Assembly (NCBI RefSeq): GCF_902859765.1
Contig: NZ_CADIJV010000010.1
Coordinates: forward strand, 1-64,000
Direction of reading: 5' to 3'
Origin: Achromobacter pulmonis
GTDB lineage: Bacteria > Pseudomonadota > Gammaproteobacteria > Burkholderiales > Burkholderiaceae_B
DNA: 64,000 bases
Positions 1 to 64,000 of the stretch are shown here, in pieces. The position numbers and the translations under genes are program-made. Positions within the stretch are counted from its first letter, which is position 1, and every line of letters begins with the position of its first letter. The notes beneath the pieces are model-generated. The model saw nothing but the letters and a program-made list of their open reading frames with translations. It was not told the DNA's origin and made no database searches.

Positions 1-4
1 GGCG

Positions 5-649
5 GTGCGCGCGGCCGGCTGGGGCGCGGCCGTGGCGCTGGCCGGCGCGCTGTTCCTGACGCTGGCCTACGCGGTGACGCGGCCCGGTGTGGTGGTGGAA
101 TTCGACAGCGCCCTGGCCGGCGCGCTCAGCATGTCAATGGGCGATTCCCTGTTATGGCTGCTGTCCTGGTTCACCACGCTGGGCGACCGCGACGTCCTGA
201 CGGTATTCGCCATTGTGATGACCCTCGCGCTGCTGGCGCGCCGCCAGTGGGGCCTGGCGCTCTTCTGCGTGGCTGCCACCGGCGGCGGCGGGCTGATCAA
301 CCGTGTCCTCAAATACGGCTTCGAGCGCGCGCGGCCCGAGCACGATCACGGATTTGCCACCGCGCTGGGCTGGAGTTTTCCCAGTGGTCATGCCTCGGCC
401 GCGATGGCGGTATACGGCACGGCCTGCTACCTGGCCTGGCGCCTGGCGCCCGCGCCCTGGCGGCTGCCGGGCGTGGCGCTGGCGGCGGGGCTGGTGATGG
501 CGATCGGCCTGAGCCGCGTCCTGCTGCAAGTGCATTTCGCCAGCGACGTGGTGGCCGGTTTCGCCATCAGCTTCGCCTGGCTGGTGCTGTGCGCGGCCGT
601 GGCCGAACGCCAGGCTGCCTCAGCGCGGCGCGATCAGGGCGTTCAATAG
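5..649 (+). CDS. PAP2-family membrane phosphatase (5' end possibly outside the window)
   Basis: Membrane-bound type 2 phosphatidic acid phosphatase superfamily; members dephosphorylate lipid phosphates such as undecaprenyl pyrophosphate or phosphatidate at the periplasmic face. All three signature blocks are present: KYGFERARP (about residues 103-111), PSGH (126-129) and SR-x5-H-x3-D (S170, R171, H177, D181). Several hydrophobic helices surround them (roughly 8-26, 64-78, 84-98, 156-172, 183-198). The GTG at position 5 is the first in-frame start visible, but the gene may begin upstream of the window. Its 3' end overlaps the convergent Rossmann-domain gene by 30 bp. The substrate cannot be told from sequence. 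Confidence 0.85.
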   Translation: MRAAGWGAAVALAGALFLTLAYAVTRPGVVVEFDSALAGALSMSMGDSLLWLLSWFTTLGDRDVLTVFAIVMTLALLARRQWGLALFCVAATGGGGLINRVLKYGFERARPEHDHGFATALGWSFPSGHASAAMAVYGTACYLAWRLAPAPWRLPGVALAAGLVMAIGLSRVLLQVHFASDVVAGFAISFAWLVLCAAVAERQAASARRDQGVQ

Positions 650-1054
650 GCGGGCGTCGGGTGCGCCGTCCGGGCGCGGCCGCAGCGGCGCGCAGGCGTA
701 GCGGCCGCCGGCGGTGGTGATCGCCTGGTCCAGGCGGCGCGCGCGCTCGGCCGGCGGCGGTTGCAGGTCCACGATCAGCTTGCCTGCCACAGGCGCGGTC
801 ACTTCGCCGTCGCTGAAGCGCTCCAGCGTGCGGTCGATCTCGCGTTCGCGCGGCAGGGCCAGCACGATGGTGTCGGATTCGGCCAGCGCCTCGCGCGCCG
901 AGGTCGCCAAGGTGGCGGCGCCACGGAAATCCTCGCAACGGTCCGGATCGACGTCATAGACGGTCAGGGCGATGTCGGGCTCGGCCGCAAGCAGGCGCCG
1001 CGCCGCCTGGGTGCCGGTGCGGCCCATGCCGACGATGCTGATGCGCGGGCTCAT
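620..1054 (-). CDS. Stand-alone NAD(P)-binding Rossmann domain protein (6PGDH/HIBADH N-terminal type)
   Basis: A 144-residue protein that starts with a beta strand and GMGRTG, a GxGxxG dinucleotide-binding loop (residues 9-14). The acidic DVD around residue 34 suggests an NAD preference. It resembles only the N-terminal domain of 3-hydroxyisobutyrate/6-phosphogluconate dehydrogenases: a VLALP segment is present, but the sequence ends where those enzymes would begin the helical catalytic domain. The usual DAPVSGG segment is replaced by CAPLRPRP, and the catalytic lysine region is absent. The start overlaps the thioesterase stop (ATGA), so it is the third gene of the tetR unit. It may be a truncated dehydrogenase remnant or a dedicated nucleotide-binding protein; the function is unknown. 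Confidence 0.65.
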   Translation of the reverse strand: MSPRISIVGMGRTGTQAARRLLAAEPDIALTVYDVDPDRCEDFRGAATLATSAREALAESDTIVLALPREREIDRTLERFSDGEVTAPVAGKLIVDLQPPPAERARRLDQAITTAGGRYACAPLRPRPDGAPDARLLNALIAPR

Positions 1055-1497
1055 GGCTTGGGGACCGACCAGGTGCTGACGATATGGGCCAGCGGTTCAT
1101 CGCTGCCGGCGCCGGTCAGGATGACCTCGCCCGCCGCCAGGCGGCCCACCTTGAGCAGCCGCGCATCGGCGTGGATCGCGCCGGCCGGGCTTTTGCGCAG
1201 GAAATTGATGGTCAGGCTGGCGGTCACCGCGTGCGCCTGGCCGGTGGCGCCGACCACGGCGGCATACATGGCCAGATCGGCCAAGCCCATCAGCATCGGA
1301 CCGGCAACGATGCCACCGAGCCGCTGGTGGCTGTCGCGCGCCGGCAGCACGGCCCGCGCCGTGCCGCGGCCGATATGCCGGACCTCGATGCCGAGCAGGA
1401 GCGAAAAAGGGTGCTGCTCGGCCAGCAACAGCCGGAAGTCGGCCAGGCTGATCAGCGGCGCGTCGGGATCGGCGCAGGGCGGGCGCGTGGCAGTCAT
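1051..1497 (-). CDS. PaaI-like hotdog-fold acyl-CoA thioesterase
   Basis: 148 residues with the hotdog layout of the PaaI/4HBT thioesterase family: a helix and strand leading to HQRLGGIVAGPMLMGLADLAMYAA (from about residue 57; the family pattern is N/H-x-x-G-x-x-H/A-G-G-x-x-x-x-L-x-D-x-A), then strands ending TINFLRKSPAG. Likely hydrolyses a short or aromatic acyl-CoA; the substrate is unknown. The start ATG at 1497 overlaps the tetR stop (ATGA), so the much longer upstream reading frame is rejected. Co-transcription with a TetR regulator suggests induction by an acyl-CoA or related effector (inference). Confidence 0.75.
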   Translation of the reverse strand: MTATRPPCADPDAPLISLADFRLLLAEQHPFSLLLGIEVRHIGRGTARAVLPARDSHQRLGGIVAGPMLMGLADLAMYAAVVGATGQAHAVTASLTINFLRKSPAGAIHADARLLKVGRLAAGEVILTGAGSDEPLAHIVSTWSVPKP

Positions 1498-2108
1498 CGT
1501 TGTTCCAGCGCGAGACAGTAATGATCCAGCAGGACGTCGGCCTGCTGGCCCAGTGATTTCAAGCGGCGGGTATGCAGCAGCAGCAACAGCCCGATCAGGT
1601 AGGTGAAGACATTCATCTGTTCGACCTGTACCCGCTCGGCCGTCCAGGACTTGGTGTGGGCCAGCGCCTGCCCCAGCACGTCGACACATTGCCGCAGCCG
1701 GTCGTTGAGTTGCTCGTCCATGTCGCGGCCGAGCCCGCGCGGGCACAGCCCCTGGAACAGGTACAGCCCCAGCGAGAAATCGGTGCGGCGCTCGGCGTAG
1801 TAGCCGAAAAAGGCCTGGATGGCCCGGCGCGCCGCCGTGGCGGGAACGCCGGTGGCGGTCGCGCCCAGCAGGTGGGCGTGCAGGCGCTGCAGGGATTCGT
1901 CCAGCAGGGAGCCATATAACGCCTCCTTGCCCGCGAACCAGGGATAGATCGCGCCCGTCGTGCAACCCGCTTCCTTGGCGATGGCGCGCAGGCTGGTCTT
2001 CTCCAGGCCGTCGCGCTCGAACACGCGCTGGGCGGCGTCCAGGATGAGTTGCCGCCGCAGGGCGGTCAGGCGTTCGTTGCGGTCGCTGCGGGGCGTACGG
2101 AGGGTCAT
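1494..2108 (-). CDS. TetR/AcrR-family transcriptional regulator
   Basis: 204 residues. The N-terminal helix-turn-helix is clear: ILDAAQRVFERDGLEKTSLRAIAKEAGCTTGAIYPWFAGKEALY (in pieces from about residue 22), the classic TetR DNA-binding domain. The rest is a helical ligand-binding domain with no diagnostic residues. I chose ATG 2108. A TTG 45 bp upstream extends the frame but would lie inside the palindromic operator. First gene of a three-gene minus-strand unit with stop/start overlaps, so it probably represses itself, the thioesterase and the Rossmann protein through the palindrome at 2128-2153. Confidence 0.85.
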   Translation of the reverse strand: MTLRTPRSDRNERLTALRRQLILDAAQRVFERDGLEKTSLRAIAKEAGCTTGAIYPWFAGKEALYGSLLDESLQRLHAHLLGATATGVPATAARRAIQAFFGYYAERRTDFSLGLYLFQGLCPRGLGRDMDEQLNDRLRQCVDVLGQALAHTKSWTAERVQVEQMNVFTYLIGLLLLLHTRRLKSLGQQADVLLDHYCLALEQR

Positions 2109-2127
2109 TGGGGATATCCAGGTGTTC

Positions 2128-2153
2128 TTGAATAATATCGGCGCTTTATTCAA
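2128..2153. promoter_or_regulatory. Palindromic operator upstream of tetR
   Basis: Perfect 8-bp inverted repeat TTGAATAA-N10-TTATTCAA, 19 bp upstream of the chosen tetR start. The size (26 bp), AT-rich arms and location are what is expected of an autoregulatory TetR-family site. It is the only strong palindrome in this intergenic region. Binding is inferred, not shown. Confidence 0.6.
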
Positions 2154-2541
2154 ATAACAATGTCATTTCTAGTGGGTGAGGGGAGTGCCGCGCACGCGCT
2201 CCGGCAGCCCGTCGGCGGGTGCCAGGGAGATCGGGAATCGGTCTTGAAATGGATCTGAAAGAAACCAGGGATGGGTTCGACAAATATTAGGGCCAGGGCT
2301 GAAAGTCGCATGGATACGTGGTCATTGGTAAAAAGCAGGGTTAGCCCTATGGGGAGTCGGTCTGATGTTGCAATATCCCAACAGGCCTGTCGCAAACCTG
2401 CACTTTTCTGGTGTCGACCATAGCCAGCCCCCCCGATTTTTGATGCAATAGCGTCAACTTCCCTTCGCGGAGTTAGGGGGGGCGGCAGGCTGGTTTGCTG
2501 GATTGCTGCTCTTGTCACTCAAATCAACGGAGATTTCTTAA
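2154..2541. other. Intergenic region between tetR and porin
   Basis: 388 bp without a convincing gene. A 122-codon minus-strand frame crosses it but resembles nothing and would overlap the tetR operator. The porin ribosome-binding site (GGAG near 2531, about 9 nt before the ATG) lies at the right end. The region must hold the porin promoter and a long leader, but I cannot assign -35/-10 boxes with confidence. A G-rich run (GGGGGGG) lies near 2476. Confidence 0.5.
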
Positions 2542-3654
2542 ATGAAAAAGACTCTGCTCGCTGCCGCCCTGCTCGCCGGTTTTGCCGGTGTCGCCCAGGC
2601 AGAAACGTCTGTCACCCTGTACGGCATCATCGACACGGGCCTCGGCTACAACAAGATCAGCGGTGGCACTGACGCTCAGAACGGCAGCAAGTTCGGCATG
2701 ATCAACGGCGTCCAGAACGGTTCGCGCTGGGGTCTGCGTGGTTCGGAAGATCTGGGTGACGGCCTGCGCGCTGTTTTCCAACTGGAATCGGGCTTCGACT
2801 CGGGTAACGGCACCTCGGCTCAAGGTGGCCGTCTGTTCGGCCGTCAAGCCACGATCGGTCTGGCCAGCGACAGCTGGGGTCAAGTTGACTTCGGTCGTCA
2901 AACCAACATCGCCTCGAAGTACTTCGGTTCGATCGATCCGTTCGGCGCCGGTTTCGGCCAAGCCAACATCGGTCTGGGCCTGAGCGCCGCGAACACCGTC
3001 CGCTACGACAACATGGTCATGTACCAGACCCCGTCGTTCAGCGGCTTCCAGTTCGGCGTCGGCTACTCGTTCAACGCCAATGACACCAACACCGCTCAGA
3101 CCGGCTTCCGCACCGCTGACAACACCCGCGCCATCACGACCGGCCTGCGTTACGTCAACGGCCCGCTGAACGTCGCTCTGTCGTACGACCAACTGAACGC
3201 CTCGAACAAGCTGACCCAAGGTCAAGTTGACGCCACCCCGCGTCAATACACCATTGGCGGTTCGTACGACTTTGAAGTCGTGAAGCTGGCTCTGGCCTAC
3301 GCTCGCACGACCGATGGCTGGTTCGGTAGCCAAGACGTCAAGACCTCGGCTGGTTCGATCGGCTTCGGCACCAACGCCTTCGCCGATGGCTTCAAGGCCA
3401 ACTCGTACCTGGTCGGTCTGTCGGCCCCCATCGGCGGCGCCAGCAAGCTGTTCGGTTCGTGGCAGCGTGTGTCGGCTTCGAACGACAAGCTGACCGGCGA
3501 CGACGCCACGATGAACGTGTTCAGCCTGGGCTACACCTACGACCTGTCCAAGCGCACCAACCTGTACGCCTACGGTTCGTACGCCAAGAACTACGCGTTC
3601 CTGGATGGCGTCAAGTCGACCGCCGTCGGCGTGGGCCTGCGTCACCGCTTCTAA
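2542..3654 (+). CDS. Outer-membrane general porin (Burkholderiales Porin_4 family)
   Basis: 370-residue trimeric beta-barrel porin for diffusion of small hydrophilic solutes across the outer membrane. Signal peptide at residues 1-20 (MKK start, hydrophobic core, cleavage after AQA). The mature protein begins ETSVTLYGIIDTGL, the hallmark first strand of beta-proteobacterial porins. The barrel ends with the C-terminal phenylalanine signature (LRHRF) recognised by the BAM complex. Codon choice is visibly biased (GGT, CGT, TCG, CTG, AAC), as expected of a very highly expressed gene and unlike the neighbouring regulator genes. Single-gene transcript with its own terminator. Confidence 0.93.
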   Translation: MKKTLLAAALLAGFAGVAQAETSVTLYGIIDTGLGYNKISGGTDAQNGSKFGMINGVQNGSRWGLRGSEDLGDGLRAVFQLESGFDSGNGTSAQGGRLFGRQATIGLASDSWGQVDFGRQTNIASKYFGSIDPFGAGFGQANIGLGLSAANTVRYDNMVMYQTPSFSGFQFGVGYSFNANDTNTAQTGFRTADNTRAITTGLRYVNGPLNVALSYDQLNASNKLTQGQVDATPRQYTIGGSYDFEVVKLALAYARTTDGWFGSQDVKTSAGSIGFGTNAFADGFKANSYLVGLSAPIGGASKLFGSWQRVSASNDKLTGDDATMNVFSLGYTYDLSKRTNLYAYGSYAKNYAFLDGVKSTAVGVGLRHRF

Positions 3655-3720
3655 TCGAAAGCAGGGTGCAAGCCCTGCCAAGATTCGTAGTGCATGAGCT
3701 GGCTGCGGCCAGCTCATATG

Positions 3721-3746
3721 AAGCCACCCTTCGGGGTGGCTTTTTT
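3721..3746 (+). terminator. Rho-independent terminator of the porin gene
   Basis: Stem AAGCCACCC / GGGTGGCTT closed by a TTCG tetraloop, running into a six-base T tract (3741-3746). Located 66 bp after the porin stop codon. Confidence 0.9.
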
Positions 3747-3917
3747 ATTTGAATCAGTGTCCGTCGTGACCCGAAATCGGGTGGGCGCGAGGCGCCTGGA
3801 TGGAGATTGCGGTATCCTGTTTGCGTCCCGTCAAAGACTGCGATTGTTCCACCGGAGAAATGCAGTCTTTCACCCGCTGTTCACGCTACAGAGTTCAGCC
3901 GGAAGTAACCGCGCGAA

Positions 3918-3926
3918 TGCTACAAT
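3918..3926 (+). promoter_or_regulatory. Extended -10 promoter for the nuo operon
   Basis: TGC-TACAAT, an extended -10 element (TGn plus a 5/6 match to TATAAT), 31 bp upstream of the nuoA ATG. No good -35 hexamer sits 17 bp upstream, which fits an extended -10 promoter. Transcription would start near 3933. Confidence 0.5.
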
Positions 3927-3957
3927 CCTAAGGTTTGCGCATTTGACGGACGCCTGA

Positions 3958-4317
3958 ATGAACCTGCAACAGTATTTCCCCGTCCTGCTGTTTATCGTAG
4001 TGGCCACCCTTATCGGGTTCGCGCTTCTGACGGCGGGCTCCCTCCTTGGCCCGCGGCGTCCCTACGCCGAGAAGCTATCCCCCTATGAGTGCGGCTTCGA
4101 AGCGTTCGAAGACGCGCGCATGAAGTTTGACGTGCGCTACTACCTGGTGGCGATCCTGTTCATTCTTTTCGACCTGGAAATCGCGTTCCTGTTCCCGTGG
4201 GCCATCGCCCAGGGTACGGTTGGAATCGTCGGCTTCTGGACGGTCATGGTTTTCCTCGCCGTGTTGACCGTCGGCTTCATCTACGAATGGAAAAAGGGCG
4301 CGCTGGACTGGGAATAA
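3958..4317 (+). CDS. nuoA: NADH-quinone oxidoreductase subunit A
   Basis: 119-residue membrane-arm subunit of complex I, located next to the quinone chamber with NuoH, J and K. Three transmembrane helices (about 8-28, 62-82, 88-108) flank the conserved loop with [39 protein letters not shown] (shown in part; residues 39-78). The cysteine in YECGF is the residue known to change accessibility in deactive complex I. First gene of the 14-gene nuo operon, in canonical order. Confidence 0.96.
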
Positions 4318-4359
4318 CCCGCCGGGTTATTTCATCACCGCACGCTATCAGAGACGAAT

Positions 4360-4836
4360 ATGGCTATAGACGGCATTCTCAAGCAAGGGTTCATCACAAC
4401 CAGCGCCGACAAGTTCCTTAACTGGGCGAAAACCGGCTCCATGTGGCCCATGACCTTCGGCCTGGCCTGTTGCGCGGTCGAGATGATGCACGCGGGCGCG
4501 GCCCGCTACGACCTGGACCAGTTCGGCATCATCTTCCGCCCGAGCCCGCGTCAGTCCGACCTGATGATCGTCGCCGGCACGCTGTGCAACAAGATGGCGC
4601 CGGCGTTGCGCAAGGTCTACGACCAGATGCCCGAACCGCGTTGGGTGGTGTCGATGGGCTCCTGTGCCAATGGTGGCGGTTACTACCACTACTCGTATTC
4701 CGTGGTGCGCGGCTGCGATCGCATCGTACCGGTAGACGTCTACGTGCCGGGCTGCCCGCCCACGGCCGAGGCGCTGGTCTACGGCTTGCTGCAGATGCAG
4801 AACAAGATCCGCCTGACCAACACGATTGCGCGCTGA
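4360..4836 (+). CDS. nuoB: NADH-quinone oxidoreductase subunit B
   Basis: 158-residue peripheral-arm subunit carrying cluster N2, the last [4Fe-4S] centre, which passes electrons to quinone. The ligands are all present: the tandem cysteines C37-C38 (GLACCAVEM), C102 (MGSCANGG) and C132 (PGCPP). Length matches the family. Lies 42 bp after nuoA, with no internal promoter evident. Confidence 0.96.
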
Positions 4837-4918
4837 GTTTGCGCTCCGGTCCGTGGCCGCCGCAAATGCCGCCGCAGGATCCCGCGAAACAGCGTATCGG
4901 TTCACCTAAGCGTACAAG

Positions 4919-5545
4919 ATGATGACCAGGCTCGAAACCCTGAAAAACAATTTGCAGACCACCCTCGGCGCCGACATCGCGCTGACCGAGGCGCTGGGCG
5001 AGCTGACGCTCGAAGTGCCCGCGCAGCAGTGGTTCTCCGTCTGCAACAAGCTGCGCACCGAAGCCGGCCTGCGCTTTGAAATCTGTATCGACCTCTGTGG
5101 CGTCGATTACCTGACCTGGGGCAACGGCACGCGCCAGCTGCCCGAGGAAACCAACGCCAAGGTGCACCGCTCGCGTTTCGCCGTGGTCGCGCACCTGCTG
5201 TCGGTCGAGCACAACTGGCGCCTGCGCGTGCGCACCTGGGCGCCGGACGACGAGTTCCCGATGGTCGCATCGCTGATGGAATGCTGGCCGGCCGTGGGCT
5301 GGTTCGAGCGCGAGGCGTTCGACCTGTACGGCATCGTCTTCGAAGGCCACCCCGACCTGCGCCGCATCCTGACCGACTACGGCTTCATCGGCCACCCGTT
5401 CCGCAAGGACTTCCCGCTCTCGGGCACCGTCGAAATGCGCTACGACCCGGAACAGAAGCGCGTCATTTACCAGCCCGTCACGATCGACCCGCGCGAGATC
5501 ACGCCGCGCGTGGTGCGCGAAGACACCTACGGCTTGGGACGTTGA
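4919..5545 (+). CDS. nuoC: NADH-quinone oxidoreductase subunit C
   Basis: 208-residue 30-kDa subunit of complex I that packs against NuoD and NuoB in the connecting module. Conserved signature [22 protein letters not shown] (about 124-145, given in part), followed by [21 protein letters not shown]. NuoC is separate from NuoD here, unlike the NuoCD fusion of enterobacteria. Two adjacent ATG codons (4919 and 4922) could serve as start; the difference is one residue. Confidence 0.95.
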
Positions 5546-5548
5546 ATC

Positions 5549-6805
5549 ATGGCAGAAATCAAGAACTACACGCTCAACTTCGGTCCGCAGCACCCGGCCG
5601 CCCACGGCGTGCTGCGCCTGGTGCTCGAACTGGACGGTGAAGTCATCCAGCGCGCCGATCCGCACATCGGCCTGCTGCACCGCGCCACCGAAAAGCTGGC
5701 CGAGCACAAGACCTACATCCAGGCGTTGCCCTACATGGACCGCCTGGATTACGTGTCCATGATGTGCAACGAGCACGCCTACGTCATGGCCATCGAGAAG
5801 CTGCTGGGCGTCGAAGCCCCGCTGCGCGCGCAGTACATCCGCGTGATGTTCGACGAAATCACGCGCCTCCTGAACCACCTGATGTCGCTGGGTTCGCACG
5901 CGCTGGACGTGGGCGCCATGGCGGTGTTCCTGTACGCCTTCCGTGAACGCGAAGACCTGATGGACTGCTACGAAGCGGTCTCGGGCGCACGCATGCACGC
6001 GGCCTACTACCGTCCGGGCGGCGTCTATCGCGACCTGCCGGACACCATGCCGCAGTACGGCGACTCCAGCAAGTATCGCGGCGACAAGGAACTGCGCGTC
6101 ATGAACGACGCGCGTTCGGGCTCGCTGCTGGATTTCATCGAAGACTTCACCAACCGCTTCCCCGCCTGCGTCGACGAGTACGAGACCCTGCTCACCGACA
6201 ACCGCATCTGGAAGCAGCGCCTGGTCGGCATCGGCGTGGTCGATCCCGACCGCGCCAAGGCGCTGGGCTTCACCGGCCCGATGCTGCGTGGCTCGGGCGT
6301 GGCCTGGGACCTGCGCAAGATGCAGCCCTACGAAGTCTACGATCTGCTCGATTTCGACATTCCCGTCGGCGTCAACGGCGACTGCTACGACCGCTACCTG
6401 GTCCGCATCGCCGAAATGCGCGAGAGCAACCGCATCATCCGCCAGTGCGTGGAATGGCTGCGCAACAACCCGGGCCCGGTCATGATCGAGAACCACAAGA
6501 TCGCCCCGCCCAAGCGCACCGCCATGAAGACCAACATGGAAGAGCTGATCCACCACTTCAAGCTCTTCACCGAAGGCTTCCACGTGCCCCCGGGTGAAGC
6601 GTTCGCCTCGGTGGAACACCCCAAGGGCGAGTTCGGCATCTACCTGGTGTCGGACGGTGCCAACAAGCCGTACCGCCTGAAGATTCGGGCGCCCGGCTTC
6701 GCCCACCTGCAATCGCTGGACGAAATGTCGCGCGGTCACATGATCGCCGACGCCGTCACCATCATTGGTACGCAGGACATCGTTTTCGGCGAGATCGATC
6801 GCTGA
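5549..6805 (+). CDS. nuoD: NADH-quinone oxidoreductase subunit D
   Basis: 418-residue 49-kDa subunit, homologous to the large subunit of [NiFe] hydrogenases, which forms the quinone-binding pocket with NuoB. The N-terminal motif [15 protein letters not shown] (about residues 8-22) contains the quinone-site histidine, and the C terminus ends DIVFGEIDR as in the whole family. The start lies 3 bp after nuoC, so translation is probably coupled. Confidence 0.96.
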
Positions 6806-6853
6806 TCCGCCCAGAACCGTCACGAGCACGCCCGCATAACCCGGATTCAAACT

Positions 6854-7348
6854 ATGCTGCTTTCCGAACAGGCCTACCAGAAAATCGACCGAGAACTCGC
6901 CAAGTTCCCGGCCGACCAGCGGCAGTCCGCCATCATGGCCTCTCTTGCCATCGCGCAGGAAGAGAAGGGCTGGTTGGCTACCGACATCATCGAAGACGTG
7001 GCCAACTACATCGGCGTCCCGCCCATCGCGGTCCAGGAAGTCGCCACCTTCTACAACATGTTCGACGTCAAGCCCGTCGGCAAGACCAAGATCGCGGTCT
7101 GCACCAACTTGCCCTGTGCCTTGCGCGACGGCGAACGTGCCGGCGACTACCTCAAGCGCAAGCTGGGCGTGGACTACCGCGAAACCACCGCTGACGGCCA
7201 GTTCACCCTGGTCGAGGGCGAGTGCATGGGCGCCTGCGGCGATTCCCCCGTGCTGATCGTGAACAACAAGCATATGTGCGTGCGCATGACCGAAGAGAAG
7301 CTGGACGCGCTGGTCGCGGCCCTCAAGGCGCAAGGAGAGTCGGCATGA
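6854..7348 (+). CDS. nuoE: NADH-quinone oxidoreductase subunit E
   Basis: 164-residue 24-kDa subunit of the NADH-dehydrogenase module with the [2Fe-2S] cluster N1a. The thioredoxin-like C-terminal domain holds the four ligands C83, C88 (VCTNLPC), C124 and C128 (GECMGAC). The N-terminal helical domain contains [11 protein letters not shown]. Its stop overlaps the nuoF start (ATGA). Confidence 0.96.
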
Positions 7349-8712
7349 ACGCGCCCGACATCTACAAGCAGTTCGCGCAGGGCCTGGAGCCCAACCCGCT
7401 GAACGACCTGTCCAATTCGATGTGCCTGCACGGCCGCCACATCAAGCCGCAGATCATGGCCGACGTCGACGGCGCCAACTGGCGCCTGGCCGACTACGTC
7501 AAGCGCGGCGGCTACGAAGCCCTGCGCAAGATCCTCACCACCGGCATGAAGCCGGAAGACGTGATCGCCGAGGTCAAGGCGTCGGGCCTGCGCGGCCGTG
7601 GTGGCGCGGGTTTCCCGACCGGCCTGAAGTGGAGCTTCATGCCGCGCGCCTTCCCCGGCCAGAAGTACCTCGTCTGCAACTCCGACGAAGGCGAGCCCGG
7701 CACGTTCAAGGATCGCGACATCCTGCGCTTCAACCCGCACATCGTGATCGAAGGCATGGCGATTGCCGCCTACGCCATGGGCATCAGCGTCGGCTACAAC
7801 TACATCCACGGTGAAATCTTCGAAGTCTACGAGCGCTTCGAAGAGGCCCTGGAAGAGGCGCGCGCCGCCGGCTTCCTGGGCGACAAGATCCTGGGTTCGG
7901 AATTCAACTTCCAGCTGCACGCGTTCCACGGCTACGGCGCCTATATCTGTGGCGAGGAAACCGCGCTGCTCGAATCGCTGGAAGGCAAGAAGGGCCAGCC
8001 GCGCTTCAAGCCGCCGTTCCCGGCCAGCTTCGGCCTGTACGGCAAGCCCACCACCATCAACAACACCGAAACCTTCGCGGCGGTGCCCTGGATCATCCGC
8101 AACAGCGGCCAGGCCTATCTCGAAGTCGGCAAGCCCAACAACGGCGGCACCAAGCTGTTCTCGATCACCGGCGACGTCGAGCGTCCCGGCAACTACGAGA
8201 TCCCGCTGGGTACGCCGTTCTCGACCCTGCTGGAACTGGCGGGCGGCATGCGCGGCGGCAAGAAGCTCAAGGCCGTGATCCCCGGCGGCTCGAGCGCTCC
8301 GGTGCTGCCGGCCGACATCATGATGGAAACCACGATGGACTACGACGCCATCGCCAAGGCCGGTTCCATGCTGGGCTCGGGCGCCGTGATCGTCATGGAC
8401 GAGACGCGCTGCATGGTCAAGTCGCTGCTGCGCCTGTCGTATTTCTATTTCGAGGAAAGCTGCGGCCAGTGCACGCCGTGCCGCGAAGGCACCGGCTGGC
8501 TCTACCGCATGGTGCACCGCATCGAGCACGGCCACGGCCGTCCGGAAGATCTGGACATGCTGGACAACGTGGCCGGCAACATCATGGGCCGCACCATCTG
8601 CGCCCTGGGTGACGCCGCCGCCATGCCCGTGCGTGGCTTCCTCAAGCATTTTCGCGACGAATTCGCGCACCACATCGAGCACAAGTCGTGTGTGGTTCCG
8701 CAATATCTGTAG
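7345..8712 (+). CDS. nuoF: NADH-quinone oxidoreductase subunit F
   Basis: 455-residue 51-kDa subunit that oxidises NADH through FMN and passes electrons to [4Fe-4S] cluster N3. The FMN/NADH glycine loop [10 protein letters not shown] lies at residues 84-93. The SLBB-like domain is in the middle. Cluster ligands are C373, C376, C379 (CGQCTPC) and C419 (ICALG). The frame is open for 41 codons upstream, but ATG 7345 overlaps the nuoE stop and gives the family's normal N terminus. Confidence 0.96.
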
Positions 8713-8727
8713 GTCTCAGGAACAGCA

Positions 8728-11055
8728 ATGGTTGAACTAACCGTCGACGGCAATACGGTAGAAGTGCCCGAAGGCAGCATGGTGATGCATGCGGCCCAGA
8801 AAGTCGGGCTTTACGTGCCGCATTTCTGCTACCACAAGAAACTGTCCATCGCGGCCAACTGCCGCATGTGCCTGGTCGAAGTGGAAAAAGCGCCCAAGGC
8901 GCTGCCCGCCTGCGCCACCCCCGTGACGAACGGCATGGTCGTGCACACCTGCTCCGAGAAGGCTCGCGCCGCTCAGAAGTCGGTGATGGAATTCTTGCTC
9001 ATCAATCACCCGCTCGACTGCCCGATCTGCGATCAGGGCGGCGAATGCCAGCTGCAGGACCTGGCCGTGGGCTACGGCGGCTCTTCCTCGCGTTACCAGG
9101 AAGAAAAGCGCGTGGTGTTCCACAAGGACCTGGGTCCGCTGGTTTCCGCCGAGGAAATGAGCCGCTGCATCCATTGCACCCGCTGCGTGCGCTTCGGCCA
9201 GGAAATCGCCGGCGTCATGGAACTGGGCATGCTGGGCCGCGGCGAGCACTCGGAAATCACGTCGTTCGTGGGCCGCTCGATCGAGTCCGAACTGTCGGGC
9301 AACATGATCGACATCTGTCCGGTGGGCGCGCTGACCTCCAAGCCCTTCCGCTATAGCGCTCGCACCTGGGAACTGGCCCGCCGCCGTTCGGTCAGCCCGC
9401 ACGACAGCCTGGGCGCCAACCTGGTGGTCCAGGTCAAGGGCGACCGCGTCATGCGCGTGGTGCCGTTCGAAGACGAAGCCATCAACGAATGCTGGATCAG
9501 CGACCGCGACCGCTTCTCGTACGAGGGCCTGAACAGCGAAGACCGCCTGGCCGCCCCGATGATCAAGGGCGCCGATGGCAAGTGGCAGGAAGCCTCCTGG
9601 GCCGACGCCCTGGCCGCCGTGGCCCAGGGCCTGTCGCGTGTGCGTGACAGCTTCGGCGCCGGCCAGATCGGCGCGCTGGCGTCCGAATACGCCACCACCG
9701 AGGAATACGCGCTGCTGGGTCGCTTGGTCCGCGCGCTGGGTTCCGAGAACATCGACTTCCGCCTGCGCCAGACCGATCCGGCCTTCGACGCCGCGCTGAC
9801 CGGCGCGCCGTGGCTGGGCATGCCCATTGCCGAACTCGACAACCTGGACCGCGTCCTGGTGGTCGGCTCGTTCCTGCGCAAGGACCACCCGCTGATGGCC
9901 CAGCGCCTGCGCCAGGCCGCCAAGCGCGGCACGCAGATCCTGATGGTCGACAGCGCCGCCGACGATCCCCTGATGCCGGTCGCCGGCCGCCTGACCGTGG
10001 CCCCGTCCGAGCTGCCGCGCGCCCTGGCCGAAGTGGCCGTGGCCCTGGCGCAAGCCAAGGAAGCCGCGGTGCCGGCCGAGTTCGCCGCGGTCACGCCGGG
10101 CGAGAACGCCAAGATCATCGCCGCCAGCCTGGCGTCGGGCGCCAACACCGCCGTGCTGATGGGCAACCTGGCCGTGGCCAGTGCCCAGGCCTCGACCCTG
10201 GCCGCCAACGGCCGCGCCGTGGCCGACCTGGCCGGCGGCAAGTTCGGTTTCCTGACCTCGGGCGGCAACACCGTCGGCGGTTACCTGGCCGGCGCCATCC
10301 CGGGCAAGGGTGGCAAGAACGCCGCTGCCATGCTGGCCGAGCCGCTCAAGGCCTACGTGGTGCTGCATGCCGAGCCGCTGCTGGATGCCGATAACGGCCA
10401 GCAAGCGATCGCCGCGCTGCGCGGCGCGCAATTCGCCGTGGCGCTGACGCCTTACCGCTCGGCCGCCGCCGAATGGGCCGACGTCATGCTGCCGGTGGCG
10501 CCTTTCACCGAAACCTCGGGCACGTTCGTCAACGCCCAGGGCCTGGCCCAGAGCTTCAAGGGCACGGTCGCGCCGTTCGGCCAGACCCGTCCGGCCTGGA
10601 AGGTCCTGCGCGTGCTGGGCAACGTCCTGCACCTGGCCGGCTTCGATGACGAAACCTCCGAGTCCGTGCGCGACACCGCGCTGGCCGGCGGCGTCGAAGC
10701 CCGCCTGTCCAACGACATCAAGGCGCCGCTGGGCCTGGGTCAGGCTCTTACCGGCCTGGAACGCGTCGCCGACGTGCCGATCTACCGCAGCGATGCCATG
10801 GTGCGCCGCTCGGAGCCGCTGCAGGCCGCGCCGGCGTCCAAGCTGCCCGCCGCGCGCATGAACGGCAACACGCTTACCAGCCTCGGCCTGACCGCCGGCG
10901 TCAAGGTGCGTGTGACGGGCGGGCAGGGCGCTGTCGAGCTCGAAACCGTGCAGGACGACGCCGTGGCCGACCGCGCCGTGCGCATCGCCGCAGCCTTTGA
11001 AAATACCGCAGCCCTGGGTGGCGCATTTGGTCAACTCAGCGTGGAGCGTGCCTGA
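8728..11055 (+). CDS. nuoG: NADH-quinone oxidoreductase subunit G
   Basis: 775-residue 75-kDa subunit, the main electron wire of the peripheral arm. The N-terminal ferredoxin domain holds a [2Fe-2S] site (C34, C45, C48, C62). It is followed by the His-containing [4Fe-4S] site N5 (H94, C98, C101, C107) and N4 (C147, C150, C153, C197). The C-terminal two-thirds is a molybdopterin-oxidoreductase-like domain without cofactor. I do not see the extra CxxCxxxC motif of cluster N7. The stop overlaps the nuoH start by one base (TGATG). Confidence 0.95.
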
Positions 11056-12128
11056 TGGAATGGCTCAATGTTCTTGAAAGCCAGGGAACGGCATTGCTGG
11101 GCCCGACGGTCTGGATGGTCCTGTGGACCCTCATCAAGATCGTGGTCATCGCCGTGCCCATCATCCTGTGCGTCGCCTACCTGACGTACTGGGAGCGCAA
11201 GATGATCGGCGCCATGCACGTGCGCATGGGCCCGAACCGCGTCGGTTTCAAGGGGCTGCTGCAGCCGTTCGCCGACGTCTTCAAGCTGCTGACCAAGGAA
11301 GTCGTGGTCCCCAGCCAGGCCAACAAGGTGCTGTTCGTCGTGGCCCCCGTGGTCACGCTGATGCCGGCGTTGGCCGCCTGGGCGGTGGTGCCGTTCGGCC
11401 CCGACGTGGTGCTGGCCAACGTCAACGCCGGCCTGCTGTACATCATGGCCATCACGTCGATCGGCGTGTACGGCGTGATCGTCGCCGGCTGGGCCTCGAA
11501 CTCCAAGTACGCCTTCCTGGGCGCGCTGCGCGCCTCGGCCCAGATGCTGTCGTATGAACTGGCCATCGGTTTCGTGCTGGTGACGGTGCTGCTGGTGTCC
11601 GGCAGCCTGAACATGTCCGAGATCGTGCATGTGCAGAACCGCGGTTGGTTCGCCGACAAGGGCCTGACGTTCCTGTCCTGGAACTGGCTGCCGCTGTTGC
11701 CGCTGTTCGTGATCTATGTGATTTCGGCCGTGGCCGAAACCAACCGCCACCCGTTCGACGTGGTGGAAGGCGAATCGGAAATCGTGGCCGGCCACATGGT
11801 CGAGTACTCGGGCATGGCCTTCGCGCTGTTCTTCCTGGGCGAATACGCCAACATGATCCTGCTGTCGTGCATGGCCTCGATCATGTTCCTGGGCGGCTGG
11901 GCTTCGCCGATCGACATCGCGCCGCTGACCTGGATTCCGGGTTGGATCTGGCTCGGTCTGAAGACGTTTGTCGTGGTTTCGTTGTTCGTGTGGTTCCGGG
12001 CGTCGTTCCCGCGTTACCGCTACGACCAGATCATGCGTTTGGGTTGGAAGATCTTCATCCCGCTGACCGGCGTTTGGCTGGTCGTTGTGGCGATCTGGAT
12101 GCAGACGCCCTGGAACATTTGGCGCTAA
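11055..12128 (+). CDS. nuoH: NADH-quinone oxidoreductase subunit H
   Basis: 357-residue membrane subunit that joins the peripheral and membrane arms and forms part of the quinone tunnel. Eight or nine hydrophobic helices are evident. Conserved loops include [18 protein letters not shown] (about residues 48-65) and the acidic [21 protein letters not shown] (from about 226; shown in part), which couples quinone chemistry to proton pumping. Confidence 0.96.
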
Positions 12129-12149
12129 GCCGCCAGGCAGAGGCAGGAT

Positions 12150-12638
12150 ATGGAAGCGATCAAAGATTTCTTCGGCAGCTTGATGCTGACCGAACTGCTC
12201 AAGGGCATGCGCCTGACGGGCAAGTATTTCTTCAAGCGCAAGGTCACCTTGCGCTACCCGCAGGAAAAGACGCCGACCTCGGCGCGTTTCCGCGGCCTGC
12301 ACGCGTTGCGCCGCTACCCCAACGGGGAAGAGCGCTGCATCGCGTGCAAACTGTGTGAAGCCGTGTGCCCCGCGCTGGCCATCACCATCGAGTCGGACCA
12401 GCGTGACGACGGCACCCGCCGCACCACGCGCTACGACATCGACCTGACCAAGTGCATTTTCTGCGGCTTCTGTGAGGAAAGCTGCCCGGTGGACTCGATC
12501 GTGGAAACGCACATCCACGAATACCACGGCGAAAAGCGCGGCGACCTGTATTTCACCAAAGACATGCTGCTCGCCGTGGGCGACCGCTACGAAGCCGAAA
12601 TCGCCCGCCGCCGGGCCGAAGACGCTCCCTACCGTTGA
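12150..12638 (+). CDS. nuoI: NADH-quinone oxidoreductase subunit I
   Basis: 162-residue ferredoxin-like subunit with two [4Fe-4S] clusters (N6a and N6b) linking NuoG to NuoB. The two CxxCxxCxxxCP motifs are [12 protein letters not shown] (about 64-75) and [12 protein letters not shown] (about 103-114). The N-terminal amphipathic helix attaches to the membrane. It starts 21 bp after nuoH and has the family's usual length. Confidence 0.96.
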
Positions 12639-12655
12639 GCCCAGGGTCCTGATCC

Positions 12656-13306
12656 ATGACTTTTACCACTGTCCTGTTTTACATACTGGCCGCCGTGCTG
12701 GTGATCGCGGCGTTCCGCGTGATCACCGCGCGCAGCCCGGTCACCGCCGTCCTGCACCTGATCCTGGCGTTCGCCAACGCGGCCATGCTGTGGATGCTGC
12801 TGGGCGCCGAATTCCTCGCGCTGCTGCTGGTGCTGGTGTACGTGGGCGCCGTGATGGTGCTGTTCCTGTTCGTCGTCATGATGCTGGACATCCGCATGGA
12901 TGCCCTGCGCCAGGGCATGAAGACCTACCTGCCGCTGGGCCTGGTGATCGGCCTGGTGATGGTGCTGGAAATGGCCTTCGTGCTGGGTTCGACCTGGTAC
13001 GGCTCGGGCCCGCAAGCCCCGGTGGCCGGCGACTACAACAATGCCCGCGCCCTCGGTGAAGCGATGTACACGCACTACATCTATGCCATCGAAGTCGGCG
13101 CCGCGCTGCTGCTGGTCGGCATGGTCGCCGCCATCGCGCTGACCCTGCGCCGCCGTCGTGACGTCAAGTACAACGACCCGGTCGCCGCCGTCCGCGTGCG
13201 TTCGAAGGACCGTTTCCGCATGGTGAGCATGCCCGCCCAGAGCGAGCGCGCCCGGGCGCAGAACGGCACCGCCGCGCCCGCCGCGCCCCAAGGAGAAAAA
13301 CAATGA
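12656..13306 (+). CDS. nuoJ: NADH-quinone oxidoreductase subunit J
   Basis: 216-residue membrane subunit with five hydrophobic helices, including the conserved third helix segment [19 protein letters not shown] (about 60-78), known in complex I for its pi-bulge near the E-channel. The hydrophilic, Ala/Pro-rich C-terminal tail after about residue 175 is poorly conserved. Its stop overlaps the nuoK start (ATGA). Confidence 0.95.
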
Positions 13307-13611
13307 CGCTGACGCTGGCCCATTATCTGATCCTGGGGGCGATCCTGTTCGCCATCGGGATCTTCGGCATCTTCCTGAACCGCCGCAACCTGATCATCCT
13401 GCTGATGTCCATCGAGCTGGTGCTCCTGGCCGTCAACATGAACTTCGTGGCGTTCTCCAGCTGGTTCGGCGACACCGCCGGGCAGGTGTTCGTGTTCTTC
13501 ATCCTGACCGTGGCCGCCGCTGAAGCGGCGATCGGCCTGGCCATTTTGGTGCTGCTGTTCCGCAACCTGAACACGATCAACGTTGACGAACTCGATCGCC
13601 TGAAGGGCTGA
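13303..13611 (+). CDS. nuoK: NADH-quinone oxidoreductase subunit K
   Basis: 102-residue three-helix membrane subunit. It carries the two buried glutamates typical of NuoK, in [11 protein letters not shown] (about residues 35-45) and [12 protein letters not shown] (about 68-79), which form part of the E-channel for proton translocation. It is preceded by a strong AAGGAG ribosome-binding site within the end of nuoJ. Confidence 0.96.
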
Positions 13612-13628
13612 CGGGGTATTGGAAGAAA

Positions 13629-15652
<2,024 letters not shown>

Positions 15653-15656
<4 letters not shown>

Positions 15657-17155
15657 TGGCAAGCGAGATGGCATCCAACACTTTCCCCTGGCTCACGCTT
15701 GCGATCTTTGTCCCGATCGTATTCGGCCTGCTGGTGCTGGCGCTGGGCCGTGACGACCGTCCCGGCCTGACGCGCGGCCTGTCGCTGATCGGCTCGATCG
15801 CCGGCTTCCTCGTCACGATCCCGCTGTACACCGGGTTCGACTCCAAGACGGCTGCCATGCAGTTCGTCGAGAAGGCCTCCTGGATCGAAGCCTTCAACGT
15901 CAACTACCACCTGGGCATCGACGGCATTTCGCTGTGGTTCGTGCTCCTGACCGCGTTCATCACCATCATCGTGGTGCTGGCTGGCTGGGAGGTCATCACC
16001 AGCCGCGTGTCGCAGTACATGGCCGCCTTCCTGATCCTGTCGGGTCTGATGGTGGGCGTGTTCTGCGCGCTGGACGGCATGCTGTTCTACGTGTTCTTCG
16101 AAGCCACGCTGATCCCGATGTACATCATCATCGGCGTCTGGGGCGGACCGAACCGGGTGTACGCGGCCTTCAAGTTCTTCCTCTATACCCTGATGGGTTC
16201 GCTGCTGACGCTGGTCGCGTTCATCTACCTGTGGAATGCTTCGGGCGGCTCGTTCGACATCCTGACCTGGCAGCAGACCAAACTGGGCTACACCCCGCAG
16301 ATCCTGATTTTTGTGGCGCTGCTGGCGGCGTTTGCCGTCAAGGTGCCGATGTGGCCGGTGCACACCTGGCTGCCGGATGCCCACGTCGAGGCGCCCACGG
16401 GCGGCTCCATCGTGCTGGCCGCGATCATGCTGAAGCTGGGCGCCTACGGCTTCCTGCGCTTCTCGCTGCCGATCGCGCCGGACGCCTCGCACAGCCTGGC
16501 CGGCCTGATGATCACGCTGTCGCTGATCGCCGTGATCTACATCGGCCTGGTGGCGATCGTGCAGGACGACATGAAGAAGCTGGTGGCCTATTCGTCGGTC
16601 GCCCACATGGGCTTCGTCACCCTGGGTTTCTTCATCTTCAACACGGCCGGCGTCGAAGGCGCCATCGTGCAGATGATCTCCCACGGCTTCGTCTCGGGCG
16701 CCATGTTCATGTGTATAGGCGTGCTCTATGACCGCATGCACTCGCGCCGCATCGCCGACTACGGCGGCGTGGTCAACGTGATGCCGCGCTTCGCCACGTT
16801 CTTCATCCTGTTCTCGATGGCCAACAGCGGCCTGCCGGCCACCAGCGGCTTCGTCGGCGAGTTCATGGTGATCATGGGCGCGGTCGAGCACAACTTCTGG
16901 ATCGGCCTGCTGGCGGCCACCGCCCTGATCCTGGGGGCGTCGTATTCGCTGTGGATGGTCAAGCGCGTGGTGCTGGGCGACATCGCCAACGACCACGTTC
17001 GCGAGCTGACCGATATCAACCGCCGCGAATTCGTGATTCTTGGCGTGATGGCGATCGCCGTGCTGTACATGGGGATCTATCCCAAGCCCTTCACCGACGT
17101 GATGCACGTGTCGGTCGAGGCCCTGCTGCAACACGTTGCCGTCTCGAAACTGTAA
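15653..17155 (+). CDS. nuoM: NADH-quinone oxidoreductase subunit M
   Basis: 500-residue antiporter-like proton-pumping subunit. Conserved motifs include VFFEATLIPMYIIIGVWGG (about 144-162) with the key glutamate, and KVPMWPVHTWLPDAHVEAPT (about 231-250). The frame is open upstream into nuoL; ATG 15653 overlaps the nuoL stop and is favoured. ATG 15656 and ATG 15668 are possible alternatives, differing by 1-5 residues. About 14 transmembrane helices. Confidence 0.95.
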
Positions 17156-17164
17156 GACAAGACA

Positions 17165-18649
17165 ATGATGCAATCCCAAATCGATTTCGCCCTGGCGACA
17201 CCGGAAATCCTCCTGCTGGTTTTCGGCCTGGCTATCCTGCTCGTCGACGCGGTCAGCAATCACCCCGAGCGCAAGCCGACGTTCCTGTTGACCATGCTGG
17301 CGCTGGGCGTGCTGACCGTGGTGTCCGCATTGCAGTGGAAGAACGGTGTCACCGGCTCGACCTTCAACGGCCTGTACGTCACCGACGAACTGTCGCACCT
17401 GCTCAAGATCGCCTCGTATATCGCGGTGGCGGTCACGCTGGTCTACGGCCGCGTCTACGCTCAGTTGCGCGACATGGTCCGCGGCGGCGAGCTGTACGTG
17501 CTGACGCTGTTCGCCCTGCTGGGCCAGATGGTGATGATCTCGTCGGGCAACCTGATCTCGATCTACCTGGGCCTGGAGCTGATGTCGCTGGCGCTGTACG
17601 CGCTGATCGCGCTGCGCCGTGACAACGTCGTCGCCACCGAAGCCGCCATGAAGTACTTCGTGCTGGGCGCGCTGGCCTCGGGCTTCCTGCTGTACGGCAT
17701 GTCGATGGTCTATGGCGCCACCGGTCATCTCGACCTGGCCGAAGTCTCCAAGGTCATCGCCGCCGGCAAGGCCGAGAAGATGGCGCTGGTGTTCGGCATC
17801 GTGTTCCTGGTGTCGGGCCTGGCGTTCAAGCTTGGCGCGGTGCCGTTCCACATGTGGGTGCCGGACGTCTACCAGGGTTCGCCGACCGCGGTCACGCTGA
17901 TCCTGGGCGGCGCGCCCAAGCTGGCGGCCTTCGCCATTACGCTGCGCCTGCTGGTCGACGGCCTGCATGGCCTGGCCGCCGACTGGCAGCCGATGCTGAT
18001 GATCCTGGCGGTGCTGTCGCTGGCCATCGGCAACCTCACCGCCATTGCGCAGACCAACTTCAAGCGCATGCTGGCCTACTCGACCATCTCGCACATGGGC
18101 TTCGTGCTGCTGGGCCTGATGTCGGGCTCGGTGGCCGGCAAGCCGGAACTGGCCTCGGCCGCCTACGGCGCCTCGCTGTTCTACATGCTGACCTACGTGC
18201 TGACCACGCTGGCCAGCTTCGGCATCGTGCTGTTGCTGTCGCGCCAGGGTTTCGAGTGCGAGCAGATCGACGACCTGAAGGGCCTGAACCGCCGCAGCCC
18301 GTGGCATGCCGCCGTCGTGCTGCTGCTGATGTTCTCGCTGGCCGGCATTCCGCCGCTGGTGGGCTTCTATGCCAAGCTGGCGGTGCTGCAGGCCCTGATC
18401 AGCGCCGGGCACGTCACCCTGGCCGTGGTTGCGGTGCTGTTCTCGCTGATCGGCGCGTTCTACTACCTGCGCGTGGTCAAGGTGGTGTACTTCGACGAGC
18501 CGGCGGCCGATGCCGCCCCGATGTCGGCCACCTTGGGCCAGCGCGGCGTGCTGTCGGTCAACGGCCTGCTGATCCTGGTGCTGGGGCTGTTGCCCGGCGG
18601 CCTGATGGCCCTGTGCGTGCAGGCCATCCGCAGCTCGCTCAGCCTGTGA
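17165..18649 (+). CDS. nuoN: NADH-quinone oxidoreductase subunit N
   Basis: 494-residue antiporter-like subunit between NuoM and NuoK. The conserved [16 protein letters not shown] (about residues 136-151) has the proton-channel glutamate, and [20 protein letters not shown] (about 223-242) is the second signature. Starts 9 bp after nuoM with tandem ATG codons (17165 and 17168). Last of the 14 complex I genes; DUF2818 follows after 13 bp. Confidence 0.95.
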
Positions 18650-18662
18650 GCGGAACGGAGCC

Positions 18663-18992
18663 ATGAACCAGACCCTGGCGGTATGGCTCCTGATCGCGCT
18701 GGCCCTGGTCAGCGCGAACCTGCCGTTCCTCACCGAGCGGGTGTTTGCGGTGTTGCCGTGGAAGCGGGGCGGAGCCGAGGCAGTCAAGCCGTTCTGGCTG
18801 CGCCTGGTTGAAGTGCTGGTGTTCTACCTGATCGTGGGCGCCCTGGGCTTCGCGTTCGAGTCCGTGCTGGGTAACCGCTTCAAGCAGACTTGGGAGTTCT
18901 ACGCCATCACCTTGAGCCTGTACCTGGTGTTGGCCTATCCCGGCTTCGTGTATCGCTACCTGTTCAAGCGCCATCCGCCGCTGCGGCCCTGA
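18663..18992 (+). CDS. DUF2818 family membrane protein
   Basis: 109-residue protein with three hydrophobic helices (about 5-25, 46-66, 81-100) and the family's NLPFLTERVF and PGFVYRYLFKRHPP segments. Proteins of this family lie directly after nuoN in many betaproteobacteria, suggesting a small accessory or assembly role for complex I. No function is established and no catalytic residues are visible. It is the last gene before the operon terminator. Confidence 0.85.
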   Translation: MNQTLAVWLLIALALVSANLPFLTERVFAVLPWKRGGAEAVKPFWLRLVEVLVFYLIVGALGFAFESVLGNRFKQTWEFYAITLSLYLVLAYPGFVYRYLFKRHPPLRP

Positions 18993-19018
18993 GCGCGCCG
19001 CGCGATCGCCGTCATCGT

Positions 19019-19047
19019 AAACGCCCCGTAAGGGGCGTTTTTGTTTT
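19019..19047 (+). terminator. Rho-independent terminator of the nuo operon
   Basis: Perfect 9-bp stem AAACGCCCC / GGGGCGTTT with a GTAA loop, followed by TTGTTTT. Lies 26 bp after the DUF2818 stop. Confidence 0.92.
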
Positions 19048-19182
19048 GGCGGTGTGGGCGTCGATTACCGTTTTTGTGGTTAAAAGCCGTCAAGCTTCGT
19101 CATGCTCGCGTTACCGCGTCCGATTTCGCTGATTGGGGCGGGGTCGGGCCACTTTCCCGTAGAGAATCGCAATCTTTCATAA

Positions 19183-19205
19183 GCAGGAATGATTGTCATT
19201 TCTGC
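19183..19205. promoter_or_regulatory. Fur-box-like palindrome upstream of the siderophore receptor
   Basis: Inverted repeat GCAGGAATGA-TTG-TCATTTCTGC, 10-bp arms with one mismatch. The core AATGA/TCATT matches the central part of the Fur consensus (GATAATGATAATCATTATC). It ends 16 bp before the GTG start proposed for the receptor gene. Iron repression is inferred from the site and the gene's function. Confidence 0.6.
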
Positions 19206-19221
19206 GCGGGAGAGATTAATC

Positions 19222-21438
19222 GTGAAACACGAAGATTCGTACGCGTTGAATTCATTGGCCGGGTCGTTGGCGGCCGCGGTGGCGGTCCCCGCGCTGTTCA
19301 TCAGTCCCTATGCGATGGCGCAGTCCGGCGCCGGGCACGTCCCGCAGCTCGCGCCGGTCCAGGTGCAGGGCGAGACCTCGCCCTACCAGCCGGACAGCGT
19401 CCAGTCGCCCAAGATGACGGCGCCGCTGCTGGACACGCCGCGCTCGGTGCAGGTGGTGCCCAAGCAGGTCATGTCCGATCAGTCCGCGACATCGTTGCAG
19501 GACGTGCTGCAAAATTCGCCGGGCATTACCTTCGCGGCCGGCGAGGGCGGCCGCGCTGGCGGTGACCTGCCCATCATCCGCGGCCAGAACGCCGCCAGCA
19601 GCCTGTTCCTCGATGGCGTGCGTGACGTCAGCATGCAGGCGCGCGACACCTTCAACCTGGAGCAGGTCGAGATCATCAAGGGGCCCGACTCGGTCTATGC
19701 CGGCCGGGGCGGCGCGGGCGGCAGCATCAACATGGTCAGCAAGGCGCCCAAGGCCAAGGATGCGATCGAAGCCACCGGCCAGATCGGCACGGATCACAAT
19801 TATCGCGGCACCCTCGACAGCAACTGGCGCCTGGGCGAAAAGACGGCATTCCGCCTGAACGTCATGGGCTCCAAGGGCGACGTGCCGGGACGCGACAAGG
19901 CGGTGAACTTCGAGCGATGGGGCATGGCGCCGTCGCTGACGCTGGGGATGGGCACGCCGACCCGCATCACGCTCAGCTACTACCATTACCAGAACGACAG
20001 CATGCCGGACTACTCCATTCCGTATGACCCGCAGGTGGGACTGCCGGTCACGGAGACGCTTGGCATCAGCCGCAAGAATTTCTACGGCCTGGCCGGACGC
20101 GATTTCATGAAGACGCGCGACGATATGGCCACCGTTGACTTCGAGCACGATTTTTCCGATAAGCTCAAGCTGCGCAACGTGCTGCGATACGGCCATGAAA
20201 CCGCCGACTATCTCGCCACCCAGCCCAACCTCACGCTCGCGAACCTGCCTGCCGGGATTGTGGACAGGCCGGCATATGGCAGGTATTTCGTCACCAAGGC
20301 GTTCACTAACCAGACCGATTTGAGCGGGGAGTTCCAAACGGGTGCGCTCAAGCACGGCTTTGACCTGGGCTTCGAATACAGCTCAGTCAAGCAGACCATG
20401 GCGAGAAACAACGACCAGGTCCTGGTGTCCGACGGTATTACGGCTTGCCCGGACGCGCTGGCGCATACCTCATTGCACAATCCCGATCCGAATGTGTCCT
20501 ACCCTTGCCGTACCGCCCGCGGTCTGGCGGCTCCCTATGCCACCGACACCTTGGCGCTGTACGCCTTCGACACCATCAAGTTCGGCGAACACTGGCAGGC
20601 CAGTGGTGGGCTGCGCTGGGATAACTACCGCACCAGCGGCCGTCCTTCGGCGACGGAACACTACAGCCGCACCGACAATCTCGTGAACTATCAGCTGGGC
20701 CTGGTCTACAAGCCGGTGCCGGCAGGCACCCTCTACGCGAGCTATGGCACCGCGTCCACGCCCTCCGCGGTGGCGGGCACCACGGCTTCCGACATCTTGC
20801 GCAGAGACCGTGACGAGGCTGCGGCTCCGGAAAAGAGCCGCTCGATGGAGGCAGGCGTCAAATGGCAGATGTTCGACGAACGCTTGACGCTGTCGGGCGC
20901 GGTGTTTCATGACAGGCGCAAGAACACCAATGTCGAGGTGCTGCCGGGCGAATACGAGCAGGTGGGCCAGACCCGCGTGCGCGGGATCGAACTGGGCTTC
21001 TCGGGCGCCATCACGCCGGCCTGGAATGTCTATGGTGGTTATATCTTCATGGACAGCAAGCTGATCCGCGGCGGTCGCAGGGACGTCGGCGCCGAGGGCC
21101 AGGAGCTGCCGAATACGCCGCGCCACGCGTTCAGCCTGTGGTCTTCCTACAAGGTGCTGCCTGAACTGACGCTGGGCGGCGGCGCCTACTATGTCGCCAA
21201 GGCCTATGGCAACGCCGATGCGAGCGTCGCGGCGAACGGCGCGCCCAGGGCGCGCTGGGTGCCGTCATACTGGCGCTTCGACGTGATGGCCAAGTACAAG
21301 GTCAATCCCAGCCTGTCGGTACAACTCAACGTGATGAACCTGTTCGACCAGACCTTCTACACGCGGGCCCGGCCGAGCAACCATGCCGCGCTCGGGACGG
21401 GGCGGGCAGCCATGTTGTCTGTACGCCTTCGCTACTGA
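19222..21438 (+). CDS. TonB-dependent siderophore receptor (FhuA/FpvA/FauA type)
   Basis: 738-residue outer-membrane receptor for a ferric siderophore. N-terminal signal region (KHED, then a hydrophobic stretch ending AMAQS, about residues 1-34), plug domain with SVQVVPKQVMSDQSATSLQDVLQNSPGI (in part, from about 74) and IIRGQNAASSLFLDGVRD, then IIKGPDSVYAGRGGAGGSINMVSK and a 22-strand barrel ending in an aromatic residue (SVRLRY). I prefer GTG 19222, preceded by GGGAGAG with 7 nt spacing, over ATG 19189: that ATG lies inside the Fur-like palindrome and would add an atypical N terminus. The siderophore is not identifiable. Monocistronic, with its own terminator. Confidence 0.88.
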   Translation: MKHEDSYALNSLAGSLAAAVAVPALFISPYAMAQSGAGHVPQLAPVQVQGETSPYQPDSVQSPKMTAPLLDTPRSVQVVPKQVMSDQSATSLQDVLQNSPGITFAAGEGGRAGGDLPIIRGQNAASSLFLDGVRDVSMQARDTFNLEQVEIIKGPDSVYAGRGGAGGSINMVSKAPKAKDAIEATGQIGTDHNYRGTLDSNWRLGEKTAFRLNVMGSKGDVPGRDKAVNFERWGMAPSLTLGMGTPTRITLSYYHYQNDSMPDYSIPYDPQVGLPVTETLGISRKNFYGLAGRDFMKTRDDMATVDFEHDFSDKLKLRNVLRYGHETADYLATQPNLTLANLPAGIVDRPAYGRYFVTKAFTNQTDLSGEFQTGALKHGFDLGFEYSSVKQTMARNNDQVLVSDGITACPDALAHTSLHNPDPNVSYPCRTARGLAAPYATDTLALYAFDTIKFGEHWQASGGLRWDNYRTSGRPSATEHYSRTDNLVNYQLGLVYKPVPAGTLYASYGTASTPSAVAGTTASDILRRDRDEAAAPEKSRSMEAGVKWQMFDERLTLSGAVFHDRRKNTNVEVLPGEYEQVGQTRVRGIELGFSGAITPAWNVYGGYIFMDSKLIRGGRRDVGAEGQELPNTPRHAFSLWSSYKVLPELTLGGGAYYVAKAYGNADASVAANGAPRARWVPSYWRFDVMAKYKVNPSLSVQLNVMNLFDQTFYTRARPSNHAALGTGRAAMLSVRLRY

Positions 21439-21465
21439 GCGGCGCGCACGATAGGCATTCCCGGC

Positions 21466-21500
21466 AATGCCGTTCATCCAGCCGGATGAACGGCATTTTT
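21466..21500 (+). terminator. Rho-independent terminator of the siderophore receptor
   Basis: Perfect 14-bp stem AATGCCGTTCATCC / GGATGAACGGCATT with an AGCC loop and a T tract. The A-rich 5' side is too short to serve serB well from the other strand. Confidence 0.92.
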
Positions 21501-21537
21501 CATGGCGCGTTGTTTTGCGTGGCGGAACGTGCCACGC

Positions 21538-22395
21538 TCAGCTTTCAAACCAGTTCAGCACGCCGTCCAGCCCGGACACGTTCAGCGCGTAGCGCGTCTG
21601 CTGCCGTACCAGCGGCTTGGCGTGATACGCCACGGGGAAGCCCGCGGCCGCCAGCATCTTCAGGTCGTTGGCGCCGTCGCCCATGGCGATGATCTCTTCC
21701 TTGGTCGCGCCGTGGGTACGCGCGAACTCGCGCAGATAGACGGCCTTGGCGTCGGCATCGAGGATGTCGCCCAGCACGCGGCCAGTCAACACGCCGTTGT
21801 CGATCTCCAGCGTGTTGGCGTGCGCGCTGTCCAGCTTGAGGCGTTCGCGCAGGCGGTCGGTGAAGAAGGTGAAGCCGCCCGACACCAGCAGCACCTTGAT
21901 GCCGGCGGCCTGGGCGGTGGTGATCAGGCGCTCGGCGCCCGGGTTCAGGCGCAGCTTGTCGGTGTAGACCTGCTCCAGGGCTTGCGCGGGCACGTCCTTG
22001 AGCAGCGCCACGCGGCGGCGCAGGCTTTCGGCGAAATCCTTGATCTCGCCGCGCATGGCCGCTTCGGTGATTTCGGAGACCTTGTCCTTGACGCCCGCCA
22101 CGCCGGCGATCTCGTCGATGCACTCGATGTTGATCAGCGTCGAGTCCATGTCCATCGCCAGCACCTTGCAGTGCGCCAGCTTCAGGCCGGCCGGCACGAA
22201 GGCGGTGTCGATGCCGTGGCGCTCGGCCCAGGCCACCACGTCGGCGCGGGTCGCCTCGTCGTGCTGCACGTCGAGCAGGCGCGCGGCCGTGGCGCTGATA
22301 CGGGCCACGCCTTGGGCCTGCGCCAGTGCGGCGAGCTGTTCGGCATGTTCGACCGTCAGGCCGGGGGATTGGACGACGAGGTGATGGATAGTCAT
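21538..22395 (-). CDS. serB: Phosphoserine phosphatase
   Basis: 285-residue HAD-superfamily enzyme for the last step of serine synthesis, O-phosphoserine to serine. Motif I MDMDSTLI has the nucleophile D82 and acid D84, motif II is LLVSGGF (about 175-181), and motif III is MGDGANDLKML (from about 235). The N-terminal ~75 residues form the short ACT-like regulatory domain seen in SerB rather than in the minimal enzyme. It follows mfd with 24 bp spacing on the minus strand. Confidence 0.95.
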   Translation of the reverse strand: MTIHHLVVQSPGLTVEHAEQLAALAQAQGVARISATAARLLDVQHDEATRADVVAWAERHGIDTAFVPAGLKLAHCKVLAMDMDSTLINIECIDEIAGVAGVKDKVSEITEAAMRGEIKDFAESLRRRVALLKDVPAQALEQVYTDKLRLNPGAERLITTAQAAGIKVLLVSGGFTFFTDRLRERLKLDSAHANTLEIDNGVLTGRVLGDILDADAKAVYLREFARTHGATKEEIIAMGDGANDLKMLAAAGFPVAYHAKPLVRQQTRYALNVSGLDGVLNWFES

Positions 22396-22419
22396 AAAAA
22401 TGCGAGGGTCGGGGGCGGG

Positions 22420-25400
22420 TTACTTCAAGGCGCGCAGCACAGCGCGTACGGCATCGGCACGGGCGGGGATCTGCGCGGCCTTGATCTCAACCCGCAATTT
22501 ATCCTGTCCGGCGAGTTTGATGTGGCGTTGCCGCTGCACCAGTTCGATGATTCTGGCCGGATCGACACTGGTCTTGGGGCCGAATTGCAGCAGCGCCTGG
22601 GTTTCGCTGGCGTCGATCTTGATGATGCCCAGCGGTTGCGCGGCCAGGCGCAGGCGATGAGTGGCAAGCAGGGTCTGCGCCGCCTCCGGCAGCTTGCCGA
22701 AGCGATCGATCAGCTCTTCCTGGATCTGGATCAGGTCGTCCTCGTCGGCGGCGTGGGCCAGGCGCTTGTAGACGCTCAGGCGCGCGTGGACATCGGCGCA
22801 GTAGTCGGATGGCAGCAGCGCGGGCGCGTGCAGGTTGACTTCGCAGGCCAGGTTGAACGGCGCGTCCAGGTCCGGCTCTTCGCCGGCGCGCAGGGCGCGC
22901 ACCGCTTCGTTGAGCATCTCGTTGTACATCGAGAAGCCCACTTCCTGGATGTTGCCGGACTGCGAGTCGCCCAGCACCTCGCCGGTGCCGCGGATCTCCA
23001 GGTCGTGCATGGCCAGGTAGAAGCCCGAGCCCAGTTCCTCCATGGCCTGGATTGCCTCCAGCCGCTTCTTGGCGTTGCTGGTGATGGCGTCCTCGCCCGG
23101 TGTCAGCAGGTAGGCGTAGGCCTGGTGGTGCGAGCGGCCGACACGGCCGCGCAACTGGTGCAGCTGCGCCAGACCGAAGCGGTCGGCGCGGTGGATCACG
23201 ATGGTGTTGGCGCTGGGCACGTCGATGCCGGTCTCGATGATGGTGGTGCACAGCAGCACGTTGTAGCGCTGCTGGTAGAAGCCCTTCATCACCTGTTCCA
23301 GGTCGCGCTCGGGCATCTGGCCGTGGGCCACCGCGATGCGGGCCTCGGGCACCAGCTCTTCGAGGCGGGCGCGGCGGTTGTGGATGGTCTCGACCTCGTT
23401 GTGCAGGAAGTAGCACTGGCCGCCGCGCTTGAGTTCGCGCAGCAGCGCCTCGCGCAGCGTGCTGCCGTCTTCGCGCCGCACAAAGGTCTTGATCGCCAGC
23501 CGTTTCTGCGGCGCCGTGGCAATGACCGAGAAGTCGCGGATACCTTCCAGCGACATGCCCAGCGTGCGCGGGATCGGCGTGGCGGTCAGGGTCAGCACGT
23601 CGACCTCGGCGCGCAGCGCCTTGAGCGCTTCCTTCTGGCGCACGCCGAAGCGGTGCTCTTCGTCGATGATGACCAGCCCGAGGCGCTTGAACTTCACATC
23701 CTTGGACAGGATCTTGTGAGTGCCGATGACGATGTCGACGCGGCCATCGTTGATGCCTTCGATGGCGGCGGCCACTTCCTTGGCCGAGCGGAAACGCGAC
23801 AGCTCCACCACCCGCACCGGCCAGTCGGCGAAGCGGTCGGAGAAAGTCTGCGCGTGCTGCTCGGCCAGCAGCGTGGTGGGACAGAGCAGCGCGACCTGCT
23901 TGCCATTGGCCACCGCCAGGAAGGCGGCACGCAACGCCACTTCGGTCTTGCCGAAGCCGACGTCGCCGCACACCAGTCGGTCCATCGGCCGGCCCGAGGT
24001 CATGTCGGCAAGCACGGCCTCGATGGCGGCGGCCTGGTCGGCGGTTTCCTCGAAGCCGAAGCCTTCGGCGAAGGCCTGGTAATCGTTGAGCGGCAGGTTG
24101 AAGGCGAAGCCCTCGCGCGCCGCGCGCTGGGCATACAGCGCCAGCAGTTCGGCGGCGGTGTCGCGCACCTGCCTGGCGGCCTTGCGGCGCGCCTTGTCCC
24201 ACTGGCCCGAGCCGAGCTGGTGCAGCGGCGCGGCTTCCGGATCCGCGCCGCTGTAGCGGGCGATCACGTGCAGTTGCGACACCGGCACGTACAGCGTGCT
24301 GCCGTTGGCGTATTCGAGATGCAGGAACTCCATCTCGCCTTCGCCCATGTCCATGTTGACCAGGCCATGGTAGCGGCCGATGCCGTGTTGCGCGTGGACC
24401 ACCGGGTCGCCGGCGCGCAGTTCGGACAGGTCGCGCACCATCGCTTCGACGTTGCTGGCGCGCTCCTGGTCGCGCTTGCCGCGCCGGCCGGTGCTGGCCA
24501 GCCCCGGATAAAGGTCGTTCTCGGTCAGGAAGGCAAGGTTGGCCTGCGGCAGTTCGAAGCCCGTGCCCAGAGGCGCGGCGACGATGCCGAAGTGGGCGTC
24601 GGAGGCGAGGAAGGCTTCAATGCTGTCGGGCTGCGCGTCCGGCGTGACGCCGAACTCGTTGAGCATCTGTACCAGCGTTTCGCGGCGGCCGGCCGAATCG
24701 GCGCACAGCAGCACGCGGCCCTGCGGCGTGCCGACATGCGTGCGCAGCTTGGCGATCGGGTCGTCGGCGCGGCGCGCCACGCTGACGTCGGGCGCGGCGC
24801 GGAAGTCGGGATGCGGCTGGCCGGCAGTCAACGCCAGGCGGCGGAATTCCTTCAGGCGGGCATACAGCGCCTGCTCGTCCAGGAACAGTGCCGACGGCGG
24901 CAGCACCGGGCGTTCGCGGTCGCTTTTCAGGAAGCTGTAGCGGCTGCCGGTGTCCTGGTGAAAGCGCAGCATCGCGTCGTCGATGTCGCCGACGGAGACG
25001 GTGATGGCGTTGTCGGCCAGATAGTCGAACAGCGTCGCGGTCTCGTCGAAGAACAGCGGCAGGTAGTACTCGACCCCGGCAAACGGGATGCCGTTGCCGA
25101 TGTCCTTGTAGGGCAGGGCGCGCGATGGATCGCCCTCGAACTCTTCGCGAAAGCGCGCGCGGAAGCGGTTGCGCGAGTCCTCGTCCATGGGGAATTCGCG
25201 TCCCGGCAGCAGTTGCACTTCGCGCACCGGATACAGGCTGCGCTGGGTGTCGACGTCGAAGCTGCGGATGGTCTCGATCTCGTCGTCGAACAGGTCGAGC
25301 CGGTAGGGCAGAGCCGATCCCATCGGGAACAGGTCGATCAGGCCGCCGCGCAGGCAGAATTCGCCCGGCGCGGTGACCTGGGTGACGTGGTTGTAGTTGG

Positions 25401-25902
25401 CCAGCGTCAGCTGCGCGCGCAGCGCCGCTTCGTCGAGCTTGTCCTTCTGCTTGAAGGAAAAGGTGTAGGCCGCCAGGAACGACGGCGGCGCCAGCCGGTA
25501 CAGCGCGGTGGTGACCGGCACCGTCAGCACGTCCACCGTCTTCATCATCAGCGAATGCAGGGTGTGCAGGCGCTCGGAGATCAGGTCCTGGTGCGGCGAA
25601 AAGGCGTCGTACGGCAGCGTTTCCCAGTCGGGCAGCTGGCGCACGCGCAGGCCGGGCGCGAATAGCGCGATCTCTTCGGCCAGGCGCTGCGCCTCCAGCG
25701 GTTCGGCGGTCAGCACCACCAGCGGCGCGGCGGCCTGCCGGGCCAGGTCGGCCAGCAGCCAGGCGTCGCCCGAACCGGGCGGGCGCGGTTGAGCGTAGCG
25801 TGTGCCGGGCTTGAGCGCGGCGAGAGTAGGGGCGGTCGCGGGGACGGGCGGCGCTGCCGTGGCGGGGGAGGTGGGAGCGGGCATCAGGCTGGGAGCAGGC
25901 AT
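22420..25902 (-). CDS. mfd: Transcription-repair coupling factor
   Basis: About 1160 residues; displaces RNA polymerase stalled at DNA lesions and recruits UvrA. The N-terminal UvrB-like domain (about 30-330) is followed by the RNA-polymerase-interacting module (VHAQHGIGRYHGLVNM region, about 505-520), then a RecG-type translocase with Walker A GDVGFGKTE (about 640-650) and DEEH box (about 744). The TRG and C-terminal TRCF domains follow. The start is uncertain: the frame is open to 25944, inside ispD, but ATG 25902 or ATG 25884 is more likely. A TATAAT on the minus strand at 25913-25918 would favour 25884. Likely co-transcribed with serB. Confidence 0.94.
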   Translation of the reverse strand: MPAPSLMPAPTSPATAAPPVPATAPTLAALKPGTRYAQPRPPGSGDAWLLADLARQAAAPLVVLTAEPLEAQRLAEEIALFAPGLRVRQLPDWETLPYDAFSPHQDLISERLHTLHSLMMKTVDVLTVPVTTALYRLAPPSFLAAYTFSFKQKDKLDEAALRAQLTLANYNHVTQVTAPGEFCLRGGLIDLFPMGSALPYRLDLFDDEIETIRSFDVDTQRSLYPVREVQLLPGREFPMDEDSRNRFRARFREEFEGDPSRALPYKDIGNGIPFAGVEYYLPLFFDETATLFDYLADNAITVSVGDIDDAMLRFHQDTGSRYSFLKSDRERPVLPPSALFLDEQALYARLKEFRRLALTAGQPHPDFRAAPDVSVARRADDPIAKLRTHVGTPQGRVLLCADSAGRRETLVQMLNEFGVTPDAQPDSIEAFLASDAHFGIVAAPLGTGFELPQANLAFLTENDLYPGLASTGRRGKRDQERASNVEAMVRDLSELRAGDPVVHAQHGIGRYHGLVNMDMGEGEMEFLHLEYANGSTLYVPVSQLHVIARYSGADPEAAPLHQLGSGQWDKARRKAARQVRDTAAELLALYAQRAAREGFAFNLPLNDYQAFAEGFGFEETADQAAAIEAVLADMTSGRPMDRLVCGDVGFGKTEVALRAAFLAVANGKQVALLCPTTLLAEQHAQTFSDRFADWPVRVVELSRFRSAKEVAAAIEGINDGRVDIVIGTHKILSKDVKFKRLGLVIIDEEHRFGVRQKEALKALRAEVDVLTLTATPIPRTLGMSLEGIRDFSVIATAPQKRLAIKTFVRREDGSTLREALLRELKRGGQCYFLHNEVETIHNRRARLEELVPEARIAVAHGQMPERDLEQVMKGFYQQRYNVLLCTTIIETGIDVPSANTIVIHRADRFGLAQLHQLRGRVGRSHHQAYAYLLTPGEDAITSNAKKRLEAIQAMEELGSGFYLAMHDLEIRGTGEVLGDSQSGNIQEVGFSMYNEMLNEAVRALRAGEEPDLDAPFNLACEVNLHAPALLPSDYCADVHARLSVYKRLAHAADEDDLIQIQEELIDRFGKLPEAAQTLLATHRLRLAAQPLGIIKIDASETQALLQFGPKTSVDPARIIELVQRQRHIKLAGQDKLRVEIKAAQIPARADAVRAVLRALK

Positions 25903-25912
25903 CAAGCGGAAG

Positions 25913-25920
25913 ATTATAAA
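25913..25920. promoter_or_regulatory. Overlapping -10-like hexamers between mfd and ispD
   Basis: Within the 29-bp gap between the two divergent starts, the minus strand reads TATAAT (25913-25918) and the plus strand TATAAA (25915-25920). Neither has a convincing -35 at 17 bp. If used, both transcripts would have very short leaders. Confidence 0.3.
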
Positions 25921-25931
25921 ATCACCGCACC

Positions 25932-26615
25932 ATGTCTGACTCAATCATCGCAATCGTTCCCGCCGCTGGCGTCGGCGCCCGCGCCAGCCACCCCGGCGTC
26001 GAGAGCGTGCCCAAGCAATATCGTCCGTTGGCCGGACAGCCCATGCTGCGCCACGCCGTGACCGCGCTGCTGGCCGACGAGCGCGTGTCGCAGGTGCGCG
26101 TGGCGGTGACGCCCGGCGACGGCTGGGTCGACCAGGCGCTGGCGGGGCTGCCGCGCACCGTCTGGCGGGCCTGCGGCGGCGCCACCCGCGCCGATACCGT
26201 GGCCGGCGCCCTGGCCGAGAGCGGCGTGGCCGATGACACCTGGGTCCTGGTGCACGACGCAGCCCGTCCCGGCCTGCCGGCATCGGCGCTGGCGCGCTTG
26301 ATCGACGCCTGCCTCGCGGATCCGGTCGGCGGTTTGCTGGCACTGCCGGTGGCCGACACCGTCAAGGCCGGCCACGAACGGGTCGAGCGCACCCTGGACC
26401 GCAACGGCCTGTGGCTCGCGCAGACGCCGCAGATGTTCCGCGCCGGGGCGCTGCGCGATGCACTGACGGCGGCCGCAGTCAGCGGCGCCGTGGTTACCGA
26501 CGAAGCCTCGGCGATCGAGGCCGCGGGCTATGCTCCCCTGCTGGTGCCCGGCGCGATGCGCAATTTCAAAGTGACCTGGCCGGACGATTTCGAACTGATG
26601 GAAAAATGGCTATGA
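25932..26615 (+). CDS. ispD: 2-C-methyl-D-erythritol 4-phosphate cytidylyltransferase
   Basis: 227-residue enzyme of the MEP isoprenoid pathway; transfers CMP from CTP to methylerythritol phosphate. The N-terminal nucleotide-binding loop [10 protein letters not shown] (about residues 9-18) is followed by [18 protein letters not shown], with the conserved KQY lysine. HDAARP (about 109-114) and the C-terminal [11 protein letters not shown] block complete the signature. The ATG at 25932 is the first in frame. It overlaps ispF (ATGA), the usual ispDF arrangement. Confidence 0.94.
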
Positions 26616-27097
26616 GTATTCCTTTTCGCGTCGGACAGGGTTTTGACGTGCACGCCCTGGTCGAGGGGCGGCCGCTGATCATCGGCGGCGTGACCATTCC
26701 GCACACCCACGGCCTGCTGGGCCATTCCGATGCCGATGTGCTGCTGCACGCCATCACCGACGCGTTACTGGGCGCCGCCGGCCTGGGCGACATTGGCCGC
26801 CATTTCCCCGATACCGACCCGGCCTTCAAGGGCGCCGACAGCCGCGTGCTGTTGCGCGAGGCCGTGGCGCGCGTGCGCCAGGCCGGCTGGGCGCCGGTCA
26901 ACATCGACGCCACCGTACATGCCCAGGCCCCCAAGATCGGGCCGCACGCGCCGGCCATGGTGCGACACATCGCCGCCGATACCGGTCTGGCCGAAACCGA
27001 GGTCAACATCAAGGCCAAGACCAACGAGGGCCTGGGATACCTGGGCCGCAAGGAAGGCATTTCCGCCACGGTGGTGGCGCTGCTGGCACGCGCCTGA
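26612..27097 (+). CDS. ispF: 2-C-methyl-D-erythritol 2,4-cyclodiphosphate synthase
   Basis: 161-residue MEP-pathway enzyme converting CDP-methylerythritol 2-phosphate to the cyclodiphosphate, with release of CMP. The zinc ligands D12, H14 (GQGFDVHAL) and H46 ([12 protein letters not shown]) are in place, with GHSDAD and FPDTD nearby. The C terminus [19 protein letters not shown] is the nucleotide-binding signature. ATG 26612 overlaps the ispD stop; an ATG two codons upstream is possible. Confidence 0.95.
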
Positions 27098-27129
27098 AAC
27101 GCGGCTGGCGGCCTCTGCCGGAATCGATG

Positions 27130-27154
27130 GCGCGGTATTCACCGCGCTTTTTTT
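27130..27154 (+). terminator. Rho-independent terminator after ispF
   Basis: Stem GCGCGGT / ACCGCGC with an ATTC loop, followed by seven T residues (27148-27154). Confidence 0.88.
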
Positions 27155-27370
27155 CGCGCGCCGGCGTTGTTTAACGCGCACAGATACATGTCCATAACAA
27201 ATTAACAAACCGCAAAATAGGGCGGAAGCCGCGTGGCTGCTGCGGTTGGGCGCGGTTCCCGCGTCCTGTGGCGCGCGGGGGGCCGGAAACACCGGTGTTT
27301 TCGTCTTGCAGGTGAATTTGAACTGGAATATTCTGCCGCTACTTAACGCCTGGATAATAGGGACACCAAG

Positions 27371-29446
27371 ATGCATGTACGTGGCGCTGCCTTGTTCTTG
27401 GCGCTTGCCGCCGTTGGTTCGCCTGCACATGCAGAATTCGAGCAGCAGCTCGGCCCGCTCTCGGGCGCGGTTCGCACGCAGATGCTGCAAGGCTGGACCG
27501 CCGGGGTCGAGGATGGCTGGTTCACGCTGCGCAACAAGGCCCTGGCCGGCAGCGAGCAGACGCTTTACCTGAAAGTCGGGCAGCCGCCGGAGACCGGCCG
27601 CATCACCGACGTGAATGTGGTCCTGAACTCAAAGAATCCCAAGGCATCCATTGGCCTGGCGCTGACCAACCGCGCGCGCAAGGGTTTGTGCCTGTTGGAA
27701 CTCACGGCCGCCAAGCAGACCATCCTGTTCTGTCTGGACGGCGACAAGCGCCGCGATATCGCCAATGTGGCCAATGTGGCCAAGCTGGATGGCTCCGACC
27801 GCATCAAGGTGGTCGAGGTGCCGGGCGCGGCCCGCTTCATTGTCAATGGCCAGAAGATCGGCGATATCGAGAATGAACCCGCGCTGGGTTCCGAACTCGG
27901 CATCATGGCCTACGACGTCGGCACCTTCGGCATCGCCGACTTCGCCATCAATTCGAACATCGCTCCCGCCCAGGGTGGCAAGCCGGCCCAGGGCGGCAAC
28001 GCTCCGCCACCACAGCCGCGCCCCCCCCAGGCGGCGCCGGATTCCGGCAGCAACAGCGGTTTGCCGGGCGCTGGCCCGTACCCGCGCTTCGGCGGCGATT
28101 CGCTGCGCATCGTGGCAGTCTACATCGGCATCATGCGCAGCATCTTCATGCATGAGTTCGGCCACGCCCTGATCGGCGAACTGGAACTGCCTTCGACCGG
28201 CGCCGAGGAAGACGCGGTCGATATCTATTCGGCGCTGCAGATCGTCGAGCCGACCATGTACCCGTCGAGCGACGAGGACACCAACGCCATGGCCCAGGGC
28301 GCGGCCAAGTACGCGGCCCTGCAGTGGTACTACAGCGGCAAGCTGGCCGAGGCCCGGGGCGCTGGCAATTCGCCCTGGCAGGATGAGCACACGGGCGATC
28401 TCAAGCGCTTCCGCAACATGCTGTGCATCATGTATGGCGGCAATCCGGGGGTGTTCGCTTCGCTGGTCGATCAGGTCGGGTTCGAAGATCGCACCAAAGC
28501 GCGTTGCGCCGATGAATTCACCAAGCAGAACCGGGCCTGGCGCCGCATCCTGGCGCCGCATACGCGCGTTGGCGCCTGGTCGCCCGACGGCCAACAGCCG
28601 GCGAACGCGCCCGGCGCGCCGGTGAACGTGACGTTCGAACCGTCATCGCGGCGTATCGGCAACCTGTTCGCCAACAATCTGTCCGACGCCATCACCACGA
28701 ACATCAAGCTGCTCGGCCAGACCTACGTCTTGCCGCGGCCGGTGAATGTGGTCTTCAAGGATTGCGGCAAGCTCAACGCCTGGTACAGCCCGCGCGAAGG
28801 CTCGATCACGATGTGCTACGAGTTGATCGAGAACATCGCGGTGATGATCTCCGACATCGAGATGGGCACGGTCGGCGGCGAGCCCAAGCAGGCCGGAGCG
28901 CCGCAGCGGCAGGTGCCGCAGCCGCCGCCGCGCCAACAGGCGCCGGCGGGCCAGCCGCAACGCGCGCCGGGCGGGGGCTTCGACGAACTGCAGGACAGCG
29001 GCGTGCCGCCGACTACCTTGCTGTTCTCGGCGCCCTACAAGGGGCCGACGCCGACCACGCATCCGCGGGCCAAAGTGATCACCACCAAAGACGTGGTGGC
29101 CTTGCTGACCGACGAAAAGAACAAGAATTTCCTGGTGATCGACACCAGCGGGCAGCGCGAAACCATCCCCGGGGCCTTCCCGCTGAGCGATGCCGGCTCG
29201 GATGGCAGCATCACCGACCAGATGCAGGAAGCGTTCGATGGCTGGCTGCACAAGAAGGCGGGCACCGAGAAAGAACACAATGTCCCCTTGATCATCCTGG
29301 GGGCCGGCATGAATGACCGTTCGGCCTATAACGCCGCGTTGCGCGCCGGGATGATGGGTTGGCCGGTCTATTGGTATCGCGGCGGCCTGGAGGCATGGGT
29401 GGCCAATGGTCTGCCGACCAAGGCTGTCAAATCCCAGGGGCAATAG
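27371..29446 (+). CDS. Secreted DUF4344-like metallopeptidase with permuted motifs and a C-terminal rhodanese-like domain
   Basis: 691-residue exported protein, signal peptide 1-21 (cleavage after AHA). Residues ~25-195 look like a beta-sandwich (repeated strands, FTLRNKALAGSEQTLYLKVG; inferred fold). A Pro/Gly/Gln linker (~200-235) follows. Residues ~245-395 hold FMHEFGHALIGELELPSTGAEEDAVD, with the zinc-binding HEFGH at 261-265, an acidic ED 15 residues on, DEH at 338-340 and CIMYGGNPG at 352-360. Residues ~430-500 hold DCGKLNAWYSPREGSITMCYEL (464-485), a block that precedes HExxH in the DUF4344 proteins I know. A second Pro/Gln linker (~505-535) leads to a rhodanese-like domain (~565-687: VIDTSG, TIPGAF, WYRGGLEAWVANGLP) whose catalytic cysteine position reads LGAGMNDRS. 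Monocistronic. The periplasmic role is unknown. Confidence 0.75.
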   Translation: MHVRGAALFLALAAVGSPAHAEFEQQLGPLSGAVRTQMLQGWTAGVEDGWFTLRNKALAGSEQTLYLKVGQPPETGRITDVNVVLNSKNPKASIGLALTNRARKGLCLLELTAAKQTILFCLDGDKRRDIANVANVAKLDGSDRIKVVEVPGAARFIVNGQKIGDIENEPALGSELGIMAYDVGTFGIADFAINSNIAPAQGGKPAQGGNAPPPQPRPPQAAPDSGSNSGLPGAGPYPRFGGDSLRIVAVYIGIMRSIFMHEFGHALIGELELPSTGAEEDAVDIYSALQIVEPTMYPSSDEDTNAMAQGAAKYAALQWYYSGKLAEARGAGNSPWQDEHTGDLKRFRNMLCIMYGGNPGVFASLVDQVGFEDRTKARCADEFTKQNRAWRRILAPHTRVGAWSPDGQQPANAPGAPVNVTFEPSSRRIGNLFANNLSDAITTNIKLLGQTYVLPRPVNVVFKDCGKLNAWYSPREGSITMCYELIENIAVMISDIEMGTVGGEPKQAGAPQRQVPQPPPRQQAPAGQPQRAPGGGFDELQDSGVPPTTLLFSAPYKGPTPTTHPRAKVITTKDVVALLTDEKNKNFLVIDTSGQRETIPGAFPLSDAGSDGSITDQMQEAFDGWLHKKAGTEKEHNVPLIILGAGMNDRSAYNAALRAGMMGWPVYWYRGGLEAWVANGLPTKAVKSQGQ

Positions 29447-29464
29447 CGGGGCCGTCTCCAGCAA

Positions 29465-29494
29465 AAAGCCCGCTTGCGTGAGCAAGCGGGCTTT
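29465..29494. terminator. Bidirectional terminator between the secreted protein gene and ahpD
   Basis: Perfect 13-bp stem AAAGCCCGCTTGC / GCAAGCGGGCTTT with a GTGA loop. The five As on the left (29463-29467) give a T tract for minus-strand transcripts from ahpD, and the plus-strand side ends CTTTCTTC. It serves two convergent genes. Confidence 0.9.
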
Positions 29495-29530
29495 CTTCAT
29501 GGCCCCGCGGCAGGGCCGGCCGCGGCGGGC

Positions 29531-30049
29531 TTACTTGCCCTGGGCGGCCAGCGCCAGGGCGGCGGCGTTGACCACCGAAGCGATGCGGCCGGCGTCGCGC
29601 AGTTGTTCCGTGGACAGGCCGTCCTTCTTCAGGTTCTCGTAGTGCGACGCCACGCAGAAGTGGCACTTGCCGATGATGGAGGCCACCAGGGCGAACAGCT
29701 CGAAGCGCTTCTTTTCCACGCCGCCGTGGGTAGCGTAGGCATTCATGCGCAACTGCGCCGGCAGGCTCTTCAACTGGGCGTCGCCGGTCATTTCGACGTA
29801 CGGGTACCAGGTGTTGTTCATGCCCATGAGCGCAGAAGCGGTCAGCGCGGCATTGGCGTCGGCTTCCGACAGGCCGCTCTTGAAGGCGTCGACCAGCACC
29901 GGGCTGCGCGCGGCGTAGGCGGCCGACAGGGCTGCGCCGACGGCGTCTTCCGGGGCCAGGGTCGAGCGGGCAATCACGGCGTCCAGATTCAGGCGGATGT
30001 CCTTGGCCCAATCCGGCAGTTGTTCCTTAATGGTCGTCAGAAATTCCAT
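29531..30049 (-). CDS. ahpD: Alkyl hydroperoxidase AhpD
   Basis: 172-residue CMD-family disulfide reductase/peroxidase. Catalytic residues align one-for-one with the mycobacterial enzyme: E117, C129, C132 and H136 (GKCHFCVASHYE). In Mycobacterium tuberculosis AhpD passes electrons from the dihydrolipoamide system to AhpC. Located 74 bp downstream of ahpC on the same strand; the gap holds a strong hairpin (30079-30118), so its level may be set below that of ahpC. Confidence 0.93.
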   Translation of the reverse strand: MEFLTTIKEQLPDWAKDIRLNLDAVIARSTLAPEDAVGAALSAAYAARSPVLVDAFKSGLSEADANAALTASALMGMNNTWYPYVEMTGDAQLKSLPAQLRMNAYATHGGVEKKRFELFALVASIIGKCHFCVASHYENLKKDGLSTEQLRDAGRIASVVNAAALALAAQGK

Positions 30050-30078
30050 AGTTTTTACCTATAATCTAGCGCAGTTAA

Positions 30079-30118
30079 AGCCCGGCGAAGGACCTGTGGA
30101 CAGGTCCCCGGCCGGGCT
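30079..30118 (-). promoter_or_regulatory. Two-tier hairpin between ahpC and ahpD (attenuator or processing site)
   Basis: Outer arms AGCCCGGC / GCCGGGCT (30079-30086, 30111-30118) and inner arms GGACCTGT / ACAGGTCC (30090-30097, 30100-30107). On the minus strand it is followed by TTTAAC, too short a T run for a full terminator, so partial read-through to ahpD is likely. Confidence 0.55.
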
Positions 30119-30123
30119 GGAAT

Positions 30124-30672
30124 TTACAGCGTGGCGCCGCCAACCGTACGGTTGCACGGGCACAGCTCGTCGGTTTGCAGGCCGTCGAGCAGACGCAGCA
30201 CTTCTTCCGGGTTACGGCCGACGTTCAGGTTGTTCACCGAAACGTGCTGGATGGTGTTGTCCGGGTCGACGATGAAGGTGGCGCGCAGGGCAACGCCCGC
30301 CCCTTTCTCGCGCACGCCCAGCTGGTCGATCAGGGCGCCGGTGGTGTCGCCGAACTGGTAGTGACCCAGCTTGTTCAGGTCCGGGTGCTCACGGCGCCAG
30401 GCCAGCTTGACGAACTCGTTGTCGCTCGAGCCACCCAGCAGGACGGCATCGCGGTCCTCGAAATCCTTGGCCAGCTTGTTGAAGCCGACGATTTCGGTGG
30501 GGCACACGAACGTGAAGTCCTTCGGGTAGAAGTAGATCACCTTCCACTTGCCGGGGAACGAGCTTTCGGTGATGTCTTCGAAAGCCGAGACGCCATTTTC
30601 TTCGTGCTGGTTGAAGCCGGGCTTGACGCCGGTAACCTTGAAGGGCTCGAGTTTGTCGCCAACAGTTTTCAT
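30124..30672 (-). CDS. ahpC: Peroxiredoxin AhpC (mycobacterial-type partner of AhpD)
   Basis: 182-residue two-cysteine peroxiredoxin that reduces hydrogen peroxide, organic peroxides and peroxynitrite in the cytosol. Peroxidatic C57 lies in DFTFVCPTE. The C terminus ELCPCNR has two cysteines, C171 and C173, the same spacing as the resolving cysteines of M. tuberculosis AhpC (C174, C176). The pairing with ahpD rather than ahpF supports an AhpD-dependent reduction route. GGGAG lies 6 nt before the ATG. The promoter sits in the 3' end of risS (30724-30751). Confidence 0.94.
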   Translation of the reverse strand: MKTVGDKLEPFKVTGVKPGFNQHEENGVSAFEDITESSFPGKWKVIYFYPKDFTFVCPTEIVGFNKLAKDFEDRDAVLLGGSSDNEFVKLAWRREHPDLNKLGHYQFGDTTGALIDQLGVREKGAGVALRATFIVDPDNTIQHVSVNNLNVGRNPEEVLRLLDGLQTDELCPCNRTVGGATL

Positions 30673-30723
30673 GTTTACTCCCAGTAGTTGTTGGTGGAAT
30701 TAAGGCTGTGCCTCAAACCATAA

Positions 30724-30760
30724 ATTCTACGCTATGGATTATCGTTGTCTAATTGATAAT
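30724..30760 (-). promoter_or_regulatory. ahpC: ahpC promoter with an overlapping inverted repeat
   Basis: On the minus strand, -35 TAGACA (30746-30751) and -10 TAGAAT (30724-30729) are 16 bp apart, each a 5/6 match to consensus. A perfect repeat ATTATC-N11-GATAAT (30738-30760) covers the -35. The T-N11-A geometry is that of LysR-type regulators such as OxyR, a known activator of ahpC in other bacteria. Which regulator binds is inferred. Confidence 0.45.
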
Positions 30761-32126
30761 TCCTAAACTTCGCTTTGGGCAACTCTATGCGGGCGGTCAG
30801 GCCGCCGCCCTCGCGCGGCAGCATGCGCAGGGCGCCGCCGACATGCTTGAGCAGGCGCTCGACGATGGCCAGGCCCAGGCCGGCGCCGCTGACGCCGGTG
30901 CGCGCGGCCTCGCCGCGCGAGAAGGGCCGCAGCAGCCGGTCGACGTCCTCGGGGGCGATGCCGGGGCCGCGGTCGGACACCTCGATGATGATCATGCCGC
31001 CCTCGGCTTGCAATGTCATGACCAGGTGGGCCATGCCATCGGGCGAGCGGCCATAGCGGCGCGCGTTCTCGATCAGGTTGCTGACGATGCGCTTGAGGTC
31101 CAGCGCCGTGATGCGCGCGCGCAGGCCTGGCTCGAGCGTGGCTTCCAGTTCGCCGCCGAGTGACGAGGTATGGCTGCGCTCGCGTTCATACAGTTCGGCC
31201 AGCACCGCGGAGATGTCGGTCGCCAGTTGCGGCAGGGTGCCGGCGGGGCGGGCGTACTCCATCAATTGGCCGATGCTGTGGTCGATCTGGCCCAGATCTT
31301 CGTCGATGGCCTGGCGCGCGTCCTCGGATACGCCGCTCAGCTCGATTTCCAGGCGCATGCGCGCCAGCGGCGTGCGCAGGTCGTGGGAAATGCCCGCCAA
31401 CATCAGTTCGCGGTCGGCTTCGGCCTGCCGCAGGTCCTTGGCCATGCGGTTGAAGGAGGCGTTCAGGTCGCGGATTTCCAGCGGCCCCTGCTCGGGCAGG
31501 GCCGCCGGGGTCTCGCCGCGCGACAGCACCTGGGCGGCCCGCGCCAGGCGCGACAGCGGCCGGTTGACGAAGCCGACGCTGACCGCCGCGCCCACCAGGG
31601 ACAGCAGCAGCGCCGTGGCGCCCCATCCCAGCCATTCGATGCCGCCCGTCAGCCCGATTTGCTCGCGCTCGAACACCAGCCAATATAGGTCTTTCTCGAT
31701 CTGGAAACTCACCCAGAAGCCGGGCACCTGATTCACGCCCCAGGCGATCTGGGTTTCCGGGCCGAAGCGCGTGCGGATGTGCTGGGCCACGCGCTGCCAG
31801 TAATCGTCGTCGGGCAGGGCTTCGGCAAAGTCGGTGACCTCGCGCGGATAGACCTGGATGCCTTCGTTGGTGGCCAGGTCGAGCAGCAGCTTGCTGCGTT
31901 CGTCGTTGTGGGAATAGATCAGCGCGGTGCGCGTGATATTGACGGCCGTGATCACCCGCTGCGCCATCTGGTTGGCGCGCGGTCCCAGCTCCATGCTGAA
32001 GAAGACTTGTAGCCACGCCCCCAGGCTGACCAGCATCAGGGCAGCCAGCAGCAGGAACGTACGGCCGAACAAGCCGAGCCGCAGACGTGACGTCAGGTTC
32101 CTGAAGGTTTTGCGCAAGCGGGGCAC
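30732..32126 (-). CDS. risS: Sensor histidine kinase RisS (EnvZ family)
   Basis: 464-residue inner-membrane kinase partnered with RisA. Transmembrane helices at about 23-43 and 165-187 enclose a periplasmic sensor domain of ~120 residues. HAMP (about 188-240), HisKA with GISHDLRTPLARM (phosphorylated H248), then the ATPase domain with NLIENARRYG, DRGPGIAPED and GAGLGLAIV follow. I chose GTG 32126, which has AGGAG 9 nt upstream and lies 35 bp after the risA stop. An ATG at 32183 would start inside risA and add 19 residues. The gene is intact, in contrast to Bordetella pertussis, where risS is reported as a pseudogene. Confidence 0.9.
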   Translation of the reverse strand: MPRLRKTFRNLTSRLRLGLFGRTFLLLAALMLVSLGAWLQVFFSMELGPRANQMAQRVITAVNITRTALIYSHNDERSKLLLDLATNEGIQVYPREVTDFAEALPDDDYWQRVAQHIRTRFGPETQIAWGVNQVPGFWVSFQIEKDLYWLVFEREQIGLTGGIEWLGWGATALLLSLVGAAVSVGFVNRPLSRLARAAQVLSRGETPAALPEQGPLEIRDLNASFNRMAKDLRQAEADRELMLAGISHDLRTPLARMRLEIELSGVSEDARQAIDEDLGQIDHSIGQLMEYARPAGTLPQLATDISAVLAELYERERSHTSSLGGELEATLEPGLRARITALDLKRIVSNLIENARRYGRSPDGMAHLVMTLQAEGGMIIIEVSDRGPGIAPEDVDRLLRPFSRGEAARTGVSGAGLGLAIVERLLKHVGGALRMLPREGGGLTARIELPKAKFRNYQLDNDNP

Positions 32127-32160
32127 GAGGCTGCGCTCCTGCCCGGGGCGGGCGTATCGA

Positions 32161-32895
32161 TCAACTGCCACCGTCCGGCACAAACACGTATCCGAGGCCC
32201 CAGACGGTCTGGATGAATACGGGCTTGGACGGGTTCGGCTCGATCAGCTTGCGCAGGCGCGAAATCTGTACGTCGAGGCTGCGGTCGAAGGCTTCGTATT
32301 CGCGGCCGCGGGCCAGCTCCATGAGCTTGTCGCGCGACAGGGGAATCTTCGGATGGCGCGCAAACACCTTGAGCACGGAGAATTCGCCGGTCGTGATCGG
32401 CACCTGCTCGCCATTGCGGGTGAGGGTGCGGGTCGACAGGTTCAGCACGTAGGGGCCGAAGGCGATCGATTCGTTTTCCTGGCTGGGGGCGCCGGGATGT
32501 TCCTCGGTGCCGCGGCGGCGCAGGATCGCATTGATCCGGGCCAGCAGCTCACGGGGATTGAACGGCTTGGACAGGTAGTCGTCCGCGCCCATCTCGAGGC
32601 CGACGATGCGGTCGATCTCTTCCGCCTTGGCCGTCAGCATGATGATGGGGGTATTGTCGTGGCCACCGCGCAGCCGGCGACAGATGGACAGGCCATCCTC
32701 GCCGGGCAGCATCAGATCCAGCACGAGCAGGTCGAAATGCTCCCGTTGCCAGAGTTTGCCCATCTCTTTGGCGTCTTCGGCGACGAAAACGTTGAATCCC
32801 TGCTCGGACAGATACCGGCGCAGCAGATCGCGCAAGCGCGGATCATCGTCGACGACGAGGATTTTTCGGGTGGGGGTGGTGTTTTGCGTATTCAT
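32161..32895 (-). CDS. risA: Response regulator RisA (OmpR family)
   Basis: 244-residue transcription factor. The receiver domain has the acidic pair D17/D18, phosphoacceptor D60, T88 and K110. The C-terminal winged helix ends RLRKLIEPNPSKPVFIQTVWGLGYVF (in part). In Bordetella RisA (D60) controls virulence-repressed and osmotic genes. Upstream of the operon, 131 bp separate it from the divergent tsaB-rimI gene; the minus strand there has a weak TAATAT -10 candidate. Confidence 0.94.
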   Translation of the reverse strand: MNTQNTTPTRKILVVDDDPRLRDLLRRYLSEQGFNVFVAEDAKEMGKLWQREHFDLLVLDLMLPGEDGLSICRRLRGGHDNTPIIMLTAKAEEIDRIVGLEMGADDYLSKPFNPRELLARINAILRRRGTEEHPGAPSQENESIAFGPYVLNLSTRTLTRNGEQVPITTGEFSVLKVFARHPKIPLSRDKLMELARGREYEAFDRSLDVQISRLRKLIEPNPSKPVFIQTVWGLGYVFVPDGGS

Positions 32896-33012
32896 GGCCG
32901 GAAATGTAACAGTGACAAGAACCAGCGGCTAGTGGGCGTTCACAAGATATTACACATTGCGAACCATGGTTGAAATCCCCCTTACATACGGGGGAACCGC
33001 CCCGGTATTTCG

Positions 33013-33018
33013 TACAAT
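33013..33018 (+). promoter_or_regulatory. -10-like TACAAT just before tsaB-rimI
   Basis: TACAAT ends 8 nt before the ATG at 33027. If it is the -10 element, transcription would begin almost at the start codon, giving a leaderless or near-leaderless mRNA. No Shine-Dalgarno sequence is seen before this ATG, which is consistent. Confidence 0.35.
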
Positions 33019-33026
33019 CTGCACCT

Positions 33027-34298
33027 ATGGAACTAAACCTGCTGGCTCTGGAAACCTCTTCGTCGCGGTGCGGCGTGGCCCTTTTGCGCGCCTCGGGCGG
33101 CCGGCTGGAGGTCGCGGTGCGCGAGCACGAGGGCTCCCAGGAGCACGCGGAACGTCTTTTGCCCATGGCCAACGAATTGCTGGCGCAGGCCGGGCTGGCG
33201 CCGGACGCCTTGCAGGCGGTGGCGTTCGGCCAGGGGCCGGGCGGCTTCACCGGGCTGCGGGTGGCCTGCGGCGTGGCCCAGGGCATGGCCATGGGCCTGG
33301 GGATCCCGGTATTGCCGGTGGTGTCGCACCAAGCCGTGGCGGCCCAGGCGGAAGGCTCGCCGGCGCAGGCCATCGTGGTGGCACTGGACGCTCGCATGAA
33401 TGAAGTCTACCTGGCGGTTTATCGCCCGGACGTCGACGCCGCGGGTGAGCCCGCCTGGGACACGCTGCAGGCGCCCCTGCTGATCGCGGCGGACGAGGTG
33501 GTGGCCTGGACGGCGCATCATCTGCCGGCCTGGTCACGGGCCGCCGGCCGGCCACTGACGCCATTGCTGGCGGGCGACGCCTGGGACGCCTATGCCGCCC
33601 AGATGCCGGTTCCGGCCGGGTGGCGCCGCGCCAGCGCGGCCCTGCGGCCCGAGGCCGCCAGTGTGGCGCGCCTGGCCAGCCAGGCCTGGCTGCGTGGCCA
33701 GGCCCTGCCGCCGGAGCAGGCCGCGCCGCTTTATGTGCGCGACAAGGTCGCGTTCACGACCGCTGAACGCCTGCGCGGGGAGGGGGGCAATCCCAAGGCG
33801 CAATCGACGCTGGCGCCCGTGGCGCCGCAGGGGTTGACCGATGCCGACCTGGACGAGGTGGTGGCCCTGGAGGCCAACGTCCAGTCCTTCCCCTGGACCC
33901 GCGGCAATTTCGCCGACGCGCTGGCGGCCGGCTATGGCGCCTGGACATTACGCCGCGATGGCCGGCTGGCGGGATTCTGTATCTTGATGTTCGCGCCCGA
34001 CGTGGCCCACCTGCTGGTGATCGCCGTGGCGCGCGACCTGCACCGCCAGGGCCTGGGCAGCATTTTGCTGGATTGGTGCGAGCAGCAGGCGCGCGAGCGC
34101 AGCCTGGACGGCGTGTTGCTCGAGGTGCGGCCTTCCAATACGGCCGCGGTCGAGTTCTACAAGGCCCGTGGCTATTTGCAGATCGGCCTGCGGCGCGGTT
34201 ATTACCCGGCCGAGCGGGGCGGGCGCGAGGATGCGCTGGTGATGCAGAAGCGCCTGGACGGACCCGTCGCAGCCGCGTCTCAGGGGGCGGCAGCGTGA
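33027..34298 (+). CDS. tsaB: TsaB-RimI fusion: tRNA t6A synthesis subunit joined to a ribosomal-protein acetyltransferase
   Basis: 423 residues combining two proteins normally encoded by adjacent genes. Residues 1-~240 are TsaB, the ASKHA-fold partner of TsaD in making threonylcarbamoyl-A37 of tRNA (LALETSSSRCGVAL, FGQGPGGFTGLRVACGVAQGMA, DARMNEVYLAVY). A linker of ~25 residues follows. Residues ~270-411 are a GNAT domain of RimI type, which acetylates the N-terminal alanine of ribosomal protein S18: FPWTRGNF (288-295), acetyl-CoA loop RQGLGS (340-345), E366 in LLEVRPSN and FYKARGY. ATG 33027 is chosen over an in-frame TTG at 32970. The stop overlaps the udg start (GTGA). Confidence 0.92.
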   Translation: MELNLLALETSSSRCGVALLRASGGRLEVAVREHEGSQEHAERLLPMANELLAQAGLAPDALQAVAFGQGPGGFTGLRVACGVAQGMAMGLGIPVLPVVSHQAVAAQAEGSPAQAIVVALDARMNEVYLAVYRPDVDAAGEPAWDTLQAPLLIAADEVVAWTAHHLPAWSRAAGRPLTPLLAGDAWDAYAAQMPVPAGWRRASAALRPEAASVARLASQAWLRGQALPPEQAAPLYVRDKVAFTTAERLRGEGGNPKAQSTLAPVAPQGLTDADLDEVVALEANVQSFPWTRGNFADALAAGYGAWTLRRDGRLAGFCILMFAPDVAHLLVIAVARDLHRQGLGSILLDWCEQQARERSLDGVLLEVRPSNTAAVEFYKARGYLQIGLRRGYYPAERGGREDALVMQKRLDGPVAAASQGAAA

Positions 34299-35188
34299 CG
34301 GCGCCGCATTCCACGCCGGCTTCGGCCGCGCCGCGCGTCAATCCGCTGCAGCGCCTGTGGCTGCGCGAGCTGGGCATGGAGCGCCTGTGGCTGCGGCCGG
34401 CCCCCCCGGCGGTCGCCGCGCCGGCGCCGCAAGTGCCTGTCCTGAAACAGGATTTTTCGACGCCGCCGGCCGCGGCGGCGCCGGTGCCGGACGCCGTGCC
34501 GGCGCCGACCGACACGCTCCGTCCGGCGGGCCCTGGCCTGCGCAACGGTCCTCCCCCCAAGCCGGCGCCCAAGGCCGAGGCCGCCGTGGAGGCCGCCCCT
34601 GCGCCGATGCCGGTGGCCATGGCGGTCAAGCACGCCAACCTCGACGAATTGCGCGAGCAGGTGGTGGCCTGCACCGCCTGCGGCCTGTGCGGCGGTCGCC
34701 GCCACGCCGTGTTCGGCCATGGCGGCCAGCCCACGCGCTGGTTGGTGGTGGGCGAGGCGCCGGGAGAACAGGAGGACCGGCAGGGCCAGCCCTTCGTTGG
34801 CCGTTCCGGCCAGTTGCTCGATGCGATGCTGTCGGCCGTGGGCATGAGCCGCGAGCGCGACGTGTTCATCGCCAACGTGATCAAGTGCCGGCCGCCCGGC
34901 AACCGCAATCCCAAACCCGAGGAAATCGCCGCCTGCAGTCCCTACCTGATGCGCCAGATCGCGTTGCTCAAGCCGGAGCGCATCCTGGTGCTGGGCCGGT
35001 TCGCGGCCCAGACACTGCTGGGCACCGATGCCACCATTGGCAGCCTGCGCGGCCGCGTGCACCAGATGAAGACGGACGAGGGACGCGAGATTCCGGTGAT
35101 CGTGAGCTATCACCCGGCTTATCTGTTGCGCAGCCCGGCGGAAAAGGCGCGTGCCTGGCAAGACCTGAAGCTGGCCGCGCGGGTATGA
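34295..35188 (+). CDS. Family 4 uracil-DNA glycosylase (Fe-S type)
   Basis: 297-residue enzyme that removes uracil from DNA. The four [4Fe-4S] cysteines of the family are present: C126, C129, C198 and C214. Catalytic motifs are GEAPGEQEDRQGQPFVGRSG (153-172), NVIKCRPPGNRNP (194-206) and the C-terminal YHPAYLLR. The first ~110 residues hold a short amphipathic segment (NPLQRLWLRELGMERLWLRP, 16-35) and a long Pro/Ala-rich linker, an extension typical of Burkholderiales members. GTG 34295 overlaps the rimI stop and has a G-rich ribosome-binding site. Confidence 0.92.
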   Translation: MTAPHSTPASAAPRVNPLQRLWLRELGMERLWLRPAPPAVAAPAPQVPVLKQDFSTPPAAAAPVPDAVPAPTDTLRPAGPGLRNGPPPKPAPKAEAAVEAAPAPMPVAMAVKHANLDELREQVVACTACGLCGGRRHAVFGHGGQPTRWLVVGEAPGEQEDRQGQPFVGRSGQLLDAMLSAVGMSRERDVFIANVIKCRPPGNRNPKPEEIAACSPYLMRQIALLKPERILVLGRFAAQTLLGTDATIGSLRGRVHQMKTDEGREIPVIVSYHPAYLLRSPAEKARAWQDLKLAARV

Positions 35189-35211
35189 AAAGGCCCGCCG
35201 GGTGGCGGGCC
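35188..35211 (-). terminator. Rho-independent terminator of lplT
   Basis: Stem GGCCCGCC / GGCGGGCC (35192-35199, 35204-35211). On the minus strand it is followed by TTTT. It touches the last base of the convergent glycosylase gene. Confidence 0.65.
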
Positions 35212-35238
35212 TGGGCATTGCCGGACGGCGAGACGCCT

Positions 35239-36555
35239 TCAGTGCGGGGTTGAATCCAGCGCGTGACCGTGGCCTTCCTGGCCAATCTGATCATGCAGCT
35301 CGGGGTTGTCGGCCAGGTTGCGCTTGCTCCAGCGCATGAACACCACCATCAGCACGGCCACCACGGTGCCGAAGATCACGATGATGATGTTGATGGGCAG
35401 TTGCAGCCACAGCAGCAGCGTGTACATGGCCACCATCAGCAGGATGTTGAGCTGCTCGTTGAAATTCTGCACGGCGATCGAATGGCCGGCCGACAGCAGC
35501 ACGTGGCCGCGGTGCTGCAGCAGCGCATTCATGGGCACCACGAAGAAGCCTGCCAGCCCGCCGGTGATCAGCAACAGCAGGTAGACGCTCCAGGGCGAAT
35601 AGACCATGGGCATCAGCAGCACCACCAGGCCCATGGCGGCGCCGACCGGCAGCACCGACAGCGCGCGGCGCAGCGGGATGCGGCCAGCCAGGATCGACCC
35701 CACCACGGTGCCCAGGGCGGCCACGCCCATCAGCATCGAGGCCTTGTCCAGTTGGTAGCCCAGGTGGCTGCGGCCCCATTCGATGACGATCAGTTGCAGC
35801 GTCGCGCCGGCGCCCCAGAACAGGGTGGTGACGGCCAGGGAGATCTGGCCCAGCTTGTCCTTCCAGAGCACGCGGACGTAGCCCCAGAAGGTGCGCACCA
35901 GCTTGACCGGGTTCTTCTGCTGCGGCGGATAGCGCACGTGGGTGTGCGGGATCAGCAGGTTGCACAGCGCCGCCAGCAGGTAGACGAAGGCGATCACCAG
36001 GATGGCGGCCTCGGCTGGCGTATGCACCAGCTTGCCGATGAAGGAATGTTGCAGCAGCGCGGTCGAGACCGTGGTGGAGATCAGCAGTCCGCCCAGCACC
36101 GTGCCCAGGATGATGGAGAAGACGGTCAGGCCCTCGATCCAGCTGTTGCCTTTGACCAGCATGGTGGGGGGCAGCATTTCCGTGACGATGCCGTACTTGG
36201 CCGGCGAGTAGGCCGCCGCGCCGATGCCCACCACGCCGTAGGCGGCGCAGACCAGGTAGGTCTGGTACTGCGAGGCGATGCCGAGGCTCGCATAGGAGAA
36301 CATCAGCAGGCAGCCGGCGACTTTCAGGGCGTTGGTCGAGAACATCACGCGGCCCTTGGGATAGGAGTCGGCGATGGCGCCGACGAAAGCCGCCAGCACC
36401 ACGTACGCCAGGGCGAAGGACCATTTCATGATCGGGGCCAGCCAGTCGGGGCCGTGCAGTTCCTGGATCAAGGCGATCGCCGCGATGAATAGCGCGTTGT
36501 CCGCCAATGACGAGAAGGCCTGCGCGGCCATGACCAGATAGAAACCTCGTTTCAA
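35239..36555 (-). CDS. lplT: Lysophospholipid transporter LplT
   Basis: 438-residue major-facilitator protein that flips lysophospholipids from the outer to the inner leaflet of the cytoplasmic membrane for re-acylation. The N terminus MKRGFYLVMAAQAFSSLADNALFIAA is the LplT signature (given in part above 20 residues: key part FSSLADNALF). About 12 hydrophobic helices. The acyltransferase Aas, fused or adjacent in many genomes, is not present here. Single gene with its own promoter and terminator. Confidence 0.88.
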   Translation of the reverse strand: MKRGFYLVMAAQAFSSLADNALFIAAIALIQELHGPDWLAPIMKWSFALAYVVLAAFVGAIADSYPKGRVMFSTNALKVAGCLLMFSYASLGIASQYQTYLVCAAYGVVGIGAAAYSPAKYGIVTEMLPPTMLVKGNSWIEGLTVFSIILGTVLGGLLISTTVSTALLQHSFIGKLVHTPAEAAILVIAFVYLLAALCNLLIPHTHVRYPPQQKNPVKLVRTFWGYVRVLWKDKLGQISLAVTTLFWGAGATLQLIVIEWGRSHLGYQLDKASMLMGVAALGTVVGSILAGRIPLRRALSVLPVGAAMGLVVLLMPMVYSPWSVYLLLLITGGLAGFFVVPMNALLQHRGHVLLSAGHSIAVQNFNEQLNILLMVAMYTLLLWLQLPINIIIVIFGTVVAVLMVVFMRWSKRNLADNPELHDQIGQEGHGHALDSTPH

Positions 36556-36868
36556 GAATGTCCCCGTACTTTGACCTGAGCCCGGTCGGTCTGCGTGAAA
36601 ATTATGCGTCTTGCGAAAAAGTGTCAGCGAGTATAGCCCGTGGCGCAGGTAGGGCTATTCAGCGTTTGCCCGTGGGTTGAGGCGTGTCATGCGGCCGGGG
36701 GGCTGGGACGGGGCCGCCTGCGGGCTTGACCGTTGTTCACGTTTGGGGACAGACTGCCTGCGGTATCATACGATCCATCCCCATGCCGGCCCTTCAGGGG
36801 CCGGTTTGCAATGTGTGCGGCAGGTCCGTTAACGCCTTTCGTTCAACCCACCCCGTCGTCATCGTACT
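36556..36868. other. Intergenic region between lplT and smc
   Basis: 313 bp between divergent genes, so it must hold both promoters. A hairpin CCGGCCC-TTCAG-GGGCCGG (36786-36804) followed by TTT lies 64 bp before the smc start and could be a leader structure. No coding region or RNA gene is recognised. Confidence 0.5.
36601..36627 (-). promoter_or_regulatory. lplT: Possible lplT promoter
   Basis: Minus strand CTGACA-N15-CATAAT, each hexamer a 5/6 match, about 45 bp upstream of the lplT ATG. Spacing is shorter than optimal. Confidence 0.35.
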
Positions 36869-39800
36869 GTGCGTCTCACTCAGCTCAAACTCGCCGGCTT
36901 CAAGTCCTTCGTCGACCCCACCGTGATTCCCGTGCCCAGCCAACTGGTGGGCGTGGTGGGGCCCAATGGCTGCGGCAAATCCAACATCATCGACGCGGTG
37001 CGCTGGGTGCTGGGCGAGGCCAAGGCTTCGGAGTTGCGCGGCGAGTCGATGCAGGACGTCATCTTCAACGGCTCGGGCAACCGCAAGCCGGCGGCCCGGG
37101 CGTCGGTCGAAATGGTGTTCGACAACAGCGAAGGCCGAGCCGCCGGGCAATGGAGCACCTACGCCGAGATCGCCGTGCGCCGCGTGCTGACGCGCGACGG
37201 CACCAGCAGCTATTTCGTCAACAACCAGCAGGTCCGCCGCCGCGACATCCACGACATCTTCCTGGGCACTGGCCTGGGCGCGCGCGGCTACGCCATCATC
37301 GGCCAGGGCATGATCAACCGGCTGATCGAGGCGCGCCCCGAGGAACTGCGGGTGTTCCTGGAAGAGGCCGCCGGCGTGTCGCGCTACAAGGAACGCCGCC
37401 GCGAAACCGAAAACCGCCTGTCCGACACGCGCGAGAACCTGACCCGGGTCGAAGACATCCTGCGCGAACTGAACAGCCAGCTGGAAAAGCTGGAGGCCCA
37501 GGCCGAGGTCGCCACGCGCTACCGCGAGCTGCAGGCCGACGGCGAAAAGAAGCAGCATGCGCTGTGGTTCCTGAAGGAAACCGGCGCGCGTGAAGAACGC
37601 GCCAGGAAGGCCCAGGAAATGGCCCAGGCCCAGAACGAGCTGGAAGCCGCCATCGCCGGCCTGCGGGCCGGCGAGGCCGCGCTCGAATCCCGGCGCCAGG
37701 CCCATTACGCCGCCAGCGATGCGGTCCATACCGCCCAGGGCGCGCTGTACGAGGCCAACGCCCAGGTCAGCCGCCTGGAGGCCGAGATCCGCCACGTGGT
37801 GGATTCGCGCAACCGCCTGCAGGCGCGCCGCGACCAGTTGCAGCAGCAGATCGCCGAATGGACCAGCCAGCGTGAACACTGCGCCGAGCAGATCGCGCAG
37901 GCCGAGGAAGACCTGGCCGCTGGCGCCGCCCGCACCGAAGAGGCGCGGGCCGCCGCCGAGGACGCCCAGGCCGCCTTGCCCGCTGTCGAACAACGCGTGC
38001 GCGAAGCTGCCTCCGGCCGCGACGAGATGCGCGCCGCGCTGGCCCGCGTGGAACAGAACCTGGCCCTGGTGGCCCAGACCCAACGCGATGCCGACCGCCA
38101 ACTGCAGGCCCTGGAGCAGCGCCGCGAGCGCCTGCAGCAGGAACTGCGCGAATTGCACAGCCCCGATCCGGTGCGCCTGGAACAACTGGCCGGCGACCGC
38201 GTCGCCGGCGAGGAGCAGCTCGAACAGGCCCAGGAAGAGCTGGCCGCCCTCGAGGGCAAGGTGCCGGAGGCCGACGCCGAGCGCAGCCGCGCCCAGGCGG
38301 CCGCCCAGACCGATGCGCAGAACCTCGCGCGTCTGGAGGCTCGCCTGTCGGCGCTGGTGAAGCTGCAAGAGGATGTGCAGAAGCAGGGCGCGCTGGAGCC
38401 GTGGCTGGCCAAGCACGAACTGGCCGGCCTGACGCGCCTGTGGCAGAAGCTGCACATCGAGCCCGGCTGGGAAACCGCGCTGGAAGCCGCCCTGCGCGAG
38501 CGCATGGCCTCGCTCGAGGTGCGCAGCCTGGACTGGGCCCGCGCCTTCTCCGACGATGCGCCGCCGGCCCGCCTGGCCTTCTACCAACTGCCGCCCGCGG
38601 CGCCCGCCCCGGCGGCGCCGGCCGGCCTGACGCCGCTGGCCAGCCTGCTGCGCATCACCGATCCGGACCTGCGCACGCTGCTTAACGAATGGCTGGGCGG
38701 CATCTATACCGCGACCGATCTGGCCCAGGCCCTGGCCACCCGCGCCAGCCTGCCCGCAGGCGCCGCCTGCGTGGTCAAGGCCGGCCACCTGGTGGATGCG
38801 CACAGCGTGCGTTTCTACGCGCCGGATTCCGAACAGGCCGGTCTGTTGGCGCGCCAGCAGGAAATCGAGAACCTGCAGCGCGAGATCAAGGCCCAGCAAC
38901 TGATCACGGATCAGGCCCGCGCCGCCGTGGCCCGCGCCGAAGTGGCCTGGCAGCAGGTGACCCAGGCGATCGCGCCGGCGCGCCAGCGGGTCGCCGAAGT
39001 GACCCGCCGGGTGCATGACATCCAACTCGAACATTCGCGCCTGCAGCAGCAGGCCGAGCAGTCCGGCCAGCACGCCGCGCGCCTGCGCCAGGATCTCGAA
39101 GAGATCTCGGCGCACGAGGAAGACCTGCGCGCCACCCGCGAAGAGGCCGAGGCCCGCTTCGAGGCGCTGGACGAGGAACTGGCCGAGCATCAATCGCGGT
39201 TCGCCGACGCCGAAATGGACGGCGAGACCCTGGCCGCCCAGGCCGAGGCCGCCCGCGCCCGCCTGCGCGAACTTGAGCGCGCCGCCCAGGAAGCCGAGTT
39301 CGCCGAGCGCGCGATCCAGGTCCGCATCACCGACCTGCAGCGCAACCAGCAGTTGGCGGCCGACCAGAGCCATCGCGGCAGCGTCGAACTCGAACAATTG
39401 TTGGCCGACCTGGTCGACCTGGACGCCTCCGCGTCCCAGGCCGGCCTGCAGGACGCGCTGGAAGTTCGCGCCGAGCGTGAAGACGCGCTGGCGCGCGCGC
39501 GCCAGGAGATGGAAAACCTGGCGGCGCTGCTGCGCGGCGCCGACGAAGACCGCCTGCAACAAGAGCGCACGCTCGAGCCGCGCCGCGCCCGCATCACCGA
39601 ATTGCAGTTGCAGGATCAGGCCGCGCGCCTGGCCGAGGAACAATTCACCGAGCAGCTCGATGCCCGCGAGGTCGACCGCGAGGCCCTGGCTCAGGATCTG
39701 GCCAATCAGCCCGACGAATGGCGCCGCGCCAACTGGCTGCAATCGGAAGTCACCCGCATCTCGCGCCAGATCGAGTCGCTCGGTTCGGTCAACCTGGCCG

Positions 39801-40402
39801 CGCTGGATGAACTGAACACCTCGCGCGAGCGCAAGGGGTTCCTGGACGACCAGCACGCAGACCTGATGACCGCCATCGAGACGCTGGAAGACGCGATCCG
39901 CAAGATCGACCGCGAAACCCGCGAACTGCTGCAAGAGACCTTCAACGTCGTCAACGGCCATTTTGGCGAGCTGTTCCCCAAGCTGTTCGGCGGTGGCGAG
40001 GCCAAGCTGACCATGACCGGCGAGGAAATCCTCGACGCCGGCGTGCAGGTCATGGCGCAGCCGCCAGGCAAACGCAACAGCACCATCCACCTGCTGTCGG
40101 GGGGCGAGAAAGCGCTGACGGCCACCGCGCTGGTGTTCGCGCTATTCAAGCTCAACCCGGCCCCGTTCTGCCTGCTGGACGAGGTGGACGCGCCGCTTGA
40201 TGACGCCAATACCGAGCGCTACGCCAACCTGGTCGCCAACATGAGCGAGCAGACCCAATTCCTGTTCATCTCGCACAACAAAATCGCGATGCAGATGGCC
40301 AAGCAACTGGTGGGCGTGACCATGCAAGAGCAAGGGGTTTCGCGTATCGTTGCGGTAGACATAGATTCGGCCGTCCAGATGATGGCCTCCGAAGCGGCAT
40401 AA
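36869..40402 (+). CDS. smc: Chromosome partition protein SMC
   Basis: 1177-residue condensin ATPase that loops and compacts DNA with ScpA/ScpB. The head has Walker A GPNGCGKSN (31-39). Long coiled coils rich in Glu, Ala, Arg and Gln (about 165-505 and 670-1010) flank a hinge (about 510-660) containing VVKAGHLVDAHSVRFY. The C-terminal head has the ABC signature LLSGGEKALTA and Walker B FCLLDEVDAPLDDAN. Starts with GTG, giving the usual MRLTQLKLAGFKSF beginning. Same strand and order as zipA and ligA, as in related genomes. Confidence 0.96.
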   Translation: MRLTQLKLAGFKSFVDPTVIPVPSQLVGVVGPNGCGKSNIIDAVRWVLGEAKASELRGESMQDVIFNGSGNRKPAARASVEMVFDNSEGRAAGQWSTYAEIAVRRVLTRDGTSSYFVNNQQVRRRDIHDIFLGTGLGARGYAIIGQGMINRLIEARPEELRVFLEEAAGVSRYKERRRETENRLSDTRENLTRVEDILRELNSQLEKLEAQAEVATRYRELQADGEKKQHALWFLKETGAREERARKAQEMAQAQNELEAAIAGLRAGEAALESRRQAHYAASDAVHTAQGALYEANAQVSRLEAEIRHVVDSRNRLQARRDQLQQQIAEWTSQREHCAEQIAQAEEDLAAGAARTEEARAAAEDAQAALPAVEQRVREAASGRDEMRAALARVEQNLALVAQTQRDADRQLQALEQRRERLQQELRELHSPDPVRLEQLAGDRVAGEEQLEQAQEELAALEGKVPEADAERSRAQAAAQTDAQNLARLEARLSALVKLQEDVQKQGALEPWLAKHELAGLTRLWQKLHIEPGWETALEAALRERMASLEVRSLDWARAFSDDAPPARLAFYQLPPAAPAPAAPAGLTPLASLLRITDPDLRTLLNEWLGGIYTATDLAQALATRASLPAGAACVVKAGHLVDAHSVRFYAPDSEQAGLLARQQEIENLQREIKAQQLITDQARAAVARAEVAWQQVTQAIAPARQRVAEVTRRVHDIQLEHSRLQQQAEQSGQHAARLRQDLEEISAHEEDLRATREEAEARFEALDEELAEHQSRFADAEMDGETLAAQAEAARARLRELERAAQEAEFAERAIQVRITDLQRNQQLAADQSHRGSVELEQLLADLVDLDASASQAGLQDALEVRAEREDALARARQEMENLAALLRGADEDRLQQERTLEPRRARITELQLQDQAARLAEEQFTEQLDAREVDREALAQDLANQPDEWRRANWLQSEVTRISRQIESLGSVNLAALDELNTSRERKGFLDDQHADLMTAIETLEDAIRKIDRETRELLQETFNVVNGHFGELFPKLFGGGEAKLTMTGEEILDAGVQVMAQPPGKRNSTIHLLSGGEKALTATALVFALFKLNPAPFCLLDEVDAPLDDANTERYANLVANMSEQTQFLFISHNKIAMQMAKQLVGVTMQEQGVSRIVAVDIDSAVQMMASEAA

Positions 40403-40448
40403 ACCCAATATTCAGAATGGCGCCGGCTTCATGGCGCGGGATTTACAC

Positions 40449-43609
<3,161 letters not shown>

Positions 43610-43642
43610 TCGCGCCTGGCGCATCGCTCCCTGGCCCTGTCG

Positions 43643-43680
43643 AACAGGCTGCCCGCTTCCGGCGCGCGGCCTGTTTTCAT
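43643..43680 (+). terminator. Weak terminator candidate after ligA
   Basis: Arms AACAGGC (43643-43649) and GCCTGTT (43669-43675), followed by TTCATTT. The large 19-base loop makes it a weak candidate. Confidence 0.3.
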
Positions 43681-43722
43681 TTCCGGCGTGGTCGCCGTCG
43701 TCCCGCGGCATCTTGTTCAGAC

Positions 43723-43753
43723 AAAAAAAACTGCCCGCGCAGGGCGGGCAGTT
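43723..43753 (-). terminator. Rho-independent terminator of the msrB-yciB-bolA-ppi operon
   Basis: On the minus strand, stem AACTGCCCG / CGGGCAGTT with a 7-base loop, followed by eight T residues. Confidence 0.9.
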
Positions 43754-43774
43754 GTTCGCGGGGCGAGGCCGGAT

Positions 43775-44551
43775 TTACTGGATCTTGGCCTTTTCGCGCA
43801 GTTGCTTCTGGTAGTCGGCCAGGGTTTGCTGGCGCAGCATTTCTTCCAGTTGCGTGCGGACCTGTTCGAGCGGCGGGAATTCGACCGGACGGGTGTCGTC
43901 GACCATGATGATGTGCCAGCCGAACTGGGTCTGGACCGGCTTGTCGACCAGTTGGCCCTTCTTGAGCTGGGTCACGGCCTGGGCGAACGGCTGGACGTAG
44001 TTGGTCGGAGGCGCCCAACCCAGGTCGCCACCCTTTTCGGCGCTGCCGGGGTCCTTGGAGTTCTTCTTGGCCAGTTCCTCGAACTTGCCCTTGTTGTTCT
44101 TCAACTGGGCCAGCAGGTCGTTGGCGGTCTTTTCGTCTTCGACCAGGATGTGACGGACCTTGTACTCCATCTTGCCGGCCTGTTCTTTCTTGATCTTCTC
44201 GTATTCGGCCGTGACCTTGGCATCCGAGACCGGGTGCTTGGCCAGGTAATCGGCCATCAGGGCGCGCACCAGGATGCCTTGGCGCGCCAGTTCGATTTCG
44301 GTCTGGACGTCGGGCTGCTTGGCGATGCCGGCGGACTCGGCGGCTTGCACGAAGACCTGGCGGTTGATCATCTCCTGCTTGACCTGCTCGCGCAGTTGCG
44401 GCGAATCGGTGGCGCCCTGACTGACCAGCAGCTTGACGAATTGATCCAGGCTCTTCTGCGGAATGGCCTTGCCATTGACGGTGGCGACGTTCTGGGCGAA
44501 AGCGGGCACGGCGATGACGCAGGCGGCGGCCAGCATGACGATGCGTTTCAT
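43775..44551 (-). CDS. Periplasmic parvulin-type peptidyl-prolyl isomerase (Par27-like)
   Basis: 258 residues with a signal peptide (1-19, cleavage after AFA). The N- and C-terminal helical segments (about 30-115 and 225-258) form a SurA-like chaperone cradle. The central parvulin domain (about 128-222) has YKVRHILVEDEKTA, DPGSAEKGGDLGW and FGWHIIMVDD. Size and layout match Bordetella pertussis Par27, a prolyl isomerase and outer-membrane protein chaperone. AAGGA lies 6 nt before the ATG. Last gene of a four-gene minus-strand unit. Confidence 0.88.
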   Translation of the reverse strand: MKRIVMLAAACVIAVPAFAQNVATVNGKAIPQKSLDQFVKLLVSQGATDSPQLREQVKQEMINRQVFVQAAESAGIAKQPDVQTEIELARQGILVRALMADYLAKHPVSDAKVTAEYEKIKKEQAGKMEYKVRHILVEDEKTANDLLAQLKNNKGKFEELAKKNSKDPGSAEKGGDLGWAPPTNYVQPFAQAVTQLKKGQLVDKPVQTQFGWHIIMVDDTRPVEFPPLEQVRTQLEEMLRQQTLADYQKQLREKAKIQ

Positions 44552-44568
44552 GAATATCCTTTTACTTT

Positions 44569-44838
44569 CTATTTGGGAGCCTGGGCGTCGAGCGCAAGCG
44601 CATGAATCGGATAGGGGATCAAATCTTGCAAATGATGATACACCAGCCGATGTCGCGCCACGGGGTTCAGTCCTACAAAGCAGGATGCCACGATGTGGAC
44701 GCGATAATGGCCGGCGCCGTTTTTACTGCCTTCGTGACCGGCATGCAAATGCGAGTCGTCCTGGATGTCCAGGGAAACCGGCTCCAGGACGGCCAGGCGC
44801 TCCCGGATCAGGGTGATGCGGTCGGTGGTCTCTGACAT
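44569..44838 (-). CDS. bolA: BolA family protein
   Basis: 89 residues with the BolA/IbaG fold; family members bind monothiol glutaredoxins and [2Fe-2S] clusters and influence cell shape and stress responses. Signature DDSHLHAGHEG (27-37) with conserved histidines, GHYRVHIVASCF (43-54) and RHRLVYHHL. Sits 17 bp upstream of the parvulin gene and 61 bp after yciB, the same order as in other Alcaligenaceae. Confidence 0.93.
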   Translation of the reverse strand: MSETTDRITLIRERLAVLEPVSLDIQDDSHLHAGHEGSKNGAGHYRVHIVASCFVGLNPVARHRLVYHHLQDLIPYPIHALALDAQAPK

Positions 44839-44899
44839 GGTGGTGATCGTAAAGTTCCGGCGCGCGGCGCGCGCCGGGAAAAGGGCGGGGCCGCGGGCG

Positions 44900-45466
44900 T
44901 CAGGGCTTGGGCGGGGCGTTGGCGCTGTCTTCGGCCTCGATGTGCTTGCCCAGCCAGATCGACTGGCCGATGACGAAGACGATCATCAGGCCCATCAGGC
45001 CAAAGGCCTTGAAGCTGACCCATTGGGACTCGGTGAAGTGCCCCGAGAAGGCCACGTACAGGTTGATGGCGCCGGCGAACAGGAAGAAGGCGGCCCAGAT
45101 CAGATTGAGCTTGTCCCAGGCGGCATCCGGCAACTGGATCTGCTTTTCCATCAGGCGGCGGATCAGGTTGCGGCCGAACAGCAGGCGCGCGAACACCAGG
45201 GCGCCGCCGAACAGCCAGTACAGCACCGTGGGCTTCCATTTGATGAAGACGTCGCTGTGCAGCCAGATGGTGGCGCCGCCGAACACCAGGATCACGGTCA
45301 GGTTGATCCAGTGCATCGCCTCGGTGGCGCGGCCGGTGGCCTTGAGCCAGACGATCTGCAGCACCGCCGCCGCCATCGCCACCCCGGTTGCCACGAAGAT
45401 GTCGGTGAACCGGTAGGCCAGGAAGAAAAGGAACAGCGGAAAGAGGTCGAACAGGAACTTCTTCAT
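44900..45466 (-). CDS. yciB: Septation protein A / YciB inner-membrane protein
   Basis: 188-residue protein with five hydrophobic helices. N terminus [20 protein letters not shown] matches the IspA/YciB family, which is needed for cell envelope integrity and normal septation. The conserved [17 protein letters not shown] (82-98) and [12 protein letters not shown] segments are present. ATG 45466 overlaps the msrB stop (ATGA), so the longer upstream frame is not used. Confidence 0.92.
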
Positions 45467-45861
45467 TCGGCTTCCGGCTCGAACGTCATCGACAGGGAGT
45501 TGATGCAATAGCGCAGGCCGGTGGGCGCCGGGCCGTCGGGGAAGACGTGGCCCAGGTGCGCGTCGCAGACGTTGCACAGCACCTCGGTGCGCACCATGCC
45601 GTGGGTGGTGTCGCGTTCCTCGCGCACCAGGTCCGGGTCGAGTGCCTGGAAATAGCTGGGCCAGCCACAGCCGGCGTCGAACTTGGTGTCCGACGCGAAC
45701 AGCGCCGTGCCACAGCCCACGCAGCGGTAGATGCCCGGGGTGAAGGTATTCCAGTAGCGCCCGGTGAATGCGCGTTCAGTACCCTTTTCGCGGGTGACGA
45801 CGTATTCTTCCGGGGACAGCTGGGCCCGCCATTCGGCGTCGGTTTTGCGTACTTTGTCCAT
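45463..45861 (-). CDS. msrB: Peptide-methionine (R)-S-oxide reductase MsrB
   Basis: 132-residue enzyme that repairs R-methionine sulfoxide in proteins. Zinc site C47/C50 (RCVGC) and C96/C99 (LCNVC). The catalytic cysteine is C119 in [17 protein letters not shown] (61-71) carries a further conserved cysteine, C65, often the recycling residue. ATG 45861 gives the usual length. First gene of the unit; it diverges from bioM across a 52-bp gap. Confidence 0.95.
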
Positions 45862-45882
45862 ATCAACTCTTGGAGTGCCGAT

Positions 45883-45900
45883 GCCCGAAATGGTTCGGGC
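45883..45900. promoter_or_regulatory. Inverted repeat between msrB and bioM
   Basis: Perfect 7-bp arms GCCCGAA-ATGG-TTCGGGC in the middle of the 52-bp divergent gap, directly upstream of a CATAAT (45900-45905) that could be the bioM -10 element. A shared operator is plausible; a simple hairpin is the alternative. Confidence 0.4.
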
Positions 45901-45913
45901 ATAATTCCGCCCC

Positions 45914-46591
45914 ATGTTAATCGAGTTTGACCAGGCGATTGTATCGACGCCCCAGGCGGAAGTGTTGCGCGGGGTGAGCCTGGCGCTGGGCGGGCGCCGG
46001 GTCGGCATCGTCGGCCCCAACGGCGCGGGCAAGAGCACGCTGGCGCGGCTGGTCAACGGGTTGGTGCTGCCGACCTCGGGCAGTGTGCGGGTCGGTGGCC
46101 TGGATACCCGGCATGAATTGAAGGCGGTGCGCCGCCAGGTCGGCTTCGTGTTCCAGAACCCCGAGAACCAGATCGTCTTCCCGATCGTGCGCGAGGATCT
46201 GGCATTCGGCCTGAAGCACCTGGAGCCCGACCGCGCGCAACGCGAGGCCCGCATCGAGGCTGAGTTGGCCGCGCTGGGCGTGGCCCACCTGGCCGATCGC
46301 ACCAGCCACACGCTTTCCGGCGGCGAGCGCCAGTTGGTGGCGCTGGCGGCGGTGCTGGTGATGCGCCCCGGGCTGGTGGTGTTCGACGAGCCCACCACCC
46401 AGCTGGACCTGCGCAACCGCAACCGGGTGCGCGACGCCATCGCCGCCCTGCCGCAGGACGCCATCGTGGTCAGCCACGACCTGGCATTGCTGGAGGATTT
46501 CGAGCGGGTGCTGGTGGTCCAGGACGGGGCCATCGCCGCCGACGACACGCCGGCCGCCGCGCTGCGCTGGTACCGGGACCACTGCGCGTGA
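45914..46591 (+). CDS. bioM: Biotin ECF transporter ATPase BioM
   Basis: 225-residue ABC ATPase that energises biotin uptake with BioN and BioY. Walker [10 protein letters not shown] (36-44), Q-loop [13 protein letters not shown] with the QNPxxQ motif typical of energy-coupling-factor ATPases, signature LSGGE (135-139), Walker B LVVFDEP and H-loop VVSHD. The start may be near-leaderless. The stop overlaps the bioN GTG start. Confidence 0.9.
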
Positions 46592-47184
46592 TCGAGCCCC
46601 TATATATTCCCGGCGACTCGGCGCTGCACCGGCTGCCCGCCGGCCTGAAGCTGCTGGCGCTGGCCGGGGCCGGCGCCGGGCTGTTCCTGCTGCGCGATCC
46701 GCTTGTGCTGGCGGGCGCCTGCCTGGTCGCCGGCCTGTTGCTGTGGTGCGCCGGCGCGTCGCCCGGCGGTGTCTGGCGCCAGGTGCGCGGCCTGGTCTGG
46801 GTGCTGCTGGCGGTCGCTGCGTTCACCGCCTGGTTTCAGGGCTGGCGCGAGGCGCTGGCGGTAGTCTTGCGCATCGCCGCGATGGTCGGGCTGGCGCTGG
46901 CGGTGACGCTGTCGAGCCGCAGTTCCGACCTGATCGCCGTGTGCGAGCGGGTGCTGATGCCGTTGCAGCGCATCGGCCTGCTGGACGCGGGCAAGGTGGC
47001 GCTGGCGCTGGCGCTGGCCTTGCGCTTCGTGCCCGAGATCTGGCGCAATTTCCATGAGATCCGCGAGGCCCAGGCGGCGCGCGGCCTGGGCGCCAACCCG
47101 GTGGCGCTGATCGTGCCGTTGGTGGTGCTGACCCTGAAGCGGGCGCAGGAAGTGGCCGAGGCCATCGACGCCCGCAGCCCGTAG
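46588..47184 (+). CDS. bioN: Biotin ECF transporter transmembrane subunit BioN
   Basis: 198-residue T-component of the biotin importer. About five hydrophobic helices and the two short ATPase-coupling motifs of this family: AARGLG (about 169-174) and IDARSP at the C terminus (193-198). GTG start overlapping the bioM stop (GTGA). 53 bp separate it from bioY. Confidence 0.88.
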
Positions 47185-47237
47185 TTTCCCGGCCGGCTCC
47201 GATCCCCGGTCTCTCTACATATAGAAAGGGCATTGCA

Positions 47238-47795
47238 ATGAAATCCAACAATACTGTGCTGGTGGCGCTGTTCGCTGCGCTGATCGTGGTGCTGAGCCTG
47301 ATTCCGCCGATTCCGCTGCCGGGTATCCCGGTGCCGGTCACGTTGCAGACGCTGGGGGCCATGCTGGCCGGCGCCATGCTGGGGCCGGGACGCGGCGCGC
47401 TGGCCTGCCTGCTGTACCTGGCGCTGGCGGCGATCGGCCTGCCGGTGCTGCCGGGGGGGCGTGGCGGCCTGGGGGCGTTCTTCGGCCCGACCGGTGGATT
47501 CCTGGCCGGGCTGGTGGTCGGCGCGTTCGTCACCGGTTGGCTGGCACGGCGTCTGGCGGGCGCGGCGGCCGGCTTTGGCCGCCAACTGGCCGGCAGTGCC
47601 GCCGCCTGCATCGTGGGCGGCATCCTGGTGGTCTACGCCTGCGGGGTGCCGTGGCTGGCCGTAGTCACCAAGATGGGGCTGTCCAAGGCCGCGCTCGCGG
47701 TGCTGGTGTTCGTGCCAGGCGACCTGATCAAGGCGCTGCTGGCGGCTTGGGTGGCAACGCGTGTCGAGCGGGTCTGGCCCATGCGTGGCCGTTGA
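47238..47795 (+). CDS. bioY: Biotin transporter substrate-binding subunit BioY
   Basis: 185-residue membrane protein that binds biotin with high affinity. Six hydrophobic helices. BioY signatures are IPLPGIPVPVTLQTLGAMLAG (in part, 25-42), LLYLALAAIGLPVLPGGRGG and FGPTGGFLAG (76-85). Third gene of the bioMNY unit, in the order seen in other proteobacteria. Confidence 0.92.
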   Translation: MKSNNTVLVALFAALIVVLSLIPPIPLPGIPVPVTLQTLGAMLAGAMLGPGRGALACLLYLALAAIGLPVLPGGRGGLGAFFGPTGGFLAGLVVGAFVTGWLARRLAGAAAGFGRQLAGSAAACIVGGILVVYACGVPWLAVVTKMGLSKAALAVLVFVPGDLIKALLAAWVATRVERVWPMRGR

Positions 47796-47942
47796 GCCGG
47801 GCAAGGGAATCCCCCAACTGACGCCCGCCGGGCTTTCAAGTACAAGTTCGCCATTAACGAATGCGTTTGCTGAAATAGGGTTTCCGTAGCACATCAGGGA
47901 TTTACCGTAGTTGTGCCAGGTCATCTGATACTGTTTTAACCC

Positions 47943-47948
47943 TATAAT
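47943..47948 (+). promoter_or_regulatory. TATAAT -10 candidate for the first Liv-type operon
   Basis: A consensus TATAAT lies in an AT-rich block (47935-47970), unusual for this genome, 78 bp upstream of the binding-protein gene. No strong -35 is seen at the right distance; a second TATAAC at 47960-47965 is an alternative. Confidence 0.4.
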
Positions 47949-48026
47949 ATTTTTTTCTGTATAACTTTAACTAGGCTCGCTTCCGCCTCGTCCGGGGCAT
48001 CCAAGAGCCACCACAGGAGACAAAAC

Positions 48027-49190
48027 ATGCGCAAGCACTTCGGCTTGACCGCGGCCGCCGCCGCCGTTGCCCTGACCCTGCCGCTGCTGGCCAGTGCCCA
48101 GGTCAAGGTGGGTGTGACGGTGTCCAGCACCGGCCCCGCCGCATCGCTCGGCATCCCCGAGCGCAACACCGTCGCGCTGTTGCCCAAGGAAGTGGCCGGC
48201 CAGAAGATCGAATGGATCGTCCTGGACGACGCCACCGACACGACGCAAGCCGTCAAGAATTCGCGCAAGCTGGCGACGGACGACAAGGTCGATGTGCTGA
48301 TCGGCACCTCGGTCACGCCGGGCTCGCTGGCCATGGTGGACGTGGCGGCCGAAGCCAAGGTGCCGATGATCAGCGTGGCCGCGAGCGCCAAGATCGTCGA
48401 ACCCGTGGACGAGAAGCGCCGCTGGGTCTTCAAGACGCCGCAGAACGACGCCCTGATGGCCGGCGCGCTGGCCGACGCCATGGCCAAGTCCAAGATCAAG
48501 ACGCTGGGCTTCATCGGTTTTGCCGACGCCTACGGCGACGGCTGGCTGGACGTGATGCAGAAGGCCGCCAAGGCCAAGGGCATCGAGATCGTCTCCATCG
48601 AGAAATACAGCCGCACCGACACCAGCGTGACGGGCCAGGTGCTCAAGCTGATCGGCGCCAAGCCGGACGCCATCCTGATCGCCGGCGCCGGCACCCCGTC
48701 GGCCCTGCCGCAGAAGGAACTGAAGGCCCGCAACTACGGCGGCACCATCTACCAGACCCACGGCGCCGCCAACAACGACGTGCTGCGCGTGTGCGGCAAG
48801 GACTGCGACGGCATGTACCTGCCGGCCGGTCCGCTGCTGGTCGCGGCCCAGTTGCCCGACAGCAATCCGGTCAAGAAGTCGGCCCTGGCCTACGTTGCGA
48901 CCTACGAAAAGGCCAATGGCGCCGGATCGACCAACACCTTCGGCGGCCACATGTGGGATGCCGGCCAGCTGGTGGTGGCCGCCTTGCCGGTAGCCTTGAA
49001 GACCGGCGCCAAGCCCGGCACGCCGGAGTTCCGCGCCGCCATGCGCGACGCCCTGGAAAACATCAAGGACCTGGCCGCCTCGCAGGGCGTGTTCAACATG
49101 TCGCCGACCGACCACGCCGGCTTTGACGAACGCTCGCGCGTCATCGTCAAGGTCGAGGGCGGCAAGTGGGTCTACCAGCCCAACCTGTAA
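48027..49190 (+). CDS. Branched-chain-amino-acid-type ABC transporter substrate-binding protein
   Basis: 387-residue periplasmic binding protein, signal peptide 1-24 (cleavage after ASA). Type I (Leu/Ile/Val-binding) fold: VKVGVTVSSTGPAASLGIPERN (from residue 26, in part), DDATDTTQAVKNSRKLATDDKVDVLIG and YGDGWLDVM. One disulfide is likely from VCGKDC (about 255-260). AGGAG lies 7-8 nt before the ATG. The first gene of a four-gene importer. The ligand cannot be read from sequence; amino acids, amides or aromatic acids are all used by this family. Confidence 0.85.
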   Translation: MRKHFGLTAAAAAVALTLPLLASAQVKVGVTVSSTGPAASLGIPERNTVALLPKEVAGQKIEWIVLDDATDTTQAVKNSRKLATDDKVDVLIGTSVTPGSLAMVDVAAEAKVPMISVAASAKIVEPVDEKRRWVFKTPQNDALMAGALADAMAKSKIKTLGFIGFADAYGDGWLDVMQKAAKAKGIEIVSIEKYSRTDTSVTGQVLKLIGAKPDAILIAGAGTPSALPQKELKARNYGGTIYQTHGAANNDVLRVCGKDCDGMYLPAGPLLVAAQLPDSNPVKKSALAYVATYEKANGAGSTNTFGGHMWDAGQLVVAALPVALKTGAKPGTPEFRAAMRDALENIKDLAASQGVFNMSPTDHAGFDERSRVIVKVEGGKWVYQPNL

Positions 49191-49213
49191 TTCCCCTGGA
49201 TTGCCCGATCCAC

Positions 49214-49263
49214 GGGCGCCCATGAGGGCGCCCCATGCTTCGCACCGGCCTTTCCGGCCGGTG
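49214..49263 (+). repeat. Two tandem hairpins after the binding-protein gene
   Basis: First hairpin GGGCGCCC-ATGA-GGGCGCCC (49214-49233) and second CACCGGCC-TTTCC-GGCCGGTG (49243-49263). Neither has a T run, so they probably stabilise the upstream mRNA or cause partial termination, keeping binding protein in excess of permease. Confidence 0.55.
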
Positions 49264-49319
49264 TGTCGTATCAGTGTTCCGGGCGGGGTCGGAACACCAA
49301 GAATCAATAAGGTTGTTAG

Positions 49320-50357
49320 ATGGATTCCTCAATTGCGCTGATTCTGCTGCAAGACGGTATCGTCAACGGCGCCATCTATGCCCTGTTGGGCATGGCGCTG
49401 GTGCTGGTATTCGCCGTTACGCGCGTCATTTTCATTCCCCAGGGCGAGTTCGTGGCGTTCGGCGCCCTGACGCTCGCGATGCTGGTGGACGGCAAGGTGC
49501 CCGGCACCGCCTATCTCCTGCCGCTGCTGGGCGTGGTCTGCCTGGCGCTCGAATTGCTGCGCGCGCTGCGGACCCGCAGCGCGGCAGGCCTGCTCAAAGC
49601 CGTGTTGACCTGTCTCGTGGTGCCGCTGGCGCTGCTGTGGCTGACGGTCACCTACACCGCCGCCGGCAATTCGCTGTGGCTCAACATGCTGCTGACGCTG
49701 CTGCTGGTGATTCCGATGGGCCCGATGGTCTACCGCATCGTCTACCAGCCGCTGGCCGAGGCCACGGTGCTGGTGCTGCTGATCGTGTCGGTGGCGGTGC
49801 ACTTCGCGCTGACCGGCCTGGCCCTGGTGTTCTTCGGCGCCGAAGGCTGGCGCACGCCCGCGTTCGTGAGCGGTCAGGTCAACCTGGGTTTCACCACCTG
49901 GTCGGCGCAGAGCCTGTTCGTGGTGGCGACCTGCGCGCTGCTGATCATCGCGTTGTGGCTGTTCTTCGGCAAGACGCTTTATGGCCGCGCGCTGCGCGCC
50001 ACGGCGGTCAACCGCCGCGGGGCCCGCCTGGTCGGCATCAGCACCACCATGTCGGGCAGCCTGACCTTCACGTTGGCTACCGCCATCGGCGCCATGTCCG
50101 GCATGCTGATCGCGCCCATCACCACGGTCTACTACGACACCGGCTTCCTGATCGGCCTGAAGGGCTTCGTCGGCGCCATCATCGGCGGCCTGGCCAGCTA
50201 CCCCGTGGCGGCGGCCGGCTCGCTGCTGGTGGGCGTGCTGGAATCGTTCTCGTCCTTCTGGGCCAGCGCCTACAAGGAAGTGATCGTCTTCACCCTGATT
50301 ATCCCGGTTCTGGTCTGGCGTTCGTTCAGCACCCATCACGTGGACGAAGAGGAGTAA
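49320..50357 (+). CDS. ABC transporter permease, LivH type
   Basis: 345-residue inner-membrane permease. The N-terminal QDGIVNGAIYALLGMALVLVFAVTRVIFIPQGEF (in part, from residue 11) and the coupling region ATAVNRRGARLVGISTTMSGSLTF are LivH hallmarks. It is ~50 residues longer than E. coli LivH because of an extra hydrophobic segment around residues 75-115 before MGPMVYRIVYQPL. Followed 5 bp later by the LivM-LivG fusion. Confidence 0.87.
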   Translation: MDSSIALILLQDGIVNGAIYALLGMALVLVFAVTRVIFIPQGEFVAFGALTLAMLVDGKVPGTAYLLPLLGVVCLALELLRALRTRSAAGLLKAVLTCLVVPLALLWLTVTYTAAGNSLWLNMLLTLLLVIPMGPMVYRIVYQPLAEATVLVLLIVSVAVHFALTGLALVFFGAEGWRTPAFVSGQVNLGFTTWSAQSLFVVATCALLIIALWLFFGKTLYGRALRATAVNRRGARLVGISTTMSGSLTFTLATAIGAMSGMLIAPITTVYYDTGFLIGLKGFVGAIIGGLASYPVAAAGSLLVGVLESFSSFWASAYKEVIVFTLIIPVLVWRSFSTHHVDEEE

Positions 50358-50362
50358 CCGCC

Positions 50363-52201
50363 ATGAACCGTATTCTGCTTGCCGTCTTCATCGTCGTCCT
50401 GGCGGGGCTGCCGCTGCTGTCGGTCACGCCCGAGTTCTGGGTGACGCAATTGAATTACATCGGGCTGGCCAGCCTGGTGGTGCTGGGGCTGGTGCTGCTG
50501 ACCGGTGTCGGCGGCCTGACCTCGTTCGGCCAGGCCGCGTTTGTCGGCCTGGGCGCGTACACCACGGCCTACCTGACCACGCAGCACGATGTCTCGCCCT
50601 GGCTGGCGCTGCCTGCCGGCCTGGTCCTGACCGCGGTGGTGGCCTATCTGTTGGGCGCGATCACGCTGCGGCTGTCGGGCCATTACCTGCCGCTGGGCAC
50701 CATTGCCTGGGGCCTGTCGCTATATTTCCTGTTCGGCAATCTCGACTGGCTGGGCAAGCATGACGGCATTGCCGGCATCGAGCCCATCAGCATCTTCGGC
50801 GTGTCATTGGCCAGCGGCCGCCACATCTATTACCTGATATGGGTGTTCGTGCTGCTGGCGCTGTGGGCGACGCGCAACCTGCTGAATTCGCGTCCCGGCC
50901 GCGCCATCCGCGCCCTCAAGAGCGGCGCCGGCATGGCCGAGTCGATGGGCGTGAACACGGCCGCCTACAAGGTCGTGATCTTCGTCTGGGCGGCCTTGCT
51001 CGCCTGCGTGTCGGGCTGGCTCTATGCCCACATGCAGCGCGCGGTCAGCCCCAGCCCTTTCGGCCTGAACTATGGCATCGAATACCTGTTCATGGCCGTG
51101 GTCGGCGGCGCGGGCTACGTCTGGGGCGCGTTGCTCGGTTCCAGCGTCATCCTGGTGCTGAAGGACCAATTGCAGAACCTGCTGCCCAAGCTGCTGGACA
51201 CCAACGCCAACTTCGAGATGATTGTCTTCGGCGTGCTGTTGATCCTGATGCTGCAGTATGCCCGCAACGGCCTCTGGCCGATCCTGGCGGGCTGGTGGGG
51301 CAACCTTACCGGCGCTGAGGGCTCGCGCCGCAACCTGGCGCCGCCCAAGCCGGCGCCGGCCCTGCCGCTGCGCGCGCGTCCGCAGGCCGGGCAGGTGGTG
51401 CTGGAAGTGGACGCCATCCGCAAGGAATTCGGCGGCCTGGTGGCGGTCAACGACATCAGCTTCAAGGTCCGCTCGGGCGAGATCATGGGCTTGATCGGTC
51501 CCAACGGCGCCGGCAAGAGCACCACGTTCAACCTGATCAGCGGCGTGCTGCCGGTGACGCGCGGCCAGGTCACGTTCATGGGCCAGCGGATCGACAGCCG
51601 GTCGGCGCGCGAGATCGCGCGGCTGGGCGTGGGGCGCACCTTCCAGCACGTGCAGTTGCTGCCCGGCATGACCGTGCTGGAGAACGTGGCGCTGGGCGCG
51701 CACCTGCGCTCCGATGTCGGGGTCTGGGCCGGCGCCCTGCACACGGACCGCGGCCGTGAAGCGCAACTGCTGCATGAGGCCGCCGAGCAGATCAAGCGGG
51801 TCGGCCTGGGGGAATACCTCTACGAGCAGGCGGGCAACCTGGCGCTGGGCCAGCAACGCATTCTGGAAATCGCGCGGGCCCTGGCCAGCGACCCGGTGCT
51901 GCTGCTGCTGGACGAGCCGGCCGCCGGCCTGCGCTACAAGGAAAAGCAAGACCTGGCCCGCGTGCTGGAACAACTGCGCGCCGAGGGCATGAGCATTCTG
52001 CTGGTTGAACACGACATGGATTTTGTGATGCGCCTGACCAACCACCTGGTGGTGATGGATTTCGGCACCAAGCTGGCCGAAGGCGTGCCGGCCGAGGTGC
52101 AACAGAACCCGGCGGTGCTGGAAGCCTACCTGGGCGGCATTGACGACGACCTGCCGGAAGCAGACCAGGCCAAGCCCGTCGCCACGGGAGGCGTGCAATG
52201 A
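50363..52201 (+). CDS. Fused ABC transporter permease-ATPase (LivM-LivG)
   Basis: 612 residues. Residues 1-~310 are a LivM-type permease (about ten helices; [36 protein letters not shown] as the coupling loop). A Pro-rich linker (~320-345) leads to a LivG-type ATPase: Walker [10 protein letters not shown] (about 382-390), Q-loop RTFQHVQL, degenerate signature [15 protein letters not shown], Walker [12 protein letters not shown] and H-loop [16 protein letters not shown] ribosome-binding site 8-9 nt before ATG 50363. The stop overlaps the livF-type start (ATGA). The fusion fixes a permease:ATPase ratio. Confidence 0.9.
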
Positions 52202-52962
52202 ACGCGTCCAAACCTGTTCTCGAAGTCAGCAACCTGTCGGCCCGCTACGGCAAGGTCGGCGCGCTGGCCGGCGCCACGCTGACCGTGCCCGCTGGCAGCA
52301 TTGTGACTGTGATCGGCGCCAACGGCGCCGGCAAGTCCACCATGCTGAACGCCATAATGGGCTCCCTGCCGCAGACCGGTCACGCGACCGGCAGTGTGCA
52401 GTACGCCGGCACCGATGTGTCGGGCTGGCCGGTCGAGCGCCGGGTCGCCGCCGGTATGTCGCTGGTGCCCGAACGGCGCGAGCTGTTCGGCAGCATGTCG
52501 GTGGAAGACAACCTGCTGCTGGGCGGTTTCCGCCGTTACCGCGCCCGTGAAAGCGGCTGGCGCGACACGCTTGATGAGGTCTTCGACCTGTTCCCGCGTC
52601 TGCGCGAACGCCGCGCCCAGCAGGCCGGCACGCTGTCGGGCGGCGAGCGCCAGATGCTGGCGGTCGGCCGCGCGCTGATGGCCAAGCCGGCGCTGCTGAT
52701 GCTGGATGAGCCCAGCCTGGGACTGGCGCCGCGCATCGTGCGGGAGATTTTCCACATCATCGCGCGCCTGCGTGAAACCGGTGTGGCGATCCTGCTGGTG
52801 GAACAGAACGCCCGCGCGGCGTTGCAGGTGGCCGACTATGGCTACGTGCTGGAAACCGGCGAGGTCATCCTGCATGGCCCGGCGCGCGAGCTGGCCGGCG
52901 ATCCCAAGGTGATCGAGAGCTATCTCGGCCTGGGCAAGGCTGCCGAGCAGGCCGAGGCCTGA
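52198..52962 (+). CDS. ABC transporter ATPase, LivF type
   Basis: 254-residue ATPase pairing with the LivG half of the fusion. Walker [10 protein letters not shown] (about 40-48), Q-loop [10 protein letters not shown], signature [16 protein letters not shown] (in the order expected), Walker [12 protein letters not shown] and H-loop [11 protein letters not shown]. Last gene of the operon; 22 bp separate its stop from the convergent ASCH gene and no clear terminator is visible. Confidence 0.9.
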
Positions 52963-52984
52963 TGCCGATGGCGAGGCGGACGCG

Positions 52985-53407
52985 TCAGTCCGCCTCGCGT
53001 TCGAACACCTCGACCACGCGGAAGCGTTCGCACACCAGCAACATGCCAGGCGCGTAGCCGCCGTTGCGGTCGAAATAGGCGATGTGCTCCGATCGCCACA
53101 CCTCGTAGGGCCCTTCGCCCTCGGCCGTGGCAAAGGCCTCGTCCACGTCGTCGAAACGCTGGATCACGACGCTGAGCGTCTCGATGGCGCAGGCCGGACG
53201 GCCACGGCCGTCCAACACCACGTCGCGTCGACCCGGTTCGGGCACGGGTTCCTTCTCGTCGAAGTCGCGCAGCGCGCCGCAAGTGGCGGTCTTGGCGCCC
53301 GACAATACCAACGCCAGCAGTTCATCGGCCAGTTCGGGCGAATCGCCGAACCGGAAGGTCACGGCGTTTTCGTAGGGGGCGGGTGGTTTCAGGCGGGCGG
53401 CGTCCAT
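52985..53407 (-). CDS. ASCH-domain protein (YhfF-like)
   Basis: 140 residues with a PUA-like ASCH fold. Motifs are VLSGAKTATCGAL (34-46), the GxKxxT loop typical of ASCH proteins, and EGPYEVWRSEHIAYFDRNGGY (in part, 98-116). Family members are proposed RNA-binding regulators; some relatives hydrolyse N4-acetylcytidine. ATG 53407 overlaps the end of the phospholipase gene by 19 bp. Function uncertain. Confidence 0.75.
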   Translation of the reverse strand: MDAARLKPPAPYENAVTFRFGDSPELADELLALVLSGAKTATCGALRDFDEKEPVPEPGRRDVVLDGRGRPACAIETLSVVIQRFDDVDEAFATAEGEGPYEVWRSEHIAYFDRNGGYAPGMLLVCERFRVVEVFEREAD

Positions 53408-55539
53408 CGCAGGATCAATTCCTGGCCCATCGCGGGGTCGGAGGAGGACGGCGCGCCGGTCTCGATGCGCCCGGCGAAGCGGCGGATGAAGCCGGGCGCG
53501 TCGTCGGCGCGCACGCTGAAATCGTACCAGCCGCCGCTGGCGGCCAGGTTCCAGGCCAGGGTGGCGCCGACGCCAGGCGCCAGCGCCGGTTCGTGGTGGC
53601 CGGCGTAGTGGTAGGCGTTGGCCTCGATCTGGAAGCCGCGTGACAACGCGCCAGGGTTGTGCAGCTTCAGGCGCAATGTCGGTCCGGCAGGATCGCAGAT
53701 GGCTTCGACCGACAGCGGCTCGGCATCCGCATGCAGCCGTCCCGCCACATGGCGATGAAAACCGTTGGGGCCGAGCAGCCACAGATCGTAGCGGCCATCG
53801 TTGCCCATCACCGGCCAGCTGGCTTGCAGTTGTTTGCCGGCCTCGATGGTGTAGCGGCGCGGGCCTTGCTCCAGGCGCAGGCGGTCGTATACGTGCAGCA
53901 CGGCGCCGGCGGCGCCGGTGTTGGACATGTGCAATACGATGCCTTCGTTGCCGACGTCGGCCCGCGCCGACAGCGCGTAGGGTAGCGCGCGCGAAGGCCG
54001 GGTGCCGGCCGCCTGCCGCGCCAGCGCAGGCCGTTCGGGCGCGGGCGGGGTGATGGCGCCGGGCAACGCGGCGGCCTGTGCCGCGCGCGCGGCGGTGGCC
54101 GGCAGGGCGCGTGTCAAATTGGCGTCATCGGGCGTGGCGAAATCGAAGATCGAGGTCAGGTCGCCGCAGACCGCGCGGCGCCACGGCGAGATGTTGGGTT
54201 CGGCAACGCCGAAGCGGCGTTCGACGAAGCGCAGCACCGAGGTGTGGTCGAACACTTCCGAATTGACCCAGCCGCCCTTGGTCCAGGGCGACAGCACGTA
54301 CATGGGCACACGTGGTCCCAACCCGTAGACGCCGTGCAGGTGCGCGGCCGTATCGTCCTTCTCGGCGCCGGTGACAATCTCGTGGTATTCGCCGGCGGTA
54401 TCCACGGTGGACGCGCCTGCCAACTGGCCATCGTGGCCGCGCGAGGGCGGGGCGGGCGGCGGCATGTGATCGAAGAAGCCGTCGTTTTCGTCGAACATCA
54501 GCAGCAGGACGGTCCTGCTCCAGACCTCGGGATTGGCAGTCAGCGCATCCAGCACCTGCGCAGTGTAGTCCGCGCCCTGCGCCGGGCTGGAGGGGCTGGG
54601 ATGTTCGGAGCCGGCCTTGGTGGCGCAGATCCAGGACACCTGCGGCAGCGTGCCGTCAAGCACGTCCTGGCGCAGCCCGTCCAGGCCGCGGGTGGTCAGC
54701 GCCTTGTCCTTGAGCGCGGCCAGCGCGCCCGGCACGCCGTGAAAGGCGTCACGATAGGCTTTGAAGCCGGCGGTCGGATTGAGCGAATAGTTATCCGCCA
54801 TGTCCTGGTAGATGCGCCAGCGGATGCCGGCGCGTTCCAGGCGTTCGGGATAGGTGGTCCAGGTGTAGGCGCCGGCCGGATCGCCGCCGCCCAGTTTGTT
54901 GTAGGTGTTGCCGAGCGCGGGGCCGTGGCCGCGCGCCAGGCCATCGTTGGTGCCGCTCCAGAGGAACAGGCGGTTGGTGTTGGTGCCGCCGGTGAACGAG
55001 CAATGGTAGGCGTCGCACACCGTGAAGGCACGCGCCATGGCGTACTGGAACGGCATGTCCGCTTCGGTGTAGTAGGCCATCGAGTGGTTTTTCTTGGCGG
55101 CCGGCCATTGGCCCATGCGGCCCGCGTCCCAGGCGTCCTGGGCGTTGGACCAGGTGTGCGGGGTGCTGGCCACGCGCATCGCCTGGTAGGCCGCGCGGGT
55201 GTCCAGCCGGAACGGCAGCACGCTGCGCGGTGCGCCTTCGTCGGGGCGGCCGTTGTATTGCGCCCAGACCGTGCGGCGTTCGAAATCGGGGCTGGCCGGC
55301 GCCGGGATGGGGAAACGGTCGCCGAAGCCGCGTACCCCGGCCAGGCCGCCGAAGTAGTGGTCGAAGGAACGGTTTTCCTGCATGAAGATGACGATGTGCT
55401 CGACATCCTCGATGGTGCCGGTGCGGCGGCTGGCGGGAATCGCCAAGGCGCGGCGGATTGACGCGGGCAGCAGCGCCAGGGCGCTGCCGGCGCCGGCGAC
55501 CGCGGCGCCACCGCGCAGGAACTCGCGTCGGGAATGCAT
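53389..55539 (-). CDS. Tat-exported phospholipase C (phosphoesterase family)
   Basis: 716-residue enzyme of the non-haemolytic/phosphocholine-specific phospholipase C family, hydrolysing phosphatidylcholine-type lipids. Twin-arginine signal SRREFL (3-8) followed by a hydrophobic stretch, so it is exported folded. The catalytic motif HIVIFMQENRSFDHYFG (48-64) is intact, as are TGGTNTNRLF, MFDENDGFFDHM and PMYVLSPWTKGG. Two small C-terminal DUF756 domains (about 500-600 and 620-712). The reading frame extends 17 codons upstream, but ATG 55539 places the Tat motif at the N terminus and has AAGGA upstream. Confidence 0.88.
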   Translation of the reverse strand: MHSRREFLRGGAAVAGAGSALALLPASIRRALAIPASRRTGTIEDVEHIVIFMQENRSFDHYFGGLAGVRGFGDRFPIPAPASPDFERRTVWAQYNGRPDEGAPRSVLPFRLDTRAAYQAMRVASTPHTWSNAQDAWDAGRMGQWPAAKKNHSMAYYTEADMPFQYAMARAFTVCDAYHCSFTGGTNTNRLFLWSGTNDGLARGHGPALGNTYNKLGGGDPAGAYTWTTYPERLERAGIRWRIYQDMADNYSLNPTAGFKAYRDAFHGVPGALAALKDKALTTRGLDGLRQDVLDGTLPQVSWICATKAGSEHPSPSSPAQGADYTAQVLDALTANPEVWSRTVLLLMFDENDGFFDHMPPPAPPSRGHDGQLAGASTVDTAGEYHEIVTGAEKDDTAAHLHGVYGLGPRVPMYVLSPWTKGGWVNSEVFDHTSVLRFVERRFGVAEPNISPWRRAVCGDLTSIFDFATPDDANLTRALPATAARAAQAAALPGAITPPAPERPALARQAAGTRPSRALPYALSARADVGNEGIVLHMSNTGAAGAVLHVYDRLRLEQGPRRYTIEAGKQLQASWPVMGNDGRYDLWLLGPNGFHRHVAGRLHADAEPLSVEAICDPAGPTLRLKLHNPGALSRGFQIEANAYHYAGHHEPALAPGVGATLAWNLAASGGWYDFSVRADDAPGFIRRFAGRIETGAPSSSDPAMGQELILRWTPPA

Positions 55540-55606
55540 GCTGGGCGTGTCCTTGTCGTGCGGCGCGGCCCCCGGGGCCGCGCGTTCCATGCGCCGCGCG
55601 GGGCGC

Positions 55607-56449
55607 CTACTTGCGGGTGCTTTCGGCGTAGTCCATGTACAGCTTGTGGGCGCGGCGCGCCAGCGGGCCGTATTCCAGGTTGCGGTCTTCGACGCGGTTC
55701 ACGTGCACCACCTTGCCGTAGTTGCCGGACGAGAACACTTCGTCGGCGGCCTCGATGTCGGCGCGCGTCAGGCTGCGTTCCTGAACCTGCACGCCGTCGG
55801 CCTTGAGCAGCGCCAGCACGCGGCGGCGGGTGATGCCGTTCAGGAAGGTGCCATTGTCCACCGGGGTCGAGACCACGCCGTCCTTGGCGATCCAAAGGTT
55901 GCTGGAGGCGAACTCGGCAACGTTGCCAGCGCCGTCCAGCATGATGGCGTTGTCAAAGCCCTTGTCCATCGCCTCGCGGATGGCGCGCTGGCCGTTGGGG
56001 TACAGGCACGAAGCCTTGGCGTCGGTCGGCGCCATGTTGGGCCAGGAGCGCGCGAAGCTGGAGAAGCAGGCGGCAAAGCCCTGGTCGCCCGGCATCGGCA
56101 CCTTGAAGACGTGCAGCACGAACTGGGTCTTGTCGGCATCCGGCAGCAGGAAGCCGTCGGCGCAGAAGAACATCGGCTTGATGTAGAGTTCGCTGCCCTC
56201 AGGGAACTTGGCCACCGCCTCCAGGCACAGCGCCTGGATTTCCTGCCAGCCCAGCTGCGGCTTCATCAGCATCTTCTCGGCCGAGCGCACCACGCGCTGG
56301 CAGTGCAGGTCCAGGTCGGGCGTCAGGCCGCGGAACGCGCGCGCGCCGTCGAAGACCATGCTGGCCATCCAGAAGGCGTGGTCGGCGGGGCCGAGCAGTT
56401 TGGGGTTTTCGGTGGTCCAGTGACCGTTGTGCCAGAACAAGGCATCCAT
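55607..56449 (-). CDS. Class IV aminotransferase (branched-chain type)
   Basis: 280-residue PLP enzyme of the BCAT/D-alanine aminotransferase/ADC lyase fold. The likely PLP lysine is K145 (DAKASCLYPNGQRA), with the E-x-x-N-L-W block EFASSNLWIAKDG and the phosphate-binding GITRRRVL around residues 200-210. WMASMVFDGARAFRG resembles branched-chain aminotransferases. KASCLYPN instead of the canonical KTSGNY marks a divergent subgroup, so substrate specificity is uncertain. Confidence 0.8.
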   Translation of the reverse strand: MDALFWHNGHWTTENPKLLGPADHAFWMASMVFDGARAFRGLTPDLDLHCQRVVRSAEKMLMKPQLGWQEIQALCLEAVAKFPEGSELYIKPMFFCADGFLLPDADKTQFVLHVFKVPMPGDQGFAACFSSFARSWPNMAPTDAKASCLYPNGQRAIREAMDKGFDNAIMLDGAGNVAEFASSNLWIAKDGVVSTPVDNGTFLNGITRRRVLALLKADGVQVQERSLTRADIEAADEVFSSGNYGKVVHVNRVEDRNLEYGPLARRAHKLYMDYAESTRK

Positions 56450-56526
56450 GATGGCTTTCCTTCGGGAGTATCGGGTGGGCGCGAGAGCGGCGCCGAAACG
56501 TCAGGATACATGAGGCGCGGGCCGGG

Positions 56527-57546
56527 TCACTCCCGATCCAGCGCCGCCTGCACCCGTGTGGCGACGTCGTCCGGCATCCATTGACGCCAGACCGGGCCAT
56601 ATTGCTTGAGGAAGTAGCGGGCTGCATCCTCGGGTTCCTTGCCTTCGTTCTCGAGCCAGCCGAGCGTGGCGTCGATGGCATCGCCAGGGATGGTGAGCCG
56701 GGCCAGGAAGGCGGTCAGTTGCGGCGCGTCCTTGGCGAAGGCGGTGTTCACGCCGGTGACCACTGGATTGGGCTTGAATGCGGTGGCGACCGGATGGGCG
56801 CATTTGGGGTCGGTCAGGCAGGTATAGGCAGCCTGGTCGAACGCCGGCAGTTCCAGCTTGACCAGGTCGAGCGCGCCAACCAGCGCGGTCGGGGTCCAGT
56901 AGTAGAAGACGATGTCGCGCTGGCGTCTGTAGGCGGACAGGATGGCGGCCTTCTGCGCCGCGCCGGAGCCGGGCGCGAACAGGCTGTAGTCGCGTTCCAG
57001 CCCCAGGGCGCGCAGCAGATTGTCGTTGAGCGTGCCGCAGGCCCAGCCCGCCGGGCAACCGTAGATGCGGCCACGGCCCGGGTCCTCGGGGTCGGCGAAA
57101 ACGTGCTTGAAACGCGCCAGGTCCGCGGCGGTCTTCAGGTCCGGATGGCGTTGCACGGTGTAGCGCGGCACGTACCAGCCTTCGCCGGCATCGTAGACGT
57201 GGCCCAGACCCTGCACGCGGCCACTGGCCAGGGCCTTGTTCCAGGCAACTTCGATCTGGCCGGGCCAGACTTCGGGCGTGACGTCGACGTCGCCGCGCTG
57301 CAGCGCGGCCAGCATGGGCAGGGTCTCGCCGATCTCGACGCTGGTCTTGCAGCCGTAGCCGTGTTCCATCACGTAGCGTTCGATGCCGGCCAGCACCAGG
57401 TTCGATTCCCAGTTCAGGCCGCTGAAGCGCACCGGGCGGTCGATTTCACAGACCGGCTTGGCGGCCTGGGCGGCCGTGGGCGCGAACAGGAGGGCGGACA
57501 GCGCCAGGACGCCATGGATGGCGGCAGACAAGGGCTTGATGCGCAT
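56527..57546 (-). CDS. Glycine betaine/choline-type ABC substrate-binding protein (ProX/OpuAC family), orphan
   Basis: 339-residue periplasmic binding protein, signal peptide about 1-28 (cleavage after AQA). OpuAC-type features are VRFSGLNWESNLVLAG, LAALQRGDVDVTPEVWPG with the family tryptophan, GWACGTLNDNLLRALGL and FYYWTPTALVG, whose aromatic residues could form a cation-binding cage. Paired cysteines (near C33, C66, C165, C169) suggest disulfides. No permease or ATPase gene adjoins it: neighbours are an aminotransferase and a separate liv operon. A quaternary-amine ligand would fit the nearby phospholipase C, which can release phosphocholine (inference). Confidence 0.82.
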   Translation of the reverse strand: MRIKPLSAAIHGVLALSALLFAPTAAQAAKPVCEIDRPVRFSGLNWESNLVLAGIERYVMEHGYGCKTSVEIGETLPMLAALQRGDVDVTPEVWPGQIEVAWNKALASGRVQGLGHVYDAGEGWYVPRYTVQRHPDLKTAADLARFKHVFADPEDPGRGRIYGCPAGWACGTLNDNLLRALGLERDYSLFAPGSGAAQKAAILSAYRRQRDIVFYYWTPTALVGALDLVKLELPAFDQAAYTCLTDPKCAHPVATAFKPNPVVTGVNTAFAKDAPQLTAFLARLTIPGDAIDATLGWLENEGKEPEDAARYFLKQYGPVWRQWMPDDVATRVQAALDRE

Positions 57547-57610
57547 GGTGGAGCACCTTTCGGATTGCGTGCCGTTCATTGTAAAGGCGCGGCGCGGGCG
57601 CGCCATGAGA

Positions 57611-57635
57611 ACAGGGCCGCATCGCGCGGCCCTGT
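57611..57635 (-). terminator. Hairpin after the second liv operon
   Basis: 10-bp stem ACAGGGCCGC / GCGGCCCTGT with a 5-base loop, between livM and the orphan binding protein. The minus-strand sequence after it (TCTCAT) is not a true T run, so it may be a weak or factor-dependent terminator. Confidence 0.5.
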
Positions 57636-57668
57636 GGGATCGGGAGGAGGGCGGCGCCGGGCCGCGCC

Positions 57669-58655
57669 TCAGACGCGCGCGGTGGCGCGCCGTTTCTCGA
57701 CCAGCGCGCTGATCTCGCCGACGATGCCGCGACGGAACGCCAGCACGCAGATGACGAAGATCAGGCCGATCACGATCGTGACCGATTCGCCCAGGCGCAG
57801 GAACCAGTCCACGCCGGTCAGGTTGGCCAACATCTGGCCGAAGTCGCCGACCTTGTTTTCCAGCAGCACCACGATGAAGGCGCCCAGGATCGGCCCGGTC
57901 AGCGTGCCGAGGCCGCCGATCAGCGTCATCAGGATCACCAGGCCCGACATCTGCCAGGTGGCGTCCGACAGCGTGGCCGACACGAACACCAGCGTCTTGG
58001 TGGCGCCGGCCAGGCCGGCGATGGCGGCCGAGAGCACGAATGCCAGCAGCTTGAAGCGGTCCACGTCGTAACCGAGCGAGATCGCGCGCGGTTCGTTTTC
58101 GCGCAGCGCCTGCAGCACTTGGCCGAACGGCGAATTCACCGTGCGCCAGATGATGAAGTAGCCGATCACGAACACACCCATCACCAGGTAATACAGGTTC
58201 AGGTCGTCGGACAGGTCGACGATGCCCAGCAGGGTGCCGCGCGGCACGCTCTGCAGGCCGTCCTCGCCGCCGGTGAAATGGGCCTGCAGGAAGAAGAAGA
58301 ACACCATCTGCGCCAGCGCCAGCGTGATCATGGCGAAGTAGATGCCGCTGCGGCGGATCGCCAGCGCGCCCATCGCCAGGCCCAGCAGCGCGGCCACCGC
58401 GACGCCGAACAACAGGCCGATCTCGGTCGGCACGCCCCAGACCTTGAGCGCGTGGCCCGCCGCATAGGCGGCGCTGCCCAGGAAGGCCGCGTGGCCGAAC
58501 GACAGCAGGCCGGTGAAGCCCAGCAGCAGGTTGAAGGCGCAGGCGAACAGGGCATAGCACATGATCTTCATGACGAAGATCGGATACACCCCGAGGAAGG
58601 GAAGGATGGCCACCACGACGGCCAGGACCGCATAGCCCAGGAATTGACGATTCAT
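57669..58655 (-). CDS. livM: ABC transporter permease LivM
   Basis: 328-residue inner-membrane permease with about ten helices. LLGFTGLLSFGHAAFLGSAAYAAGH (in part, from about 44), the coupling loop ALRENEPRAISLGYDVDRFKL and GGLGTLTGPILGAF are LivM hallmarks. The ATG overlaps the livH stop (ATGA). Last gene of the livG-livF-livK-livH-livM operon. Confidence 0.9.
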   Translation of the reverse strand: MNRQFLGYAVLAVVVAILPFLGVYPIFVMKIMCYALFACAFNLLLGFTGLLSFGHAAFLGSAAYAAGHALKVWGVPTEIGLLFGVAVAALLGLAMGALAIRRSGIYFAMITLALAQMVFFFFLQAHFTGGEDGLQSVPRGTLLGIVDLSDDLNLYYLVMGVFVIGYFIIWRTVNSPFGQVLQALRENEPRAISLGYDVDRFKLLAFVLSAAIAGLAGATKTLVFVSATLSDATWQMSGLVILMTLIGGLGTLTGPILGAFIVVLLENKVGDFGQMLANLTGVDWFLRLGESVTIVIGLIFVICVLAFRRGIVGEISALVEKRRATARV

Positions 58656-59539
58656 TTCTCTTTTCCGAACAGCCCGGCCGGGCGGAGCAACAGGACAATG
58701 GCCATGATGATGAAGACGACCGTGCTGGACGCCTCGGGCCAGAACACTTTGGTCAGGCCCTCGATCACGCCCAGGCCCAGCCCGGTGACAATGGCGCCCA
58801 TGATCGAGCCCATGCCGCCGATCACGACCACGGCGAACACCACGATGATGAGGTTGGATCCCATCAGCGGCGAGATCTGCAGCACCGGCGCCGCCAGCAC
58901 GCCGGCAAAACCCGCCAGCGCCACGCCGAAGCCGTAGGTCAGCGTGATCATCCGCGGCACGTTGACACCGAAGGCCTCGACCAGCTTGGGGTTCTCGGTG
59001 CCGGCGCGCAGCAAGGCGCCGAGCCGGGTGCGCTCGATCACGAACCAGGTCGACATGCAGACGATCACCGATGCCACCACGACCCAGCCGCGGTAATTGG
59101 GCAGCACCATGAAGCCCAGGTTGGTGGCGCCGCGCAGGGCATCCGGCGTGGGGTACGGTTGGCCGGACACGCCATAGAAACTGCGGAACAATCCTTCGAT
59201 CAGCAGTGTCAGGCCGAAAGTCAGCAGCAGTCCGTAAAGATGATCGAGCTTGTACAGATGCTTGAGCAGCAGCTTCTCGATGACGATGCCGAACAGGCCG
59301 ACCACGATCGGCGCCAGGATCAGCATGATCCAGTAGTTCAACCCCAGGTACGACAGCCCCATCCAGGCGACGAACGCGCCCAGCATGTAGAGTGCGCCGT
59401 GCGCGAAGTTGATGACGTTCAGCAGTCCGAAGATAACGGCCAGGCCGAGCGACAGCATGGCATAGAAGGAACCATTGACCAGTCCCAGCAGCAACTGGCC
59501 GAACAAGGCCTGTATGGGGATGCCGAAAATATCAGTCAT
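58652..59539 (-). CDS. livH: ABC transporter permease LivH
   Basis: 295-residue inner-membrane permease. GLVNGSFYAMLSLGLAVIFGLLNVINFAHGALYMLGAF (in part) and the coupling loop ALLRAGTENPKLVEAFGVNV match LivH. Normal family length, unlike the 345-residue homologue at 49320. Preceded by a 97-bp gap with a strong hairpin after the binding-protein gene. Confidence 0.91.
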   Translation of the reverse strand: MTDIFGIPIQALFGQLLLGLVNGSFYAMLSLGLAVIFGLLNVINFAHGALYMLGAFVAWMGLSYLGLNYWIMLILAPIVVGLFGIVIEKLLLKHLYKLDHLYGLLLTFGLTLLIEGLFRSFYGVSGQPYPTPDALRGATNLGFMVLPNYRGWVVVASVIVCMSTWFVIERTRLGALLRAGTENPKLVEAFGVNVPRMITLTYGFGVALAGFAGVLAAPVLQISPLMGSNLIIVVFAVVVIGGMGSIMGAIVTGLGLGVIEGLTKVFWPEASSTVVFIIMAIVLLLRPAGLFGKEK

Positions 59540-59585
59540 CTTGTAAAAATCCTGCGCGTACGAAGGGAAGCGGGCAAATTCGAGA

Positions 59586-59612
59586 GGCGACCCGGCCGCG
59601 CGGGCCAGGTCG
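59586..59612 (-). repeat. Hairpin between binding-protein and permease genes
   Basis: Two-part stem GCGACC and GGCC (59586-59591, 59593-59596) pairing with GGCC and GGTCGC (59602-59605, 59607-59612), with a GCGCG loop. No T run. Same position relative to the binding-protein gene as the hairpins in the first Liv-type operon. Confidence 0.5.
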
Positions 59613-59636
59613 CATCAAGGGTCGCATCGACGGGAA

Positions 59637-60851
59637 TTACTTCTTGACCAGTTTGCAGGTCGACTCGGACAGCTTGGTGTAGACCTCGTCGCCCGGCAGC
59701 GTGGCGACGACCTTGTAGTAGTCCCACGGTGCCTTGGATTCGGCCGGCGTCTTCACCTGCATCAGGTACATGTCATGGATCATGCGGCCGTCTTCGCGCA
59801 CATAGCCGCCCTGGGTGAAGAAGTCGTTGATCTTGTTCGACTTCATCCACTTCATGAGGGTGTCGGCATCGTCGGTGCCGGTGGCCTTCACGCCATTCAG
59901 GTAGAACGTGACCGAGGAATAATCGCCCGCCTGCAGCATGGACGGCTTGCGGCCGGCCTTGGCTTCGAACTTCTTGGACCAGGCACGCGAGGCGTCGGAT
60001 TGATCCCAGTACCAGCCGTCGGTCAGGTACATGCCCTTGGTGGCTTCCAGGCCAAGCGAGTGGATGTCGTTGATGAACACCAGCAGACCCGCCATCTTCA
60101 TCGTCTTGGTGACGCCGAACTCGTTGGCCGCCTTGATCGAATTGATGGTGTCGCCGCCGGCATTGGCCAGGCCCAGGATCTGCGCCTTGGAGGCTTGCGC
60201 CTGCAGCAGGAACGAGGAGAAGTCGGAGGCGCCCAGCGGCGCGCGCACCTGGCCCTTGATCTCGCCGCCGGCGGCCTTGACCACCTCCATCGTGTCGCGC
60301 TCGAGCGCGTGGCCGAAGGCGTAGTCCGCGGTCAGGAAGAACCAGCTCTTGCCGCCGTCCTTGACCACCGCCGAGCCGGTGCCGCGCGCCAGCGCCACGG
60401 TATCGTAGGCATAGTGCACGGTGTAGGGCGTGCATTGGGCGTTGGTCAGGTCGGAAGCGCCGGCGCCGATGGCGATGAAGGGCTTCTTCTTTTCCGCCGC
60501 CACGGCGGCCATGGCCAGGCTGGTGGCCGAGTTGGTGCCGCCGATGATCACGTCGACCTTCTGTTGGTCGAACCATTCGCGGGCGCGGGCCGACGCCACG
60601 TCGGCCTTGTTCTGGTGGTCCGCCGACAGCACTTCGATTTTCTTGCCGTTGACCGAGCCGCCGAAATCCTCGACCGCCATGCGAATGGCTTCCAGGCCGG
60701 CCTTGCCGTCGATGTCGGAATAGACGCCGGACATGTCGGTGATGAATCCGATGCGGATGACATCGTCGGAGATTCCTTGTGCCTGGGCGGTTGCCCCGGC
60801 GAATCCCAGGCCTGCCATGGCCAGTGCAGCAGTGATGGTGTGCAGCTTCAT
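59637..60851 (-). CDS. Branched-chain-amino-acid-type ABC substrate-binding protein
   Basis: 404-residue periplasmic binding protein with a signal peptide 1-24 (cleavage after AQA). Type I fold: VIRIGFITDMSGVYSDIDG (31-49), VIIGGTNSATSLAMAAVA, and the ATP-free periplasmic ligand pocket between lobes. It differs from classical LivK and resembles subfamilies that carry aromatic or other carboxylic acids; the ligand is unknown. AGAGGAG lies 8 nt before ATG 60851, so the longer upstream frame is not used. It sits in the middle of the operon, between ATPase and permease genes. Confidence 0.87.
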   Translation of the reverse strand: MKLHTITAALAMAGLGFAGATAQAQGISDDVIRIGFITDMSGVYSDIDGKAGLEAIRMAVEDFGGSVNGKKIEVLSADHQNKADVASARAREWFDQQKVDVIIGGTNSATSLAMAAVAAEKKKPFIAIGAGASDLTNAQCTPYTVHYAYDTVALARGTGSAVVKDGGKSWFFLTADYAFGHALERDTMEVVKAAGGEIKGQVRAPLGASDFSSFLLQAQASKAQILGLANAGGDTINSIKAANEFGVTKTMKMAGLLVFINDIHSLGLEATKGMYLTDGWYWDQSDASRAWSKKFEAKAGRKPSMLQAGDYSSVTFYLNGVKATGTDDADTLMKWMKSNKINDFFTQGGYVREDGRMIHDMYLMQVKTPAESKAPWDYYKVVATLPGDEVYTKLSESTCKLVKK

Positions 60852-60913
60852 GGGATGACTCCTCTTCCCTTCGGTGTATGGGATGCCGGGAACCCGGCGG
60901 GTGACAGGTTGCT

Positions 60914-61624
60914 TTAGACGCCCAGCAGTTCGTTGAGCGTGTCCTGTTTCTCTGAAAGTTCTGCGGCTTCGAAGTGTTCGACGATCTGGCCGTGCTCCAT
61001 GACGTAGAAGCGATCGGCCAGCGGCGCCGCGAAGCGGAAATTCTGCTCCACCATGACGATGGTGTAGCCGCGCTGCTTGAGCGCGGTGATCATGCGGGCC
61101 AGCGCCTGCACGATGACCGGTGCCAGGCCTTCGGAGATCTCGTCCAGCAGCAGCAGGTTGGCGCCGGTGCGCAGGATGCGCGCCACCGCCAGCATCTGTT
61201 GTTCGCCGCCCGACAGGCGCGTGCCGGGCGAGTGCCGGCGTTCCTGCAGATTGGGGAACATGTCGTAGATCTCGGCCAGCGACATGCCGCCGCCGAGCGA
61301 GCCGACCACCGGAGGCAGCAACAGGTTTTCCTCGCACGACAGGCTGGCGAAGATACCGCGTTCCTCGGGGCAATAGCCCACGCCCAGGTGGGCGATCTTG
61401 TAGGTGGGCAAGTCGATGGCTTCGGTGCCGTGGATGCGCACCGAGCCCTTGCGCGAGCCGGTCAGGCCAAGGATGGCCCGCAGCGTGGTGGTGCGGCCGG
61501 CGCCGTTGCGGCCCAGCAGCGTGACGACCTCGCCCTGGCCCACACGCATATCCACGCCATGCAGGATATGCGATTCCCCGTACCAGGCCTGCAGGCCCGA
61601 GATTTCCAGTGCCGGGGTGCTCAT
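60914..61624 (-). CDS. livF: ABC transporter ATPase LivF
   Basis: 236-residue ATPase. The Walker A loop reads GRNGAGRTT: the invariant lysine position is arginine, which is unusual (about residues 39-47). Q-loop CPEERGIF, signature LSGGEQQMLAVARIL, Walker B LLLLDEISEGL (Asp-Glu present) and H-loop MVEQNFRFA are normal. It starts within the livG stop (ATGA). Read as active because its partner livG has a standard Walker A. Confidence 0.88.
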   Translation of the reverse strand: MSTPALEISGLQAWYGESHILHGVDMRVGQGEVVTLLGRNGAGRTTTLRAILGLTGSRKGSVRIHGTEAIDLPTYKIAHLGVGYCPEERGIFASLSCEENLLLPPVVGSLGGGMSLAEIYDMFPNLQERRHSPGTRLSGGEQQMLAVARILRTGANLLLLDEISEGLAPVIVQALARMITALKQRGYTIVMVEQNFRFAAPLADRFYVMEHGQIVEHFEAAELSEKQDTLNELLGV

Positions 61625-62394
61625 GCGTGCGCTCCTTGGAGTTCGCCGTCGGTGGTGCCCATGTAGGCTTGCATCACCGCGGGGTGGCGTGACACTTCGG
61701 CATAAGTGCCCTCCGCCAGCACGGCGCCGCGCGCCAGCACGGTGATGGTGTTGGCAATCGAGGACACGACGTTCATGTTGTGTTCCACCATCAGAATGGT
61801 GCGGCCGGCGCTCACGCGCTTGATCAGCTGCGTGACGCGGTCCACGTCTTCGTGGCCCATGCCCTGCGTGGGCTCGTCCAGCAGCATCAGCTCGGGTTCC
61901 ATCGCCAGCGTGGTGGCGATTTCGAGCGCGCGCTTGCGGCCATAGGGCAGGTTGACCGTGGTTTCGTCGGCGAACGCGCCCAGGTCGACTTGCTCGAGCA
62001 GTTCGCGCGCCGGCTCGTTCAGCGCGGCCAGACGCTTGTCGCTCTGCCAGAAGTGGAACGACAGGCCGGTCTTGCGCTGCAGGCCAATGCGCACGTTCTC
62101 GAGCACGGTCAGGTGCGGGAACACCGCCGAAATCTGGAACGAGCGGATCACCCCGCGCCGCGCGATCTGCGCCGGACGCTCACCGGTGATGTCGATGCCA
62201 TTGAACTTGATGGTTCCCGAGGTGGGAGAAAGAAACTTGGTCAGCAGGTTGAAGCATGTGGTCTTGCCCGCGCCGTTCGGCCCGATCAAGGCATGAATCT
62301 CGCCTCGCTTGATACGCAAATCGACCCCATTGACCGCGACAAAACCGCGGAATTCCTTGGTGAGGCCTTTTGTCTCCAGGATCGTGTCGTCCAT
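61621..62394 (-). CDS. livG: ABC transporter ATPase LivG
   Basis: 257-residue ATPase. Walker A GPNGAGKTT (about 39-47), Q-loop RSFQISAVFP, signature replaced by the LivG-type LPYGRKRALEIATTL, Walker B LMLLDEPTQGMG and H-loop MVEHNMNVV. ATG 62394 is the first gene start of the five-gene minus-strand operon; an upstream in-frame extension lacks a typical N terminus and is rejected. Confidence 0.9.
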   Translation of the reverse strand: MDDTILETKGLTKEFRGFVAVNGVDLRIKRGEIHALIGPNGAGKTTCFNLLTKFLSPTSGTIKFNGIDITGERPAQIARRGVIRSFQISAVFPHLTVLENVRIGLQRKTGLSFHFWQSDKRLAALNEPARELLEQVDLGAFADETTVNLPYGRKRALEIATTLAMEPELMLLDEPTQGMGHEDVDRVTQLIKRVSAGRTILMVEHNMNVVSSIANTITVLARGAVLAEGTYAEVSRHPAVMQAYMGTTDGELQGAHA

Positions 62395-62464
62395 GTCCGC
62401 TGCACCGGCGTTGTATTTATATGGACCCTGCCCGGCGTTATGCGCAGGGCCCCCGCGGGGTAAG

Positions 62465-62491
62465 GAAAACCGTCGAAACCGCACGGTTTTC
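62465..62491 (-). promoter_or_regulatory. Hairpin in the presumed livG leader
   Basis: 9-bp arms GAAAACCGT / ACGGTTTTC with a 9-base loop, about 70 bp upstream of livG. On the minus strand no T run follows, so a leader structure or operator is more likely than a terminator. Confidence 0.35.
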
Positions 62492-62571
62492 TATAAGAGT
62501 TGCCGGCGAGTATGCGCACCTCTGAATCAAAATTCCATGAGGGTTTGTCATAGGTTTTGCGGTGCGCAATG

Positions 62572-62599
62572 GCGAATTGTCGGATAGCGGACAATTCGC
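62572..62599. promoter_or_regulatory. Perfect inverted repeat upstream of the liv operon
   Basis: GCGAATTGTC-N8-GACAATTCGC, 10-bp perfect arms, 178 bp upstream of livG and 22 bp upstream of a small plus-strand ORF. Symmetry and length fit a dimeric repressor site; the regulator is unknown. Confidence 0.5.
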
Positions 62600-62621
62600 A
62601 TTCCTGCTGGGAGAAAACCCT

Positions 62622-62723
62622 ATGTCGACATGCAATGCGTTGCAGCAAAGCCGGCTTGGCGGTCATCGCTCCGTCATCATCGCGCGCCTCGGGGAAAACC
62701 CGGTTTTGGCATCGCGTGGATGA
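62622..62723 (+). CDS. Possible 33-residue small ORF
   Basis: ATG preceded by GGGAG at 8 nt spacing. It encodes a short peptide beginning MSTCNALQQSRLGG and ending LASRG. No similarity recognised. Its only support is the ribosome-binding site and the operator-like repeat just upstream; the frame could be open by chance. Confidence 0.25.
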   Translation: MSTCNALQQSRLGGHRSVIIARLGENPVLASRG

Positions 62724-62760
62724 CTATTCAACACGGGCCTGGCGGGATGCCGCGACCCGC

Positions 62761-63396
62761 TCACGCGGGGGTTTTATGTTTGTATTCGCAGAGATCGGAA
62801 ATGCCGCATTGCGGGCATTTTGGTTTGCGCGCCACGCACACATACCGGCCTTGCAGAATCAGCCAATGGTGCGCGTCCTGCATATATTCGCGCGGCACGA
62901 ACTTTTCCAGTTTCAATTCGACTTCCAGCACGTTCTTGCCCGGGGCGATACCGGTGCGGTTGGCGACGCGGAAAATATGCGTGTCGACCGCCATGGTGGG
63001 CTGGCCGAAGGCAGTGTTCAAGACCACGTTGGCCGTCTTGCGGCCGACACCGGGCAGGGCTTCCAGCGCTTCGCGGGTTTGCGGCACGTCGCCGCCATGG
63101 CGTTCGAGCAGCAGCCGGCAGGTGGCGATCGCGTTCTTGGCCTTGGTACGGTACAGGCCGATGGTCTTGATGTAGTCCGCCAGTCCGGCCTCGCCCAGCG
63201 CCAGCAAGCCCTGCGGCGTGCCGTGCTCGGGGAAGAACTTGCGCGTGGCGATGTTCACCGATTTGTCGGTCGCCTGCGCCGACAGCAGCACCGCGATCAA
63301 CAGCTGGAACGGCGTCTCGTATTCGAGTTCGGTAGTGGGATGAGGATTGGCCGCCTGCAGGCGGGCGAAGATCTCTCGGCGTTTGGCGGCGTTCAT
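62761..63396 (-). CDS. nth: Endonuclease III
   Basis: 211-residue DNA glycosylase/AP lyase that removes oxidised pyrimidines. The helix-hairpin-helix [13 protein letters not shown] carries the catalytic lysine, and [11 protein letters not shown] the catalytic aspartate. The C-terminal [4Fe-4S] motif is C-x6-C-x2-C-x5-C ([17 protein letters not shown]). ATG 63396 overlaps the rnfB stop (ATGA); a longer upstream frame is an artefact. Confidence 0.95.
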
Positions 63397-64000
63397 GGGC
63401 GTTGGGGGGTGCGGCGGGCGCGGGCGCGGGCCAGCGCGGACTCGATGGCGGCGCGCTTGCGGTCTTCGTCCTGCGCGTCGGCGATGGCGGCTGGGGCCGC
63501 CGCGGCCACGGGCTCGGGGGCCATCAGGCGGGCGTTGTCGGCGGCCAGGCGTTCCATGCGCGCCTGGTGGCGGTGGTGGCGCTGGCGGCCGGCGGACGCA
63601 TCCGCGGCGCTCCAGGCGCGGCCGGCGGGCACCATCTGGATGCAATCGACCGGACAGGGCGCCACGCACAGGTCGCAGCCGGTGCACCAGTCAGCCAGCA
63701 CGGTGTGCATGCGCTTGTTGGCGCCAACGATGGCGTCGACCGGACAGGCCTGGATGCACAGCGTGCAGCCGATGCAGTGCGCCTCGTCGATGCGGGCCAC
63801 CAGCAGCGGCCCGGGTGCGCCGCGGCTCAGGTCCAGCGGCAGGACGGGCGTCTGCAGCAGCGCGGCGAGCGCGGCGATGCCTTCCTCGCCGCCCGGCGGG
63901 CAGCGGTTGATGGGGGCGTCGCCGGCGGCGATGGCGTCGGCATAGGGCCGGCAGCCGTCATAGCCACACTTGGTGCACTGCGTCTGGGGCAGCAGGGCGT
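63393..64000 (-). CDS. rnfB: Electron transport protein RnfB/RsxB, 5' part outside the window
   Basis: At least 202 residues of an iron-sulfur protein, open to the window edge. Just inside the edge is the RnfB cluster motif CTKCGYDGC...C (CxxCx4Cx~17C). Then comes a two-cluster ferredoxin domain with [12 protein letters not shown] and [12 protein letters not shown]. The Ala/Arg-rich C-terminal tail is variable. A GTG at 63800 is internal, not the start. The pairing rnfB-nth without rnfACDGE is seen in other betaproteobacteria. Confidence 0.85.

Follow-up and report, generated by a model that had tools for sequence, protein, structure and literature searches.

The two halves of the DUF4344 (PF14247) domain stand in reverse order in a 691-residue protein of Achromobacter pulmonis, and this swapped order is a widespread permutation in the family, not the oddity of one genome. 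There is good support for a genuine circular permutation of the DUF4344 fold in the central domain. Taken as a whole, the protein is probably best explained as a secreted, glycan-directed zinc endopeptidase (a predicted activity) with a gluzincin-like core that most likely was permuted once.

The gene lies on the forward strand at positions 27371..29446 of the 64,000-nucleotide stretch of DNA that we analyzed (the window). This range includes the ATG start and the stop codon and agrees with the full-length alignment with relatives, and the parts of the gene given below are on the same strand. Its named relatives, which reach 90% identity in the best segment, assign it to Achromobacter.

A DUF4344 domain with its halves exchanged

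A probable signal peptide (residues 1-21, ending in SPAHA; 27371..27433), assigned by reading of the sequence, leads into a concanavalin-like beta-sandwich (residues 22-195; 27434..27955) and a Gly/Pro/Gln-rich linker that is probably disordered (residues 196-236; 27956..28078; pLDDT <50 at 197-229). The usually C-terminal, catalytic half of DUF4344 comes first (residues 237-400; 28079..28570), as placed by profile and model, and contains the predicted zinc-binding motif HEFGH (residues 261-265; 28151..28165), EEDAVD (279-284; 28205..28222), DEH (338-340; 28382..28390) and YGGNPG (from residue 355). The old C-terminus is joined to the old N-terminus at residues 398-417 (28562..28621; pLDDT <50 at 402-407). 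The usually N-terminal half follows (residues 418-498; 28622..28864), placed by profile, shuffles and model; it is made up of a strand, helices, three strands and a helix, and contains DCGKLNAWYSPREGSITMCYEL (residues 464-485; 28760..28825) with C465 and C482. Beyond it lie a Gln/Pro-rich linker, again probably disordered (residues 499-537; 28865..28981; pLDDT <50 at 505-538), and a rhodanese-like domain (residues 578-678; 29102..29404). The reading frame, HEFGH, EED...D, DEH, YGGNPG and the 464-485 segment were all correctly placed in a preliminary description of this DNA. The full-length model (pTM 0.51) does not give the arrangement of the three domains.

The reading frame matches PF14247 with 141.2 bits (cut-off 29.6) in two stretches. 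Profile positions 91-220 align at bases 28127-28552 (E 2.5e-28) and positions 19-74 align downstream at 28682-28849 (E 5.5e-11), each alone above the cut-off, which bears out the swapped block order that had first been noticed from the sequence alone. Because profile 91-220 stands ahead of 19-74, we filed the protein as a permuted variant and not as an ordinary DUF4344 member. The features of the family (HExxH, EED...D, DEH and the paired Cys) are all present and conserved. A profile search of the window genome found no second DUF4344 match.

Against a profile restricted to 13 usual-order relatives, the domain scored 89.8 bits in its natural order (over profile 93-230) and 117.2 bits (over profile 29-230) when its halves were re-set to the usual order; 500 shuffles of the moved part gave a best score of 92.1 bits and a mean of 90.0. 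An N-block profile, also from usual-order relatives only, gave the actual C-terminal stretch 31.3 bits and none of 2000 shuffles more than 5.3, which rules out a chance motif match. An assembly artefact is ruled out as well, since the same order was found in all 44 matched genomes among 268 searched from the window's family.

The AlphaFold2 model of the swapped region is a single domain predicted with confidence (pLDDT 87.1, pTM 0.87). In 101 two-part permuted reading frames, which include many near-copies, the end of the second piece falls at profile 73-94 and the first piece starts at 76-99 (later in four), so that little was lost at the cut. The cut separates the CYEL helix from the HExxH helix; the corresponding region of usual-order rows (n=32) spans 29-45 residues from position 482 to H261. 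The join measures 7-26 residues in the 21 frames whose matches reach both old ends (one protein counted twice), and the spacing of C379 and C465 is 64-95 residues in 40/40 permuted rows. The rotation test, the near-complete recovery of the profile, the short join and the confident one-domain model together uphold the circular permutation that the preliminary description had proposed. Covariation analysis drew on effectively 91 and 60 sequences, too few for 224 and 217 columns, and gave no inter-block enrichment; C465-C482 ranked seventh among the pairs when all rows were used.

Distribution and origin of the swapped order

We counted orders by eye from search tables of partly overlapping genome samples, with whole genomes sampled from Pseudomonadota only. 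A match was present in 39 of the 398 genomes of the phylum sample (13 permuted and 21 usual, one genome having both, and six not assigned an order). The class of G655, which we take to be Alphaproteobacteria (with a Rhodobacteraceae-like family; the window's class is presumably Gammaproteobacteria under GTDB), had matches in 28/385 genomes: 21 permuted, two usual and five to the N-block only, four of these five being permuted proteins without HExxH. In the window's own class 14/369 genomes matched (two permuted, nine usual, three unassigned). Within the family of G655 the count was 30/149, with 27 permuted, none usual and three unassigned; one of the 27, G1429, has its halves in two frames. 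The family of G329 had matches in 25 of 99 genomes, 24 permuted (two with an extra usual-order copy) and one usual only. The window's genus had a match in 37/43 genomes, and the three actinobacterial plasmid copies found (L101-L103) all have the usual order.

The preliminary description knew this architecture from no described protein and had named a common occurrence of the order in the family as evidence against its reading. In the genomes sampled the fused architecture belongs to one branch, but the swapped order proved to be common in DUF4344. This takes away the oddity and leaves the permutation standing, because the usual-order relatives are equally real.

Several individual loci deserve mention. 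Usual-order and permuted genes occur in one genome in both G528 (L088) and G1522 (L186). The permuted proteins L126, L127, L128 and L130 (one genus) and L121 and L124 (one family) keep the CYEL half and have lost HExxH/EED; from their sequences these six are likely pseudo-peptidases. L120 carries an additional C-terminal region of ~155 residues past the CYEL block. In L070 and L165 the permuted gene is split over two reading frames, being either broken or mis-sequenced.

We built three trees, all unrooted and all from halves set in the usual order. Seventy-two rows (40 permuted and 32 usual-order) went into the first tree and into the residue table; only 12 of them are fused relatives. Eighteen loci (L077, L090, L121, L122, L124-L130, L132, L139, L140, L142, L147-L149) had been removed by hand as duplicates, fragments, weak matches or proteins with lost motifs, and L138 also fell out. 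H261, E262, H265, E280 and D284 are conserved in 40/40 permuted rows, a count of kept rows only, with the six likely pseudo-peptidases among those removed. H340 is present in 72/72 rows kept, and the Glu of HExxH is missing in 5/32 usual-order rows kept. The 72-row tree has a split (support 100/99) with 22 usual-order rows that lack the Cys pair on one side and, on the other, a clade of 40 permuted and 10 usual rows that have it. C465 and C482 occur in 50/50 rows of this clade, are absent in the 22 others and never occur singly, a pattern consistent with a disulfide bridging the hairpin.

Several independent permutations, in place of one, would accord with the best 72-row tree, which requires four order changes, and with a 67-row tree (five long branches removed), which requires three and had no bootstrap tree with one. 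We nevertheless regard this as unlikely: a constraint to one permuted clade in the 72-row tree was not rejected (AU p 0.277), the permuted proteins share the cut region and have similar joins, and in a 63-row tree 42/42 permuted rows fall to the same side of a single branch (support 73/84), with just one order change, although the rows of that tree (22 out, and 13 of 35 usable new rows in) were picked after the earlier trees had been seen. A single origin is the simplest reading. The permutation would have arisen once among relatives with the hairpin Cys pair and then spread by descent and transfer. In the ancestral chain, the loop that links the CYEL and HExxH helices would have been cut and the old C- and N-termini tied by a short linker, placing the HExxH half first and the strand-hairpin half last; in the model both halves fold into one domain.

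The fused branch and its predicted function

The fused branch, in which lectin-like and rhodanese-like domains flank the permuted domain, was defined from 38 close-relative loci (L058 and L064 end at a contig edge and L070 is broken). Relatives with all three domains were found in Achromobacter, Bordetella genomospecies 1 and 5, Brucella grignonensis, Brucella pituitosa, Brucella pseudogrignonensis, Devosia, Fuscibacter, an unclassified Rhodobacteraceae bacterium and an unclassified Rhizobiales bacterium. Neighboring genes differ among one Bordetella, one Brucella, two Devosia and one Fuscibacter locus (compared by eye on rough gene calls), so we drew no functional link from operon context; together with the span of the branch across Alpha- and Betaproteobacteria, these differences suggest transfer. 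In the window the neighbors are IspD, IspF (YgbB), a CMD-family protein and AhpC. A terminator-like hairpin, on both strands at 29468-29491, lies between the DUF4344 gene and the convergent CMD-family gene.

The N-terminal beta-rich domain of the preliminary description is a beta-sandwich in the model. Its nearest solved folds include CBM66 (PDB 4b1m, 4b1l, 4azz), with which residues 21-198 share the sandwich at the level of fold, with 11-15% identity. The window copy had no Pfam match, one of 11 rows had a single weak match to a different family (E 0.11), and the best hit in a PDB sequence search had an E of 0.095. Among 299 sampled genomes, each with up to 12 candidates scored, the window's own was the one in which this domain was found. 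A diverged second copy is present in Devosia, Fuscibacter and the Rhodobacteraceae bacterium; such copies lie ahead of the permuted domain at 5676-6230 in L060, 1406-1960 in L062, 5580-6134 in L063, 5652-6206 in L066, and 5718-6272 in both L068 and L069.

The C-terminal rhodanese-like domain, also claimed at the outset, was confirmed by a PF00581 match of 28.1 bits (cut-off 22.2); NCBIfam TIGR03865 scored 45.7 bits, below its cut-off of 128.05. The loop GAGMNDR (residues 644-650; 29300..29320) contains no cysteine and, by comparison with the rhodanese motif, would be the place of the cysteine in an active rhodanese. Cysteine is absent from the last 140 residues in 37/37 fused relatives, so the domain cannot be a cysteine-based sulfurtransferase. 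By tblastn, sequences on Azospirillum plasmids (H1, H2, H5) match only residues 538-687, the rhodanese-like part, at 34-36% identity, and are a possible source of the C-terminal domain. A phage or defense role was rejected: tblastn against 50,697 phage records gave no match, no PHROGs or PADLOC family matched, and viral contigs searched with two query alignments gave no confirmed relative.

An HExxH motif with a downstream Glu in ExxxD is the defining pattern of gluzincins (clan MA), and the protein carries it as H261-H265, E280 and D284. We infer zinc binding, proteolysis, the substrate, glycan binding and secretion alike. Zinc would be held by H261, H265 and E280, the probable third ligand, with D284 as the ExxxD partner of E280. 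E262 would act as the general base for water activation, after gluzincins generally, and H340 may stabilize the transition state. Judging by its probable signal peptide and lectin-like domain, the enzyme may be periplasmic or secreted and kept close to glycans, with the lectin domain perhaps bringing the predicted peptidase to a glycan-bearing substrate. The protein might instead be a non-catalytic binding or scaffold protein, in which a lectin accompanies an inactive rhodanese and a peptidase-like fold with a purely structural role, as the missing rhodanese cysteine (37/37) and the six permuted relatives without HExxH would allow. HExxH, E280 and D284 are, however, invariant in 38/38 aligned rows of the fused branch, which makes a scaffold quite improbable and favors the catalytic peptidase.

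In thermolysin, the edge strand N-A-F-W binds substrate and precedes the HExxH helix, an order that we checked. The NAWY hairpin of the permuted domain could, by analogy, be the counterpart of this strand; profile comparison did not support the equivalence, and hhalign against the thermolysin stretch aligned the HExxH helix alone, without significance. The fold matches listed for the domain model, which come from chain-order programs ill-suited to a permuted fold, included no solved zincin. Sequence search found no solved relatives of the peptidase part and gave one chance-level match.

Direction of the change and comparison with known systems

We infer that the usual order gave rise to the permuted one. 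The reverse, with the usual order derived, would be compatible with the unrooted trees, which give no direction, but is very unlikely: the usual order occurs in Actinomycetota (L101-L103) too, the permuted order appears only in Pseudomonadota (the sole phylum sampled by whole genomes), and the usual order agrees with that of zincins, in which the strand stands before HExxH. Assembly from split halves, the other origin offered in the preliminary description, in which two separately encoded pieces with their own histories were fused in reverse order, is hardly credible: single halves or halves in two frames do occur (L151, L153, L155, L070, L165), but inspection of partial matches (six regions, L127 and L070) turned up no pair of intact separate halves, the one-half cases look like decay or loss, L154 and L156 are matches below the cut-off (and presumably resemble ImmA/IrrE peptidases), and the joins are uniformly short and alike in length.

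The circular permutant shares HExxH, EED...D, the His of DEH and two Cys of the catalytic half with usual-order DUF4344 proteins, and with one branch of them the C..xNAxY...CYE hairpin too. It differs in its reversed halves and, in the fused branch, in the added lectin-like and rhodanese-like domains. Short permuted DUF4344 proteins in other Pseudomonadota, mostly in frames of 239-406 residues, have the same swapped order, cut and join. Neither flanking domain was found in those that we read, and in the shortest the signal peptide leads almost directly into the HExxH helix.

Permutation is documented in other families. Imelysin-like proteins, also bacterial and once listed as peptidases, comprise canonical members and a circularly permuted subset; unlike the present domain they have an all-helical fold, and permuted members are reported only in Bacteroidales (PMC3143127). 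In the permuted NlpC/P60 enzymes (YaeF- and LRAT-like) a hydrolase core is permuted across a large group, and the permutation is reported to be linked to a lipid-specific pocket (PMC12994826); these differ in being papain-like cysteine enzymes. In the literature searched, DUF4344 itself appears in two papers, as an entry in a domain list (PMC6536674) and in a table (PMC12828279), and one of the two also gives the accession PF14247. We found no description of a naturally permuted HExxH peptidase core in the titles and abstracts, mainly of non-subscription literature, that we searched, nor in passages of PMC3482391, PMC3650047 and PMC12667903.

Since both orders share a phylum and even single genomes (G528, G1522), the effects of permutation on folding, specificity and fusion partners can be compared. 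Permuted proteins of this kind may be split or overlooked by profile and fold searches that follow chain order. A further proposal, which we consider unlikely, is that the permutation founded a large secreted clade of Pseudomonadota, with the cleft opened by the new termini toward another substrate class and a glycan-guided hydrolase in the fused branch. If true, the new termini would let the lectin domain and the former rhodanese sit beside the cleft, unlike in usual-order peptidases, and the changed substrate class would parallel what is reported for permuted NlpC/P60 enzymes.
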